Of a DNA stretch of 64,000 nucleotides, positions 1 to 64,000 are shown piece after piece (positions within the stretch are counted from its first letter, which is position 1; every line of letters starts with the position of its first letter). This DNA is from Moesziomyces globuligerus (Eukaryota; Basidiomycota; Ustilaginomycetes; Ustilaginales; Ustilaginaceae), in contig JARVLF010000007.1 of the NCBI GenBank assembly GCA_030849465.1, positions 430,611 through 494,610 on the forward strand. The letters run 5' to 3'. The notes under the pieces are model-generated. The model did no database searches. It was not told where the DNA came from and saw nothing but the letters and a program-made list of their open reading frames with translations. Made by a program: the position numbers and the translations under genes.

Positions 1-289
1 GCTGCTCTCCGCCAACTCCTCTGTCAAATTCGACTCCGAAAGTCCAAATTATGCAAAATACGCGTGTTTTGGCTGCCTGCTGGATCTCGTCGCGTAGCCA
101 CCCCAACGATCCGCACTCCCTCCATTTGTACTCCATCCATCCGCAGCAGATGATGAATAATATGGATCCGGCAAAGCTTTGCATGCACTCTGAAAGAATT
201 ACTGAGACTAAGAACCATGAACTAGCTGATCATACTTCGCCGTCACCCGGCTCAAAGCGCTGATATACGGCCCAGATAGCGCCGAGACT

Positions 290-430
290 CTTAATGAAGA
301 GGTTTGTGGGGCAGCGTTCCACACAAATACGTGTCCGTACACATAATTTATGTATGTGGAGGCGGACGTGGCCTCTGCGGGCCTCAGGTTTTCAATTCAG
401 GAGGCGCGTCAATTTCTTGTTTTTCGCATT
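290..430 (+). repeat. Repeat copy A with tRNA-like A/B box resemblance
   Basis: This stretch (TTAATGAAGAGG, TGTGGGGCAGCG, then a TCAATTCAGGAGGCGCGTC block) matches 2525-2650 at spaced positions, and its end matches 735-770 more weakly. In the 2525 copy the TGGAGCAGCGG and CTCGAATCC strings resemble polymerase III A and B boxes about 75 bp apart. No cloverleaf or T-stem can be folded, so it is not called a tRNA gene. Confidence 0.35.
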
Positions 431-2164
431 TTGGCACCTTTATCTGCCACCCAGGGTGGCTGATAAGCCATCGCGCGTACCAGCCACCCGGGTGGCTGGT
501 CAATATGAATTGCCACCTTGCCTTTTGTTCGGATATGAGTGGCTTGGAAAACGTCACAACCCTCTTTTCGCGATATGAGTGTGATTGTCCAACTTGTAAT
601 TGTAGTGTTTGTCTGTTTGAGCTTCGAATCTTGATGCTTGTTACGGGAGGGTCTGTGGAGGAGACAGAGCCATGAATATGATTACATTCTGATCTCGTGC
701 GCGTCTTCAGGTCGAGGCCCATCTCTCTCCAGCGCACAGGTTCAATTCTGGAGGGACATTTCAAGCTGGAGTGTCACGACAAATGCGACGCCGTCCAAGC
801 CGCTACGCAAGCTACTCATGTGGGAAAAAGTCTGAGTCGAAAGGTACAATTGCTAAGCCACCCCGGATGGCTTAGATGAGTGGCTTCTCGGTGGGCCACC
901 TTGGGTGGCTTCGGGAATGGCTTTGACGCGAAGCCACCCCATCCATCCGCAGCGCGCTAGGTCACCCACGTTCCATCTCGTTCATCCGCAGGCGCAGCGC
1001 AAACATGCAGGTGTATGATGTAAATTTTAGTCATGTATCCTGGATAGCTTTCATGTTTGCATGCGCTGTTTAAAAACCGCCCAAAATAATTATTTGCTTC
1101 GCAAAAAGTTTGACTCGCAAAAAACCGGCTCGAGCCAACTCAGATTGCTGAACATTGCCCCGAATATCGGACCAATGAATGTCAAATTGCTACGAGACAT
1201 GATTTTGAAGGCGAAGTGAGAAGCAATCCAGGGAGGCTGATGGGTGGCTGGTGGATCGTCGTCTTGCCACTTTTTAGGATATGATTATGAGCCATCCACC
1301 GAAAGAACGTCGCGCAAGCCAGCCAGGGTGGCTTGCGGGCTGCCTGATAGACGTATCGACGGACCTTGAGACTTTTCCCAATATGAATTAATCAGATTCA
1401 TCATTACATGGCTTATGAATGTCACCCAAATCAAAATGGAATAAATCGAATTTGTGCACATCCTTCTTTTCCTGCTATCGTTAATTGATCGTTATGACTT
1501 TAGGGTTTTGAACGTGAAATCATGTGATTGGGCTTCGATAAGCTTCGAAAAGGTGCTTCGACATGGATTGCGAAGCAGGAAAACGTTCATATCCTAACAA
1601 GTGGCGGGGTGGCTGATCAATCGCCACCCCGTCGCGTTTTACGATATGACTACGGGTGGCTTGACCTCCAAGCCACTCGCAAGCCACTCACGCACACTCG
1701 AGTGGCCTGGAAAATCAAGCCACTACGGGTGGCTTGGGTGGTGGCTTAGGTGGTGGCTTCGGCAACGTTACACCACCATCCCAATCCATTCCGGCCGCAC
1801 CCGCACCCGCATCTGACCGCACCCGGATCGCTCGCATCCGGGGGCGCGCATCATAGCATCAGGTACCGTTGAATTACAGTCTTCGTACACGAGAGGTCGT
1901 CGTACACGAGAGAAGACATGAGAGTGTGGGGGCAGGAGCGTGCTGGCGGCGGCGGCGGAGATCCATGCGCAGGACGACGACGTCGGTGTTGTGAACGCTG
2001 CGATACCAACCATATGCGGCAATTCAATCTTTCTTCAGGATCATCGTGGATTTAGATCATGAATTGTAAGTCACATCCTGAAGAACGGCGAGCTGGCAAG
2101 GAGCAGCCACCCGTCAGCCACCCGGGGGGGCTGATGGGTGGCTGATGAATGCTAGTCACCTGGA

Positions 2165-2830
2165 GGGGGGTGGATGCCGGGTGGCTGCTCTCCGCCACTT
2201 CCTCTGCCAAATTCGACCCCGCACGTCCATAATTATGCAACATACACGTGTTTTCATGTTTGGCTGCCTGATCGCTTAGGCACCCCCTCCATGCGCAGCT
2301 CCTCCACCCGCGCCTCCTCCATCCGCTCCCTCCATCCGCGTTCCATCCGTCTGCAGCGCATAGTGAATAAGCATGATTTATCGGGGAGCTTTGCATGCGT
2401 TGTCTAGCAGATCACTGAGATTCATCTTCCAGATAATCATACTTTGCCAAGAACCGGCTCGAAGCGCTGAAATATGCCCAAATAGCGCTAAGATGATATC
2501 AGGTAGCCTCGCATTGCATACCTGTTAATGAAGAGGCTTGTGGAGCAGCGGAAACATGTATGGCGCGTGCGGGCACGCGTTTGTGTGAAGGCGGAGCTCC
2601 GCAGGCCTCGTGCTCGAATCCAGGAGGCACGTCGATTATTTTCGAATTTTGGGAACGGGGGGTTTGCCAGATGGGTGGCTGGTGGATCGCCACCTCGCCC
2701 TTTTTCAGGATATGAGGGGCTATGCGATAAGATGAGGAACCCAGCAGGCAAACATGACATGGGTATTTTGCATGATTCAGACGTGCAGGGTTTTGGAATA
2801 TGCAGAGGAGGTGGCGGAGAGCAGCCACCC
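2165..2830. repeat. Imperfect inverted repeat pair flanking ~500 bp
   Basis: The left arm (about 2178-2242) reads GGGTGGCTGCTCTCCGCCA, then a CCTCTGCCAAATTCGA-like stretch and an ATTATGCAA end. The right arm (about 2765-2832) is its diverged reverse complement, from TTGCATGATTC through GCAGAGGAGGTGGCGG to AGCAGCCACCC. The start of the window (1-65) is a third copy in the same orientation as the left arm. The arms could be ends of a decayed DNA transposon or inverted copies of one repeat; no terminal duplication was identified. Confidence 0.55.
2525..2650 (+). repeat. Repeat copy B with A/B box-like strings
   Basis: This is a second copy of the repeat at 290-430: TTAATGAAGAGGCTTGTGG, AGCAGCGG, then GTGCTCGAATCCAGGAGG and CACGTCGATT. 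It holds the best polymerase III box-like strings, TGGAGCAGCGG near 2539 and CTCGAATCC near 2613. The T-stem pairing expected of a functional tRNA is absent. It may be a tRNA-derived SINE or a chance resemblance. Confidence 0.35.
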
Positions 2831-3200
2831 AGCTGCCATCCTGAGGGGGTGGCTCCTCGTGATCAGCCACCCAACAGCCACCCACGCGCGGAACATGGTT
2901 GGGTGGCTGGATGGCTGCTCAATCGCCACCTCGCCGCTTTTCAGGATTTGCATATTATGTGCGTTTTCATGTTACGAAAAAAAAAAGCGATCCGTCGTGC
3001 ATACTCAACAAGTTCATGCGCCGCCGGCCACTTATTACTCAATCACGATTGACCCATATCCGGCAAACTCATATTTTAGTAAAAGTCGCCGGGTACGTTT
3101 GCTAAGCCACCCTCAAGCCGCCCGGGGTGACTTCCCCCCAGACATTTAGACGTACGTCGAAGCCAGCCAGACGCAATCTGGTGGCTTCCACCACGCACAA

Positions 3201-5178
3201 CATGAATCGGTGGCTTCTCTGGTCATGAGTGGCTCGGACGATTCTACAACCTCTTTTTGTTGCAATACGCATGAAGCCCCGTAACGCCTAGAGTGTGCGC
3301 AAGTGTCTTCTGGTCCACAAGGCATAGAGTCACGCGCACAGCCGTGATTGTTATGCATTTGCCAAGTGTAAGTTGGTTTTGAACGTGCCTGCTGTTGTGC
3401 CCGAGGGAGGAGCAACACCCATCGTGCATCTTGATGGGCGGACGAGAGATTGGATGCCAACAACGCCATTTCAACATCGTTCAAGCCGCCCTTTTCCGCT
3501 CCTTCTACCATCAATCATCCATGCAGCATTTTCCTTAGGACAAGTGTCAGCGGGGTTGCACGCCCAAGATTGGAGTTCTCTTGAGTGAGCGTTGGTCCAA
3601 CAGATCTTTGTGAGGTTGGGATCAGTGTTTGCTTGTCCAACAGATGCTTGGGGCTGGAACGCCTGTGAACACTCTGGTTCAGAGAGGTAGCATGGCCCCA
3701 GCCCAAACAGAAGAGGAAGGGATGCATCATCAACTGCCTGATGTCCACTCAAGTGTTTGGGTAGTGCCTTTGCCCCAGCTGTACAGAAGGTGGGGCTATG
3801 GTGGCATGTACCAGAGCGTTGCAATGGGGAGATGCTGCCTTATTTGTTCAAGGTGCTCAGGTGTTGATCAAGGTGTTGATGTTTGTCCAGCTGTTAGCGC
3901 TGCGCCTCCGCCCTACTGCAGGGGCCAACGTAACATCTCCATAGCCCTACAGTGCGTCCTGACCCACGCACCCAGCCCACAGCCCCACAGGGCCAACAGG
4001 AGGGTCAGCGTAGCACCCACAGCGCGCAAGGTGGGCTGGCGCCCACGCACCTGCTGACCTTGGTGCCAACACGACCCACAGTACATTTCTTCCAAAGCAA
4101 CACTTGCCTGCGGCAACGTCTGTAGGCCAACCCCCCCCAGCCCTCCCCCATCCCCGCTGCGGGGCCACAGACGCAATTTCTGCCCCTGCAGAGGTTGCCT
4201 TGGGACCTCTGCTGCTGGCACTACTTGGTTTGCTCCATAGCAGCTCAGTTGACCTGCGCCCTACCAACATGTTCTGTAGGCAGCACCTACCTGTGCCTGC
4301 CTGCCCCTACGGTCGAAGCTGCGCCTGCGGTGCTCAGACTTGGCCTTAACGGAACGTCTGTGGGCTGCGTTGGCACCAAGGCCAAAAGGTCTGTGGGCGC
4401 AGCAAGCGCTGCGCGGCTGTGAGGAGTATGCTGATGAACTGGTTGGCCTTGTGGGGCTGTAGGTTGGGTGCGTGGGGCATGGCGCACCGTGGGGGGACCG
4501 TGGCAATGTTACGTCGGCCAGTGCAGTGGAGCGGAGGGCACTGCACTCAAATGCAGGGGTCAGCTGTGCATGGCAACAGGTGCACTCTGGACTTGCCTGC
4601 AGACAATGCTGCAGGCCAAAAGTGTTGCTCTGGAATGATTGTAAATTAGGTTGTGTTTGTACCAAGACCTGGGGGGGGGGGGGGGGGGGGGGGTGTCTGT
4701 GGGTTGTGTGCCTGGCCCAGCTCCTAGCGCCGGTGCAGAGGTTTATCGCGCCGACATTTCTCGCTCCACGGCCCGAAACCACATCCTTTGCACTTTTGCC
4801 CACTTCATGCTCATGACTCCTGACAGAGGTGGCGAAAAAATTGGTCCCCAGCGATCGTATCAGCTTGGCCCCGGTGTCTCTCAAGACGCTGGCATCATTC
4901 CAGCTGCACAGATCAAGCTCCGGGCAAACTTGTCGCCCCAAAACCGCGCTCTCCTTGCCCTCAGCGCCGCAGGCGACAATCTCGCCCGCCGCGCCTCGAA
5001 AACCCGCCGGCGAGTCTCGCCCTCACTTTCCATGCCTGCCTCCGCCAAGGTTGCGCAACCGCCAACGGGTCCCACTCGGACTCGGAGAAATTACGAATGT
5101 CGAAACAAATGTCCATTGGGATCCACACTGTGGCACACTGTGGAGCGAACAAGTCCAGTCTAGGCGTCACGCGTGGCC
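3201..5178. other. Gene-free stretch, degenerate repeats and a 23-G run
   Basis: No credible gene is seen between the module-rich region and the 3' end of the channel gene. From about 3850 to 4700 short phrases recur with variation, for example GCCAACGTAACATCTCCA-like, GGCCAACAGGAGGGTCAGCG-like and CTGCAGGCCAAAAG-like strings, as in a decayed tandem repeat. A run of 23 G lies at 4671-4693. From 4740 onward the sequence is non-repetitive and may hold the 3' UTR of the minus-strand channel gene. Confidence 0.5.
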
Positions 5179-8100
5179 TCAGAACCAGCCCTGGCTGAGG
5201 CGTCGGAGCGGGCGGCTTGGTCCGGGCGGCGTGGGCTGCTCGTCGGACGGAGGCTGGCCGTCGATGCGCTTCATGACCTCGCCCCAGGCCGAGGCCTCGA
5301 ACGATTCGATGGCGGGCGAGGCGCGGCGCTCGACGTCGTCGCGCGAGGGCTGCGTCGGCGTGAGCGTCAGCGTCGGCCGCGCGGCGGCGCCCTCGTGCAC
5401 GAGGATCGTCGGCACCGCCTGGCCGCGGTGCAGCTCGGCACGCAGCAGGAGGAAGCGCCGGCGGAGGTAGCCCGCCTTGAGCAGCGCACGCACGCGCTCG
5501 AGCCGGAGCCGGTGCTCGACCTGCTCGGCCATCTCCTTGCGCTCGACGAGCTCCTCGATGTTGAGCGCCTCGCCTTCGTCCACCAGCTTGGTCCGCGCCA
5601 TCAGCAGCAGCATCTCGGTGAAGCCCACGCCTTTGCCCGGCTTGGCGAGCAGCAGAGCCTCGTGGTAGACGCGGTTGAATCGCTCGCGTCGCAGCCGCAG
5701 CTCGCGAGCATCGACACCCGACAGCGCGCGCGCGAGCCGCTCGCCATCCGTCGGCGCCACCGCCTCATGCCCAGACGAAGGTGCAGGCCACGCAAAGAAG
5801 CTCTTGCCTTCGTCCTTGGCCTTGCCCTCGCGCAACGGCGAGCGCAGCGGCGAGGCACTCTTGAGAAACTCGAGCGCACCCTTGGCCTTGCCACCGCCTG
5901 CCGTCGGACTCGCGGGCGCCTCCTCGGCGACGAGCGCCGCCCGGAGCACCGCAAGACTCGCCTCGGGCGGATACATGGCCACCTCGAGCGCGCCCCGGAC
6001 CGAGGCGAGGAAGGGGACGATGTGCTCCTTGTGGATGTAGCCTTTGCGGTGACGGTCGAAGCGCGCCCAGCTGCTCTTGAAGTGGCGGATGTCGCTCGAG
6101 GTGAGCACCGGTTTGCTGCCGAGGTCAAAGATGTAGCTGAAGTTCTCGACGACGGTACCGGTAAACATGTTGAGGAAGATGTACATCGAGATGACGTTCC
6201 AGCCGATGAAAAGCACGTACGCCCACGCCTCGCTGCCGCAGTCGCTCGTCAGGTAGCTCGCCGACGGCGTGCACTGCGGCGGCGAGACGGTGTAGTCGTG
6301 CATAAAGCTGTTCCAGCCTTCGCCCGTCGAGATCATGCTCAGAAAGACGAGCGAGCCGATCATGGTCGAAAAGTTCTTGGCGTACGTCTCGTTGGCGCCC
6401 CACTTTGTCAGTCCAAACACCTCGACGAGCATGATGGCCCAGACGAGGAACATGGTCAGCCACAGCAGGAAGAGGCTGAGGATGGCGGGGAGCGAGCCAA
6501 ACGCCGTCTTGAAGAGCTGGTTCAGCGCGCCGTTCTTCTGCACCAGCTTGAGCGCCACGCAGACCAGGAAGAGCTTCTGCAGCTGCACCACCGTCTGCGC
6601 CTCGCTCCCGCCCGTCAGCAGCGGCAGCGTCGTCGCCAGCGTGCCCGAGACGACAAAGAGGTCGTACAGGTTCCACGGATTCTCTCGGAAGCTTCGCCAG
6701 CCCAGGCCGAGCAGCCGCGCGCCAATGTCGAGCGCGTAGACGCCGGTGAAGCCGAGGTAGAGCGCATCGCGCAGCCGGTTGGCCCAGTCCGGATCCGAGT
6801 ACTGCTGCGTCATGAGCACGACGATGGTGGCGAGGTACATGAGCGTCATGCCGCGGCTCCACCATCCGTTCTTGTTGAGCGTGCGGTCGTAGCACCACGC
6901 CCGGAGGCGCTGCGCGGGGCGGCGCTTGGGCCGCTTGGACGGGCGCTGGCGCACGATGAGCCGGCGCAGATCGATCCACTGCCGCTGCGCCGCCGTCTGG
7001 TACGCCGCGCCGGAGAAGGTCTGGAAGTTTTCGATGATGACCGAGACAAAGAGCGTGAGCACCGTCGTGCTGCCGACGAGGTTGTAGATGAGGAAGAAGA
7101 GCGCGTTGACCTGGCGGTTGTCGTTGCGCAGCTGCTGGTCCCGGCCCGTCACGCTCATCGCGGCGGTCATCACGTCTATCCAGCCCTCGAGCGAGATGAT
7201 CTCAAAGAGGATGAGCAGCGCGCCCTTGAAGTCGTCAAACGAGTAGACGCTGCCCTCGGTCGGGTTGCGCCAGACGCGCGGTGCGAGGAAGCTGAACTCG
7301 CCCGGCGAGCTCGCAAACTCGCCGGCGCAGTCGAGCTTGGTGGCGATGGCGTCGGCGCCGTCGTTGCACGAGTAGAGCAGGCCGGCGAACAGATTCTGGC
7401 CCCAGACGGCGTAGGGGATGACGTAGAGGATGGAGAGGATCGAGGCGTCCAAGATGCGACCTGCGCCTGCGATCATGACGGCGTGGAACGTGTCGCGCAT
7501 GAGCGACGAGAGGTTGATGAGGCGGAGCGCACGGAACGCCTTGAGCGCGCGGGTGAAGCGCGAGACACCGCCGATGACGGCGAGTTCCGTGGCCACGTTG
7601 ACGAGCAGCGTGACGAGCACAAAGAGGTCGAGCGCGTTCCAGATGCTGAGCACGTAGGCGTTGGGCGTAAACGCGAGGCCGTCTGCGATCGTCTTGACCG
7701 CAAACTCGGCGAGGAAGAGCGACGAGAGGCTGAGCTCGAGGATGGAGAACCACGAGGCGCGGATGAGGCCGTACTTGAAGTAGTAGTCGCGTCGGTAGAC
7801 GGGCGTGGCGATCGCCGCCGAGACGACCGAGCCGACGATGGCGAGGAAGACGGCGATCTGGAAGAGCTTGTGGCGCGTCGGCGAGACGGCGCGGCCAAAG
7901 AGGCGCTCACCGTGCGACGACGGCACCAGGCTCTGGCAGAAGCGGCGGAAGCGATTGTGGTTGGAAAAGAGGAAGTACGACTTGTCGTACGAAGGATGGT
8001 GCGCGATGAACTGGGCCTGCTGAATGCGCGCATCGCTGAACGAGCTCGGCACAAAGCCCGCGCCGGCGCGCTCGTCGGCGCCGCCCTCGCTGGCGAGGCC

Positions 8101-11100
8101 GAGATCGGAGCGCATGCGTGCCAACCTCCTCTGGCTGGCAAACTGGATCGCCGCCGTGTCGGACGGATCGGCGTCGTACGTGGCGCCCGCGCCCGAGCCC
8201 GAGCCGGGCGGGCGGAGCATGTCGTCGGCGTGGATGCTGCTGCGTAGCCGGCGCGCCTGGAGGTTGTCGAGCGGCACCGCCTCCTCGGGCTGGTCGAGGC
8301 GGAGCATCTTGCGCACCGTCTGGACCGTGCGCTGCGCCGTGGCGGTCGACGTATCGACGACGTGATGGATCGAGGGCGGCCGCGCCCGCTTCTTCTCCTC
8401 GACGTCCGAGCGGCGATCGAGCTTGGAGCCTCCGACGATCTTGTTGGTGCGGCCGCCGCCGGCGGCGGAGCCGGTGCCGTGGTCGCTGCGAGCGGGATCG
8501 GATCGCGGCAGCGCGGCGGCGTTGCGGCGCTGGAGGTAGCGGTAGGGGCTGAGCTTGCCGAGGAGGCGCGCGACGAACGAGGTGGGTTGCGGCTCGTTGC
8601 GGCGGAGGTACTGCTCGAGCTGCTGCTGGCGCTTCTCGTGCTCGGCGACGCTGAAGTTCTCGTTGATGACGGCGATGAACATCTGGAGCACGATAAAGTT
8701 GGCAAAGAGGAACCAGCCGCAGAGGAAGATGGCGGCGATGGCGGCCTGGCGGAACTCGACGCCGGTCGAGGTGGCGCTGAAGAGGACGTCGGTCCAGTTT
8801 TCCGAGGTGAAGATCTGGTACATGGCGAGGAACGAGTTGAACGAGTGCTTGAAGGTCATCTCGGTCCACTCGCCGTCGTCGTCCTGGGGGATGTCTCCGC
8901 GGAAGAGCTGGTTTGCGATGAGCGAGGCGAGGCCGACCATGAGGAGGAGGAAGAGAACCATGTTGAGCATCTTGTTGAGCGAGCCAAAGGCGCGGACGAG
9001 CAGCACGCGCATGCGCGGGATGGCGGCGATGACGCGGTAGAAGCGCGCGAGCTGGAAAAAGGTGAGCCAGGGATAGACCTGCGAGTCCTTGACGACGGGG
9101 ATCTGGATGAGGCTGGTGACGAGCGCGAGGAAGAGGTCGGCGCGGTTCTGCTTGGAGGCGAGGAAGCCGCGCCAGTCGCCGTCGAGGACAAAGGCGAGGA
9201 AGCGCATGGCGATCTCGAGGTCAAAGGCGAGCGTAAAGTAGAGCTCGATGCGCGCGCGCTGCGCCAGCTCGCCCGGCCGGAGGTAGGTGGCGCGCGAGGC
9301 CTGGATGGCGACGTCAAAGAGGATGGCGAGGATCCAGAGGTACTTTGTGTAGCCCCATACGCGCTTGAAGCCGACGGCGAGGCTCTTGAGCCTGCCTCTT
9401 GCCAGCGGCTGCTTCTCTGCGTCGGTGGTGGCGGCGTCCTGGATCTTTTGGTCGGCAAAGGCGCTGCGCTGGGTGCGGGCGGTGAGGGTGGCGAAGCTGT
9501 TTGTGATGACGGCGACGAAGAGATTGGCGAGCCAGAAGTTGAGGACGATGATGCCGACGATAAAGTAGATGCAGGATGCGTAGTAGTCTGCGTCGATCAT
9601 GTCGTACATGGTGGACGACCAGTTGTTGGACGAGATGACGATGACGACCTGGAGGAGCGAGGTGACAATGTTGTCAAACGACTGCGTGTCTGCCTGCGGA
9701 TTGGCGTCCTGCTGGAGGCAGATCTGGCCGCGCGGGCAGAGGAAGCCCTTGGGCGAGGCGCCCGAGGCGGAGCCGTCCGGGAGGAGGTGGCCCTGCTTGC
9801 TGCCGGCGGTGGTCCAGTATCCGCCGCAGAGCTGTGCGAGGGTCGAGTTGCGGCCGGGCTGGCCGTTGAGGTCGCCGATCCACACGCAGTTTCTGCGGTA
9901 GGAGCCCTGGAAGCTCTGGATGCCGATGATGCCAAAGAGGAGCATGGCGAAGCCGGTGAAGAAGGTGACGCTGAGGAGGATGAAGGCGGAAGCCTTGAGC
10001 GAGTGGAGGATGGTGGTGGTGCCGCTGGTGGCGGTGAGGAGGCGGGCGCAGCGGAGGACGCTGAGCGCGCGGAAGATGTAGATGTGATGGCTCGGCGTGG
10101 CTTCCTGGCCGGTGAGGGCGAGGGCCACGGCGATCCAGAAGGCGACGACGGCGAGGAGGTCGACGCGGTTCCACGAGTGGCGCAAAAAGGCGTAGTGGAC
10201 CGACTGGACGCGCTGCTTTTCAAACGCCTCTGCAAAGGGGGTGTTGGCGTTGTGCCAAAAGGAGGGAGCGGAGGATTCGGAGAGGAACATGCTGGTCTCG
10301 CTCTGGTCGAGACGGCGGCCGGGATGGCGGGTGTGCTGCGCGGCTGCCGAGGCTGCCGAGGCGGAGGTCGAGGTGGACTTTGCTTGGCTGTGCTCTGCGT
10401 TGGGTGGATCTGCGAAGGCGGCTTGGCCGGCGAGGACGCGCTGCGCCCTGTCCTTGAGGTTTCCGCCGAGGAGGCCGAGGGTGTCGAGGGTGTTTGAGCG
10501 GGACATGTGTCGTCTGTGTTCGGCGGCGGCGGTAGAACTGGGTTCGTGCTTGTTAGGGACCGCTTGTGCGAGAGGGCTAGCGTAGAGCGGGGGCGGGTTG
10601 ATGACGAGGCCGGAGACGAGGATGCGTGCAGCGATCTCGAGCGTGTAGATGGCAAAGATGACGAGGAGGACGAGGTTTGCGGGGTCGGCGAGGAAGCGGG
10701 TGGGGCGCGGGTGGTCAAAGACGCTTTGGGACGACTGTACGACGAGGGTGATTGTGTTTGCGAGGATGAGGAGGAGGACGATGGGTTCGATGTACCACTG
10801 GGCGAGGAGCTTTGCGAGCGCGTTGCGGAGGCGGCTGTCGGGCCCAAAGAGGCCGAGGCTCTTGCCGCGGAGGAGCTGGATGTGGTGTGTGTTGGGGCCG
10901 ACGTCGTCGACGGTTGAGGGTTGAGGTTGGGGTTGGGGTGGGCGAGGCTCTGCGGTGGAGGACGAGTCGTCGGTGTCGTCTGCATCGTGGTCGGTGAGCG
11001 GGAGGTGTGTGGGTTGGTTGTGATGTACGACGCGGCGGCTGATGCGGCGTATGGACTTGGAGAGGCGGTCGAAGTTGGCCCTTGCCCTTGCGAGGTTGTC

Positions 11101-11784
11101 GACGTAGATGTCTGCGCTAGACTTGAGGTGCGCCTCGGGGTCGTCGTGGAGCGATTCTGGAGAGGCTGTGCGCTGAGGGTGGGAGGTGAGCAAGGCTCTG
11201 TCGTGGTCGTGGTGGTGGGTGTAGGTGGCGTCTGATTCGCGCGAGTAGCTGTTGGCCATGGGCTGTGCGCCCGGGTGGAGATGGGGTTGGGGGAGGGGTA
11301 GGGAGGAGATGCGTGGCGGGGCGTCCAAGTCTAGCTGGTGTGGGCTGAGGGGCAGTGGAGCTTCGAGGACGCCTGCGTCTACGGACGAGTGGTTGCTGTG
11401 ACCGGGGGTGTGACCGGTTGCTGGGTTTGTTTGCAAAGGTGGGAGTGGGTGGTCTTGGTCGTGCCAGCTGAGGGAGCGGATGAGGCGTTCGTGGTGGGAG
11501 GCGGAGAGGGGCGAGTGTGCGAGGTCGCGCATGTCTACGTTGCCGTAGTAGTAGCTGTTGATGTAGATGTCCGAGTGATGCGAGGGGATGCTGCTCGCGC
11601 TGATCGAGTCGCGCGGCTGCGGCGAGCTGAGCGAGCTGGGCGAGCTGGGCGAACGGAGCGGATCGTGTGTGGGCGCTAGGCCGAGCTGGGCGTCGAGCTG
11701 AGCCGCCAGCTGGGCCTGCAGCTGGGCCTGCAGCTGGACCGACGATGGATCCTCATCGCGAGGAGGAATAGGTGCGCCGCTCAT
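5179..11784 (-). CDS. CCH1: Cch1-type voltage-gated-like calcium channel, four-domain alpha subunit
   Basis: A single 2,201-residue open frame encodes a four-repeat cation channel. Ion-transport repeats begin near residues 310, 810, 1300 and 1640, each with several hydrophobic segments and a pore loop before the last one. The selectivity-filter tetrad reads N (SSNNWSS, about 720), E (TSENWTD, about 995), E (SLEGWID, about 1535) and E (TGEGWNS, about 1825). This is the fungal high-affinity Ca2+ uptake channel family, which works with Mid1 in the plasma membrane. The first 300 residues are Ser/Pro/His-rich and probably cytosolic; the C-tail of about 330 residues includes a charged segment. An upstream ATG at 11907 is in frame; 11784 is preferred because the first 41 residues of the longer form look non-conserved. 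Confidence 0.93.
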   Translation of the reverse strand: MSGAPIPPRDEDPSSVQLQAQLQAQLAAQLDAQLGLAPTHDPLRSPSSPSSLSSPQPRDSISASSIPSHHSDIYINSYYYGNVDMRDLAHSPLSASHHERLIRSLSWHDQDHPLPPLQTNPATGHTPGHSNHSSVDAGVLEAPLPLSPHQLDLDAPPRISSLPLPQPHLHPGAQPMANSYSRESDATYTHHHDHDRALLTSHPQRTASPESLHDDPEAHLKSSADIYVDNLARARANFDRLSKSIRRISRRVVHHNQPTHLPLTDHDADDTDDSSSTAEPRPPQPQPQPSTVDDVGPNTHHIQLLRGKSLGLFGPDSRLRNALAKLLAQWYIEPIVLLLILANTITLVVQSSQSVFDHPRPTRFLADPANLVLLVIFAIYTLEIAARILVSGLVINPPPLYASPLAQAVPNKHEPSSTAAAEHRRHMSRSNTLDTLGLLGGNLKDRAQRVLAGQAAFADPPNAEHSQAKSTSTSASAASAAAQHTRHPGRRLDQSETSMFLSESSAPSFWHNANTPFAEAFEKQRVQSVHYAFLRHSWNRVDLLAVVAFWIAVALALTGQEATPSHHIYIFRALSVLRCARLLTATSGTTTILHSLKASAFILLSVTFFTGFAMLLFGIIGIQSFQGSYRRNCVWIGDLNGQPGRNSTLAQLCGGYWTTAGSKQGHLLPDGSASGASPKGFLCPRGQICLQQDANPQADTQSFDNIVTSLLQVVIVISSNNWSSTMYDMIDADYYASCIYFIVGIIVLNFWLANLFVAVITNSFATLTARTQRSAFADQKIQDAATTDAEKQPLARGRLKSLAVGFKRVWGYTKYLWILAILFDVAIQASRATYLRPGELAQRARIELYFTLAFDLEIAMRFLAFVLDGDWRGFLASKQNRADLFLALVTSLIQIPVVKDSQVYPWLTFFQLARFYRVIAAIPRMRVLLVRAFGSLNKMLNMVLFLLLMVGLASLIANQLFRGDIPQDDDGEWTEMTFKHSFNSFLAMYQIFTSENWTDVLFSATSTGVEFRQAAIAAIFLCGWFLFANFIVLQMFIAVINENFSVAEHEKRQQQLEQYLRRNEPQPTSFVARLLGKLSPYRYLQRRNAAALPRSDPARSDHGTGSAAGGGRTNKIVGGSKLDRRSDVEEKKRARPPSIHHVVDTSTATAQRTVQTVRKMLRLDQPEEAVPLDNLQARRLRSSIHADDMLRPPGSGSGAGATYDADPSDTAAIQFASQRRLARMRSDLGLASEGGADERAGAGFVPSSFSDARIQQAQFIAHHPSYDKSYFLFSNHNRFRRFCQSLVPSSHGERLFGRAVSPTRHKLFQIAVFLAIVGSVVSAAIATPVYRRDYYFKYGLIRASWFSILELSLSSLFLAEFAVKTIADGLAFTPNAYVLSIWNALDLFVLVTLLVNVATELAVIGGVSRFTRALKAFRALRLINLSSLMRDTFHAVMIAGAGRILDASILSILYVIPYAVWGQNLFAGLLYSCNDGADAIATKLDCAGEFASSPGEFSFLAPRVWRNPTEGSVYSFDDFKGALLILFEIISLEGWIDVMTAAMSVTGRDQQLRNDNRQVNALFFLIYNLVGSTTVLTLFVSVIIENFQTFSGAAYQTAAQRQWIDLRRLIVRQRPSKRPKRRPAQRLRAWCYDRTLNKNGWWSRGMTLMYLATIVVLMTQQYSDPDWANRLRDALYLGFTGVYALDIGARLLGLGWRSFRENPWNLYDLFVVSGTLATTLPLLTGGSEAQTVVQLQKLFLVCVALKLVQKNGALNQLFKTAFGSLPAILSLFLLWLTMFLVWAIMLVEVFGLTKWGANETYAKNFSTMIGSLVFLSMISTGEGWNSFMHDYTVSPPQCTPSASYLTSDCGSEAWAYVLFIGWNVISMYIFLNMFTGTVVENFSYIFDLGSKPVLTSSDIRHFKSSWARFDRHRKGYIHKEHIVPFLASVRGALEVAMYPPEASLAVLRAALVAEEAPASPTAGGGKAKGALEFLKSASPLRSPLREGKAKDEGKSFFAWPAPSSGHEAVAPTDGERLARALSGVDARELRLRRERFNRVYHEALLLAKPGKGVGFTEMLLLMARTKLVDEGEALNIEELVERKEMAEQVEHRLRLERVRALLKAGYLRRRFLLLRAELHRGQAVPTILVHEGAAARPTLTLTPTQPSRDDVERRASPAIESFEASAWGEVMKRIDGQPPSDEQPTPPGPSRPLRRLSQGWF

Positions 11785-12277
11785 GGCTGGCTCGCCATGG
11801 TTGGGAGATGATGGTGGTAGTGCCTCAAGGCTGCTGCACCCTGAATCCCAACTGCATGCACCGCCTCGCGCCCACCCTTTAGCGCCCAACCGCCCAACTG
11901 AGCCCAAAATTTCCGAAGCTCCGGGTGCCGTATCCGGAGGTTTGCGCTTCTAGAATCACCATTCATCCCGGCGCATCCGAACGGGCCATCCGAACGGCGT
12001 CTGTCGCTCTTTAGATTCGACCTCGATGCATCTGACCAGCGTGACAACGTGCCTCGCCAAAGATTAGAGCTCGGAGGCAGCTTGCCAAGCCAAGCCAGTG
12101 TGAGGCTCGGCGCGACGTAACATCTCGAGGAATTAGGTGAGGCTGACCAAGCAGCGATCAAGCGGGCGGGGCGCAGACTGACGCGTTGCTTCTCCACTCT
12201 GCCAGAGAAGCGGTCAGACCAACACGCACCTCTCGCTCTCCCACTCCCATCGTCATCGCCACTAAGCTGCATACATC
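11785..12277. promoter_or_regulatory. Divergent promoter between CCH1 and proteasome alpha4
   Basis: About 490 bp separate two divergently transcribed start codons. No clear TATA box was seen; both 5' leaders should lie here. The longer in-frame CCH1 start (11907) falls inside this interval. Confidence 0.5.
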
Positions 12278-13249
12278 ATGTCATACGATCGAGGTGAGCA
12301 GCCAGCCCTCCTTCCTGCTGCCAGCTTTCCCTCGCTCTTTACTCACCACTCTTGATCTCGGCTTTTCTTGCATTTGCATTTGCATTTGCACTTGCGTAGC
12401 GCTCACCGTCTTTTCTCCCGACGGACATCTGTAAGTTTGCGGCATGCCGCAAGCGCTGGTCCGAACTGCGTGGTGGTGTGGCAACTGACCGCCATTTCTT
12501 TTTTTGCGAGGGGGCTTTGTAGGTTTCAGGTCGAGTATGCGCTCGAGGCGGTGCGCAAGGGGACGTGCGCGGTGGGTGTGAGGGGCAAGGATGTGGTGGT
12601 GTTGGGAGTGGAGAAAAAGTCGGTGCTGCAGTTGCAGGATGCACGTACGATCCGCAAGACGGCGATGCTCGACGATCACGTCTGCCTCGCCTTTGCCGGC
12701 CTCACCGCCGACGCGCGCATCCTCATCGACAAGGCGAGGATCGAGTGTCAATCGCATCGACTCACCGTCGAAGATCCGGTCACCGTCGACTACATCACGC
12801 GCCACATTGCCGGTATCCAGCAACGCTACACCCAGTCGGGCGGCGTACGTCCCTTTGGCATCTCGACGCTCATCATCGGGTTTGATGCCAACGATCCTAC
12901 TCCGAGGTTGTATCAGACCGAACCGAGCGGCATGTATTCCGCCTGGAAGGCGTGCGCCATCGGCAGAAGCGCAAAGACCGTGCGCGAATTCCTCGAGAAG
13001 AACCACTCGGACGACCTCGACCGCAACGCCACCATCAAACTAGCCATCAAGAGCCTCCTCGAAGTCGTACAGACAGGCGCAAAGAACATCGAGATCGCCA
13101 TCATGGACTCGCACGCAAACGTCGTCAACCTCGAGCTCGCCCAGATCCAAGCCTTTGTAGACCAGATCAACAGCGAGAAGGAGGCGGATGCCGAACGCAG
13201 GAGGAACCGACTCGCAGCCACCGCCGGCGCACAAGCCTCCATGGCCTAG
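12278..13249 (+). CDS. PRE6: 20S proteasome subunit alpha4 (PSMA7/Pre6)
   Basis: Three exons (12278-12293, 12400-12430, 12523-13249) give 257 residues starting [18 protein letters not shown]. This is the proteasome alpha-subunit N-terminal signature, and the closest recognisable family is alpha4/PSMA7 ([30 protein letters not shown]). The subunit sits in the outer ring of the 20S core and controls substrate entry; alpha subunits have no catalytic threonine. Both introns have clean borders (GTGAGC...TAG and GTAAGT...TAG). The first exon codes for only five residues plus one base, so a start taken from the long third exon alone would lose the signature. The C-terminus is a charged helix typical of alpha subunits. 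Confidence 0.96.
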
Positions 13250-13475
13250 ATCCCCCATTCCCCCACCTCGCTTCGTTTCCAACCGCCCCCCCCCCCCACC
13301 CTTTGCGCTCAAATTCCATCCCGACGCTTTTTGCCCCAAACCACCACCACCACGCCGCTCAGCTCGGTCCACTCTCGACACGCTCTGTGGGTTTTGAGAC
13401 GCTGTGATGATTGACCCTCGAGAAAAAGAGACGAAAAGGCAAGAGGGGGTTGCCAAGCTGGGGGGGGGGGGCAAG
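13250..13475. other. Convergent 3' intergenic gap with C12 and G12 runs
   Basis: This short gap lies between two convergent stop codons. It contains a C run at 13286-13297 and a G run at 13460-13471 and presumably serves both 3' ends. No gene is seen. Confidence 0.5.
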
Positions 13476-14804
13476 TTAGAGTCTGAGGCCGGTGTTGGCG
13501 CCGATCCAGGCCTTGAGCTTTGCGGCGCGCGGCTGCGGATGGTGGTGAGCGGTGGCAGGTTGGCTTCGGTCGGCAAAGACGCCGTCGGGGCCGAGCTGGT
13601 GAGCGTCGTCGTGCCAGCTGGGGAAGCTATCGTCCTCTACGCCCCGACCGCCGGCGGTCGCATGGATGTTGTGCGTGTCGAGCGATCTCGGCGGCAACTC
13701 GTCGTCGTCATCGTCGTCGAACGCAGCCCGGTCGAGGTTCCGTCGAAAGCTCGGCGGCAGTCTCGCCTCGGTCTCGTCGGCATCGTCGTCGAGGTAGAGC
13801 GGACCGCGGACGGGGTCTTGGGAGTCTAGGCTCTCTACGCGCGTGTACTTTTTGATGACGACGGGCGTGAGCACTGCTGCACCTACAGCGACGAGCAGCA
13901 GGATGTTGCGCAGCGAAAACAGGTGGAAGTCGTCCGGACTCGACATCTGGTCGAGCTTCTCGCCGATCGTCGTGTGGATCAACGAGACGGCAAAGATACC
14001 GCAGAAGGTCGAGATCCAAAACACACCGATCCCGATGCCTAGATGCGGCGAGAGGATGTTGACCACATTGTGCGGCGGCAGTGGCATCATGCGCACAACG
14101 ATGAGGTAGGACAACATATCGCCTCGGTGTTCGGCGAGCTTCTCCTTCCACTCCTCGACCCTCTTTTGCCAGCTCGGCAGCGCGACCAGGACGACGCCGA
14201 GGAAGCGCGAGATGAGGTAGCAGATCGTAGCGCCCGAAGCTACGCTCGCGCAGACCAGGGGCAGAGCTAGCGGCACACCGAAGAGCGCACCTGCTAGGAT
14301 CGACATGTACATGCTGCCCGGAATGCTGAACGCTTGCAGAAACATGTACACCCCGATCCAGCACAGCATCACGCGGCCAAAGTGATCCGTCTTGTAGTGT
14401 TGAAGTACGCGGTTGAGGTTCTGAAGATCTTCAAACGAACGTGGGAGTTTAAAGGCGTCGCGGTCTTCGGGAGCGATGACGGGTAGCGCCAACCACAACA
14501 TGCCTCCCAACCCGACCAGGCAGACGACGAATAAGCCGATCAACTGCACCAACGCCCGCACCAGCATCCGCCGCCTCTCGCTCCGCGACAGCACCCGCAC
14601 CTCGTCGGAACCATCGTGGTTGCGTCGTGGAAGCGCAGACCACGCATCCACTTCCGCCTCGTCCTCCTCGTCACCGCCGCCAAACGCTCGTAGAGTGTGC
14701 CGAGACCGAATCGAGATCGTATCCGAATCCACCCCGCCTCCCGATCCGTCTCGAAACGCACTGATCGCCTCCGCCTGTCGTTGCCCGTCCCGAATCCGAC
14801 TCAT
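13476..14804 (-). CDS. TMEM41/VTT-domain (SNARE-associated Golgi) membrane protein
   Basis: The 442-residue protein has a hydrophilic N-terminus, a first membrane segment near residues 85-110, then the VTT-domain core. The family hallmark FSIPGSMYMSILAGALFG (about 160-177) is followed by re-entrant and membrane segments, VVRMMPLPPHNVVNILSP (about 240) and a final helix near 310. The C-tail is acidic (a run of five Asp) and Gly-poor. In animals and yeasts the family includes TMEM41B, VMP1 and Tvp38, ER/Golgi proteins linked to lipid scrambling and autophagy; the IPGS motif favours the TMEM41 branch. It is convergent with the proteasome gene, 226 bp apart, with a 12-G run just past its stop. 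Subcellular site and activity are inferred from family only. Confidence 0.85.
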   Translation of the reverse strand: MSRIRDGQRQAEAISAFRDGSGGGVDSDTISIRSRHTLRAFGGGDEEDEAEVDAWSALPRRNHDGSDEVRVLSRSERRRMLVRALVQLIGLFVVCLVGLGGMLWLALPVIAPEDRDAFKLPRSFEDLQNLNRVLQHYKTDHFGRVMLCWIGVYMFLQAFSIPGSMYMSILAGALFGVPLALPLVCASVASGATICYLISRFLGVVLVALPSWQKRVEEWKEKLAEHRGDMLSYLIVVRMMPLPPHNVVNILSPHLGIGIGVFWISTFCGIFAVSLIHTTIGEKLDQMSSPDDFHLFSLRNILLLVAVGAAVLTPVVIKKYTRVESLDSQDPVRGPLYLDDDADETEARLPPSFRRNLDRAAFDDDDDDELPPRSLDTHNIHATAGGRGVEDDSFPSWHDDAHQLGPDGVFADRSQPATAHHHPQPRAAKLKAWIGANTGLRL

Positions 14805-15209
14805 CCTTGCTGCGCCGTCAAGAGTGCTGATCCTCCGTCAAGGCACGTCGTGGTAGGTGGTGGTGGTCGTCGTCCAAGATCCAAAGCCGACGCGCGCCCA
14901 AGCCTGGCATTTGTGATTTACCGGCCCCTTTTCTTGGCCCGAGCTCCTCTTTCGACGCATCCAACGTCCGCCTACCACACGCACACACTCGACCCACGCT
15001 TTCAGACCAGTCGCCGAGCGAGGGGACATATACACAAAAACTCGCATAGCACTCACTCCGCCCTCGCTGGACGAGCGCGCAGTATCTACATCGGGACGAC
15101 GGCATGGCAGACGCCAACACCAGTCCTCCGCTTTTTTGGGGGGGGGGGGGGGTAAAAGGGCAAAGGCAAAAAGCCTGGGGGATGCGGGGCATGCGGGGCA
15201 TGCGCGGGC
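14805..15209. other. Intergenic stretch with G15 run
   Basis: Between the start of the TMEM41-type gene and the stop of eIF3a (both minus strand) lie about 400 bp. They hold the upstream gene's promoter and the eIF3a 3' UTR. A run of 15 G follows six T at 15138-15152. No reading frame here resembles a protein. Confidence 0.5.
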
Positions 15210-18200
15210 TCAACGGGCGCCGGGCGGGCGGTAGGCGCTCTTCTTGACCTCGGTGAAGCCGTCGCTGTCGGTTGCCGCCGACGCACCGCCCGCCGCCTTC
15301 TTGGCCTCCTCGCGCTCGCGCCACGACGGCTTGGCGCCGTCCGCACCACGCAGCATACCGGGGCGGTACGCACCCGTCGCCGGCGCAGGAGCATCGCCGC
15401 CCGCCGCCTGCCGCGCCTCCTCACGCTCGCGCCACGACGGCTTGGCGCCGTCCGCACCACGCAGCATACCGGGGCGGTAAGCACCCGTAGCCGGCGCAGC
15501 AGCCTCGCCGCCCGCCGCCTTCCTCGCCTCCTCGCGCGCGCGCCACGACGAGCCGCCGGTGCCCGCACCGCCAAACAGCGACGGACGCTGCGGCTCCTCG
15601 GCCGCGGCGGCGGCGGGACCAGCGGGCGCTGCACCCGGACGGCGCCAGGCACCCTCGTTGGCCGCAGGCGCCGCCGCCGCGGGCGCACCACCGGCGTTGC
15701 GCGCACGCATCTTGGCCTCGGCCTCCTCCTCGCGCTGGCGCTGCTTGTCCGCCGTCGCCTGCAGCTTGGCCATGCGCTCCTCGATCTCGGCGCGCTTCTT
15801 GGCCTCGAGCTCGGCACGCTGCGCCTCGTCGGCGCGGCGCTTCTCGGCGAGTCGCTCCTCCTCCTCGGCGCGCGCGCGCGACGCAGCCTCCTCCTCGACG
15901 CGACGACGCTCCTCCTCCTCGGCCTCCTCGCGCTCGCGGCGGCGCTCCTCGCGCACCTGCTGGCGCCTCTTCTCCTTCTCCAGCTCGATCTGCTCGGCCG
16001 CCTTGCGTCGGCGCTCCTCAAACTCGCCGCGGCGCTTCTCCTCGATGATGGAGCGCAGCTGCTGGTAGTCCGGCAGGATGCGCGTCAGCTTGGCCTTGGT
16101 CTCGAGGTCGGCCGCGTGCTTCTCCTTGGACGTCTGCAGCAGCGTGATGCGCGCCGCCTCGTGGTACTTGAGGTCCTCCTCCTTCTGGCGCTCGTAGTCG
16201 GCCGCGAGCAGCGGAGCCTCCTCGCGGCGGTAGGCGCGCTCGACGTGGTCCATGCGGCGGTGGATGAGGCGCAGACGCTCGGCGAGCTCCTTCTTCTCCT
16301 TTTCGATCTGCTCCACCTGCATCTGCACCAGCTTGTTGGTGTCCATGTTGGCGAGCTCCTCCTCGCTCAGCTTGAGGCCGCCGCGCTCCTGCAGCGACTT
16401 GGCCATCTTCTTGGCCTCCTCGATGCGCACCGCCTCGAGCTCCTTGTTGATGCGCTCCTGCTCGCGGCGCTTGGTCTCGTCGGCGAGGCGCTTCTGCTCG
16501 GCCTCGGCGGCGGCGCGCGCGCGCTCGGCGCGGGCGGCGGCCTCCTCGCGCTCCTTGCGCGTGGCCATCTCCTCGAGCAGCTCCTTGCGGCGGGCGAGGA
16601 TGGCCTTGCGCGCGATGGCCGCCTTGTGCTCCTCCTCGGCGGCGGCGACGGCGCGCGCAAACACCTCGCGCTTTGCGGCCTCGGCGGTGGCGAGGACGCT
16701 GGGGTCGATGGTCTTGAGCGTCGTGTCGAGGCAGGTGGCGAGGCGGCTGAGCTGGGTGCGGACGAGCTCCGAGGGCGTCGCCTGCAGACGCACGTTGTCG
16801 GCGTCGACCGAGGTCGAGGCGGCGGGGTGGGCGTCGGTGGCGAAGACGTCGTCCTGGAAGGTGATGGCCTGGGCGACGTGGTCGATGCGGATGTTGAGGT
16901 GTCCCTTTTTGCAGGCGTTGAGGCAGAACTTTTCGATCTCGGCGGGCGTGTACGAGTTGGGCGCCTTGAAGGCCGAGACGAGCTGCATGACGCGGTCGAG
17001 CTTGACGGCGTCGTAGACCTGGCTGAGCTGCTGGAAGAGGCGGGTGAGGACGACCGAGTGGAGCGGCTTGACGTACTTTGCCATCTCGGCGTCCTGGCTG
17101 AGCGTGGCGAGGATGGGCTCGATCTTGGCGCAGATGGAGAGCGGGTGGAACTCGACCTCGAGGATGTTGTAGAGCTCGCGGAGCTCGGGGCGCGCCTTGT
17201 TGAGGATGTCGCGGTTGAGCGCCTCCTTGAGCAGGCCGGCGCGGGTGGGCGTGCGCGAGAGGCCGAGGAGCGAGGTGAGGCGGCCGGTGCGGGTGCGGCC
17301 CTCGTGGTCGCCCTGGAGGAAGTCGGACTTGGTCTTGTTGAGGTTGCCGGTGCCCGGCGCGTTGGACGAGATGACGGGCACGGCGAGCGCCGAGATGAGC
17401 ACGTACGAGGCCATGCGGGTGTGCTCCTGGTCCGACTTGGCGATGGAGCGGGCGAGGGCGTAGAAGCGGTTCCAGGCGGCGGCGTGGAAGAGGTGGTTGT
17501 CCGAGACCATAAAGATGCGTGCGAGCTTGTCGTAGTAGTTTGCCATCATGGCGGGGCGGGGCGCCTTCTTGGCCATGGTGAGGAGGTTGTGGATGTCCTC
17601 GATGGAGCGGAAGGCCTCCTGCCAGAGTTCGAGCTCGACGGCGGCGTTGAGCTGGGCGAAGCGGGTGTCGAGGTGGCGCTGGAGGGTGTCCTGGTCGGTG
17701 AGGTTGATGGCGTGGGCGTGGTGCGAGTAGCGGGCGACGTTCTGGAGGTGCTGGCGGAGGACCTCGCAGAGGCGGCGGAACTCGGTCTTGCGCTCGTACT
17801 GGAGGCAGAACTTGAGCGCCTGGTTTGCGATCTGCTGGTAGGGCACCTCGAGGCGCGCGTTGTTGCGGAGGATGTCGAGGGCGGTGCGGTAGGCCTCCCA
17901 GAGGAACTTGAGCCAGGGGGTGACGAGGACGCGGTCGGTGCGGTCCTTGCTCTGGTCTGCGCTGACCGAGCCGAGGAGCATGGACTCGGGGGTCTCGGAC
18001 TCCTCGAGGTCGTCGACATCTGCCTCTGCGCCTGCGGCGGCTGCGTCTGCCTTGGACTGGGCCTCGACGACCTTGGCGTCTGCGAGCTTGATAAAGTGCT
18101 TGATGACGAGCTCGATGGACTGGGCGTTTGTGTTCTGGGAGACGTTCTTGTACTGCATGAGGCCCTCCTTTGCCATGCGGCCCTTCTTGAGGTCGACGCA

Positions 18201-18371
18201 GAGGTCTACGAAGCGGACCATGATGGGCTCGAGCGCGGGGAGGGGCGTCTGCTTGAAGCGGCGCGAGGTGAAGATCTCGTTGAGCGCGGCCAAGGCGGCC
18301 TGGTGCTGGCCGACATTGATGAGCTCTTCGGAGCGCTTGAGCACCGTCTCGGGTTTAGCGAAGGGAGGCAT
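15210..18371 (-). CDS. TIF32: Translation initiation factor eIF3 subunit a
   Basis: One uninterrupted frame of 1,053 residues starts MPPFAKPETVLKRSEELINVG, the conserved eIF3a N-terminus. It contains a PCI domain around residues 420-510 and a long charged coiled coil from about 560 to 930, rich in REREEA/EEERR patterns. eIF3a is the scaffold of the eIF3 complex that binds the 40S subunit and mRNA during scanning. The C-terminus carries three near-identical 37-residue repeats around SWREREEA and YRPGMLRGADGAKP (residues about 940-1050), matching a 111-bp DNA repeat at 15321-15543. An in-frame ATG lies 137 codons upstream, but that segment is Ser-rich and non-conserved, so 18371 is chosen. The length falls between yeast (964) and human (1382). 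Confidence 0.95.
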   Translation of the reverse strand: MPPFAKPETVLKRSEELINVGQHQAALAALNEIFTSRRFKQTPLPALEPIMVRFVDLCVDLKKGRMAKEGLMQYKNVSQNTNAQSIELVIKHFIKLADAKVVEAQSKADAAAAGAEADVDDLEESETPESMLLGSVSADQSKDRTDRVLVTPWLKFLWEAYRTALDILRNNARLEVPYQQIANQALKFCLQYERKTEFRRLCEVLRQHLQNVARYSHHAHAINLTDQDTLQRHLDTRFAQLNAAVELELWQEAFRSIEDIHNLLTMAKKAPRPAMMANYYDKLARIFMVSDNHLFHAAAWNRFYALARSIAKSDQEHTRMASYVLISALAVPVISSNAPGTGNLNKTKSDFLQGDHEGRTRTGRLTSLLGLSRTPTRAGLLKEALNRDILNKARPELRELYNILEVEFHPLSICAKIEPILATLSQDAEMAKYVKPLHSVVLTRLFQQLSQVYDAVKLDRVMQLVSAFKAPNSYTPAEIEKFCLNACKKGHLNIRIDHVAQAITFQDDVFATDAHPAASTSVDADNVRLQATPSELVRTQLSRLATCLDTTLKTIDPSVLATAEAAKREVFARAVAAAEEEHKAAIARKAILARRKELLEEMATRKEREEAAARAERARAAAEAEQKRLADETKRREQERINKELEAVRIEEAKKMAKSLQERGGLKLSEEELANMDTNKLVQMQVEQIEKEKKELAERLRLIHRRMDHVERAYRREEAPLLAADYERQKEEDLKYHEAARITLLQTSKEKHAADLETKAKLTRILPDYQQLRSIIEEKRRGEFEERRRKAAEQIELEKEKRRQQVREERRREREEAEEEERRRVEEEAASRARAEEEERLAEKRRADEAQRAELEAKKRAEIEERMAKLQATADKQRQREEEAEAKMRARNAGGAPAAAAPAANEGAWRRPGAAPAGPAAAAAEEPQRPSLFGGAGTGGSSWRAREEARKAAGGEAAAPATGAYRPGMLRGADGAKPSWREREEARQAAGGDAPAPATGAYRPGMLRGADGAKPSWREREEAKKAAGGASAATDSDGFTEVKKSAYRPPGAR
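15319..15560 (-). repeat. 111-bp in-frame tandem repeat in the eIF3a C-terminus
   Basis: The string CCACGACG recurs at 15321, 15432 and 15543, exactly 111 bp apart, within long near-identical blocks. Because 111 is a multiple of three, each unit adds 37 residues and copy number can vary without frameshift. Confidence 0.85.
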
Positions 18372-19349
18372 GGTGGGCGAGAAGAGAGAGAGATGGGGGA
18401 TGAAGCCGTCTGCTGGGGTGGTTTGTTGATATTTTTTTTCGCCCTGGAGTTCGCTAGCCGGTTCTTGTTGGAGAACTGCGCACACTAGGAAGCCGATGGG
18501 GCGAGACAAGGGGGAAAACTGGGGAATTCCTCCTTTGTGGGTTGGAGACGAGTCCAAAGTGGGTGGTGGTAGCAGAGAAGGCGGAGCGGAGGATGATGGT
18601 GAGTGAGATGGCGACCAGCTCGAGCTCAGCAGCACGCTCGCGCGCGACTGCTGAGAGAGAGAGCCGTCTGAAGCCCTTTCTTTGCGCTTTTGCTGTGTCG
18701 GAAGTGCCGCCGCGTCCGAGCTGAGGTGCGTTTGAATTTTTCTTCTTCTTCTCTGCTCTTCTTGCCTGTATTGCGAATACAAACCGCGCTCAGTGTTGGA
18801 TTCATAATTTGTATCGACTGCGCCTGCGCCGCCCGCCGCCTCCTCGTCGGCTTTGCTTCACCTCTGCTTGGATGAGCAGCACTGGATCGGATTCGATCCG
18901 ACGGCGTCGTGCTTTCATCGTGGGAGGCTTGCTGCGAACGTCATGTCGGAGGTTTGCATCGGATGCGCCGCGAGTTGCAGGGCGGATGCACTGGCAGCTG
19001 CGAGGCAGAGGCACCACACGACAGCCGCGCCAACCTTGGCCGCAGTCACAGTCGCAGCTGGCGTGGCGTGGTTCGTCGAGTCGCGAGTCGTGCGGATGAT
19101 TTTTGGCAATCACAATTTCACAGCGGCGGCGCAGACGACGTGATTGGTCATCATGACGGAGCCTCCTCTCCGCTCCACCCTGGTTCGGATGCGCCGACGT
19201 TGGCTACCAGCCCAACCCGCCGAGCTGAGCCCTCTCAGATGCTCGGTGCAGAAGTCCACCATCGCAACCCATCGCCACCCATCGCCGAGCATCGCCGTGC
19301 ATCGCCGTGCATCGCCAGCGTCATAGCAAGCATAGCAAGCATAGCAGGC
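18372..19349. promoter_or_regulatory. Divergent promoter region between eIF3a and SF3B2
   Basis: About 980 bp lie between two divergent start codons. The eIF3a side has purine- and pyrimidine-rich tracts (TTTTTCTTCTTCTTCTC near 18736). The SF3B2 side ends in short direct repeats of ATCGCCGTGC and CATAGCAAG (19290-19348) immediately before the chosen ATG. No additional gene is supported. Confidence 0.45.
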
Positions 19350-21086
19350 ATGGCGGCAAACGCTGTCGCTGGTCCGTCGCGCTCGACCGCGTCGGTACCG
19401 CTCACCAAGAACGCCAAGCGACGTCTCAAGAAGAAGCAGCAACTCCAGCCCGCATCCGCATCCGCCCCCGCATCCACATCCGCCTCCACCTCGGCGCCTC
19501 GGCCGCAACGATCGCCCTCGCCCAACCGCGTTGCCAGCGACCATGACGATATCGATGGCGCGGCGTCTTCGCTCATCCACGATGCGTCGCAGTTCCGCCT
19601 CGATCCGAACTCGGACGCGTACAAGGCGTTTTCCAACGTGCTCTCGCGCTACCAGCCCGAGACTCTGGCTGCTGCCGCTGCGCCCTCCAAAGGCGAGGTC
19701 CTGTATTCGGACGACGACGTCGAATCGGAGCGCGATTCCGATCACGACACCAACACCGACGTGGCGCTCTCCAAGCGACGTCAGAAGAAGCTGCAGCGGC
19801 TGAGCGTCGCCGAGCTCAAGCAGCTCGTCCGGCGGCCCGAGGTGGTCGAGTGGACCGACGTCAGCTCGTCCGATCCACGCCTGCTCGTCCACCTCAAGTG
19901 CGTGCGCAACTCGGTCCCCATCCCGCCCCACTGGTCCAACAAGCGCGACTACCTCCAGCACAAGCGCGGCATCGAAAAACCCGCCTACCTCCTCCCCGAC
20001 TACATCGCAGACACCGGAATCGCCACCATCAAGGATGCGCTCCGCGAAGCAGAGGCGCAGCAATCGCTCAAGCAAAAGACCCGCCAACGCGTACAACCCA
20101 AGATGGGCAAACTCGACATCGACTACAACCGCCTCTACGACGCCTTTTTCAAGTTCCAGCGTCGCCCACCCCTCAGCGCCTACGGCGACACCTACTACGA
20201 GGGCAAGGAGTACGAGACAAAGTACAAGGACAAGCGCCCCGGTCAGCTCAGCCAAGCGCTCATCGACGCTCTCAGCATCCCCCCCGGCGCTCCGCCACCC
20301 TGGCTGATTGCGATGCAACGCTTCGGTCCACCCCCGAGCTATCCGCACCTCCAGATCCCCGGGCTCAACGCTCCCATCCCTCAAGGCGCGCAGTGGGGAT
20401 TCCACCCGGGCGGATGGGGTCGTCCTCCCGTCGACGAGTACGGCCAACCGCTCTACGCCAACGTCCTCGCCAACGCCGCCGAGACGCTGGAAGCCGACCT
20501 CGTCGATCCCGTCAACAAGCACCATTGGGGTCAGCTCGAACCCGAGGAATCCGACCCGGAGCAGCACGACGAATCCGAAGACGAGCAGGTCGAGGAGGTC
20601 GAGCAGGGTGAGGGTGGGGACGAGGTGGAAGCGTCTGGCGTGCAGTCGGTATCTTCGATCGCGGGCGTTGCGACGCCGTCGTACCTCGAACTTCGCAAAG
20701 AGGTGGCGGAACAAGAGGGTGGCGCGAGGTCGTTGTACCAGGTCCTGCCTGAACGTGCAGCTACTTTGACGGGGCAGCTGATGGGTTCGGAGAGGGTGTA
20801 CGATCTCTCGGCCGCGCAGAGCCGTGCCTCTGGTCCCGTACTCGGCGCCGAGGTTCGGCCGACCAAGCGCGCAGCCGATGCGGTCGACGTCGCCATCAAT
20901 CCGGACCAGCTCGAGTCCGACCTCGCGGATCGCAGTGCGCTCGCACAGCGCTACGACGACCAGCGCGCCGCAGGCGCCACCGCCCGCTTCGTACACACCG
21001 ACACTCACGGCGTCGCAGAGGTCAGAAACCAGCTCCACAGAGAACGCCAGGAGCAGGCGGCTAGGAAGCACCAGCGCCAGTCATAG
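19350..21086 (+). CDS. CUS1: Splicing factor 3b subunit 2 (SF3b145/Cus1)
   Basis: The 578-residue protein has a basic N-terminus (TKNAKRRLKKKQQ) and a DUF382-type core around residues 150-260 (WTDVSSSDPRLLVHLK, IPPHWSNKRDYLQHKRGIEK, LPDYIADTG). A PSP-type proline-rich segment follows (LSIPPGAPPPWLIAMQRFGPP, about 300-360). The second half is acidic. SF3B2/Cus1 is a U2 snRNP component that binds SF3B4 and anchors U2 at the branch site. The frame is open upstream to 18909, but that part is low complexity; 19350 is chosen because it gives the conserved basic start. No intron is apparent. Confidence 0.93.
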   Translation: MAANAVAGPSRSTASVPLTKNAKRRLKKKQQLQPASASAPASTSASTSAPRPQRSPSPNRVASDHDDIDGAASSLIHDASQFRLDPNSDAYKAFSNVLSRYQPETLAAAAAPSKGEVLYSDDDVESERDSDHDTNTDVALSKRRQKKLQRLSVAELKQLVRRPEVVEWTDVSSSDPRLLVHLKCVRNSVPIPPHWSNKRDYLQHKRGIEKPAYLLPDYIADTGIATIKDALREAEAQQSLKQKTRQRVQPKMGKLDIDYNRLYDAFFKFQRRPPLSAYGDTYYEGKEYETKYKDKRPGQLSQALIDALSIPPGAPPPWLIAMQRFGPPPSYPHLQIPGLNAPIPQGAQWGFHPGGWGRPPVDEYGQPLYANVLANAAETLEADLVDPVNKHHWGQLEPEESDPEQHDESEDEQVEEVEQGEGGDEVEASGVQSVSSIAGVATPSYLELRKEVAEQEGGARSLYQVLPERAATLTGQLMGSERVYDLSAAQSRASGPVLGAEVRPTKRAADAVDVAINPDQLESDLADRSALAQRYDDQRAAGATARFVHTDTHGVAEVRNQLHRERQEQAARKHQRQS

Positions 21087-23138
21087 CCCTGTTGCTCCGC
21101 AATGGCTACCCTTGGATCAGGACGTCTTGTGGGTCTGTGCAGATTCGTCGGGTTGAGGGCGAGAGATGTGCACGAGTTTTTGTACCGATCTTGTGGGTGC
21201 GGTAGGGGGGACCGACTGGGATCTATCGCGCTGCGGGGGAAAGATCGGGCCCACATGCTGCACGGCCCAAAACGAGGTCTGCTGCAAAAGAGACAAAGGT
21301 TGAGGCTTGGCGTGCGCACTTGACCTGCGTCGCAGATTCATCGACCTTGATACGATGCGTGGTCGACCTTGCGATGGCATGGCCAAGACTTGGGCCGAGT
21401 TGCATGCTCTGCTCGCATCAACCCATTCCCGTGAACAAGGCTTTAAAGGTACCTGAACAGATCCCCGGGGGGGGGGGGGGTGCAAGTCTAGACCGCTGCG
21501 TCTTTGATCTGCTGATGCCTCATCCTTGAAATGCAGGAGGAAGGGGGGGGGGGGGGGTGTGGTAGCATGCTCTGCTGACAACGTGCTCGTCTTGTGGCTT
21601 GCATCCGGGTGCTTCCGGGGGGGGGCTCTTCTCCAAACCGAGGTCGCACAAGCGCGCACAGTCGAGAGAGTCGAGAATGGCTTGACCCCACCCGTCTGAC
21701 CCACCACCGCAACACCACCACCTGGACCCGGACTTGGGTTGCGAATGGTGACACGGGGGTGGCAAGTCACCAAGGTCTTTTGATGCGCACCGAGTTCTCG
21801 TAGCTCTGTCAACCCTAGTCCGAGGCTAGCAAGGATCGCGTGCCATCGGGGGTGTCTGCAATGCGATTTCTGACAAGAGAACAAGCTGTACCTCCCACCC
21901 GCCTCGATCGGAAGCTGCAAGCAGTCTGTGAGTGTCGGTGGTGTTGCGCGGGTGATAGATGCTTGGTCGATTTCGGCGGGTCGTTGGAGGACGTTGCCAT
22001 GAGGGCCGCATCTGGCGTCCCTACTGGCGCGCCGAGGCAGAACTTTTCTCCATCCCCCGCCTGGCCTGGAATCGAACCCAACCTTGCCACCGCAACGTCA
22101 ACAGCCCACCGAGTGCAGAACCCTCCAATGCTTGTGCTCAAAGCAGCCGAGTGTAGCGTCACGAGTACTCGAGTCGAGTCGAGTCTCGGTCGACGTTTTG
22201 CGCATGCGCTGCTCGTGCTTACGCGCATGCAGCACGCACCTTCCTACCCTACGACCCTGCTTTCCTGCTTTCCCCCCGTGTTTTTCCATCCGCCACTTGT
22301 CGTTCTACCATCCCGGGCTCGGTGCAAAAGCGTACATCGTGGGCACAGGTAGGCTTGGATTCGGCCTCAACTCGATCCCGCATCCCACCCCAGTGGGGGA
22401 GGGGGGAGAAGGGGGGTGGTGCAGCGCGGGGGGGATCCAGTCTAGACCTGGTCGACGTTGTTCATGCCCATACTCGGCTTGGACATCCGACCTTGCTGAG
22501 CGACTGGAGGAAGTACAGTGTTCCGACTCCTGGCTGAGGACGTCCAAGCTGCGGCGCAGCAAAGAGACAGGCAGATGCTTTGCTCGCGCTCATGAGGTTG
22601 TCAACCGACATACTTTACTGTGCTGTCGACATCGCATCTGCCGGAAATCCTCTCATACTCGTACACCATGATCGTCATCGAATGAGCTCGTACAGGCACT
22701 GCGCAGAAAGCGCTCCAACTCAGTCGCATCTCACCATCATCAATCACGCTCGCAGGATCGTGCTCACCAACATTTCACTCTCTCGACATCCCACGCGATG
22801 GCAACCCACACCCCCCGACGCTTCGCTCCTTTTCGCCCTCACAATCCCTCGTACGACCTTCATCGGCAATCGTAGACTCTTGTCTCATCACACTGCCCAG
22901 CACGCATGTGCCATCACACTGCCCAGCACGCATGTGCCATCACACTGCCCAGCACGCATGTGCAGATCCGCTAAGAGTTCAAGTGTGCACCTCTACAGCC
23001 CCACGCCCATCGTTGACGCTTGCCCAGGCCGGATGCAAGAACAACGCACAGCAAACCACAGCAAACCATAGCGCGAAATATTGGCAAAAGACTTGGGCAT
23101 TGAGGAAAAAAAAACAAGTTGGGCTCAAGAAACAGCCG
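21087..23138. other. 2-kb intergenic region with G runs and a 26-bp triplicate
   Basis: No credible gene is seen between SF3B2 and YVH1. The stretch contains G14 (21467-21480) and G15 (21543-21557) runs, further short G runs near 22390-22430, and three direct 26-bp repeats at 22886-22963. Both flanking genes end here (convergent), so the length is unusual for a 3'-3' gap in this window. The string GGAATCGAACC near 22066 resembles a tRNA T-arm on the minus strand, but no cloverleaf forms. Confidence 0.5.
22886..22963. repeat. Three perfect 26-bp direct repeats
   Basis: The unit beginning CATCACACTGCCCAGCACGC and ending ATGTGC is present three times head to tail, with starts at 22886, 22912 and 22938. 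There are no spacers, so this is a simple tandem repeat and not a CRISPR array. Confidence 0.9.
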
Positions 23139-25208
23139 CTAGACCTGGTCGACTTTGCTGCGGTGCAGCGCAAAGGCCGGCGTGATCCAGGCGCCGCAGG
23201 CGCACTGCGAGCCTGCCCAGTCCCACGCGCCGAGTTTGGCGGCGCACTTTGCGTTGGGGCAGCTCAAGCGACCCGTCACGGCACCCTCGCCAAGCTGGCT
23301 CATCCACGCCATGGGCTCGATAAAGTACGCAGAGCACGCCGCCGATTTGAGCATACTCTCCATCGAGCGTGTTGACGGCCCAGTCGTCCGGGCGCGTAGC
23401 GCCGCAAGGTGCGCAGGAAGCTGCGCCGCAAGTCGCGACGCTGTCTGCATAGGTGCACGCACCGATCCGCCCCGACCACCTTCCGCCTCCGTCGAGCCAG
23501 CAGCAGTGGGCGTGGATACCGAGCTCGGTCCGTGTGCCGCTGGCTGATCCGCCTGCGCCGTGGCGGTGCTGGAAGCGGTGGCAGAGGACGCAGGGGTGGC
23601 CGACTTGGAGCTCTGGGCTGAGCCAGGTTGCTGGGCCGCGCCGACCGTCTCGCCTTGAGAGGTGGTGGAAGCCGCAACGGCCTTCGAGGCAGGAGTGGTG
23701 GATTCGGAGCTCGGGGCAGAAGATGCTTGCTGTGCGGCGGGGTTGGATGCGGTGGTGGGGACGTTCTGGGGCATCGAGCGGGCGTCCCGCCTGCGGTGGT
23801 CGAACGCGAGCTGACCCTTGCCCGGTTCGTGGATCACCACATGGTCGAGCGCCGCGAGCTCACGACGGCATGCGCGGCATCGGAGCTTGGGCCCTGCGAA
23901 CGTCGGCTTGGCCAGCGCCCCGCGATTCGTCACGCCCTCGTGGCCACGGATCTGCGCCACACCCCCCGGCAACCTCCCGGACGAGTTGGCCGTCACCTTG
24001 ACTTCCCCCTCCTCCTGAACCCTCGTACGCCCTGCGCCCCCATCACCCACCGAACCACTCGAATCGGTTTGCGAAGTCTCCATGGCAGAAAGTCGATTCT
24101 CCAGTCCCGAGGTGCCCGAACGCAAAGGCGCAGCAGCGTCGTTGATCGAACTCAACAGCGAAATCCTAGCCCCTGTCCCACCCGAGCTGGAAGAGGCCGA
24201 AGAACACACCGAAGCCGATCGCGATCGTGGTCTGCCGCTCACGTCCTCCCCGAGACTGCCCTCGGTTGTCGCAGAGCTGATGGTGGTCGAACCGCAAGAA
24301 TCTTTTTTACCAAATTGGCCCAAATTCCACTCGCCTCCTCCACCCGCCAGATCGCGCTCCGAGTTCCGCCTCGACCTCACCCCACCCTCGCTCGCGTCAT
24401 CCTGGTGGTGCGCAGAGGTGATGGCGGTGAAACCCTTGATACCGCTAGCTGCACTGAGCGCTGGACTAGGGTAGGGAGATGGGTAGTATGCCAGAAGCAT
24501 GTCGTCCATCGAATCGCCGTTGAGAATGTCGGTCTTGCTCATGAGGAAGCGTCGCACCGCCTGGAACTTCATGTCCACCTCGAAACCCACCTGCTCGTAC
24601 AGCTCCAGCTGCGCCATGAAGCCCGCATTCGGTCCCGCCTCGGGTCGTCGTGCACGCACCATGGCCACCGCCGTCGAGGCACCGATCCGTCGCGTGTGCA
24701 TCAGATACGCCGCGACGATGGCCACGCTCCGCGAACAGCCCGCTTGGCAGTGCACCAGCACCGTCCCCGCCCCCGTCGTCTGCCAGCTACCCCACCGACC
24801 CGCGCGCTTCTGTCGTCCCTGCACCAGAAGCTCCACTGAATCCTCCTCCTCTTCCCCCTCGTCGTCGTCCTCTAGCGCGCTCTCATGCGCCGCGCCCGAC
24901 GCTTCCCCGCCAGGCGTGGAGTCGGAGTCGGCTTCGTCATCGGCCACCCACTCCTCCTGCAGCTGCGCCGCGATAAAGTCGTTGCAGCCGGCGAAATGGG
25001 CGAGGATGGGCGCCTTTTCGTCGTCGTCGAGCCGCACGTGCCGCATCTCGCTCCGGCTGATGGTGCGCCCATCGTCGAGCACGGGCGGCGTCGGCAGACG
25101 CTGCTTCATGCAGCTGATCACGTGCGTGATGCCGGCGCGCGACAGATAGTCTGCATCCATCGCCGCCCGCACGCCCCCGACCCAGAGCCCCGGAAGCACC
25201 TCGTCCAT
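23139..25208 (-). CDS. YVH1: Dual-specificity phosphatase Yvh1 (DUSP12 type)
   Basis: The 689-residue protein opens MDEVLPGLWVGGVRAAMDAD, typical of Yvh1. The catalytic loop HCQAGCSRS has the nucleophile Cys154 and Arg160. An acidic insert of about 40 residues (88-127) precedes the loop. The C-terminal part keeps paired-cysteine zinc-binding motifs (CRACRREL about 475; CPNAKC and CACG near 650-675), separated by a Ser/Ala/Thr-rich spacer. In yeast Yvh1 acts in late 60S ribosome maturation, releasing Mrt4; that role depends mainly on the zinc domain, while the phosphatase targets are less clear. The protein is nearly twice the length of yeast Yvh1 (364) because of the spacer and acidic insert. 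It is a single exon. Confidence 0.9.
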   Translation of the reverse strand: MDEVLPGLWVGGVRAAMDADYLSRAGITHVISCMKQRLPTPPVLDDGRTISRSEMRHVRLDDDEKAPILAHFAGCNDFIAAQLQEEWVADDEADSDSTPGGEASGAAHESALEDDDEGEEEEDSVELLVQGRQKRAGRWGSWQTTGAGTVLVHCQAGCSRSVAIVAAYLMHTRRIGASTAVAMVRARRPEAGPNAGFMAQLELYEQVGFEVDMKFQAVRRFLMSKTDILNGDSMDDMLLAYYPSPYPSPALSAASGIKGFTAITSAHHQDDASEGGVRSRRNSERDLAGGGGEWNLGQFGKKDSCGSTTISSATTEGSLGEDVSGRPRSRSASVCSSASSSSGGTGARISLLSSINDAAAPLRSGTSGLENRLSAMETSQTDSSGSVGDGGAGRTRVQEEGEVKVTANSSGRLPGGVAQIRGHEGVTNRGALAKPTFAGPKLRCRACRRELAALDHVVIHEPGKGQLAFDHRRRDARSMPQNVPTTASNPAAQQASSAPSSESTTPASKAVAASTTSQGETVGAAQQPGSAQSSKSATPASSATASSTATAQADQPAAHGPSSVSTPTAAGSTEAEGGRGGSVRAPMQTASRLAAQLPAHLAALRARTTGPSTRSMESMLKSAACSAYFIEPMAWMSQLGEGAVTGRLSCPNAKCAAKLGAWDWAGSQCACGAWITPAFALHRSKVDQV

Positions 25209-25592
25209 GATGATGGCCGTGCGGGCGAGGCACCCGTTTGTCGGCTTGGCCTGGCGCGCACACAGAGTCGCGTCCCGCAGCTGTCAAGGTGAGACGTCGT
25301 CAGAGCATGTCGCAGACCACCTGCAGAGCGTTGCTGATGAGAGATGCCAGAGAGAGAGTGCGAAAAGAAGAGTGGTGGTCGTCAAGAAATGCTACCTGCG
25401 TTCAAGGTACACGAGCCAAATCGCCGGGTCGGGGTGAATTGCCGGTTTCGGCGCGATTTGCTTCGATTCGCCAGGCACGAGCCATTCTCACGCTCGCCTC
25501 CACCTCCCAACTCAACAAGCATCCGACACTGCCGCTCCGGACAAAAGTGGTCAAATATGCTTGCGCATCTGCCAGTGCTCGGTGGTCGTTGG

Positions 25593-27479
25593 TCAGACAC
25601 GATCGCATAGGTAGATGGAGCGAACGCGCAGCCGTTCGCCAAAGCGGTACACCAGGTACGGTGCCGGCGTGGTGAGCAGCGCCAGGCCGGCGAGCATCGT
25701 GTAGAGGTAGCACACGCCGCCGAGCTTGTCGCTCAAGAGATGCGTGCAAAGTGGGATGCTGTTTGTTCGGAGCAGAGCAATGTCATGAGCCCTCCGAATT
25801 CTTGCGACGATCTTGTTGATCAGATGTTTCAACTCACGTGGCGCCCGAGACCGACCTTCCGATGACCGTGGCGGCGATCTGCACCGTCGATCCGCCGACG
25901 TGTGGTCAGCCCAGCAACCTTTGACGAGCAGCGTGGCAGAGTATGAGCACATACCGCAGACGACGAGTAGAGGCGATAGCAGTCTCCCAAGTAGCCGATC
26001 CAGCCTTGAAAGACGAGCACCATGGCTGCCCCGACGGGCACGCCGGCCAGCATGGCCACATGGTACGAGATGCTGCTCCTTCCAAGCCACCCGGCCCATC
26101 TGGTCGCGCATCGATGCGAATGAGAGAGCTTTCAGCATGCTTTCCGAGTCTTGCTCGTTGGCAAAGCAGCTTACAGGAAGCCGACGGCCACGAGTGGGCT
26201 GACGAACAAAGTGGGCAGCAGTCGCGCTTCGGGCACGGGTGCGCCAGATGCTCGCCATCGCTGAATGTAGAAGCGGTCGCAAAGGGGCAGCAGAAGCGCA
26301 GCCAGCACTCCACCTAGGCCCATGGGCAGGAAGGTCAAACCCGCTGCCAGATTCACCGTCCCGAGAGTCAGCATCCCTGTAGCCGTCGCTCATCGCTTTT
26401 GGGACATGACTCAATCGGCAGCTACCCACTGTGCACGCTGTCGAGCCGGTAGATGCCAGGCGGGCCAAAGATCAAGGGCCAGCTGGCGAAGAAGACGTAC
26501 CTGTTGCGCCTTCTGACAATGAGCTTCGGCTCTTTTATCGGCGGCGCATCCATTGCACAACTCACATCAAGGCAAAGAAGAACGAGAGGTAGAAGGTGGC
26601 GCACATCACGATCGGCTCGCGGCACATCATGTTGATCTGGCGATGCGGCGAGCGGCTTCAGTCCGGCTGTTGTGGCAGTGCACGAGGCGCAGAGCAAGAA
26701 CTCACCGGCCTTCCGAGGACGATGGTGAGCAAGGTCAGGATCTTTCGTCTGGAGATGGCTGGCGCCTTTTCACTGGCTTTGGCTTTGGGCCGCTTCCTCG
26801 CGTGGATGACGGGCAGATAGGTCTCTGGCACACAGAGCAGAGCGGTCTCCAGGACGAGACCGAGAGCGCCGAGAAGCCAGAAGACAAATGGCCAGCGCAG
26901 CTTGAGGCTCACCGCACCGCCGAAGAGCGGACCGACACTGGGACCGAGCAGAGGAGCGAGCGAGGCGACGATCATGGGCGTGCTGCGATGCGGGGGAGCA
27001 AAGAGGTCGGTGACGACGGCGGCGCCGTTGGAAAAGGCTGACGAAGCAAAAGCGCCTGCGACCAAGCGGCAGGCAAAGAGGGCGGACTTGTTGGGAGCGA
27101 GTGCGCATCCGACGTTCATCAGGGCGTACAGCAGTGTGGAAGCGAGCGCAGTGAGACGACGGCCGTAGACTTCCGAGAGGGGCGCCCAGAAGATGGGACC
27201 GGCGACACAGCCGCCGACGAACGAGGTGGCGAGCAGGACGACCTCTTCGTCCGAGAGGCCAAAGTGATGCACGAGCTGCGCCTGGGCACCGTTGGGCGCT
27301 GTGGAAGCGAACGAGGCGTTGAACATGGTGAGCCCGGCAAGGAGGGTGTAGCTCCACTTGCGACGCGCCGACCAAGCCGAGGGATGGCTGTTGGGAAGGA
27401 TGGAGGGCAGACCGGCGTGGTCGATCGCCGTGGCAGCCGAGTCGGAGGTCTGCTGAACGGGTGAGGGCGGCGGAGGCAT
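25593..27479 (-). CDS. MFS multidrug/polyamine-type (DHA1-like) transporter, seven exons
   Basis: Seven exons on the minus strand (27479-26706, 26636-26566, 26500-26430, 26376-26175, 26099-25955, 25878-25838, 25758-25593) join in frame to 489 residues with about 12 membrane helices. The loop after helix 2 carries WAPLSEVYGRR, the DHA1 form of the MFS signature (drug:H+ antiporter family; related members move polyamines or drugs). Helix-rich segments run TLLAGLTMFNASFAS, FVGGCVAGPIF, GPSVGPLFGG, WPFVFWLLGALGL and the six C-terminal helices after the charged loop near residue 240. Introns are 54-118 bp except one of 70-80 bp with a 41-nt exon. Exon 3 uses a GTGGGT donor, chosen because the alternative GTAGCT breaks the frame. 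The substrate cannot be told. Confidence 0.88.
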
Positions 27480-28082
27480 GGCTCAGACAGACAGGAGGGG
27501 GTGGGAGGGCGTGCGCTACATGTTGGGGAGGGTGTTCTCATGGCCAGCGCCGGGTCTATATATACACGAGCTCGATCGAAGCGCCTGTCCCCACACTCGG
27601 ACGAGCAGGCGTTCGGCTGAGCAGGAGCATGTGAAACGGAAGCTCCGAAGTGCTGTCGCTACGCCCAAAAGTGTGATGTGACTGTTAGAGGAGGACGACG
27701 ACGGAGCATCCGACGGAGCATCCGATGCGAGTCCATGTGCCAACTCGACCTGAGCTTTGAGGGCGCACAGTTGGATGTGGCTTTGAGGAACAATGCCGAT
27801 TCGAAGTCCCGATTTGGACTGAAATTCCGATGGGGGAGATGGGCGGAGTGGCTTCCGGGGCGTGCCGTTTGGCTGGCCAGAGTGCGAGTCGATCACGAGT
27901 GGAAATTCGAAGGGCTGTAGGCGGAGGGCGATTCTCTGGTGCGAGAAGATCTCTCGGAAGCGAACGCAGGGCGGCGCGCGGGAGCACTGACATCGGATGT
28001 CCAAGCTGACGGCCATCGCAACGCTGGTTCACATCCTCCATCGTCCTCGACCTATCGCACTCGAACGCGCACATCTTCCATC
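27480..28082. promoter_or_regulatory. Divergent promoter of the MFS transporter and ATP18
   Basis: About 600 bp separate the two divergent start codons. A TATA element serves the transporter side; the ATP18 side has a short pyrimidine-containing leader (CATCCTCCATCGTCC) and no TATA box. No gene is seen. Confidence 0.45.
27557..27564 (-). promoter_or_regulatory. TATA box of the MFS transporter
   Basis: TATATATA lies about 78 bp upstream of the transporter start codon. The element is palindromic, but its position suits the minus-strand gene. Confidence 0.5.
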
Positions 28083-28392
28083 ATGGCATTCTTCGGCTTC
28101 CGCGCTTACCCGACGCCCATCGTCAAGCCCATGTGGCCATTCTTCATCGCCGCGGGCGTCGTGTTTTACGGCGTCAACAAGCTGCAGGACATGGCGGTCT
28201 CCACCGAGGAGGCCTCCAAGGACCCGCGCAACCCGTACGGCAAGTATCGAGCATGCAACATCGGTAGCAGAGGCTCCGACGATGCTATGGAAAGAGCGAG
28301 CGACTGACATGCAGTTTTTGTTTCCGGATGTACGCTGGTTTCTGGGCGCACACTCTACAGGCCAGAAGGTGCTCAAGGCGGCGCACCACTAA
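28083..28392 (+). CDS. ATP18: Mitochondrial F1Fo ATP synthase subunit J
   Basis: The small frame starts MAFFGFRAYPTPIVKPMWPF, followed by one membrane helix (FFIAAGVVFYGVNKL) and DPRNPYGK, the full set of subunit J (Atp18) features. The subunit sits in the inner-membrane Fo sector, near the dimer interface. Residues 1-54 (to 28244) are secure. The end is not: reading straight on gives a stop at 28307 (74 residues), while splicing 28266 to 28358 (weak GTAGCA donor, CTACAG acceptor) gives a 70-residue form ending GQKVLKAAHH at 28392. The second form fits the usual size and basic tail better. The GTATCG at 28243 is another donor, but no acceptor in frame was found for it. Confidence 0.85.
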
Positions 28393-29811
28393 GCGCATCT
28401 CATCACGCATCGCGCATCACGCATCGCGCATCACGCATCGGCCGCGGCGCGAATGGCAGCGGACGTCGATCGCAGTTCCAGGATCGGCGTGCTTCCGAAA
28501 CGAACAGGCCGCCCCAAGTCGACACGCAGACCATAAGCATCGCCACACTCTCCCTCGCTTGCGCAATGCACACCTAGATTCGGATTCCCACTACGAGCGA
28601 GTATCGTGCGTCATGCTGCACGTCCGCGTATGTCGGCACGAGAAAGTGACACGAACGGGACCAGCGGCCTGAGGGGTGATGACAGTCGGAGCGGGGCGCG
28701 AGGTTGAGGCTGAGGACGAGGCTAGCAGCGTTGTTTGGTGTATGCATTTGAATGCCGACGCAGCCGCCCTCTGCCGCAGCTACAGTGTCTTTTGAACCCC
28801 ACGATGAGAGCGCGGAAACGACTGCTCGGGGTTGTACGGTGGATGTGGACTGAACGAGCCCGAGTGCGGGCTGGTGGAGGAATCGCCGACCATCTTTGAA
28901 GCCCAGGCTGCGGCCCGATGGCGAGGAGGGAAGGGAGCATGGACATCGGATAGCTGTGTCAGACCGTCGTATGCCACACTTTTTTTCATGGAAGTACTTT
29001 GCACGCTGGGCCGAGGCGAGGTTGCGCGCGCAAGCTGCATTGATTGATTGCGATTGTCCGGCTGGACCGGCAGCGGTTCCCCCACGAAAGGCAAGCTGGC
29101 TCGAGGCTAGTCTACGTTCGTTTTCACACATGTCAGTGTGAGTCAAAGCGGCAAGCCTCGTCCGGAGACACTGATCCGACGCCCCGAAGCCCCGAAGCCC
29201 CGACGCCCCGGCGCCCCGGCTCCCCCAGCATTTCACCCCCCCACAATCACAGCAATGTGCATACGATCAGCATACACTGCTAGCTCAGCCCCCGCACGGC
29301 GGTGCACGGCGGCTCGACTGCGACGGATGCCATCCGATACCAGAGAGAGGCTGGCTCGTCGGATGAGCCGGCTCGAGGCGTGTGCCAAGCGAAAAAAGAG
29401 AGGCGCGCCAACGCCACGCCAAAGGCAGTCACAGAGTGGCCGTGCACAGGGCAGCAGCAGCGCAGAGGCGGCAGGGCCGAAGCGCGTTTGGGCTCCGGCA
29501 ACTCGCAGCGCTCGCTCCGCTTATTCGGAGCAGCCGATCTTCCCGGTGGTGCCTCTCTCCTTGTCCCCTGCCTTGGCCTGGGCCTGCCGCTGGGGCTTGG
29601 CGGTGATGATGCCCCCATCATCCTCGCTCCGCTCGCTCTCTTGCTCGACTTGGCTTGCCTCTGCCCCACCATCGTCAGCGCAACCCATACCGCCGCCTTG
29701 GATCCCCCCAACCCCCCATCCCTTCCTCCGTCCCCTTCGTCCCCCCCACTGGATCTGCATACCCACCCCTCTTTCCCCCTTTCCCCCTCGACCCCACTGG
29801 AAACAACAAAG
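28393..29811. other. Intergenic region upstream of the acyl-CoA synthetase
   Basis: The stretch holds about three 14-bp tandem copies of CATCACGCATCGCG (28401-28440) and, near the downstream gene, a strongly C/T-rich tract (29695-29800, runs of CCCC and TTTCCCCC). Pyrimidine-rich leaders are common just before fungal start codons. Minus-strand frames around 28574-29236 have no recognisable domain and are not called. Confidence 0.45.
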
Positions 29812-30577
29812 ATGACGACCGATCTGCCACCCGAGGTGCACTTCCCGCTGGAGAAGCAGATGCTCCCCGTCCCCGGCAGCAAGCAGCCCGGCTTCTCGTC
29901 CATCTACCGCAGCGCCGCCCTCCCCGAGTGGTCGTCCAACTGCACCGTCTACGAGACGCTCCTCCGCGCAAAGGAGGAGAACCTCAACGAGGACGTCGCC
30001 GGCTGGCGCCCCTGGAACCCCGTCACGCGCGACTTTGAAAAGCACTTTGAGTGGTACTCGCACGCAGAGGTCGAGGAGGAGCGCACCGCCATCGGCTCGG
30101 GCATCGGCGAGCTCGCCCGTCAGGGCCGCCTCGGCCAGGGCGTCGCGCCCTCGGACTTCACCGTCGGCATCTGGACGCTCAACCGCCCCGAGTTCATGGT
30201 GATCGACTACGCCAACATCGCCTACAGCCGCAGGACGGTGAGCCTCTACGAGACGTACGACGCCGCGTCGGCGCAGTACATCATCGACCACGCCGAGACG
30301 CGCATCCTCTTCACCACGCCCAACCACGTCGGCGTCGTGCTCGCCGCTGCCCAGGCGGGCAAGCTGCCGCTGCTCAAGGCCATCGTCATGCTCGACGCCT
30401 TCAGGCCCAGCAAGCAGTCGGTCAAGGCGGCCATCGTCGATCCGCAGCGCGACGCGCTCGCAAAGGAGTGGGCAAAGACGTGCGGCATCGAGATCCTCAC
30501 CTGGTTCGAGGTGCTCGACCTCGGCCGCGCCCACCTCGCCGCGCACATCCCGCCGAGCCTAGACACGATCCACAGCT

Positions 30578-30613
<36 letters not shown>

Positions 30614-31899
30614 CGGCCATCATCACCGCCGGCATGGGCGGCTACGTGACCACCGCCATGGCGTTCCACAAGCGCTCGGCGCACACGCTCATCTCGTACC
30701 TCCCCACCGCGCACATCTACGCGCGCCTGTGCGAGCTCGTCGCCGTGCGCACCGGCGGTCGCGTCGGCTACTTTTGCGGCGACACGACGCGCCTGCTCGA
30801 GGACATGGCCATCCTGCGCCCGCACATGTTCCCCTCGGTGCCGCGCGTGCTCAACCGCATCGCCGCGCTCGTCCAGGCGCAGGCGGCGGCTCCGGGCATC
30901 AAGGGCGCGCTGCTCCGCAGGGCGCTCGCCGCCAAGATCGCCAACCACGACCGCGACGGTACGCTCACCCACCCGGTCTACGACCGCCTCATCTTCTCCA
31001 AGGTGCAGGCGCTGCTGGGCGGACGTGTCGAGTACATCGTGTCCGGATCGGCGCCGATCCGGGGGGATGTGTTGAAGCTGCTTCGCGTGGTGCTCGCCTG
31101 CGATGTGAGGGAAGGGTATGGTCAGACGGAGAACTACGGCTTCTGCACCATCATGTCGCCCAACGACATCTCGCTCGGTTCGGTGGGTGCGATCTATCCG
31201 GGGATGGAGTTGAAGCTGCGCGATGTGACCGATATGGGCTACACGTCCGAGGACCAGCCGTTTGCGCGCGGCGAGCTGCTCGTCCGATCGCAGTGCACCT
31301 TCCCCGGCTACTACAAGGACGAGGCCAAGACGCGCGAGACGCTGACCGACGACGGCTTCCTCCGCACCGGCGACATTGTGGCGATCGATGCGCTCAACCG
31401 CGTCAAGATCGTCGACCGCGTCAAGTCGCTGCTCAAGCTCTCGCAGGGCGAGTACGTTGCGATTGACAACCTCTCCGAGTTTTACGGTCAGAATCCTTTG
31501 GCTGCGCAGTTGCTTGTGCACGGCGATAGTTTCCGCGACTATCTGATTGGGATTTCGGTTCCCGAACCCACCACCTTTGCACCTATGGCTAGCAAGGTTC
31601 TGGGCCGCAACATTTCGGCCGAGGACACGGCTGCGTTGCAGGAGGCGTGTGCGGATGAAAAGGTGGTGGCGGCTTATCTGGAGCAGTACACCTCGATTGC
31701 TAGGAAGAACAACCTCAAGGGCTACGAGTACATCAAGGGGCTTTACCTCACCATGGATGCGTTTTCGGTCGAGAATGGTTTGCTCACGCCGACCTTCAAG
31801 GTCAAACGTCACGAGGCGGTCAAGCAGTTTGCCGACCAGATCGAACAGGTTTACGCCAGGGGTCCTATCAACGTCTCTTCCGGTCGCGCAAAACTTTAA
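29812..31899 (+). CDS. Long-chain acyl-CoA synthetase with peroxisomal PTS1 (AKL)
   Basis: The 695-residue AMP-forming acyl-CoA synthetase activates fatty acids to acyl-CoA through an acyl-adenylate. ATP-binding motif YTSGTTGNPK lies at about 258-267, the adenylation signature GYGQTENYG near 435, the TGD motif in DGFLRTGDIVAID near 520 and the fatty-acyl motif with the catalytic Lys region (LSQGEYVAIDNLS) near 545. The protein ends in GRAKL; the terminal AKL fits the peroxisomal targeting signal type 1, so import into peroxisomes for beta-oxidation or acyl-lipid synthesis is likely. No membrane anchor is evident. The start is chosen at 29812 after the C/T-rich leader; the frame is open upstream without conserved features. 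Single exon. Confidence 0.93.
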
Positions 31900-32624
31900 G
31901 CTCCCCCTCCCTCTTTCTGCGCCTTGTTGCACCTTGTTTAAAGCGCTTTTTTTTATCGTTGGAAATGCCGAGGTTCTTTGTTTCTCTTTGCCCATCCGGC
32001 ATCCGCGCGAGCAAACAGCCGCTTTGAGTTGGATCTTGTCGAGTGTCAATTGGATGTTGTTTGGAGCTGAAGGCGCTTTTGTTGCATCGTTGTGGGGATT
32101 CGCAGGTGCAAGCAGGGGCTTTTTTTTTGAGTTGAGCGATGGTTGGGGGTTTTGGATACACCAGCTTTGTCGGGGCTTGGTCATCGGTTCAACCGCCATC
32201 AGGGTGGGTCACCCGCTGCGCCGTCCAGTGAACCGTCTTGCCTTTGCATCGAGTCCTTACACAGACTGACCAACTCGTCCATGCCACACCACCACCGATT
32301 CCACAATGCAGCACTCACAAACTGTCGCCACTCCCCTTCCCCGCCACCCCCCAGTCTCAACAAGCAGACCAAGCCCCCAGTCCCCCAACCCACCGCTCGG
32401 CCACACTTTCAAGTCTCGTACACCCACCCTGAGCTCCTCCTTCTCCCCACTCCCTCCATCCCTCCACTCCCAAACCTCATCCCTTCCCCTCACTCTCCAA
32501 CCCGTAAGTTCTCCTCAGTGATGACCCACCATGCATGCCACGATACTTGCTTGCACACTCTCATCCACAACCAGCATGCTGGGCAATCCGAGCGTGCGTA
32601 GAATTCGCAGCGGCTGCTGAGCTA
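31900..32624. other. Convergent intergenic gap
   Basis: About 725 bp lie between the acyl-CoA synthetase stop and the JmjC gene stop. T- and C-rich runs (32330-32480) are present. No gene is supported. Confidence 0.5.
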
Positions 32625-35600
32625 TCAATGCCTGGCCGACGCGGGCGCATAGCTCGCGCCGACGGCCGCATGCGGTGCATAGTGCGGCGGCACCAACCCA
32701 CCCGACGCCTGCGCCACGTACTTGCCCCTCGCCTCCTGCCCGCCCGACGCCGCCGACGCACCGCCATACGCGTGGCGCGCAGCATGCGGTGCGTGCGAAG
32801 CTGGGCCCGGATGGTAGTGTGCATACTCGGCCGCATAGCCCTGCTGCTGGTGCTGCTGCTGGTGCTGGTGGTGGGGACCCCGGTACGCGTACTGCGAGCC
32901 CGCACTGTGCGGTGCAGCGTACGCCTGACCGGGCCCCGGGTGGTGGTACGGCGGTCTGTAGTCCGCATACGCATGCCCCGCTCCAGCTACGTCGCCCGCG
33001 GGCGCGGGCGAGTGCTGCGGCTGGTGCGAGAGCGGCTTGGCGTACGTCGGCAGCGGAGGCGGCCTGTCGTCGTACCCCGCCGGCGGCGCCGCCAGGTGTC
33101 CGTACTGCGAGCCCCCCGCCCCCGCGCCGGACTGGCCAGCATGGCCGTAAGCATAGCCGTGCTGGCCGTGCTGGCCGTGCTGGCCGTGCTGTGGGTGCTG
33201 CGGATGCGCGGGACGCTGTGGCAGCGGCTGCTGCGACTCGGGCTGAAGATGACGTGGGTAGGGCGCGTAGTTCGGGGCGCCGCCAAACGCCTCGTTGCCC
33301 GCGCGCTGGTGCACATGGCCCGGCGAAGCAGCCACGCTCGACTGCGCAAACCGCGCTGCCTCGGCGTCGTACTCTCCCCCTCCATACGCATACGTCGCAC
33401 CCGGCCCGTATGCACCTCCGTGCGCCGGCGCCCCACCGTACATGCCCGGATACGGCTGGGCGTGATGACCGTGCCCAGAGCTCGGGTGTGATTGCTCCTG
33501 AGGGTAGCCGCTAGCGTACGGCGGGCGCGATGCCGGTGCCTGAGCAGCATACGTCGCCCGCGGACCGCGTTGTTGACCGGTTGGGCCCATCGGCACACCC
33601 TGTTGAGCAGCACTAGTCTGCCATGCCCCGCCCGCGTCCTGCTGCGGCGGGTGCGGCGGGTGCGGCGGCTGCAGACCTACGGGGGCCATATCGTTGGCTT
33701 CGGCATGTGCGGCCTGCTTCTTCTTCGCCGGCTGTCGCTTCCGCTTGGGCTTGGCCTCTACAGGCGCCGTGCTGGCATCTTGCGGTGGTGCGTCCGCCCC
33801 CGCACCGTCCACAGGGCCGGAAACTTTCTTGGCCTTGGTAGCGCGCGGCTTCTTGGGAGTTGGTGCCGGCGCCACAGGCTCCGAAGACGCGGCGATGCTG
33901 GCCTCGACAGCCTCCTCGCTGGCGGCCTTGGCGATGGCGCTTGCTTTGGCGGTCGCTTTCCTCCTGCGCTTTGCCGGCGTGGCCGCATCGATATCGTCGC
34001 CAGCCGACGCCGCGTCCTGAACGGCGACAACGGAAACCGGCTCGAGTTTGACCGCATCAGCCTCCGTGGCGGGCGAATCGAGCAGGATCTGCTGGAACTT
34101 GACCGTGCTCGGGATGCCTTCGTCTTCGATGATGATCTCGTCTTCGTCCTCGCGCACCTCAACCATGAGCGCCTGGAACATGCCGCCAGACGTCTTGATC
34201 TTGACCATGCTCGGCACGGGCAGCGCGTGGATGCGCTCGCGCAGCTCGTCTGCCTTGCGCGCCTCCTCGGCCTCTCGGAAGAGCGGATTGTGCGTGCGGC
34301 AGAGCACCACGAGACGTTCCGAATCCTCCGCGCCCGCTTGGACCTGCTCCGCCTGCGCCTTGGCAGAGATCTTTTTGCCTTCCAGACGGTCCGCAGTCTC
34401 GCCGGGGCAGAGGTCGACGAACCAGCCGTTGTCCTCGACCAGTGCGCAGCTGACGTGAGCCGAGCGAGGGCACTTGCCGCGCGTGCACTGGATCTTGGGA
34501 TACAGCTTCTGCAGGCTCGGGTTCGGGCAGATCTGGCACTTGAGCGAGAAGCGCGCCTTGTCGATGCCCTCGATGCCGCACACGACGTCCGCCTTGCCTT
34601 GCTTGCCGACCCAGGTTTCGGGCACGAAGCTGGCGCACAGGCGATGCGCATGGCGACCGGCCATGGCCTTGAGCTTGGCGTTGGTCGAGTCGATGTCGGC
34701 CGGGGTGGGCACGAGATCGACCTGCACGGTGGATGGACAAAAGACACAGGGACTCGAAGCCGCAGCCTGGGGGTCGATGTAGAAGTCGTCGCCGCCCAGG
34801 AAGGGGAGCGGCACGGCCGAGCCGGCTGCTGCTGCTGCTGCGTCGTCTGCCTCCTTCTTGCGTATCCGGCGCTCCTTTGCCTTGTCGTTCTTGATGCGAC
34901 GCTTCTCGTTCTCCTCCTCCTCGACGACGCGAACGGATTCCTCCTTTGCGCGACGGAGCTCGCGCTTGCGTTCGAGCTCCTCCATCTCCTTGCTCTCTTC
35001 GAGCATGGCGTCTACGTCGATGCGCACGCTGTTCTGCGACTGGTCGCAGTGACAGTAGTTTGCCTTGCGCCCAATGTCGAGCCAAGACTCGAGCGCAAAG
35101 TTGACGCTCTCTGCGCAGTTGTAGCCGAGGTTGAAGCCCGAGTGGTAGCCGTACGGATAGGTGATGACAAACTCGCCGGCGTTGTGGACGAGCTTGAGCG
35201 GACGGATGCCGTGGGAGGCGAGGAAGGAGGGTGAGGCGAGGTAGGACTTGTGACGCATAAAGTGCGGGCAGCGTCGGGAGTCGGAGGGGAAGGCGCCGGC
35301 CATGGCAGACTCGAAGCGCTGGCGGTCTGCCTGTCGGATGGCGTACCACTGCTTGGGTGCGCCAAAGTGGATGTAGTTGATCGAGTAGAGGTCCATATCC
35401 TCGACGTGCCAGGCGAAGGTGGCGCGCCACATGCCCCAGTACAGGTAGGGCGTGTTGACGCCGGGGAGCTTGCGCTTGAGACGCAAGCGGGTGAGGACGT
35501 TGTCGAGGTGGCCGACGTTCCAGTGCTGAGTGCGTTGGTCGAAGAGGGTGCCCTTGAGGTCGGCGCCGTACATGGGCGGTTTGCCAAAGTTGAGGCTTCT

Positions 35601-37016
35601 CCAGTACTCGCTCTCGATCTCTCTGCATACCTCGGGAGTCCAATCGGATGGCGAGGGGAGCGAAGGGGCATCGGCGGCTGGCTCGGTCGAGGTGGCTGTT
35701 GCCTCGGTGGAGGAGGCGGACCCGGACCCGGACCCGCAAGCGGAAGCGGAAGCGGAAGCAGAAGCTGGATCGTTGGTGCGAGCGAGCTGATGGGTGGAGA
35801 GGGCCTCTTTGAGCCAGCATTGCTTGTAGTCAAAGGCGCGCCACTCGTCTGGGGTGACGGCGTCTGCTTCCCAGTTCTTTTTTGGCTTGACGGGCGAAGC
35901 GTCTCTGGAGGTGGACGGGGTGTTTGCAGCGGCGTGGCTTGCGGTGCGCTGGGAGCGTCGCTCTGGCGAGCTGGGAGCGGAGGGAGCCGGGGTGGTGGAC
36001 TCTTTGGGCTGGGGGTCTTGCGAAGGTTGTGTCGAGGGCTCGTCGTCGGTGTCTGCGCGCTTGCGCTTGTTGGCGGTGGATCTGGAGTCTGCGGATGTGG
36101 AAGCGGGGCGCGCCTTTCCGCTTCTGGTGCGGACGCCGTCCTCGTCGAGGATGGCCGAAGGCGCCGAGTCCTTTGTGCCGATGACCTTGGGCCCCCAGCC
36201 TCCGTTGGAGACGCCTTCGACTTCGACCTTCCACTTCATGCGGTCCATCTCGGGTCCCTTTTGGCCGTCTGCGATGCAGGCGTCAGCCCACTGCTTTGCG
36301 TTCCAGATCTTTGCGGTGCGTGTGATGTTGGTCTGGCGCCAGACGCCAGAGCCTGCGGGCGTAAAGTGCTGTGTGATGGCATTGCGGATGCGGACCTTGG
36401 AGAGGTCGGCGAGTTCCGGCGATTGGGGGTCGACGGCGGGTGTTGGTGTGGAGGGAGGACGGAGGTCGGGGAGGGCGTCGCGCCATTCCTTGGGAGGCAC
36501 GACCTTGACGATGCCGGATTGCATGCCCCAGCTGTCTATGGCCTGGCAGAAGGCGTAGAAGTCCTGGAACTGTTGCATGGTGGGTTCGAAGACGGGGATG
36601 CCGTCGTGGGAGCCGGATGCGCTGGCGTCTGTGGGGTAGAAGTAGGCGGGTTGAATGGAAGCCAGCGGGTGTTCCTGGTGCGAGGGGGGTGGTGGCAGTG
36701 TGCGTGACGGCGGTGGTGACGGTGATGTTGGCTTTATCTTTGGCTCTTGAGGCGACTTGTTATGCGGCGACGGTGCGTTGGGTTGGGATGAAGCTGAGTG
36801 CGCATGGTCGGAAGCGGCGGCGGAAGTGGCGGGGGTGGAGTGGCGACTGGAGCCGTTGGGAGGCAGCACTGGGGAGGGGCCGTCGGAGGGCGAGGAGGCA
36901 GTTGCTGGCGCGAGGCTGTCGAGGGTATGAGTTGGTGGTGAGCTGTGTGGGGGTTGGGCGTTGGCTGTATCAGGTGTGGCCGCCGTGGCCGCCGTGGCCG
37001 GGTCGGCCGTCGACAT
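32625..37016 (-). CDS. KDM4-like JmjN/JmjC histone demethylase with ePHD
   Basis: A single frame of 1,463 residues. A JmjN box (IPVFEPTMQQFQDF, about 140) is followed by a JmjC domain (about 440-650). The Fe(II) ligands are His535 and Glu537 (HVEDMD) and His near 624 (GYHSGFN); a Lys in HFGAPKQWY fits 2-oxoglutarate binding. A Cys/His-rich extended PHD follows (about 755-880: CVFC, HRLCASF, CQIC, CTRGKC, HVSCA). This domain order matches KDM4/Rph1/Gis1 demethylases of H3K9/H3K36 methyl-lysine. The last 350 residues are low complexity (Gln, Pro, His, Tyr, Gly) and probably disordered. The start at 37016 (MSTADPATAA) is preferred; the frame is open 277 codons further up, but that part includes a CAG-repeat leader. 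Confidence 0.9.
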   Translation of the reverse strand: MSTADPATAATAATPDTANAQPPHSSPPTHTLDSLAPATASSPSDGPSPVLPPNGSSRHSTPATSAAASDHAHSASSQPNAPSPHNKSPQEPKIKPTSPSPPPSRTLPPPPSHQEHPLASIQPAYFYPTDASASGSHDGIPVFEPTMQQFQDFYAFCQAIDSWGMQSGIVKVVPPKEWRDALPDLRPPSTPTPAVDPQSPELADLSKVRIRNAITQHFTPAGSGVWRQTNITRTAKIWNAKQWADACIADGQKGPEMDRMKWKVEVEGVSNGGWGPKVIGTKDSAPSAILDEDGVRTRSGKARPASTSADSRSTANKRKRADTDDEPSTQPSQDPQPKESTTPAPSAPSSPERRSQRTASHAAANTPSTSRDASPVKPKKNWEADAVTPDEWRAFDYKQCWLKEALSTHQLARTNDPASASASASACGSGSGSASSTEATATSTEPAADAPSLPSPSDWTPEVCREIESEYWRSLNFGKPPMYGADLKGTLFDQRTQHWNVGHLDNVLTRLRLKRKLPGVNTPYLYWGMWRATFAWHVEDMDLYSINYIHFGAPKQWYAIRQADRQRFESAMAGAFPSDSRRCPHFMRHKSYLASPSFLASHGIRPLKLVHNAGEFVITYPYGYHSGFNLGYNCAESVNFALESWLDIGRKANYCHCDQSQNSVRIDVDAMLEESKEMEELERKRELRRAKEESVRVVEEEENEKRRIKNDKAKERRIRKKEADDAAAAAAGSAVPLPFLGGDDFYIDPQAAASSPCVFCPSTVQVDLVPTPADIDSTNAKLKAMAGRHAHRLCASFVPETWVGKQGKADVVCGIEGIDKARFSLKCQICPNPSLQKLYPKIQCTRGKCPRSAHVSCALVEDNGWFVDLCPGETADRLEGKKISAKAQAEQVQAGAEDSERLVVLCRTHNPLFREAEEARKADELRERIHALPVPSMVKIKTSGGMFQALMVEVREDEDEIIIEDEGIPSTVKFQQILLDSPATEADAVKLEPVSVVAVQDAASAGDDIDAATPAKRRRKATAKASAIAKAASEEAVEASIAASSEPVAPAPTPKKPRATKAKKVSGPVDGAGADAPPQDASTAPVEAKPKRKRQPAKKKQAAHAEANDMAPVGLQPPHPPHPPQQDAGGAWQTSAAQQGVPMGPTGQQRGPRATYAAQAPASRPPYASGYPQEQSHPSSGHGHHAQPYPGMYGGAPAHGGAYGPGATYAYGGGEYDAEAARFAQSSVAASPGHVHQRAGNEAFGGAPNYAPYPRHLQPESQQPLPQRPAHPQHPQHGQHGQHGQHGYAYGHAGQSGAGAGGSQYGHLAAPPAGYDDRPPPLPTYAKPLSHQPQHSPAPAGDVAGAGHAYADYRPPYHHPGPGQAYAAPHSAGSQYAYRGPHHQHQQQHQQQGYAAEYAHYHPGPASHAPHAARHAYGGASAASGGQEARGKYVAQASGGLVPPHYAPHAAVGASYAPASARH

Positions 37017-37286
37017 TTTGGAGGGAGCGCGATGGACGATTGATTCGAGAGGGGCGAGGGCGAAAGATAGTGGTTGCAATAGGGAGTAATCGAGATGGTG
37101 ATCGAGGCGATGCGGCGACGCCAGCAGCCGAGTATGAGGATGAGGGAGCGGAAGAGGGAGAGCGAGAGTGAGAGCGCGAGGAGAGGCGAGGATGGATGAC
37201 GAGGAGAAAGGGCACAAGGCATCGGCAGACTCCGACAGGGCACTTTTTGAGTCCGAGTGCATGCGGCGGCGACTCAGAGTGCAACA

Positions 37287-37321
<35 letters not shown>

Positions 37322-38184
37322 GCGCTTCTTTTTCCAGACACGAAAAGCAAAGGCGAAAAAGAAGCGCGGGAAAAGGAGATGGAAAAGCGCGGGGAGCGAG
37401 CGCGCCTCTCTTTTGGCTCGCTTTCTTTGCCCTTGTCAAGCACACGGGCAGAGGATGAACGACGACGGCGATGCCGACAGCATGACTGTGCACAGTGTGG
37501 GAAGAAACCCACGCCCAAAGAGGTGATGCTTTTGGACAAGGTTGGGCTGGTGCAGTGTTTGTGACGATGCGCACACGACTCTTGCACCGCCAGAAGGGCT
37601 GCCTGAAGCGGGCGCGGAGAAAAAAGCGCAGAACCCTGCGTTGCGCATGCGCCTCGGCAGCTGCCAGCTGAGTCAAAGCGGCCGCGCTTCGTTCGCCAGC
37701 TCGCCAGACCCTGGCCTCTCCCGATTCGCACCAGCGCCCCGTCCAACGCGCTTCAGCTTGCTGCCTCAGCTTGTTGCTTCGGCTTGTTGCTTCGACCGCT
37801 GCTGCAGACGCCCATCCCTGCTCCAATCGCAACCACCGCATAAACATAGTAGCCCTAACCCTTCAACAATGTGTGGGCAATGCTAGCTGTGATCTCTTCT
37901 AGCCGATGGCGGCGAGGTGGGTCGAGTGTGAACCTGTCTCCAGCAGACTTTATCTCGGCCGAGTGAGGTGGGAGGTGGAGGCGAGGGCGGCGACGGCGTG
38001 CGTGCAGCCAGCGGCGGGACGGAATCGAGAGCTGGCGTGGCATCGCGGGTTGGGATGCAAAGGGGGCAAGGCGGCAAGGGAAGCGAGTGTTGTTCTCGGT
38101 GCATCTTGGCCCAACACCATCCTGCTGATTTGCGGCTCTTCCGACGGCGCTCGACTCCGGATCCAACGGCAGTTCCCGACGACG
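37017..38184. promoter_or_regulatory. Divergent promoter of the JmjC gene and SWA2
   Basis: About 1.17 kb separate the divergent start codons, including the CTG run and purine-rich leader sequence on the JmjC side. Open frames crossing the interval lack conserved sequence. No gene is called. Confidence 0.45.
37288..37320 (+). repeat. Eleven CTG repeats in the JmjC gene 5' leader
   Basis: Eleven perfect CTG triplets (CAG on the transcribed strand) lie about 270 bp upstream of the chosen start codon. They are translatable only if the longer upstream start is used. Confidence 0.9.
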
Positions 38185-41061
38185 ATGGACGATCTGCTCG
38201 ATCTCACCTGGCAGCCCTCGACCGGCACCGCCGCCACTGCTTCCAATCCATCCAAACCAACGCAGCAGCCAACGCAGCAGCCAGCGCACAAGCCACTGCG
38301 TCCAGGCTACAGTGCACCCAACTACCACACGTCTCGGCCCGCGGCCAGTGCATCACCCGCGCCACCGGCATCCGCATCCGCGCCCAAGGCTGAAAGCGAT
38401 GCGTTCTCGTCGCTCTTTGCTCCCACCTCCTCGGCCAAGCACGAGGCGAGTCTGAGCTTGGCGCAACGCCAGAAGCTCGCCCAGGAGCAGGCGCGGAGCA
38501 GAGCCGACCAAGAGAGGCGCACCAACGACGCCCTCTGGTCCGGCATCGACTCGACCTTTGCAGCCTCCTCCTCCTCCTCCTCCCCCTCCCCAGCCGTCAC
38601 AGCTGCCAAGCCAACGCCACCGTCGGGACCGTCCGCACCTGCAGCCGCGGCGTCGACCGATCCGTGGGACTTTGACGCCTTCACCTCGACGCCCGCCAAC
38701 CCCCCCGCTGCGATCACGACGGCTGCGACGCCCCTCGCTGCCAAGGCTCAGTCCAAACCACGGCCCAACAACGATCCTTTTGATTTCGATGGCTTCGAAT
38801 CCTCGCTTGCTCCGACGCAACCTACGGCGGCTCGCACCGAGGCGGAGAGGGATGCTTCGGACGATATCCTCGGTGCGCTCGCCATGCCCGTTTCGGATCT
38901 CCCGCCGTCCAGCAGCGTCGCACGCGATCCGCGGCTCGCCACGCTCTCGTCGTCCGCGTCCACCTCGTCGTCCTCGCGCGACAGCTCGCGCGTACCCTCG
39001 CCCGCCAGCGGTCGACGTCAGGCCACTTTGCGCGCCGCAGCTGGCTCGCGTCCGCCATCGCCACCACCGCACGTCATCGGCCAGATCGTAGAGATGGGCT
39101 TCTCGCCCCAGCAGGCGCGTCAGGCCCTCGCTCGCACCTCGACCGGCCTCGACGTCCACGCCGCCCTCGAGCTTCTCGTCGGCGAGGCGCACACCAACGA
39201 CGAGCATCACGAGCATCACGAGCATCACGAGGAGCACGAGGAGCGCGAGGTTCGCGAGCGCAACGCGCGTCGCAGACGTCATCCCGACGCTGCCCGTGCG
39301 CCGGCTGGCGTGCAGTCAGGCGGCGAGGGCGTGGCGGACTGGCAGCAGCAGGCGGACCAGCTGGTGGCGCAGGCGAGCGAGATCGGCTCGTCGGTGCTCA
39401 CGCGCGCCTCGGCGCTCTGGTCCTCAGCCAAGGCGCAGGCGCACCGTGCGCTCGACGAACGCACCCGCTCCACCACCCCGGAGGCAGCCACCGACCGCCA
39501 CCGCGCCCGCAGGTGGGGCACCCCAGCCGCCTCCGCCAGGACCAAGGAGTGGGAGGGCAAGCCAAAGTGGATGCTCGACGCCGAACTCGCCTCCTCGACC
39601 GACAGCACCGCCGCCCCGACCACTGCCGCCAACGACTCGGCTGCCAGTGCACACGGTGGATTCAAGGATTCGGACGACGAGGCAGACGAGCGGGCGCGCG
39701 CGCAGGTGGTCGAACCTCCACGCAGGCGTGAGCGACAGCCAGCTGTGCCAGCTGCGCCTGCGGTGGGTGTGGGTGCAGCGGCGGCGGCTGTCTCGTCGGC
39801 AGCCAACGCGCTGTTTGGGCTCAAGCCCAACGAGGCCGTCGACGGAGGCATTGCGCGACAGTCCAGTCCCGCGCGCGCTTCGACCCCCGCGGCTGCGGCC
39901 AAAGCAGGGTATGCATCACCGAACCGTCGCTTGCCCTCGCGCAGTGCAGCTGCCTCGCCGCACCCGACCGCCACGGTGCCCAGCAAGACGCTGGTTCGGC
40001 GAGTGGTGCCTTCGGAGCCCCGGGAGACGATCGCGCTCGCCGCACAGGCCAAGGAGGAGGGCAATACGCACTTCCGGCTCGGCGCGTATTCGGACGCCGA
40101 ATCGAGCTACACGCGCGGCATCGCCGTCCTCTCGCCTGACTCGCTCCACCTCCTGCCACTGCTCAGCAACCGTGCCAACGTGCGGCTCAAGAACGGCGAT
40201 ACGCCCGGCACCGTGGCGGACTGCGACCATCTGCTGCGCATCATCCTCGCGCCCGCCTCGCCGCAGGGCGGTCAGAGGAACGACGCAGGCAGGGTGGCGG
40301 TGTACTCGCCGAGTTCGGAGGCCGAGCTGCCCGCCGAGTTGGGCGAGGTCAAGCTGCGAGAGACGTTTGCAAAGGCGTTGGTCCGGCGTGCACAGGCGCT
40401 CGAGGCGCGTGAGAAGTGGAAGCTCGCCAGAGCCGATTGGAGCGTGCTCCTCGAATACGAACAGCACGAGGGCTCGGGCGTCAAGACGGCACCTGCCAAT
40501 ATCAGGTTTGCGCGAGAAGGTCTGCAGCGCTGCGCAAAGATGCTGGGCGAATCGCCACCCCAGCAGCCACCGAGTGCTCCGCGTGCCTCTACTTCGACAG
40601 CTCCGAGTGCGCGTGCGCCTGCTTCGAAAGCTTCGAATGCAGCTCGTGCTGCTCGCGAACCGAGCTCAGCAGGAGGATTGAAATCCGGCTCTAGCATGGT
40701 TGGCGGTGGAGGAGCGCGAGCGTATGCGGAGCAGCAGACGGCGATGGCACGCGAAGAATCGGCACGCTTCGAGCTCAAGGATGGAGTGGATGCACGCATC
40801 GAAGCGTGGAGGAGGGGCAAGGAGACCAACCTGCGTGCGCTGCTGTCGTCGCTCGACAGCCTCGTCTGGCCTGAACTCGGATGGCGACCGATCGCACTGC
40901 ATCAGATCCTCGACCCTGCGGCGCTCAAGAAGAACTACACCAAAGCCATCGCCAGGTTGCATCCGGACAAGATCCCAAACACCGCGACGACCGAACAGAA
41001 GATGATCGCCACCGCCGCTTTCCATACCCTCAACGAGGCCTGGAACGCAAACCAACCCTAA
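38185..41061 (+). CDS. SWA2: Auxilin-like J protein Swa2 (UBA-TPR-J)
   Basis: The 958-residue protein has a Ser/Ala/Pro-rich N-terminal half with clathrin/adaptor-type short motifs (DPWDFDAF about 160, NDPFDFDGF about 195). A UBA domain follows (VIGQIVEMGFSPQQARQAL, about 292-335), then TPR-like helices (AKEEGNTHFRLGAYSDAESSYTRG onward, about 618-760) and a C-terminal J domain whose HPD lies near 926-928. This is the architecture of yeast Swa2, which recruits Hsp70 to strip clathrin from vesicles. A His/Glu run (EHHEHHEHHEEHEE) follows the UBA. The start at 38185 (MDDLLDLTW) is chosen; in-frame sequence upstream to 37906 is not conserved. Single exon. Confidence 0.92.
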   Translation: MDDLLDLTWQPSTGTAATASNPSKPTQQPTQQPAHKPLRPGYSAPNYHTSRPAASASPAPPASASAPKAESDAFSSLFAPTSSAKHEASLSLAQRQKLAQEQARSRADQERRTNDALWSGIDSTFAASSSSSSPSPAVTAAKPTPPSGPSAPAAAASTDPWDFDAFTSTPANPPAAITTAATPLAAKAQSKPRPNNDPFDFDGFESSLAPTQPTAARTEAERDASDDILGALAMPVSDLPPSSSVARDPRLATLSSSASTSSSSRDSSRVPSPASGRRQATLRAAAGSRPPSPPPHVIGQIVEMGFSPQQARQALARTSTGLDVHAALELLVGEAHTNDEHHEHHEHHEEHEEREVRERNARRRRHPDAARAPAGVQSGGEGVADWQQQADQLVAQASEIGSSVLTRASALWSSAKAQAHRALDERTRSTTPEAATDRHRARRWGTPAASARTKEWEGKPKWMLDAELASSTDSTAAPTTAANDSAASAHGGFKDSDDEADERARAQVVEPPRRRERQPAVPAAPAVGVGAAAAAVSSAANALFGLKPNEAVDGGIARQSSPARASTPAAAAKAGYASPNRRLPSRSAAASPHPTATVPSKTLVRRVVPSEPRETIALAAQAKEEGNTHFRLGAYSDAESSYTRGIAVLSPDSLHLLPLLSNRANVRLKNGDTPGTVADCDHLLRIILAPASPQGGQRNDAGRVAVYSPSSEAELPAELGEVKLRETFAKALVRRAQALEAREKWKLARADWSVLLEYEQHEGSGVKTAPANIRFAREGLQRCAKMLGESPPQQPPSAPRASTSTAPSARAPASKASNAARAAREPSSAGGLKSGSSMVGGGGARAYAEQQTAMAREESARFELKDGVDARIEAWRRGKETNLRALLSSLDSLVWPELGWRPIALHQILDPAALKKNYTKAIARLHPDKIPNTATTEQKMIATAAFHTLNEAWNANQP

Positions 41062-41554
41062 ACCCTCCCTTTCACCGAAACCCTGCTGTTAGAATCACTC
41101 ACTCCATCCCTCAACCCCAACTCCCCGATCAAAGGAAACAAGATCGTAAGCTGTAAAGTGCTCTGGAAAGGCCGATCTCGAACCGCCAACAAATGTTGTC
41201 AGCCTGGAAGAAATCTCGGCGCTTGGTCAAACATGGCAAGAGGCGTGCGTAGTTATGAAAATAGTACAAGGACGAAAAGGGTGGCGAGGGGGTAAGGGGG
41301 ATGGGGTTTTGGCAATACGCATGCTAACAAAAGAGCAGCGACAGCGATGCCAAGATCTGGGAAGGAAGAAGAAAACCCCGGAGAAAGAGGGGGGCAAGGC
41401 AGAGAAACAGGTGAGGAGGAGTAGGTTATTGTTGAAGGCCGACTGGGTGCGAGCACGACTTTTTCGCCAAGCGGGCGTCGTTACTCGGGGGCAGGCTTGG
41501 CTCGGAGATCAACCTTTGCGAGCAGGTGGGGGTGTTTGTTCGGTGGGATGACGA
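41062..41554. other. Convergent intergenic gap
   Basis: About 490 bp lie between the SWA2 and POM33-like stop codons. The sequence is more AT-rich and purine-rich than the flanking genes, as expected of 3' UTRs. Nothing else is seen. Confidence 0.5.
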
Positions 41555-42494
41555 TCATCTCCTCGGGTTGGCGGCGGGAGCGTTTGGGTTTTGTGCGGGC
41601 TGTGCAGGCTGCTGAGCGGCCTGGGGGTTTTGGACCGAGAGGACGGAGCTAGCGTATCTGGAAATGAGGTCGGTGAGGGTGAGATAGGCCTTCCTCACCA
41701 CAGGAGGGCAGCTCTGGTGCTGGGTGTAGCCGTCGAGGATGCTCTTGACGTGCTGGAACGCAGCTCGGGTGAACGAGCTCATGTAAAAGCGCAGCCGGAG
41801 AAAGTGCGCGTAGAACAGCGGTGCCATGAGCGAGTTTCGAAACAGCACAGCGCCAAAGAGCACGCGCGCAAAGATGGCCACCTCGGCATACGCCACGAAG
41901 CGCATGGCCGGATCGTAGTTGGCCTTGACCCACGACTGGATGAACTTGGCCGCCTTGGCGGGCGGTGCGGCGGGTTGCGTCGCCGGCGCGCCACCCGCTG
42001 CAGTCTGATTCGCACCCGGCGCAGGCGAGGCCGACGGAAAGACCATAGGGATCACCGTCGTGCGCAGGAAGGTGAGCACGTGGAAGAGCGAAAACGTGAC
42101 AAACGGCACGAGCGTGATAAAGATCGACTTGGACATGAACCAGTACACGGCCAAGAAGAGGTACTGGACGTTTTCGTCCATCAGCGCACGCTGGATGTAC
42201 GGCTTGTTGAGCTGCGGCACGCCAAACGACTTGTAGACCACCACGCAGTACGAGATGATCGCGCCCAGATACGTCGCCGTATACCATCGTCCCAACCCGC
42301 CCGAGGCGGTGGCGAACATCAGCGTGCCGACCAGATAGCGGAGACCGGCAAACAGACACAGGAAGTGGCCCGCCGCCCAGATGAGGTGCGGCGTCGATGC
42401 CGAAGGTCGTGGCTGTCGATCGTGGCGTCAAGAAGCAAGAAGGTCAGCCACGGATACCAACCATGCAAGAATTCGCTGAGAGGATACGTACCAT
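41555..42494 (-). CDS. POM33: TMEM33/Pom33-family ER and nuclear pore membrane protein
   Basis: Two exons are read: an ATG-only first exon (42494-42492, donor GTACGT) and exon two (42412-41555), giving 286 residues beginning MPRPSASTPHLIWAAGHF. Four or more hydrophobic segments (near residues 15-35, 50-70, 100-125, 190-215) and the LNKPYIQRALMDENVQYLFLAVYWF block match the TMEM33/Pom33/Tts1 family. These membrane proteins shape the ER and help distribute nuclear pores. A Pro/Ala/Gln-rich insert lies near 138-160 and the tail is Pro/Asn/Ala-rich. A first exon of a bare ATG is unusual; an unseen upstream exon is the alternative. From the internal ATG at 42319 the first helix would be lost. Confidence 0.85.
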
Positions 42495-43227
42495 GATGGG
42501 GCAAGCAGACGCTGGCGAGGAGGGGGGGTGAGATGCGAGAGAGCGGAAGGATGGGAGACTCTAGTGCTCGCGAGGGTGATCGGTCGGGATGATGATGAGG
42601 AGGAAGAGCGTCGAGAGCGTGCTGCAAAGGGAAGAGATAGCTGAGCGCGAGGATGCGTGATTCCACGCGGAGCGCCCGACGCCCAATCCGCTGGATTCCA
42701 GGTGGAGGGGCCACTTTGCACAGATCACACCGCGGATGGCCCGATAGAAGCAAACTGTGGCGGTGTGCCTCGGCCATCCGGCCGGCTCTCGGAGGCGCCG
42801 ACGAATCATCCTATCAAATCGGATCCAAATGCGCCTCGCCATCGGGTCACACCCGATTGTGATTCGTGATTGCGCCGGCTCGAGTCAGGCGGAAAAAGAT
42901 GCGGGGAGGGCGCCGCGAGATTATGCACCAGCAGCAACGCGCGAGATGCGGGTAGAGTGCAGTCACAGCGCAGCGCAGTCAGGGTCGGCTCAGCCGCTGC
43001 TCCTCAGCCGCGCTGCTCGAGTGCCGCGCATGCTGAGCGCTGTCGGGTCGAACCCTACTCGCGTCAGAGTGCATGTGATGGCCAAAGAAGCCGCCGTCGG
43101 ACTCGAGCCGCTGCTACCATCATCTCGCTCATCACGCCTCGTCACCACCCATCACCACCAGGATGATCGTCAGGATACGCTTGCACTAGCAGCCCACCGC
43201 ATCGCAGCCCATCTTGCAGTAACAAGA
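42495..43227. promoter_or_regulatory. Divergent promoter region
   Basis: About 730 bp between the POM33-like gene and the GTPBP-like gene. The frame of the plus-strand gene is open from 42757, but the sequence before 43228 has no conserved or biased protein character. No TATA box was identified. Confidence 0.4.
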
Positions 43228-45072
43228 ATGTTTGGCGATCCGATACCGACGTCGCCGCGCTTCGCTTCGCTCTCCACCTCGCTCTCCACGACGGCCTCCA
43301 ACACGGCCCCGCCCACTCCCCCTTCCCATCGCAGCTTGGTCGGGCACGATCTCGAGACCAAAGGTGGTCCATTCCAAGTCGGTCAGCCGCTGCCGGCACT
43401 CCACCTGCTCAACATGGCGTGCGACGATGCGCTCTCCGACCTCAGCGACGAGGCCGACGGCTTCTTCTCCCTCGACATGGACGTCAGCATCGACCAGCAG
43501 CTCCAGGATCATGCTCTCCCCACGCCACCATTCATCCACCCGGCCGTTGCGGACAGATTCGATCTTCCGCCATCGCGCGCAAGCCGCGATGCATCCGCCT
43601 CGCCGCATCCCAATCCCGCGCTCCGCAGAGCCTCCGAGTCCGTCTCCTACTCTTCCTCCCCGCTGCAGTCCGTCGGACTCGATCCCGTGCTTGCCTCACG
43701 CTCTCGCAACTCGCCCCTCCCCAGCGCTGCCGCCACCACCCCCGACGCGCTTGTCGCCTCGGACGCCTCGCCTCGCAATGCTTCGCCCCCGACCTCATTC
43801 GGTCCCATCGCTCCCGAGGTCGACCAGAAGGGCAACCTCGAATACAAGCTCAAGATCCTCCCGCCCAGCAGAGAGCGCTTCGACCGCCTCGCCACCCAGC
43901 TCAAATGGCGCCTCCTCGAGGGCGCCGGCCTCGCCGTCTACGAGATCGGCGTGCTCGACGACGGCACCCTCATCGGACTCGACCCAGACTCGATGAAGGA
44001 CTCGCTCAAGCTCCTCTCCCTCATGGCCGCAGAGGTCGGAGCGAGCTGCCACGTTCAGCGTGTGCTCGCGCTCGAGCGCCTCGACGAGACCGGCAGCCAA
44101 TCCGCTGTTGCTCTGACCGACACGCATCCCAGCAAAGCGGCTGGCTCCGACTTGAGCCTGCGCGCCTTGGCACCGCACGAGGCGGTGCGCTGCATGCAGC
44201 CCTTCATCGCGACTGCTGAACTCCAGCCGCACGTTCGCGACGATCTGCTCGCCTCGGGCGCAGCCGGATCCTACCGCTTCGACATTGCAGAGCAGCAGCT
44301 CCCCATACCGCCTTTGCCGGCTCTCGGCGGGCCCGACGCGTCCAGCCCCGCCGAGCCGGCCGAAGAGGCGCAGCACGCCATGTCGACGCAGACCAAGCGC
44401 CGCGTGCTCAAGTCTAGCCTCAACGGTCTGCACTCGGCTCCGGACGCGGTGGACGATGGCAAGGTCGGATCGGTCCCAGGGCGCAGTTCGCGCGATGTGC
44501 TGCTCGGGTTGGACCAGTCGGCGATCGTGTATCTGCCTTCGAAGCAGGAGAAGCGCATCCTGCGCGCCGCGGCTGCGGCCGAGGTCGAGTGGGAGGCGGC
44601 CGAGGCGGCGGAAGCGGCGCAGATCGAGGCGGCGCAGAGGGCGCTCTCGCACACCCAGGCGCAGGAACGCAGGATGATGGCAAAGATGACCCGCGTCGCT
44701 GACACCGTCCAGCCAAAGACGGCGCGCGCGCGTGCGCGCGCCCGCAAGCCCGGCAAGGTGGTGTCGGATTCGTCGGCGGGTGCCACGCCGTCCGACTCGC
44801 CTACGCCCTCGCCCAGTCGTTCGCCCGCCTTGGGCGCAGTAGGTGCGACACAGCCAGCGTCGGCGACGGCCGCGTATGCGGGATACGAAAACGTCATGGC
44901 TGCCTTTGGTGTGCTGTCCGAGCGTAGCGCGCGTACGCTCTACGGTAGACAGCCGGCAGAGCGTGGTGTGGAGGGGAACGAAGACGGCGAGATCAAAGGC
45001 AGGCTCATTGTCGAGGCCGTCGTGCGCAGAAAGGGAGCTGTGGACTCGCACAGCCGCGTACAGGACACGTGA
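43228..45072 (+). CDS. Protein with GTPBP1/2-like N-terminal region, GTPase absent
   Basis: The 614-residue protein has a Ser/Pro-rich N-terminus, then a conserved-looking block at about 195-290 (GNLEYKLKILPPSRERFDRL, QLKWRLLEGAGLAVYEIGV, LDDGTLIGL, ESLKLLSLMAAEVGA-like). This resembles the segment preceding the GTPase domain in GTPBP1/GTPBP2 translational GTPases. No P-loop (GxxxxGKS) or NKxD motif is visible downstream. Instead the rest is Ala/Glu-rich with a coiled-coil stretch near 455-490 and a basic Arg/Ala/Lys run near 500. It may be a fungal relative that kept only the regulatory region. The similarity is from memory of the family pattern, so the function is left open. Start 43228 is the first ATG giving biased protein sequence. 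Confidence 0.65.
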   Translation: MFGDPIPTSPRFASLSTSLSTTASNTAPPTPPSHRSLVGHDLETKGGPFQVGQPLPALHLLNMACDDALSDLSDEADGFFSLDMDVSIDQQLQDHALPTPPFIHPAVADRFDLPPSRASRDASASPHPNPALRRASESVSYSSSPLQSVGLDPVLASRSRNSPLPSAAATTPDALVASDASPRNASPPTSFGPIAPEVDQKGNLEYKLKILPPSRERFDRLATQLKWRLLEGAGLAVYEIGVLDDGTLIGLDPDSMKDSLKLLSLMAAEVGASCHVQRVLALERLDETGSQSAVALTDTHPSKAAGSDLSLRALAPHEAVRCMQPFIATAELQPHVRDDLLASGAAGSYRFDIAEQQLPIPPLPALGGPDASSPAEPAEEAQHAMSTQTKRRVLKSSLNGLHSAPDAVDDGKVGSVPGRSSRDVLLGLDQSAIVYLPSKQEKRILRAAAAAEVEWEAAEAAEAAQIEAAQRALSHTQAQERRMMAKMTRVADTVQPKTARARARARKPGKVVSDSSAGATPSDSPTPSPSRSPALGAVGATQPASATAAYAGYENVMAAFGVLSERSARTLYGRQPAERGVEGNEDGEIKGRLIVEAVVRRKGAVDSHSRVQDT

Positions 45073-45630
45073 CACCATGCGCATTCACTCGCCCCGGCAG
45101 ATGGAGGCAATGCATTTGAATGATGCCCTACGAGTTGTGCACGACCGTCTGTCAGTGGGAGCACAAAGGCGATGCCGGCTGCGTGTGCGCCAAAGTTACT
45201 GGGACCGTGCGCAGGAAGCAGTGGCGGTGAACTTGATGTGGGCACGGCGAGCACGGAGGGGCGACTGTCGGCACTCGTCGTGCAGAGCCTCATCGCACGC
45301 GTCAAGCGGTGACGAGCGGATGTGCACGGCTATGTGCCATGGCCTTTACCCGCGCAACCAGCATGACTCGCTGGGTTCCGCGTCGAGGACCTTGCATGCC
45401 TACGCTCGCGCTCGCCCGATCTCGGCATACCACTACGGAAGGACTCGGAAGGGAACTGGAATTAACCGCATCTACAAGGATAGTCAACGTAGAACGAAGC
45501 GACGGAACATCGGAGTAACGACAGACGAGGGGTTTGGAGCATGGTCGGAGCAAGATCAGGGATCGGAGGAACAAGAAGCTTGTAACAGGAACGAATGTGG
45601 ATGTGGCTTGACGAGGTCAGTTGTCGTGCA
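45073..45630. other. Convergent intergenic gap
   Basis: About 560 bp lie between the GTPBP-like gene and the minus-strand secreted protein gene. No gene or notable repeat is seen. Confidence 0.5.
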
Positions 45631-46320
45631 TCAGGCCTGGGAAGAGTGTCGTCTGTGGTGCAGGTGTCTGAGGCCGAGGGATTGGGAGATGGACTGGACG
45701 ATGCTGCCGCCCTTTGCGCTTGCATCTGCCTGTTGTGCTCCCGCCACGGTGACCGAGTTACCCGATCCGCTAACCACCGGTTTATTGACTTGGCATTCTT
45801 CAGTCTTGCCGCCGGTTGCATCTGCCGTAGCTTGCTGTTTGGCCATTGCGCTCAGAAGGCGTTTTTGTTCTTGGATCACCGAGGAACGACGACGTTTGGC
45901 CATTCCGGGAAGTTTGATGATGCTCTCTGCGTTACTACCTCCTGGTAGGCTCACGGAGCCGAGATGAGTGATCTTCTCGGCGAGCGAAGTGAGCGTGGTG
46001 AGAACGGCATCGATGGGATCGGAAGCTTCGCGTCTGGTGAGACCAAAGAGCTTAGCGGTCTGCGTCAGCGTCTGCTGAACCGAGCCACCCGTACCATTGG
46101 CTTCGGCTGCCTGAGTTCCGCCCGTGGTGACCGAATTGCCAGAGCCACTAACGACGGGTGCGTTGGTCTGACCCAGGTGCGCCAGGCCGCCGTAGCCATC
46201 GGCAGAGCCAGACTGCTTGCCAGATTGGAACAACAGCCGCTTCTCCACCGCCGCCCCCGATGCGAACGAGGCGCCAACGAGGACGAACAGCACGGCAGAG
46301 AGCGACGCAGTCAGCTTCAT
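45631..46320 (-). CDS. Small secreted repeat protein, Kex2-type sites
   Basis: The 229-residue protein starts MKLTASLSAVLFVLVGASFA, a clear signal peptide, followed by a KR site (residues 27-28). Two repeats of about 45 residues share PVVSGSGNSVT (56-66 and 181-191), then Gln/Ala and GGS segments and a LFGLTRRE or LGLRHL end. Further dibasic sites (RR 96-97, KRRR 142-145, KR 153-154) could be Kex2 cleavage points. There is a single Cys, so disulphide folding is not expected. It is not a recognised family. The longer in-frame start (46719) would bury the signal peptide; a TATA-like ATATAAA lies about 76 bp before 46320. It is divergent to a second secreted protein with a related SGSGN phrase. 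An apoplastic or effector role is inference. Confidence 0.75.
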   Translation of the reverse strand: MKLTASLSAVLFVLVGASFASGAAVEKRLLFQSGKQSGSADGYGGLAHLGQTNAPVVSGSGNSVTTGGTQAAEANGTGGSVQQTLTQTAKLFGLTRREASDPIDAVLTTLTSLAEKITHLGSVSLPGGSNAESIIKLPGMAKRRRSSVIQEQKRLLSAMAKQQATADATGGKTEECQVNKPVVSGSGNSVTVAGAQQADASAKGGSIVQSISQSLGLRHLHHRRHSSQA

Positions 46321-46395
46321 GGTAGAATCAAGGGCGGGCAGGGTAGGGGCTGGACTGAATGACGAGGCGAGGGAAGTCCCACGCCAGACGCAAGG

Positions 46396-46402
46396 TTTAT
46401 AT
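46396..46402 (-). promoter_or_regulatory. TATA box of the secreted repeat protein
   Basis: ATATAAA on the minus strand lies about 76 bp upstream of the chosen ATG at 46320. It supports that start over the longer in-frame one. Confidence 0.55.
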
Positions 46403-47156
46403 CCCCATCCAAGCTCTCCTCCATACGCCCGCCCGCGGTCAACTCCATGCATCGCTATGGGAGACAGAATACAGGATGAGTGGGGCGAGATGACGTTCGT
46501 GATGGCCATGGGATGAAGGCGAAACGAGCCGGCCTCCATTCCCAGAGTCGAAGATGCTCGATACCTGTGCTCTGCATTGCCAACGAGCCATGCTACGGGA
46601 TGCAGAGCTGCGGCATCCGTCGACGCTGACTGACACGATGCCGGGAAAAAGTGCGAACGGACCGCGCTGCCACTCACTTCAAACGATGTCACCGCACTGG
46701 CACGATGGGATGAACCCAAAGCGCGCGCAGAGAGGTACCGACGCCAGTGCTACGCTCGGTGCCTCGGCGATGACGCAGCGCCGTGCCACCGTATCGCGCC
46801 TAAGCACGACGATGGTGAGGTCAGCCTCATCCGGGAAGAGCGCGTTCAGACCATCCCTCATCCGAAGGTCGAGATGGCAAGGAGCACGAGCGTCGTTTAC
46901 TCTCCACGACTCCGCGCGTAAGGCGGAGAGCGACGACTCTCATCTTCAAAGAAAAGGGAGCGCAAGCGCGGTCCGAGCGATGGTGGTTGATTTGCACACG
47001 GGGTGAGTGATGTCCAGACAGGCTACCAGATGAAGGCACGGACGATCTATAGGTCTGAGCACACCAGATCAATTCGGACCCAAATCGCCCAACTGAACAC
47101 GTCCATCTCTACGACATGGCCCGAGGTGGGCTCGTCATTTCGAGGCTACCAGTCTC

Positions 47157-47162
47157 TATAAA
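47157..47162 (+). promoter_or_regulatory. TATA box of the second secreted protein
   Basis: TATAAA lies 52 bp upstream of the chosen start codon at 47214. Confidence 0.55.
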
Positions 47163-47213
47163 GACGAAAGCAACCCATCTCGCTTGGTGACGCTGAACGA
47201 TCATCGTGCCACG

Positions 47214-47663
47214 ATGAAGGCTCCGATCATTGTCGTTCTCATGATCAGCGTCGTCCGCTGCTCGGTGATCCGAAACGTCCCGTTGCAACGGGTGCGGGAA
47301 CCACGAGGGTGGGGAGACGTGCCGCTGGTGGTGGTGGGCAACTATCAGTCCGGCAGCAACCTGCAGAGCGGCTCTGGCAACACGCAGAGCATCGTCACCA
47401 CGACGCGCATCCACGGCAACAACAACGCCGTCTCGTCCAACTCGATCGGTTCCACCGTCGCAAGCCTCGTCCCAACCAACCCCAATCCCCAGCGCCCACC
47501 GCACGATGATGACGAGCAAGATCAGACGCAGCTAGAGGATGCCGTCCAGGCGGCGATATTGCAGCTCCAAACCGCGCTAGCACGAAGCCGCAGACACCGC
47601 TCCGAAGCAAGACCGAGATCGAAGTCCGAACACCGAATGCAAAGGCTGCGCACTGTCGACTAG
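47214..47663 (+). CDS. Small secreted protein with SGSGN motif
   Basis: The 149-residue frame starts MKAPIIVVLMISVVRCSV, a probable signal peptide. The mature part has QSGSNLQSGSGNTQSIVTTT (about 45-64) and an Asn/Ser-rich stretch (HGNNNAVSSNSIGS), followed by an acidic segment, a short amphipathic helix and a basic Arg/Ser-rich tail. The SGSGN phrase and flanking pattern echo the repeats of the divergent neighbour, so the two may be old duplicates. The family is not recognised. The start is taken at 47214 because an ATG 30 bp upstream would place charged residues before the hydrophobic core. Secretion is predicted by eye only. Confidence 0.6.
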   Translation: MKAPIIVVLMISVVRCSVIRNVPLQRVREPRGWGDVPLVVVGNYQSGSNLQSGSGNTQSIVTTTRIHGNNNAVSSNSIGSTVASLVPTNPNPQRPPHDDDEQDQTQLEDAVQAAILQLQTALARSRRHRSEARPRSKSEHRMQRLRTVD

Positions 47664-47731
47664 ACGACCACTCTCGACATCGCTAGCAATCTCACGTGCT
47701 GAGAGATTGCATCGAGTGCGGCTTTGGGTGG

Positions 47732-49406
47732 CTACGAGGTGAGCGCAGTTCTGCGGTAGGCGTAGGCGGTCAGCGCGACGAGGCTGGCCAGGCACATGCT
47801 GGAGCCGACAAAGAGGATGAGCCCCTGGAATCCGTTGATGCCGTAGTCGCCCTTGTGCGGATGGTCCGTCACCACTTGGGGCCGATAGAGTGCCGAGCCG
47901 ACGAGCGGGCCCGTAACAGCAGCGACGCCGCGGATGAACATCCATGCCAAGAACTGGAGCGCGTTGTCCGACTTGGTCACTCCGGCCACATCGCGTGCGA
48001 TCGGAGTGATGAAGCATCCAAACCCTCCTCCCTTTACCGCAGAACCAAGACAGTCAGCTCTATGATCGCCAGAACGCAGTGGAAGAGGGAGAACCTACAA
48101 AGGCACCAAAGAGCAGCGCAAAGGCGAGCACGAAAGGCAGTGTGGTGGCGAAACCGAGCAGCAGCAGCGCCACCAGGCCACACAGACCCGACGAGACGGC
48201 CATGCCGAGCACAAACGAGAGCCGATCGATCGAAGGGCCCGTGACCATGTAGCCGAGGATGGCCGAGGCGTTGAAGGCGGCCAGGATGCCCGTCGAGGCG
48301 GTCGAGGTGGCCCCGAGCGCGGTGGCGTACGTCGCAATGTAGAGCGATACCGCGTACCAGCCAAACGCCTGCAGGGCGACCAAGACAATGTAGATGAGCG
48401 AGAGCGGGTGGAGGAGCGAAGTGAGACTGCCGGGGAGGAGCGAACGGAGGAGCTGCAGCTTGGAAGCGGGCGGTGCCTTGGAAGCGGCAGGCGCGATCCT
48501 TGGCCGAACAAAGTAGAGCGCGGTGCCGGTGAGGAGCAGCTGTGCGAGTGCCCAGACGCGCATGGTCCATGCGAATCCGATCGAGGTCAGCAGCGCGTTG
48601 AGGATGAGCGGAAAGACGACGCCGCCGACGCCCGAGCCCATGAAGATGACTCCGGTCGCCAAGCCTCTGCGCTTGTCGAACCACTGACCGAGGTAGAGCA
48701 CGACGGGCAGCAGAAGCACGCCGCTGGTGATGCCGAACAAGACTCCCTGGAAGACGATGAGCATGGCGATCGACCTGGCAAACGAGGCGACGAGGATCGA
48801 GAGCGAACTCAGCACCAGGCTCACGAGCACCGTCGCACGGCGGAGGTGCGGGAAGGTGGTCGAGAATCCTCGCAGCATCAGCGGGACAAAGTGCTGGAAG
48901 CCGATGACGAGCGTGCCGACGGCCGAGATACTCGTCACGCTGGCACCGTAGAAGGGCGAGTCGGGATTGTGTTCGTGGTAGTCCTGAAAGCTGCCGTAGG
49001 AGTAGGCGACCCCCCACACCATGGACCAGATCACAAACCCACACGCCAGGAACCGCCATGCCGCAGCACCCTGGTCGACCGCCGCGAGCTCCGACACAGT
49101 CGGCGTGGGCTGCGATGGCGGGTAGGTTGCATCGAGGGCGGGCGGTGTTGGTGGTCGTGAATCCTCGTTGTCGGTCGTCGCTTTGCTGTCGTGCCGGTCG
49201 TAGCGGTCGTGCTTGTCGTCCCGCTCTTCCTGCTCCTCGACGTCCTCATCGATGGCGAAGGATTGTCGGCCGACGCGCGTGCGGAACTGGCGTGCTTCCC
49301 AATCGTCGCTCGTCGAGGCTCGAGACGGACGTCGCTGCTGGACGGTCGAGGTGGAGGCGACGGCTCCAGCTGCAGCTGCCGAGGCGGTAGGAGTGAGCAG
49401 CGACAT
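47732..49406 (-). CDS. MFS monocarboxylate-type (MCT/SLC16-like) transporter
   Basis: Two exons (49406-48095 and 48027-47732; donor GTTCTC, acceptor GGGAG, phase 1) give 535 residues. A hydrophilic N-terminus of about 120 residues (acidic and His-rich) precedes 12 predicted helices. Helix 1 carries GFVIWSMVWGVAYSYGSF, the helix 4/5 region GVLLLPVVLYLGQWFDKRRGLATG, the typical monocarboxylate-permease pattern, and the junction reads GAFVGGFGCFITPIARDV. Fungal MCT homologues (Mch family) often have unknown substrates, so pyruvate or lactate transport is not claimed. Without exon two the ORF lacks the last two helices. The gene is divergent to the methyltransferase. Confidence 0.87.
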
Positions 49407-49855
49407 GATGCTGCGCGATCAGTCGGCGGAATGGCGGCGTTGAGGGTGGTGGAGATCGTCGTGTCCGTCTTCTGCACTTCGCCATCGACGGCGAAGAGGC
49501 CAAGATGTGACTCGAGCAGAATAGAAAATTTGGCGATCGACAGCTTCGGACGATGGAGCGCCGAGACTTTTTCATATCGTATCTCAGCATGGCGCTGAAA
49601 TCTTTCTCGGCGAATTCATCTTCCCGCGGGATGACTGCATGGCCATCACGGGTCCAGCAAAAGACTCAGGGTGGGGCGCGCCAGCTATGGTTGAGCCCGT
49701 GGGCTTCGGCAACAACGGGCGCGGACCCTGGACCGAGCGGTTGGACCCTGAACGCAGCCTCCGCCGGAAGATCCCACTGCCGCCGACATGCCCACCGGAA
49801 GAATGAAAGCCCCCCACCATCATCACCTGCCCACCACCTCTGTATCATATACAAG
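49407..49855. promoter_or_regulatory. Divergent promoter of the MCT carrier and methyltransferase
   Basis: About 450 bp lie between the two start codons. The methyltransferase side ends with TGTATCATATACAAG just before the ATG. No clear TATA box or gene is seen. Confidence 0.4.
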
Positions 49856-50733
49856 ATGCTGCACCGATCAATGAGAGTCTTGCGCACACCACTACCGACA
49901 CTACCGACAAAATATCTGTCACGAGCCATGTCGACGGACCATCGCAACACCATCCTCTACCGAACGCATCCCGAGGTGGCGGAGCTCGTCACCGAGCTGC
50001 ACGCGCGCTCCGAGCAGCAGGATGCGCAGGGCACGGGCATCTCGTCGCTCAACCAGCAGAATATGCAGAAGCGCGACTTTAGCGTCTACAAGGACAAGAT
50101 GATCGCGCTCGAGCAGGATAAGGCCGAGCTGATCTACGCGGTGCTGCGAAACAAGAATGCGCGCCGCATCTTTGAAGCCGGCACCTCGTACGGCGTCTCG
50201 GCCATCTACCTCCTCCTCGCCTCGAAGCAGGCTGCCACCAGCGCCGTCCACGCGGATGCACCTCCGCCAATGGTCTGGGGCACCGAGAAGGAGGAGCACA
50301 AGGCCGACGCCGCCCTCGCCAACCTCGCGACCGCCCTCAAGCTGCCCAAGGGGACCCAAAGTATTCCTGGCTTCACCATGCTGCGCGGCGACATACTCGA
50401 GCAGACGCAGAACACCCAGATCGAAGGGCACAGCATCGACGCTGTGCTCTTCGACATCTGGGCCGAGCGTAGGTATCCTTTCTGATTTTCTTCGTGTTGA
50501 TCGAGTTGGCTGACCTCTTCTCGTTTCTCTCGGATGCAGTGGCGCTGCCGACCTTCAAGCTGCTTGAGCCGTCGCTGAAGCGCGATGCGGTCCTCTTCAT
50601 CGACAACTGGCTCACGGGCGTCGAGATCGGCACGTACGCGCCGCTGCGCGAGTACCTCGAGTCCAAGGGCTGGTACGTCGCCGCGATGCCCTTCAAGAAC
50701 GGTCTCGGCATGGCCACGCGCGTGGCTGTCTAG
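49856..50733 (+). CDS. O-methyltransferase-like (class I SAM) enzyme
   Basis: Two exons (49856-50468 and 50540-50733; donor GTAGGT, acceptor TGCAG, phase 1) give 268 residues. The SAM-binding motif I region reads IFEAGTSYGVSAIYLLLA (about 102-120). Later motifs are DAVLFDIW (about 195) and RDAVLFIDNWLTG (about 220). The layout resembles catechol/caffeoyl-CoA O-methyltransferase-like family 3 enzymes or Methyltransf_24 proteins of fungi. The substrate is unknown. The N-terminus MLHRSMRVLRTPLPTLPTKY is basic and acid-poor, suggesting a mitochondrial presequence; an in-frame ATG at 49928 would give a cytosolic form of 244 residues. Confidence 0.78.
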
Positions 50734-51469
50734 ATCGCACCGCGCTCGTCCATTTCACAGGCGATATCCTTCTGTTGCGAGGCGGTGGAAAAAGAGTGCA
50801 TCAATGTCAATCTGGCCAGTGCGAGTGGCCTGACCACCAACGCATAGGCTGCTGCGGTTCGAGATGGCCATTGTGCTGCTGAATGTGTTGAAGGACACGG
50901 TACCACGCCTCGGTATCCAGAGACATTGCCGGTGTGAGTTTGGCCCAGGGCTCCGAAAGAATATTGCTGCGACTGGACAGGCAAGCGCATGCACCGCCAT
51001 CAACGGACGCTATTTAGGGAACTCGTTGAAGCGAGGTTGAGATTGTGAAGTGGCTCTAGCAACTCAGCATCCACGACAAGAGCGCCGGAGCCGCCGGCCC
51101 AGAGCCTCTACTTATTGTCAGCACTCGAGCGACCTGCTCTGAGCACGCCCGGTCGTCTCATCCATACGAGGCACAGCTGCCAGAGGCTCGATCGGCACGG
51201 TGGAGGGTTGGTGCCAGTTGACAGGCTTGACAGCTCATTCATACGAGGCGACAGGGGCGACAGGATGGCCCCACGCCAGGATTTCTTCGATCTCACAAGA
51301 ATGAAGAAAATGATTGATTGGAAATCATAACCATTTTCGGATGTCGGAAAAGGCGAGAGCAGCAGCAAGCGAGAGAAATTTTCCTCTGCAAAACGGCAGA
51401 AAGAAGAGAATTCGGAGCTGCCAATTGGAGCCCATTCACCAACCACCATCATCGTCCGATCCGCACACC
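50734..51469. other. Intergenic region upstream of the RRP17-NOL8 gene
   Basis: About 735 bp hold the promoter of the downstream gene and the 3' end of the methyltransferase. No TATA box, repeat or gene was identified. Confidence 0.4.
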
Positions 51470-54400
51470 ATGGCGCAGAAGGGACGAGGAAAGGGCAAGG
51501 GCCCCGAGCTCCTCTTTGACGAGACCGCAAGGGCCGAGTACCTCACCGGATTTCGCAAGCGAAAGCAGGAGCGCAAGCAGGCCGGCCGTGAGTACCTCGC
51601 AAAGAAGGCAAAGGAGGAGCAGCTCGCCGCGCGCAAGGAGCTTCGACAGGCGCGCAAGGAAAAGGCGGCCGAGAACGTCCGAGAGCAGCGCAAGGCCTTC
51701 GGCCTCCAGGCAGAGGGCGAATCCGACATCGAACAAGCGGCCGGTTCCGGCGACGAGGACGACGCCGCCGACCAGGATGCGGTGCCCCAGGTCCAGGAGG
51801 AGGAGTACGACTCGGATCAGCACCACACCCACGTCGTAGTCGAAGCCTTCGACCCCGAGCAGGAAGCCTTCGCAAAGGCAACATCGTCGTCGTCGTCGTC
51901 GTCAGCCGCCGCGCCAACACCATCGGCCGACAGGAAACCCAAAGCTAATGGTGCGTCTACCAGTGCACAATCCAGTGTAGAGGCTCTTCCACCTTCCTCC
52001 CGCCGCGTCAACAAAGCTAAGGCCAATGCGAGTCTCCCCCTCCTCCCTCCCTCCTCCGCGGCTCTCCCCACCCCGCTCTCTTCGCCGTGCAAGAACCTCG
52101 TACTTACCGCTCGTTCGCCTCCTTCTCCTCTTGCCTTGTCTCCTGCAGGCGCAAGCCAAGAAACGCATCATCCACACAAAAAAGAAGATGTCGCGCAGAA
52201 AAGAATCCTCATCTCGGGGCTCACAGAGTCGTTCTCGAAAGAGGACCTAGTGCGCCGCTTCGCCACCTTTGGCTCCGTCCTCGCGCTCGACGGCCTCGGC
52301 AAGCGCGACGCCCTCGGTCACTTCCGTCCCTACGCATACCTCACCCTCCGTGCGCCGCCCGCACAGATCCAGCGATGCATGAACCTCCTCTCCGGCTCCG
52401 TCTGGAAGGGCGCTACGCTCCGCATCGGCGAGGCCAAACCCGACTACCACCAACGCATCCAGCACGAGATCCAGAAGCGCAAGCTGATCGAGGAGCAAGA
52501 ACGCAGCACCAAGGCCAAGAAGCACAAACGCCTGCCACCGGGCATGGGCATCGAGAGTGCTAGCTTGGATCCTGTCGATGAGGCTGCCGTGGAGAGCGGA
52601 GCCGCGTGGGGTTGGAAGCGCACGCCCGCAGGACATCTCGTGCGTCCACTGCGTATGCGCCCCGCCCATCCTCTGCCACGTCCCTCGCGCGCATCCACCT
52701 TGGCGCAGGCCAACGCAAAGGAGAGCGACGATCAGCCCGAATCCAGCCGCCCGCCACGTGTCAATCCGCGTCCGCCCACCAGGGCGCACCGCATCACCAT
52801 CGATCCCACCCGCTACGGCGCCATCCACCTCTCCGGTTCCTTGCTCGAGTCGCTCGCCGCCGAGACCGGCGCCTCTTCGGCTGCCTTGGACCTCGCCTCG
52901 CTCGGTGCTGGATCGTGGAGCTGTCAAGAGATCGACGACGAGCACAGCTCCCAAGCTGATGCTTCGCACCGCCTCGTACGTTGGCAGTACCTCGCCAAGG
53001 ACGGCGCGGTGCTGCACGAGGAGTTCACCAAGCTCCCCGTGCGCGTCGTCGCCGCCGGCCATTCGACCGAGCGCAACGTGGACGTGGTCGATCAGCTCGA
53101 CTTTGATCGCTACTCGGACGCCGCCAGTGACGACGACCTTTTCTCGGGCTTCGCCTCGGCTCTGCCCGCTGCTCAGGCTGCGGTGCAATCGCACAAGCCG
53201 CGCGCTGTCTCTCGGCACGCGGTCGACACGGCCGACATCGATGATCTCTTTGCGCACAAGCCGCGTGCCATCCCCACTGAAACGGTCGATACGACCGACA
53301 TCGACGACCTCTTCGCCGGTCTGCCCTCCTCTAGCGCGACAGGATCCAACGATCTGTTCTCGGACCTGCCTTCCGCGCGCATCGCCACGCCGTCTGCCAA
53401 ACGCGCCAAGGTGGTTGCGGTCGCATCGGCCGAGCCCTTCCGTCGGGCGCCGTCGCCAAAGCCCAAAGCCACACCCAACAAGGGCTCGTTCGTGCCCGGT
53501 CTGGACCCGGAGGAGGAAGACCCGGCCAACTTCTCAGACGGGTACGACGAGGGTCTCGCGACCGTTCGTGACGTTCAGGCAGCCAGAGGCCCAGTGGATG
53601 CGGCCGAGGAGCGCAACAAGACGCTCGCGCTGCTCGGTGAGATGTTTGGCTCGGCCTCTGACGGCGAGTCGCCCCTCCCTGCCGTCGATGCTGTCGATGC
53701 ACCCGCACACGATGCGCAAGAGGTGCACGAGGCTCCTGCTTCGTCATCGAGCGATTCCAGCTCCGAGTCGGACTCGGCCTCGAGCTCGGATGCAGACTCG
53801 GACTCGGTCGCACAACCAGCATCGGAGCAGGAAAAGGGAGACGACGGCTCCGGCTCGAATGCAGAGTCGGACATCGAGACGCAGGTGCAGCCCGACGAGG
53901 CTGTTGAGCAAGAGGCTGAGGATGTTGGCATGGAGGACGCCCCGATTGCGGCGGCTGACGAGGTTGCGGCTCGGGTACCCATGGACGGGAAGGCGAGGCG
54001 AGCCGCTTTCCTGCGCTCGCTCTCGACCCCTGCTGGTGCTGACGGCGCTAGCAGAGGTGCAAGCTACATGCCCATTGCGCGATTCGACCCTGGAACCACC
54101 GCAGCGCCTGCGAGTGCCGAAGCGGCATCAGCATCGGTCCAGGCCGAGTCGTCCGAGCCTGAGTCGCAGCCCACGTTGACTGCAACGGCCAAGGCTACTG
54201 GTTCGAGCGAAGCGGGCGGGTCCAAGGTGTCCATGTCGACGCTCAAGGCCATGTTCAAGCCGCAGGACCATGCGTCGGTCTCGGGCGTCACGGCCGGCTT
54301 CAGCCTCGGCCTCAGCGCTGCCAACGAGGCCGACGCTCACGATGCCAGCGCCGGCTTCTCGCTCCTGGACTCGCTCGGTCTGGATCTCGAGCTGGAGGAA

Positions 54401-54781
54401 GAAGAGCAAGAGCCGGAAGGCGACCATGCTGCCGCGACACCTTGGAGCCGTTCGGTGGAGCAGACGCGGTATGCGGCCTCGTTTGCGACGCAAGAGGGCG
54501 AAGCGACGCAGCGTAAGCTCGCTCCGTTCTTCCCATCGGCAGCTGGCGCATCCGGTGCGGCGTGGAATGGCGCCGAGGGCCAGGGGTCGGTGTTGCGTTG
54601 GCTCAGGCCGAGAAGTGACGAGCAAAGGCAGCGCGACTGGGAGCGGTACAAGCAACACCTCACAAAGGCGGTCAAGAAGAGACACCGCGAGGCGGCGCGA
54701 AAGCACAAGCGAAACTTCACCACCACGCCCAACCCGCAGCGCACAGGCACCATGCCTCCCACGCGAGCAGCCCGCGCTTGA
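51470..54781 (+). CDS. Nucleolar protein: RRP17/NOL12 region fused to NOL8-like RRM protein
   Basis: The N-terminus (residues 15-75: FDETARAEYLTGFRKRKQER, then a Lys/Arg/Glu helix) matches the Rrp17/NOL12 family, a nucleolar 5' exonuclease factor in pre-rRNA processing. A NOL8-type RRM follows (KRILISGLTESFSKEDLVRRF, YAYLTL) with the KLIEEQ and LPPGMGI segment after it. The long acidic Ser/Ala-rich middle has repeated DTxDIDDLFA phrases. The C-terminus (WERYKQHLTKAVKKRHREAARKH) also fits NOL8. A 198-bp in-frame segment at 51951-52148 has strong GTGCGT and CTGCAG borders in matching phase, so splicing gives 1,037 residues and retention 1,103; splicing is favoured by the pyrimidine tract before the acceptor. 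Two separate genes are unlikely because the frame is shared and no stop intervenes. Confidence 0.8.
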   Translation: MAQKGRGKGKGPELLFDETARAEYLTGFRKRKQERKQAGREYLAKKAKEEQLAARKELRQARKEKAAENVREQRKAFGLQAEGESDIEQAAGSGDEDDAADQDAVPQVQEEEYDSDQHHTHVVVEAFDPEQEAFAKATSSSSSSSAAAPTPSADRKPKANGASTSAQSSVEALPPSSRRVNKAKANASLPLLPPSSAALPTPLSSPCKNLVLTARSPPSPLALSPAGASQETHHPHKKEDVAQKRILISGLTESFSKEDLVRRFATFGSVLALDGLGKRDALGHFRPYAYLTLRAPPAQIQRCMNLLSGSVWKGATLRIGEAKPDYHQRIQHEIQKRKLIEEQERSTKAKKHKRLPPGMGIESASLDPVDEAAVESGAAWGWKRTPAGHLVRPLRMRPAHPLPRPSRASTLAQANAKESDDQPESSRPPRVNPRPPTRAHRITIDPTRYGAIHLSGSLLESLAAETGASSAALDLASLGAGSWSCQEIDDEHSSQADASHRLVRWQYLAKDGAVLHEEFTKLPVRVVAAGHSTERNVDVVDQLDFDRYSDAASDDDLFSGFASALPAAQAAVQSHKPRAVSRHAVDTADIDDLFAHKPRAIPTETVDTTDIDDLFAGLPSSSATGSNDLFSDLPSARIATPSAKRAKVVAVASAEPFRRAPSPKPKATPNKGSFVPGLDPEEEDPANFSDGYDEGLATVRDVQAARGPVDAAEERNKTLALLGEMFGSASDGESPLPAVDAVDAPAHDAQEVHEAPASSSSDSSSESDSASSSDADSDSVAQPASEQEKGDDGSGSNAESDIETQVQPDEAVEQEAEDVGMEDAPIAAADEVAARVPMDGKARRAAFLRSLSTPAGADGASRGASYMPIARFDPGTTAAPASAEAASASVQAESSEPESQPTLTATAKATGSSEAGGSKVSMSTLKAMFKPQDHASVSGVTAGFSLGLSAANEADAHDASAGFSLLDSLGLDLELEEEEQEPEGDHAAATPWSRSVEQTRYAASFATQEGEATQRKLAPFFPSAAGASGAAWNGAEGQGSVLRWLRPRSDEQRQRDWERYKQHLTKAVKKRHREAARKHKRNFTTTPNPQRTGTMPPTRAARA

Positions 54782-55073
54782 GCCTCAACCCATCGAATGC
54801 ATTTCGTCCTCCTCTTGTATCGAAACGAACCCGACAGAACCAGCTGCGTGCGAGTGAGCCCTGGATGGACACGACGAGATCCGACGTCGCCTTGCCAAGA
54901 AAGCGCGCATGCGGTCGCGCGGGGCAGAGTCAAAGCGGCAGTTTATGCAGGATGGGATTGCGATCGACGCTCAGCGTCCTTGATCAAGTTTTTTTGAGCC
55001 ACAGACATGCACTGCCAGCCGTGTTCGCAGACCAGCTGCGACGCTTCGCGGATGCCGAGCGGCGATGCACGCG
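54782..55073. other. Convergent intergenic gap
   Basis: About 290 bp lie between the RRP17-NOL8 and AA10 stop codons. The T-rich run at 54988-54994 may lie in a 3' UTR. Nothing else is seen. Confidence 0.5.
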
Positions 55074-56075
55074 CTAGGCGGATCGTCGCTTCTGCATGCG
55101 CATCTGCTGACGACCAAAGTCGGCGCGCGCCGCAAGCACCGAGCTCGAGGGCTGGCGGCGCTTGAGCCGGCACGCCTTGCCCTTGGTCGAGTGGTTGCGC
55201 GGCCCGGTCGAGGCCGACGTGGCCGGCTTGGTCGTGCCCGCGCCCGACTGCGAAGCGGCCGTCGAGGCGTTGCTGGAGGCTGCCGAGCCTGAGCCCGAGG
55301 AGGTCGAGCCACCCGTGCCAGTGTTGGCGCTGCTCGAAGAAGCCGGGTTGGAGCCCGAGTTGGCGGCCGAAGAGCTGGGAGCGGTGCTGCTGGAGCCGGC
55401 CGCGTTGCTCGGCTTGGGGCTGGAGGCTGCGACGGGGGGGAAGCTGGGCGATCCGGTGCTCTTACCGCCAAAGTTGAGGTCGATGCACTGGTAGAAGGCG
55501 TTGGCGGTGTTGTCGACGGTCCAGACGGCGTAGACGACGTGGTAGCCGGAGCGGGCGGGCATGGACTTGGAGAGGTCGTGCGTCATGGTGGCGGGTGGGG
55601 CCTTGCCGTTCATGGCGACGGTGAGGAAGGGGTCGGATTCAAAGTCGCTGGCGGTGAGGCCGTGGGTGGTGCTGGCGTCCCAGTCGGGCCGGGTGATGAA
55701 GTACTTGAAGCTGGTGGTGGCATGCTGCGCGGTGAAGGTCCAGGAGAACGACTTTACGTCGCTCGCCTGGGTGGTGGGCCAGACGGTGGAGCCCTGGCGG
55801 TCGAGTTGGGAGAACTGGGTCAGACCGGCTGAGCACAGCTTACCGTCGCCGCTGCGGGCAAAGGGAAGACCCTTGGGGGCCTCGACCGACTGCGGCTCGT
55901 ACTGGATCTCGCCGCAATTTTTGGCCTGGCCCGTCTTGCAGAAGTAGGCGCGCGAGGCGGGAGAGGTGACGTAGCCATGGGCGTCAACGAGACCGACGAG
56001 GAGGTGGGAGACGGCCGCGACCAGCGCGACGAGGCGGAAGATGGAGAGTGGCAGGATCAAGGTGCGCGAAGACAT
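55074..56075 (-). CDS. AA10-type lytic polysaccharide monooxygenase, secreted
   Basis: The 333-residue protein has a signal peptide (1-32, ending LVGLVDA) and begins its mature chain at His33 (HGYVTSPASRAYFCKTGQ). The N-terminal His and a second His near 118 (TFTAQHATTSFKYF) fit the copper-binding histidine brace of LPMOs. The chitin-binding type-4/AA10 fold signature runs through WDASTTHGLTASDF and YQCIDLNFGG (to about 215). AA10 enzymes are mostly bacterial or viral; characterised fungal examples come from the smut Ustilago maydis. They cleave chitin or cellulose oxidatively. A Ser/Thr/Gly-rich linker (220-290) and a basic, Lys/Arg-rich tail follow, with no obvious carbohydrate-binding domain. 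The start at 56075 gives the signal peptide; 34 upstream in-frame codons do not. Confidence 0.9.
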   Translation of the reverse strand: MSSRTLILPLSIFRLVALVAAVSHLLVGLVDAHGYVTSPASRAYFCKTGQAKNCGEIQYEPQSVEAPKGLPFARSGDGKLCSAGLTQFSQLDRQGSTVWPTTQASDVKSFSWTFTAQHATTSFKYFITRPDWDASTTHGLTASDFESDPFLTVAMNGKAPPATMTHDLSKSMPARSGYHVVYAVWTVDNTANAFYQCIDLNFGGKSTGSPSFPPVAASSPKPSNAAGSSSTAPSSSAANSGSNPASSSSANTGTGGSTSSGSGSAASSNASTAASQSGAGTTKPATSASTGPRNHSTKGKACRLKRRQPSSSVLAARADFGRQQMRMQKRRSA

Positions 56076-57599
56076 GGCGATGATGATGATGGATGGGTAT
56101 CGAAGGAATGTAGAGTGCAAACAAGGGGCCCAGCCCGGATGAAGAGAGTAGCGAAGTTGAAAAGGAAGCTGGACCAAGGAAGAGGGAGGTAGGGAGGAAC
56201 GGCGAAACGGGGAGGGATATGTAGGAGAAGGGAGGGAGGGAGGGATGGTGAGGAGAGAAGAAGAGAGCGAGCGGTGGATGCAGGACGCTGGAGCTATTCC
56301 ATGCGGAGCGACTGCGCGCCAAAGCAGCCAAAGGGCGGCAATGGAGTCGGGGCGCCTGAAGCGCTAAGCGCCTGCGGCGAGGAGCTGTTGGCGCGCTTGT
56401 CACAGTCTCGTCATGACAAGCTGCTTCGGCAGCGCTTCGGCAGCGCCGAGCTACAGTCGGAGCAAGCGCGAGCATACAGTAGAAGCTTCGGCGTGACAAA
56501 GCGCGGCTGCGCCTTTGACAGCGGAGTGCCCGGCACGACAACCCGGATCGGACGTTGTTGCTGCGCTGCATCGGAAGTTGGCTGCGCCGACAAGCTCAAA
56601 GCGAATCGTGACTGGTCATTCTCCGAGCTCGCTGGCAGCTCCGAGACTCGATCAAAGAGTCGCTCCCTGACTCGGCTGATCCGAACCGACAGTGACGCCC
56701 CTGCCTGCAAGCCAGCTCAGCTCGCCCATGCCAGGCAGCGGCTACTGTCACAGTATCCGATGAGAGAGAGAGAGCCCGCCAGCAGCAGGGGCGCCTCGGC
56801 AAAGCCGCTTGGCAGAGCATGTGACAGGCGTCCAATGCAGACGCACAAAATGAAAGAGAATTTGGCTCCACTGAGCGTGCCCCCCTTTGTCTGCGTGACG
56901 CGCCCGCTGCACTGGTTGACGCGGCAAAAGGCTTTGTGAGCCGAGAGCCCAGGGATGGAATCCGCGATGCCAACACTCGCATGACTGAAACAGACAGCTG
57001 CCATGCGCACCTCGACGCCGAGCGACGACGCGTTCGGCTTGGCTCGCATCCCGTTGCTCACAACCTTAGCTTGGCGCCCTTCCCACGCCTGAGAATCATG
57101 CTTTGCGATCGAACGTTCGATCGATCGCCATCGGCCAGCGATTGGCTCCGCACCAACGCGTCAGCACCGATCCGTAGTGAGCGGCATGGTAGAACATCCG
57201 CACATGTTGTGGCTCCCGCACGGCGCGACCAAAATTCGACGTGGTGCACCGATTGGTCCCGAGCAACGCGTCATGGACTCTGCGCCCTGCTCCCGAAAAA
57301 AGAAATCTCTTCGGCACTACCAACCGGATCGCCGCAGCTCTTGGTGGGGCCGGCTCTCGCTGCGATCGAGCATACAGATGTCGCTTGCTATCGCTTGCTA
57401 TCGAGACCGCGAGGAGCGCAGTCAGCCAAGCTCGTTCAGCGCTTGTGAGATCAACAACGAGTTTGCGTACTGCTCTCCCACACAACACCCCATCCCTGCA
57501 CAACACCGTCCACCCACATCATCAATGTCACAGACTTCATCTCCAGCACCCTGCTACAGACGCGTGGGCCTGCGCCGCCTGAGCGACGCGAAGGGGGAT

Positions 57600-57703
57600 C
57601 TTACGGCCAATTCCAGTCGAGATCGACCGTACGCGCTTAGGGCCGATCTCGATTGGAATCGGTTGTAAGAGCTTACGGCCAAACTCAATCCTATTTGGCC
57701 GTA
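57600..57703. repeat. Paired inverted repeats (hairpins)
   Basis: A perfect 10-bp inverted repeat, TACGGCCAAA (57674-57683) and TTTGGCCGTA (57694-57703), has a 10-base loop. Just upstream an imperfect pair, AATTCCAGTCGAGATCG and CGATCTCGATTGGAAT, spans about 57607-57660. The phrase TTACGGCC recurs at both. This could be a small miniature element; no terminal duplication is seen. Confidence 0.6.
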
Positions 57704-57760
57704 CAAGCACTCCCACCATAGCAGGCCAGGCGGGCGGCCCACTCACACCACCAAGCTCAC

Positions 57761-58070
57761 TGTTAGAACCGTAGGGTCTGGATACCACGGGGCGGCTACG
57801 GTCGGTCGGGGTTGGCCGGGGAGGAGAGGTTGAGAGCGACGGAGTCGGTTGGCTGCGCAACAGTACGTTGCGGTGGTTGGGGCACGGCACTGCTATTGCT
57901 ATAGAGCGAAAGAAGTAATACATGCGACGGGGTCCGTAGACAACCCCCGTCGGGCGAGCGTGAGAAGAAGTCTGTCGGTCGCGCCTGGTCGCGCCGCCGG
58001 GAGCGTTGCGCTCTCGGCCGGGAGGGCGCAACCGCGTACTGCAGGTTGGACGGAGCTGGGGGTCCTGACA
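57761..58070 (-). mobile_element. Possible LTR remnant with polypurine tract
   Basis: Read on the minus strand, a run of 15 G and TAA (a polypurine-tract-like string) stands just before TGTCAGGACCCCC. The block ends GGTTCTAACA at 57761. Its ends are imperfect inverted repeats (TGTTAGAACC against TGTCAGGACC) and fit TG...CA LTR termini of about 310 bp. No target-site duplication and no adjacent internal coding region were found, so this is tentative. Confidence 0.35.
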
Positions 58071-58452
58071 TTACCCCCCCCCCCCCCCGCCCGAGTCGCT
58101 TGTCCGCAAGCGACGGCGGCCCGGCAGCGTTTGCTGTTGGGCGTCGCGACCACAGTTGGTGGCAGCCGGGGGTCGGTCGGCCGCGGCTCGGACGGTCGCG
58201 CCTTGCAGCGGCAGGCGCGTGTCACGCCGTTGATCGCCGCGTGTCACCGCGCTAATCTCCGCAAGCCGCCGGCTTCATGTCGGCGGAGCTGCGCGCACCC
58301 ATTATTGCGCACCGCGCTCCCATCATCTCAACCTTGTTCGCGAGCAAGATACCGCAAGCGCACCAATGAGAGCTTTGTGCGAACGCGCGCGGCGCGCACC
58401 TTCTGCGCACGCTTTGTGCACACCCACCCGTCGCACCCCCCTTGGAAGGGGA

Positions 58453-58458
58453 TATATA
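58453..58458 (+). promoter_or_regulatory. TATA box of the truncated distal gene
   Basis: TATATA in GGGGATATATACAACC lies about 50 bp upstream of the ATG at 58506. Confidence 0.55.
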
Positions 58459-58505
58459 CAACCGCGAGTACGTCCACCCCGGCTCTCGTCTTCCCAACCT
58501 TCACG

Positions 58506-59345
58506 ATGTCGCCTCCCCCCTCCCCTCGTTACCCTTTCGCGTCGGGCCTGTACCCTCCCGCCCGCCCGGCGCGCCCCCAGCACAACGACGACGGCCGCGA
58601 CGGCGATGTTGCAATGGACGACGGTGAGTATTCTTGCGCCGTGGTGTTCCGTCGGCGTTGGTCGGGCTGCGCGACTGACGGTCGGGGCTTTGGTTGGCGG
58701 TGGCAACAGGTACGACGGCGGCAACGCGCCCGGCGGCCTTGCCCGCTCCTTTCTCGTTCCCCGGCGGCATCAACTGCCACATCTTGGGTAAGTCTTGCTG
58801 TCGTGGTGTCTGCCGGAGCGTCGCTAACCCCTGGCCTTGCCTTTTCTCCCAGACTGGGCCGACCCTGCTTGCTTGGCCGACTGGGCGCCCACGCCCGTCG
58901 CGCCCTCGTCGGGCCCCTCGCGCCCGCAACGCGCCGCAGCCGTGCGCGCCGCGCCCTACCAGCGGGACGCGCCACTGCCCGAGGATGTGCAGCCGCGCGT
59001 CCGTCTGCCTGCGTCGCGGGGCGCTTCCTCCTCTGCGTCGGCTGGCGCTCGGTCCCCTGCGTCGGCTGGCGCTCGTTTGCCCGCGTCGGCTGGCGCGCGC
59101 CCTTCTCCGGTGCCCGTCACTGTGGTTGGTAAGTCGGTCGGGACTTGTTTTGTTCGGTCGGGCCTTTACTGACCTCGCTGTGCCTGTTTTTTTTTTCTTT
59201 GCTAGACGATGATGACAACGAGGCCGATGGCGACGTCGCAATGGCGCCGGTGCCGTCGGCCAGCGCTCCGCCCGCCGCCGCTCTGCCCGCCGCCCAACCC
59301 AAGGTCCCTCCCGCCGCTGCGCCCGCCGTTCCCGCTGCGTCGGCC
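58506..59345 (+). pseudogene. Four-exon low-complexity gene truncated by interstitial telomere repeats
   Basis: Four exons (58506-58623, 58710-58787, 58853-59128, 59206 to about 59345) join in one frame. All three introns are phase 1, with borders GTGAGT...CAG, GTAAGT...CAG and GTAAGT...TAG and lengths of 65-86 bp. The product starts MSPPPSPRYPFASGLYPP and is rich in Ala, Pro, Arg and Ser; it contains three ASAGAR repeats (exon 3) and the phrase DGDVAM twice (end of exon 1, start of exon 4). No domain is recognised. Exon 4 runs without a stop straight into TTAGGG repeats at 59346, after which the frame continues into unrelated sequence to 59465. The original 3' end is therefore missing. A TATA box precedes the start, so it may still be transcribed. 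Confidence 0.65.
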
Positions 59346-59364
59346 CTAGGGTTAGGGTTAGGGT
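59346..59364 (+). repeat. Interstitial telomeric repeat (about three TTAGGG units)
   Basis: The string CTAGGGTTAGGGTTAGGGTT follows GTCGGC directly and is followed by CCAGATCC. It has the same orientation as the terminal telomere, as expected of an old right-hand chromosome end later buried. Confidence 0.9.
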
Positions 59365-59484
59365 TCCAGATCCTTTTGACGGTGGGTTTCCAACTTTTGG
59401 ACGCGCTTGACATCCAGCGGTCCCTGGTCTGCCCTCATGGAAGACGGTCCAATTCAAAAATCTGACGCGTTGAATTTCACAGGA

Positions 59485-59670
59485 AGACAGTCCGCTTCAA
59501 AAATCAAGACGGTCTGCTTCAAAAATCAAGACGGTCCACTTCAGAAATAAAGACGGTCTGCTTCAAAAATGGAGACGGTCCACTACAGTCAGAGAGACAG
59601 TCCGCTACAGTCAGAGAGACGGTCAGCTACAGTCAGAGAGACGGTCAGCTACAAAAGGGAGACCATCAAG
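59485..59670 (+). repeat. 22-bp tandem array
   Basis: Eight consecutive units with the core AGACGGTCNGCT start exactly 22 bp apart at 59485, 59507, 59529, 59551, 59573, 59595, 59617 and 59639, with a ninth degenerate start near 59660 and an isolated copy at 59442. The units grade from a CAAAAATCA half to a CAGTCAGAG half. They lie just before the zinc-finger ORF and may be its promoter or 5' UTR repeats. Confidence 0.85.
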
Positions 59671-59736
59671 GGCAAGTAGCAGAGAAGTGCACCCGTCAAT
59701 GCCCATCACATCACCCACTCCCCTCCGCCAGCCAAT

Positions 59737-60246
59737 ATGTCACGGACAACCTGCCCTGTTTGCGGTCTCTCCTATGCGGCAACAAACATCACCAATCATT
59801 TGCGCAAGGCGCACAGCGGTGCACACGTCAGTCAGGAGGCTGCTGCTGCTGTTGGGCTAGTTGCATGCCAGTGCGGCCAGGTAGTGGTGAATGCTGCGGC
59901 ACTGCGCAAGCACCAGGGCATCCGTTAGTGCCGGGGTGTACGGCCCCAGCCCACAGCAGCAGCCGCTGCAGCAGCAGAAAATTTTGCTCCAGCACAGTCA
60001 GAATCAGCGCCGGCAGAGCAGACCGCAGCAGCAGCCATTGTGGCAGCTGCATCAGCGCTGGCGCAGGCTCTGGCCCCGCTGCCGCCTCCAAGTGCAAGCC
60101 CAGCACCCGTGTGTTACAGGCCTGGATCAGACCCTGATCGACGCAGGCACGTGTGGAGGGCGCAGGCGAAAATCCGTAGCAGGGGCTACGAGCGCGCCAA
60201 GTCGCGGTCCGGCGAGTGGAGGCCACTCGACGAATGCCGTCAATAA
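59737..60246 (+). pseudogene. Zinc-finger ORF fragment, probable 5' part of a non-LTR retroelement
   Basis: The frame starts MSRTTCPVCGLSYAATNITN; CPVC followed by a His pair (H-X4-H) makes a C2H2 finger, and a second Cys/His cluster (CQCG, then KHQGIR) follows. A TAG codon interrupts at 59926-59928, yet the same frame continues open for another 105 codons of Ala/Gln/Pro-rich sequence to a TAA near 60246. This suggests a single nonsense change in a longer protein. Such N-terminal fingers are typical of R2/CRE-type retroelements with a restriction-like endonuclease, but no reverse transcriptase belonging to it remains; the gypsy element begins within or just after it. A cellular zinc-finger origin is possible. 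Confidence 0.5.
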
Positions 60247-61089
60247 TTCGCCGAGTGAGGCCCACTCGACGGACGGCCTGCGGCGACCCCGGAAAACAAC
60301 GAGCGGGTCATACGATGGACGTACCCGGCTCGGAGACGAAGGGGAGGAGGAGAGGGGTGCTTGTTGGCCCAGGGGGCAACGAGCGTAACGTGCAAAGGGG
60401 AGTCATGCACGAGAGGAGGCCTGAGCCCGAGGGGGTGGGCGAAACCTCCTGGCATCAATGAGATGCTAGCAGGGGCCGTTCGAGACGGCACCTTGCCACA
60501 CGCTGGCCCTCCTGGTGAGGGCAAGTACTTATAGCTTCGACTCATCGAGTGCGATGGGGCTGCGCCCCATCCACTCTACTTTACTTTACATCACTCAGTC
60601 GTTATCATTCGTCAGTATCACTGTCTTTCAGTCCATTCGTCTCACAGTAGCAATCGCAGGGCGTTGCTACTACTTGCGTGTGTGTTGTATCACCGCTTCA
60701 GACGTCGTCGACACCTTCATCAACGCTACGGCACCTACACCGTAGGCAGTACCTCCACTGCGGCCCTGGAACCTCAACCAGTGCCTCGACAACTGTCTGA
60801 GCATTACGAGCACTCGTGCAAAGACGGAAGTCCTTCCCACGACGCCCAGAGGCGTCCGCAGCAATCGAGTCGTGCCGCGCTACCTCTGAACGGGGTGCTC
60901 ACAGTGGTCAGCCGATATCCGTTGAGTCGCGTCGACTCGCCGAATAACTCAGGCGATTCGTCGAGTCCACGCCACTCGTCGAACGAGTCAAATAATTCGC
61001 CGAGTCCACGCCACTCGCCGAATAAGGATTTCGGGCACGCGACCCCTGACATTAGAGTGGATCGTTCAAGCAGCTCCCCACGACTCACC
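60175..61089 (+). mobile_element. LTR-like leader of the Ty3/gypsy element
   Basis: The stretch upstream of gag begins around the palindrome CGTAGCAGGGGCTACG (about 60173-60188) and includes repeated CGAGTGGAGGCCACTCGACG-type strings, a TATA-like TACTTATAGC near 60525 and a T/C-rich segment near 60590-60640. It is probably the 5' LTR plus untranslated leader. No second LTR exists in the window because the element is cut, so the LTR borders and the primer-binding site could not be fixed. Similar CGCCGAGTCGTGCC-like strings recur inside pol near 63015-63130. Confidence 0.5.
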
Positions 61090-62517
61090 ATGGCGGACGA
61101 GACCCTCGTCAAGAAGCTGGATGAGCTCATCAGCCTGGTCAAAGCCCAGCTCGAGCTCACCAACCGGGCCAATCAAGAGGCCATGACGGCCCGAGCCCGC
61201 CAGCACCTTGCCGAGCGTCTCTCGCAGGTTCCCGAGGAGCAGGCCGACGAATCCTCGTTCGCCGACCCACCCACCCCTACGCCTGCGGCTCGTCCTCGCC
61301 GATCGGTGTCCTTTGCTGACGATGGCGAACGCACCTACACCGACCGCGAGACGTACTCGACTCCGACTGGCAGTCGCTACACGAAGCCAAGGACGGAGGC
61401 CGCCTCAGGCAAGGAGGGGTACGATACCATCTCGCTCGAGGATCTTCCGCATAGCCAGCAGAAGTCCCTCTCGACGCCCTTCCCCAAGTTCAACCCCCGT
61501 GACGTCGAACTCTTCGTGATCGAGGCCGAGGCCTGGTTCAAATTCAACCGAGTCTACGACCACGAGACGATGATCAACTACACGGGCACCCAGCTTGACG
61601 GCAGCGCTCGCGAGTGGTGGACCTCCAAGCTCCGAGTCGACCGGCCACGCCAAGGCAAGTTGTTCCATGACTGGCACTTCTTCACGAAGCGCCTCTCAGA
61701 GCAGTACAACCCGCGCAACGTCAGGATGGAGGCCTACAACAAGCTGTTGGCCCTTCGTCTCACTAGCGACACCCCGGGCGCGGCCACCCGCCACGTCGAG
61801 CGGTTCCGCGATCTCGAGAGCCAGGTCAACCTCGAAGACACCGAGCTGCTCATCGACCTGTTCCGAGGCAGCCTGACTCGCAGTCTGCAGGAGAAGTTCG
61901 AGCGCAACCCGCCCAGCGATCGCTGGGGGTGGTATCGCGAGGTCGAAGAGATCGACAGGCAGAGGATGTCTCTGCAGCAGGCCTCTTCCAGGCACCCAAG
62001 CCTACCGGCCCCGCGCGGGGGCATAGCAGCAAGCCAGCGCCCCGTAGGGCCCGCCGCGGTCAGCCCAGCCCGCCAGCCTGCCCCTCCGGCGCCTGGCACG
62101 CCGTATCGGCCCGGCAACCGGCCCCTGCCGCCGCACTTGGCGCAGAACCTTAGGCCGCGCGCCCCGGCAGGAGGCACAGGGCCCACGACGTTTGGTAGCA
62201 CGGTTTGCCACCTGTGTCAAGGCACGGGCCATTGGGCACGAGACTGCCCAAGCAGGAAGGCACCGCTAGCAACCCCGAGGCCGGCAGGCCCAAGGGTCGC
62301 AGTGGCACTCGAGGACCCGCAACAAGGCGACCAGCCTCCAGAGGAAGCCGTGGAGGCGGAGCAGGCTGACGAGGGTGAGGACTACGGGTACGACTCGGTC
62401 GATCAAGAGCCCCTGGACCTCACCCAGTTCGAAAGCCCTGCTGCGGCCGCCAACCACGCAGCTCCTCGAGACGACAACGATGACGCCCGGGAAAACTGCT
62501 ATGGGGCGATGCACTAA
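61090..62517 (+). CDS. Ty3/gypsy gag polyprotein
   Basis: A 475-residue gag is read from [20 protein letters not shown]. The capsid-like core spans about 115-300 ([60 protein letters not shown]). The nucleocapsid zinc knuckle [14 protein letters not shown] (C-X2-C-X4-H-X4-C) lies near 375-390. The tail is acidic. The frame is also open upstream to 60664, but that part overlaps the presumed LTR. The stop TAA shares its last base with the pol ATG (TAATG). The frame is intact, which points to a fairly recent insertion. Confidence 0.88.
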
Positions 62518-63836
62518 TGGCATGCATGGCCCTACATCCCTGGACGCCATCCATCTGTAAATATCAAGATTGCGCTCTTTGTTTCTCAGCCAGCGACGGC
62601 AAGGCGGTGCTCGAGTTGACCGGAACGGTCCAAGGCCACCCGGCTCGCATCCTCGCCGACACCGGCGCTGGCCTGTCCATAGTCTCAGGTTCGTTCGCCC
62701 GCAAACACAAAATACCATCAAAAACAGCAAAAACAACAACAATACACGGTGTCACCGGGCACCAGATGACCACGCGGTCCATGGCGATGACCCGGGTAGC
62801 AATTGGGGGCCACGACCTCGGCCCGGTGCCCGCGTGGGTAGTGGACGTGGCCGACTACGACTTCATCCTGGGATATCGGGCCCTACGCCGGCTCAAACCA
62901 ACTATCCATTGGGATACTGGGCAACTCGAGTTCGAGCTGCTAGGGCCGATGCAGGCCTATAACGCGTCCCAGGATGACGGGTCGCTACTACCAAGAGCCG
63001 TCAAGGAAGGCGCTCGGCGAATTTCGGTGGTGTCCGCCGAGTCGTGCCCACTCGCCGAACCTCCACCTTCGTCCGCCGAGACGCGCCGACTCGGCGAATT
63101 ACCGCCCCTGTCCGTCGAGTCGATCCCACCCGCCGAATGTCAAACTTCGGCAAAGCTCCACGGCCACGAGTTTGTATCCGCCAAACGCTTGATGCAAGCA
63201 GCCGTCGAAGACGGCCCAATTGGGTTCATGCTTCTAGAGGATCCATGGGATTCCCTCCCGGCGTTCGGTTTCGTGCCCACCGGAGCCGACAAGGGGGTGG
63301 AGATGGAGGTGGAGCCCGACAAGCCGGTGTCGGTCGAAGAGATCCCAGAGCCTTACAGGCATCTGCGAGGCGTCTTCGACGAGGTGGAAGCAGACCGGCT
63401 ACCGCCTCATACGGATCATGACCTCCGCATCGACTTGGTTGAGGGCAGCAAGCCCCCTCAAGGGCCGCTGTACCTCAAGGGGCCCAAGGAGATGGCAGAA
63501 CTTCGCAAGTACTTGGACGAGAATCTCGCCAAGGGATTCATTCGGCCATCAAAGAGCCCGGCGCGGTCACCGGTACTCTTCGTGCCCAAGAAGGACGGTG
63601 GCCTTCGCCTCTGCGTCGACTACAGAGGGCTCAACGAGATTACGATCAAGAACCGCGCGCCGCTGCCGCTCATTGAGGAGCAGCTATTCCTCCTCCGCAG
63701 GGCCAAGATCTACTCGAAGCTGGACCTCAAGGCAGCCTACAACCTGATTCGCATTTCAAGTGGCGATGAATGGAAGACGGCATTCGGGACCCAGCTTGGG
63801 CTGTACGAGTACTTGGTGATGCCGTTCGGCCTGGCA
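62517..63836 (+). CDS. Ty3/gypsy pol (protease-reverse transcriptase), truncated by telomere
   Basis: The pol frame begins at the overlapping TAATG and is read -1 relative to gag. A retropepsin-type protease has its catalytic DTGAG at residues 48-52, followed by the second-half motif [11 protein letters not shown]. The reverse transcriptase begins near residue 285 and shows [30 protein letters not shown] and [14 protein letters not shown]. It ends in LVMPFGLAG, where TTAGGG repeats begin (63836-63839); the YxDD active site, RNase H and integrase are missing. The element is therefore incapable of transposing by itself. A Ser/Pro-rich stretch (residues about 165-205) holds short repeats. The formal frame runs into the telomere as (LG)n with no stop. 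Confidence 0.9.
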
Positions 63837-64000
63837 GGGTTAGGGTTAGGGTTAGGGTTAGGGTTAGGGTTAGGGTTAGGGTTAGGGTTAGGGTTAGGGT
63901 TAGGGTTAGGGTTAGGGTTAGGGTTAGGGTTAGGGTTAGGGTTAGGGTTAGGGTTAGGGTTAGGGTTAGGGTTAGGTTAGGGTTAGGGTTAGGGTTAGGG
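63836..64000 (+). repeat. Right-hand chromosome telomere, (TTAGGG)n
   Basis: About 27 TTAGGG units run to the end of the window, G-rich strand 5' to 3', as expected at a right chromosome end. One unit near 63972 is TTAGG, a single-base deletion that shifts the phase. The junction with the element is at AGGG in GGCAGGG, so a few bases could belong to either side. Confidence 0.97.

Follow-up and report, generated by a model that had tools for sequence, protein, structure and literature searches.

A broken copy of a probable Y′-like chromosome-end element that encodes a predicted TET/JBP-family dioxygenase in the smut-type fungus Moesziomyces globuligerus

Features of the broken contig end

The window, namely the whole stretch of 64,000 nucleotides that was analysed, corresponds to C7:430611-494610 and forms the final 64 kb of a contig of 494610 bases in a genome of 18.5 Mb and 24 contigs. 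All of the features described for it are on the forward (+) strand. A gene from a multicopy subtelomeric family was located at 58400..59346, and its 3′ side was cut by a telomere tract. This tract (TAGGGTTAGGGTTAGGGTT, 59347..59365) was an uninterrupted repeat of 19 nt, whose G-rich strand pointed towards the contig end. The motif TTAGGGTTAGGG was found at 59352 and otherwise, within the window, solely in the terminal array of telomere repeats that closes the contig (63837..64000), and its expectation from 100 shuffles was 0. The gene segment (58400-59346) was found at 11 places in the genome, including 10 near contig ends and one internal place (C18:211869); 9 of the 10 copies other than that of the window were thus near contig ends. 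An earlier interpretation, made from the letters of the window and here called the sequence-only reading, proposed that a gene was cut at this point by a block of TTAGGG units. The other genome copies agreed with this proposal. In four of the four relatives that were read beyond the cut, the gene went on where the window copy became TTAGGG, over a long distance in C14, C18 and C22L and over ~35 nt in C8, after which other sequence followed. Because all four relatives continued in the same gene, the window copy was really broken at 59346.

The tract was followed by a 746-bp 5′ fragment of a repeated chromosome-end element (59366..60111), the fixed 5′ end of which, CCAGATCC, was shared by 68 places in the genome. 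Two further features of the sequence-only reading were recovered as parts of this element. The 22-bp tandem array was real (59484..59653, scores of 136-160) and belonged to the 5′ leader of the element, as it did in other copies. The zinc-finger ORF was the 5′ end of a longer frame, ORF1 (59737..60111), in which a C2H2-like finger (C6, C9, H21 and H26, identified by eye) was followed by a linker; the frame did carry a TAG stop codon, at 59926-59928, and its open part (59737-59928) encoded 63 aa. An LTR retrotransposon, named Ty3/gypsy-type from its domain order, was inserted in the element at 60112..63836. Its LTR began at 60112, the gag was at 61090-62517, and the protease and the start of the reverse transcriptase were at 62517-63836, according to the matches to gag, CCHC, aspartyl protease and RVT_1. 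RVT_1 was matched over positions 1-123 of 205 only, and the retrotransposon was cut inside its reverse transcriptase. Elsewhere in the genome, the LTRs of this gypsy element occurred in pairs ~8.2 kb apart. The alignment of the window query to most other copies of the element ended at approximately query position 747, where the LTR begins.

Other repeats were observed outside this interval. Three perfect tandem copies of 26 bp were present at 22886-22963 of the window, and the G+C content was 0.51-0.54 in positions 1-4000 compared with 0.60-0.69 in the remaining window. Near the right end of C21 (C21:529457-549832), gypsy LTRs spaced ~8.2 kb apart (532772, 541006 and 549242) resembled a tandem array of one gypsy element.

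Copies of the element and their boundaries

The query comprising window positions 59365-60190 (826 bp) was found at at least 49 places in the genome, with 40 of 93 candidates scored. The 5′ end was searched in the whole genome with a 19-nt pattern at up to two mismatches; it was present at 68 places, 56 of which were exact, and the reversed-pattern control gave 0 places. One of the 68 (C1:467925) matched over only ~20 nt, so that either a very small fragment or a chance match may be involved. All 68 places were at most 16,870 bases from a contig end, and all were oriented outward. The 5′ end was present on 32 of the 48 contig ends, and ORF1 added a 33rd, the left end of C21. This confinement to chromosome ends in a single orientation is that of a Y′/TAS-type element. 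The telomere association suggested in the sequence-only reading was upheld, as the copies were not mainly away from telomere repeats: 68/68 were subtelomeric, and at 58/68 the element was directly preceded by GGGTT or more. The last TT of this GGGTT is contained in the search pattern, and the evidence lies in the bases before it.

The first base of the element after ...TTAGGGTT was constant, apart from slight variation of the edge in a few copies. Among the upstream flanks were host sequence, LTRs of gypsy elements, further subtelomeric repeats and the element itself in truncated form; 57 different flanks were counted by exact 20-mer and 51 after similar ones were grouped, and these are therefore partly non-independent. 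The telomere tract between the flank and the element ranged from 0 to 65 nt over all 68 copies, with a median of 9; it was shorter than 8 nt at 30 copies and at least 14 nt at 25. For comparison, 19 contig ends were examined, of which 12 had a terminal array of 94-210 nt, six had none and one had 18 nt. The 12 terminal arrays did not overlap with the seeds in length (p ~4e-8); the six telomere-less ends were omitted from this test, and p was about the same when the 18-nt end (C14 left) was included. The seed was much shorter than a terminal telomere, which makes insertion into working telomeres unlikely, and insertion into full-length working telomeres was rejected. One contig without a telomere at its right end, C5, was exactly 600000 bases long. 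A second subtelomeric repeat family, with GGGTTACAAGGTGCGCCCC and GGGTTCCAAGGGGGTCCC variants, was observed at L032:5151-6440 (minus strand, outward) and L033:5740-9900; this family also started right after GGGTT and had variable 3′ ends.

The 3′ side of the element was not constant. Among the copies whose 3′ side was fetched, 25 listed 3′ ends fell at 24 element positions. Points where an alignment broke off within the 22-bp or 88-bp repeats do not represent ends and were omitted, and one of two rows for L029 (224 and 274) was kept. The 24 positions led to telomere repeat or a new element (15), an LTR (5), another subtelomeric repeat family (2) and other sequence (2), the last class including position 1523, at which a G run was followed by TTAGGG. 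The three long copies also stopped at three different points. Interstitial telomere repeats were present at element boundaries, and telomere tracts separated the units of tandem arrays. The array on C15 contained seven units of 1556 bp that were identical (0 differences), and the neighbouring 1995-bp units on C16 differed by 1 and 3. A pair of copies on C2 and C19 was 99.7% identical over 705 bp; both were truncated at one and the same point, where the same TTAGGGTT followed, and beyond it the two chromosomes differed in sequence. On the sequence of these two copies, the pair represents a swap of ends at an 8-nt seed common to both.

The side of the element that was lost was the side facing the chromosome end. 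In target-primed reverse transcription, the 3′ end of a retrotransposon is kept and the 5′ end is lost. The fixed 5′ edge and the variable 3′ ends of the present element therefore give a polarity opposite to that of target-primed retrotransposition, whereas terminal erosion followed by telomere healing yields a fixed 5′ end and distal loss.

Proteins encoded by the full-length element

The longest copies read, L031 (C1), L032 (C17) and L033 (C12), were 5.1-5.4 kb in length, and each contained two long frames. The order was ORF1 (936-938 aa), ORF2 (326 aa from the ATG), 0.4-0.8 kb of imperfect repeats and TTAGGG. The complete ORF1 was taken from L031:434-3244 (937 aa). Against Pfam, it gave only weak matches to C2H2 fingers, which were under the curated cut-offs. 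No reverse transcriptase or endonuclease family was matched in Pfam by ORF1 or its relatives, and no transposase family was matched by ORF1; a known catalytic domain was absent from its results in Pfam and in NCBIfam, the latter being a prokaryote library. The restriction-like endonuclease had no Pfam match in ORF1, and the ORF1 structure model, with a pLDDT of 46, was unreliable. Neither ORF1 nor ORF2 had a helicase match. One weak match to OrsD (E 0.53) was obtained among 12 relatives of ORF1, and Rfam gave 0 matches on L031. A Helitron-like element was considered and rejected, as ORF1 was without a helicase or Rep match.

These results bear on the sequence-only reading, in which the locus was taken for a telomere-targeted retroelement. 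The repeated nature of the sequence, its association with telomeres and its position beside a broken chromosome end stood, and the retroelement with an R2/CRE-type reverse transcriptase did not. In the three longest copies read, the genes were ORF1 and ORF2, and a reverse transcriptase was absent. For the genome, 37 reverse-transcriptase matches were listed; judged by their positions, none was in the ORF1/ORF2 part of any element, and those at C7:494192 and C11:478079 belonged to gypsy elements that had inserted into fragments of the element or next to them. One further match, on C5, was in a frame reported as open over 19480 aa, which is perhaps masked or cut sequence. An autonomous telomeric retroelement was hence rejected, because the reverse transcriptase was missing and the polarity of truncation was wrong. 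A wider version of this explanation is that the element is a CRE/MoTeR-type telomeric non-LTR retrotransposon or, as a non-autonomous copy, is mobilised by such a retrotransposon. The element does abut TTAGGG, ORF1 has an N-terminal C2H2-like finger, and the tandem arrays are parted by telomere tracts as has been described for MoTeRs. However, the three longest copies refute the autonomous form, the 37 listed matches leave the ORF1/ORF2 part free of reverse transcriptase, and the constant 5′ end with a variable 3′ end argues against both forms, so that this explanation is extremely improbable.

The ORF1 protein searches scored the 7993 and the 7996 candidates that shared the most words with the query, and the second of these, run with a profile against 5.8 billion proteins, gave at least 14 relatives of ORF1. 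The named ones were from Ustilago trichophora, Ustilago sp. UG-2017a, UG-2017b and Kalmanozyma brasiliensis, and none were found in viral contigs. Within the reach of these protein searches, the ORF1 proteins form an orphan family in smut fungi. The adjacency of ORF1 and ORF2 in another species is only hinted at by P0016 and P0005, for each of which the longest contig is given as 4724 bases. In the genome search, 49 of 71 candidates for ORF1 were scored; 41 of the 49 matches had no inner stop, the window copy being among the other eight, and 14 of the 15 full-length matches had no inner stop. The pooled pN/pS value was 0.46 among 18 ORF1 copies, and comparisons of the three full-length copies with each other gave 0.33-0.45. 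For ORF2, the three pairs had 2, 4 and 4 synonymous changes against 1, 1 and 0 other changes. These figures, from pairs that are non-independent and from copies many of which are recent, point to constraint. Such conserved reading frames suggest that the proteins serve the element, which is perhaps no mere passenger.

The ORF2 protein matched no Pfam family. An HxD...H pattern (H236, D238 and H282) was invariant in nine of nine aligned ORF2 sequences, as was R294, which by its position would be the 2-oxoglutarate-binding arginine. The best PDB match of the ORF2 profile was NgTET1, with an E value of 0.12 that is weak alone; the HxD...H stretch was aligned. The structure model was matched better by CcTET, NgTET1 and TET2 than by other folds, although the best model had medium confidence (pLDDT of 70.4, compared with 39-58 for the other four models) and the query-normalised TM-scores to the TETs were just 0.39-0.50. 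Based on the HxD...H pattern, the NgTET1 profile match and the structure model, ORF2 is predicted to be a TET/JBP-family dioxygenase by fold. It would be catalytically active and may counteract methylation-based silencing. Two C5-methyltransferase-like loci were present in the genome.

It was also weighed whether ORF1 and ORF2 are simply a pair of ordinary host genes in the subtelomeres that multiplied passively along with the chromosome ends and have no identity as an element. Another gene family, that of window positions 58400-59346, is likewise spread over these ends, and four distant TET-like genes with 27-41% identity to ORF2 lie inside chromosomes, both of which fit such a pair. However, ORF1 was away from contig ends in 0 of 49 scored matches (all 49 were near them), and the same 5′ edge recurred at the copies that were read; passive amplification is accordingly rated as quite unlikely. 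Two of the four internal genes were looked at, namely L077 (C19:661230-661850) and L078 (C16:626561-627310), which are TET/JBP-like and 41% and 30% identical to ORF2, respectively, and no ORF1 was found beside either.

Proposed spread between chromosome ends and implications

The window interval is, with good probability, a broken copy of a Y′-like chromosome-end element that has spread by seed recombination in a smut-type fungus. The element would be a block of ~5 kb between telomere repeats, encoding the orphan finger protein (ORF1) and the TET/JBP-family dioxygenase (ORF2). A chromosome end that erodes or breaks would gain a few nucleotides of TTAGGG, and this short seed would recombine with interstitial TTAGGG that borders an element on its 5′ side at another end. 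The terminal part of the donor would then be copied onto the seeded end. The new end would erode from the distal (3′) side and be healed again, and the cycle would be repeated. The 5′ edge would remain fixed because an end with a few nucleotides of TTAGGG recombines at the TTAGGG of the element edge and copying proceeds outward. In the window, the host gene would have been broken and healed first, followed by capture of the element, insertion of the gypsy element into ORF1, a break in the gypsy element and telomere healing. The locations, the orientation, the 5′ edge, the short seeds, the variable 3′ ends, the one swap and the two frames are read directly from the assembly, and the TET fold is seen in the ORF2 model. 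We infer that copying occurs by break-induced replication, not by an activity encoded by the element, and the copying enzymes belong to the same inference.

Some points speak against end capture. The junctions almost without a telomere seed (0-3 nt) are 7 of the 68; four of these, three on C10 and one on C17, are one flank type with small edge changes. Moreover, an identical 5′ edge could result from an integrase that is encoded by the element and works at TTAGGG ends. One rival explanation is a mobile element that targets telomeres with enzymes of its own. ORF1 would then be a nuclease or integrase of a novel kind; it would recognise TTAGGGTT where ends are short or damaged and place the element there with a precise 5′ edge, and ORF2 would guard the element against methylation. 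This proposal is unlikely, as ORF1 is without a known catalytic domain and its model reached a pLDDT of 46, the seed is far shorter than a terminal telomere, and a homology mechanism in TTAGGG accounts for the edge without any enzyme. The junctions are known from one assembly, in which 6 of 19 ends were without a telomere, and assembly errors may be present at single contig ends.

The route of end capture is already known from Y′ elements and from Pyricularia TAIR, and the mechanism of the present element would by analogy work like Y′ elements and Pyricularia TAIR arrays. In TAIR, which involves MoTeR and other subterminal repeats, an eroded end that retains a vestige of telomere invades telomere motifs at interstitial sites and copies the sequence distal to them; tandem arrays parted by short TTAGGG tracts are the result (PMC8381367). 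The arrays of C15 and C16 look like the loop-back arrays of telomerase-negative Pyricularia described there. In contrast, the copied element in Pyricularia is often a non-LTR retrotransposon (PMC8381367), whereas no reverse transcriptase was found in the present element, and its seeds are often shorter than two repeats. The MoTeR/FoTeR/CRE elements share the chromosome-end position against TTAGGG and the common truncated copies, but they encode a reverse transcriptase (PMC12857005); none was found here, and truncation was on the 3′ side.

A helicase gene is carried by yeast Y′ and by TLH/UTASa, and not by all TAS. UTASa and UTASb of Ustilago maydis and the telomere-linked helicases of Sporisorium scitamineum are subtelomeric and encode RecQ-like helicases or OrsD-type proteins (PMC10532341; PMC4466345). 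Like the present element, the Y′/TLH/UTAS elements are described as gene-carrying multicopy blocks adjoining telomere repeats, also in smuts (PMC10532341; PMC4466345), while the genes of the element here are those of an orphan protein and a TET/JBP dioxygenase, and no helicase was found in it. Among the 37 DEAD-family matches listed for the genome (36 of 57 candidates scored), those at C14:14228 and C16:18663 were less than 20 kb from a contig end.

DNA transposons that encode TET/JBP proteins and known transposases are described from rusts, mushrooms and truffles/morels (Kojima 2025, PMC12730594). They share with the present element the combination of a mobile or repeated element with a TET/JBP dioxygenase gene, whereas the element here occurs at chromosome ends only, and no transposase was recognised in it. 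In a term search of the main text of that report, "Ustilag" was absent and "telomer" occurred in the reference list alone (PMC12730594). No TET-bearing chromosome-end element was found in the literature searched.

A further and doubtful proposal is that ORF1 and ORF2 constitute a new class of telomere-living element and act jointly at damaged ends. ORF1 would recognise the TTAGGG seed or the element edge and promote capture, and ORF2 would oxidise methylated (or telomeric) bases, thereby opening a silenced end for recombination. If this were true, the element would pay its way by contributing to the reconstruction of chromosome ends.

The fungal chromosome-end elements in the literature searched carry helicases or reverse transcriptases, and a TET/JBP cargo differs from these. 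A predicted TET/JBP dioxygenase with signs of constraint would link DNA-base oxidation to chromosome ends. This raises the question of whether demethylation aids the survival of the element, or its recombinational spread, at a silenced end. Furthermore, the some fifty putative end-capture junctions are a natural record, and they suggest how few telomere nucleotides may suffice.
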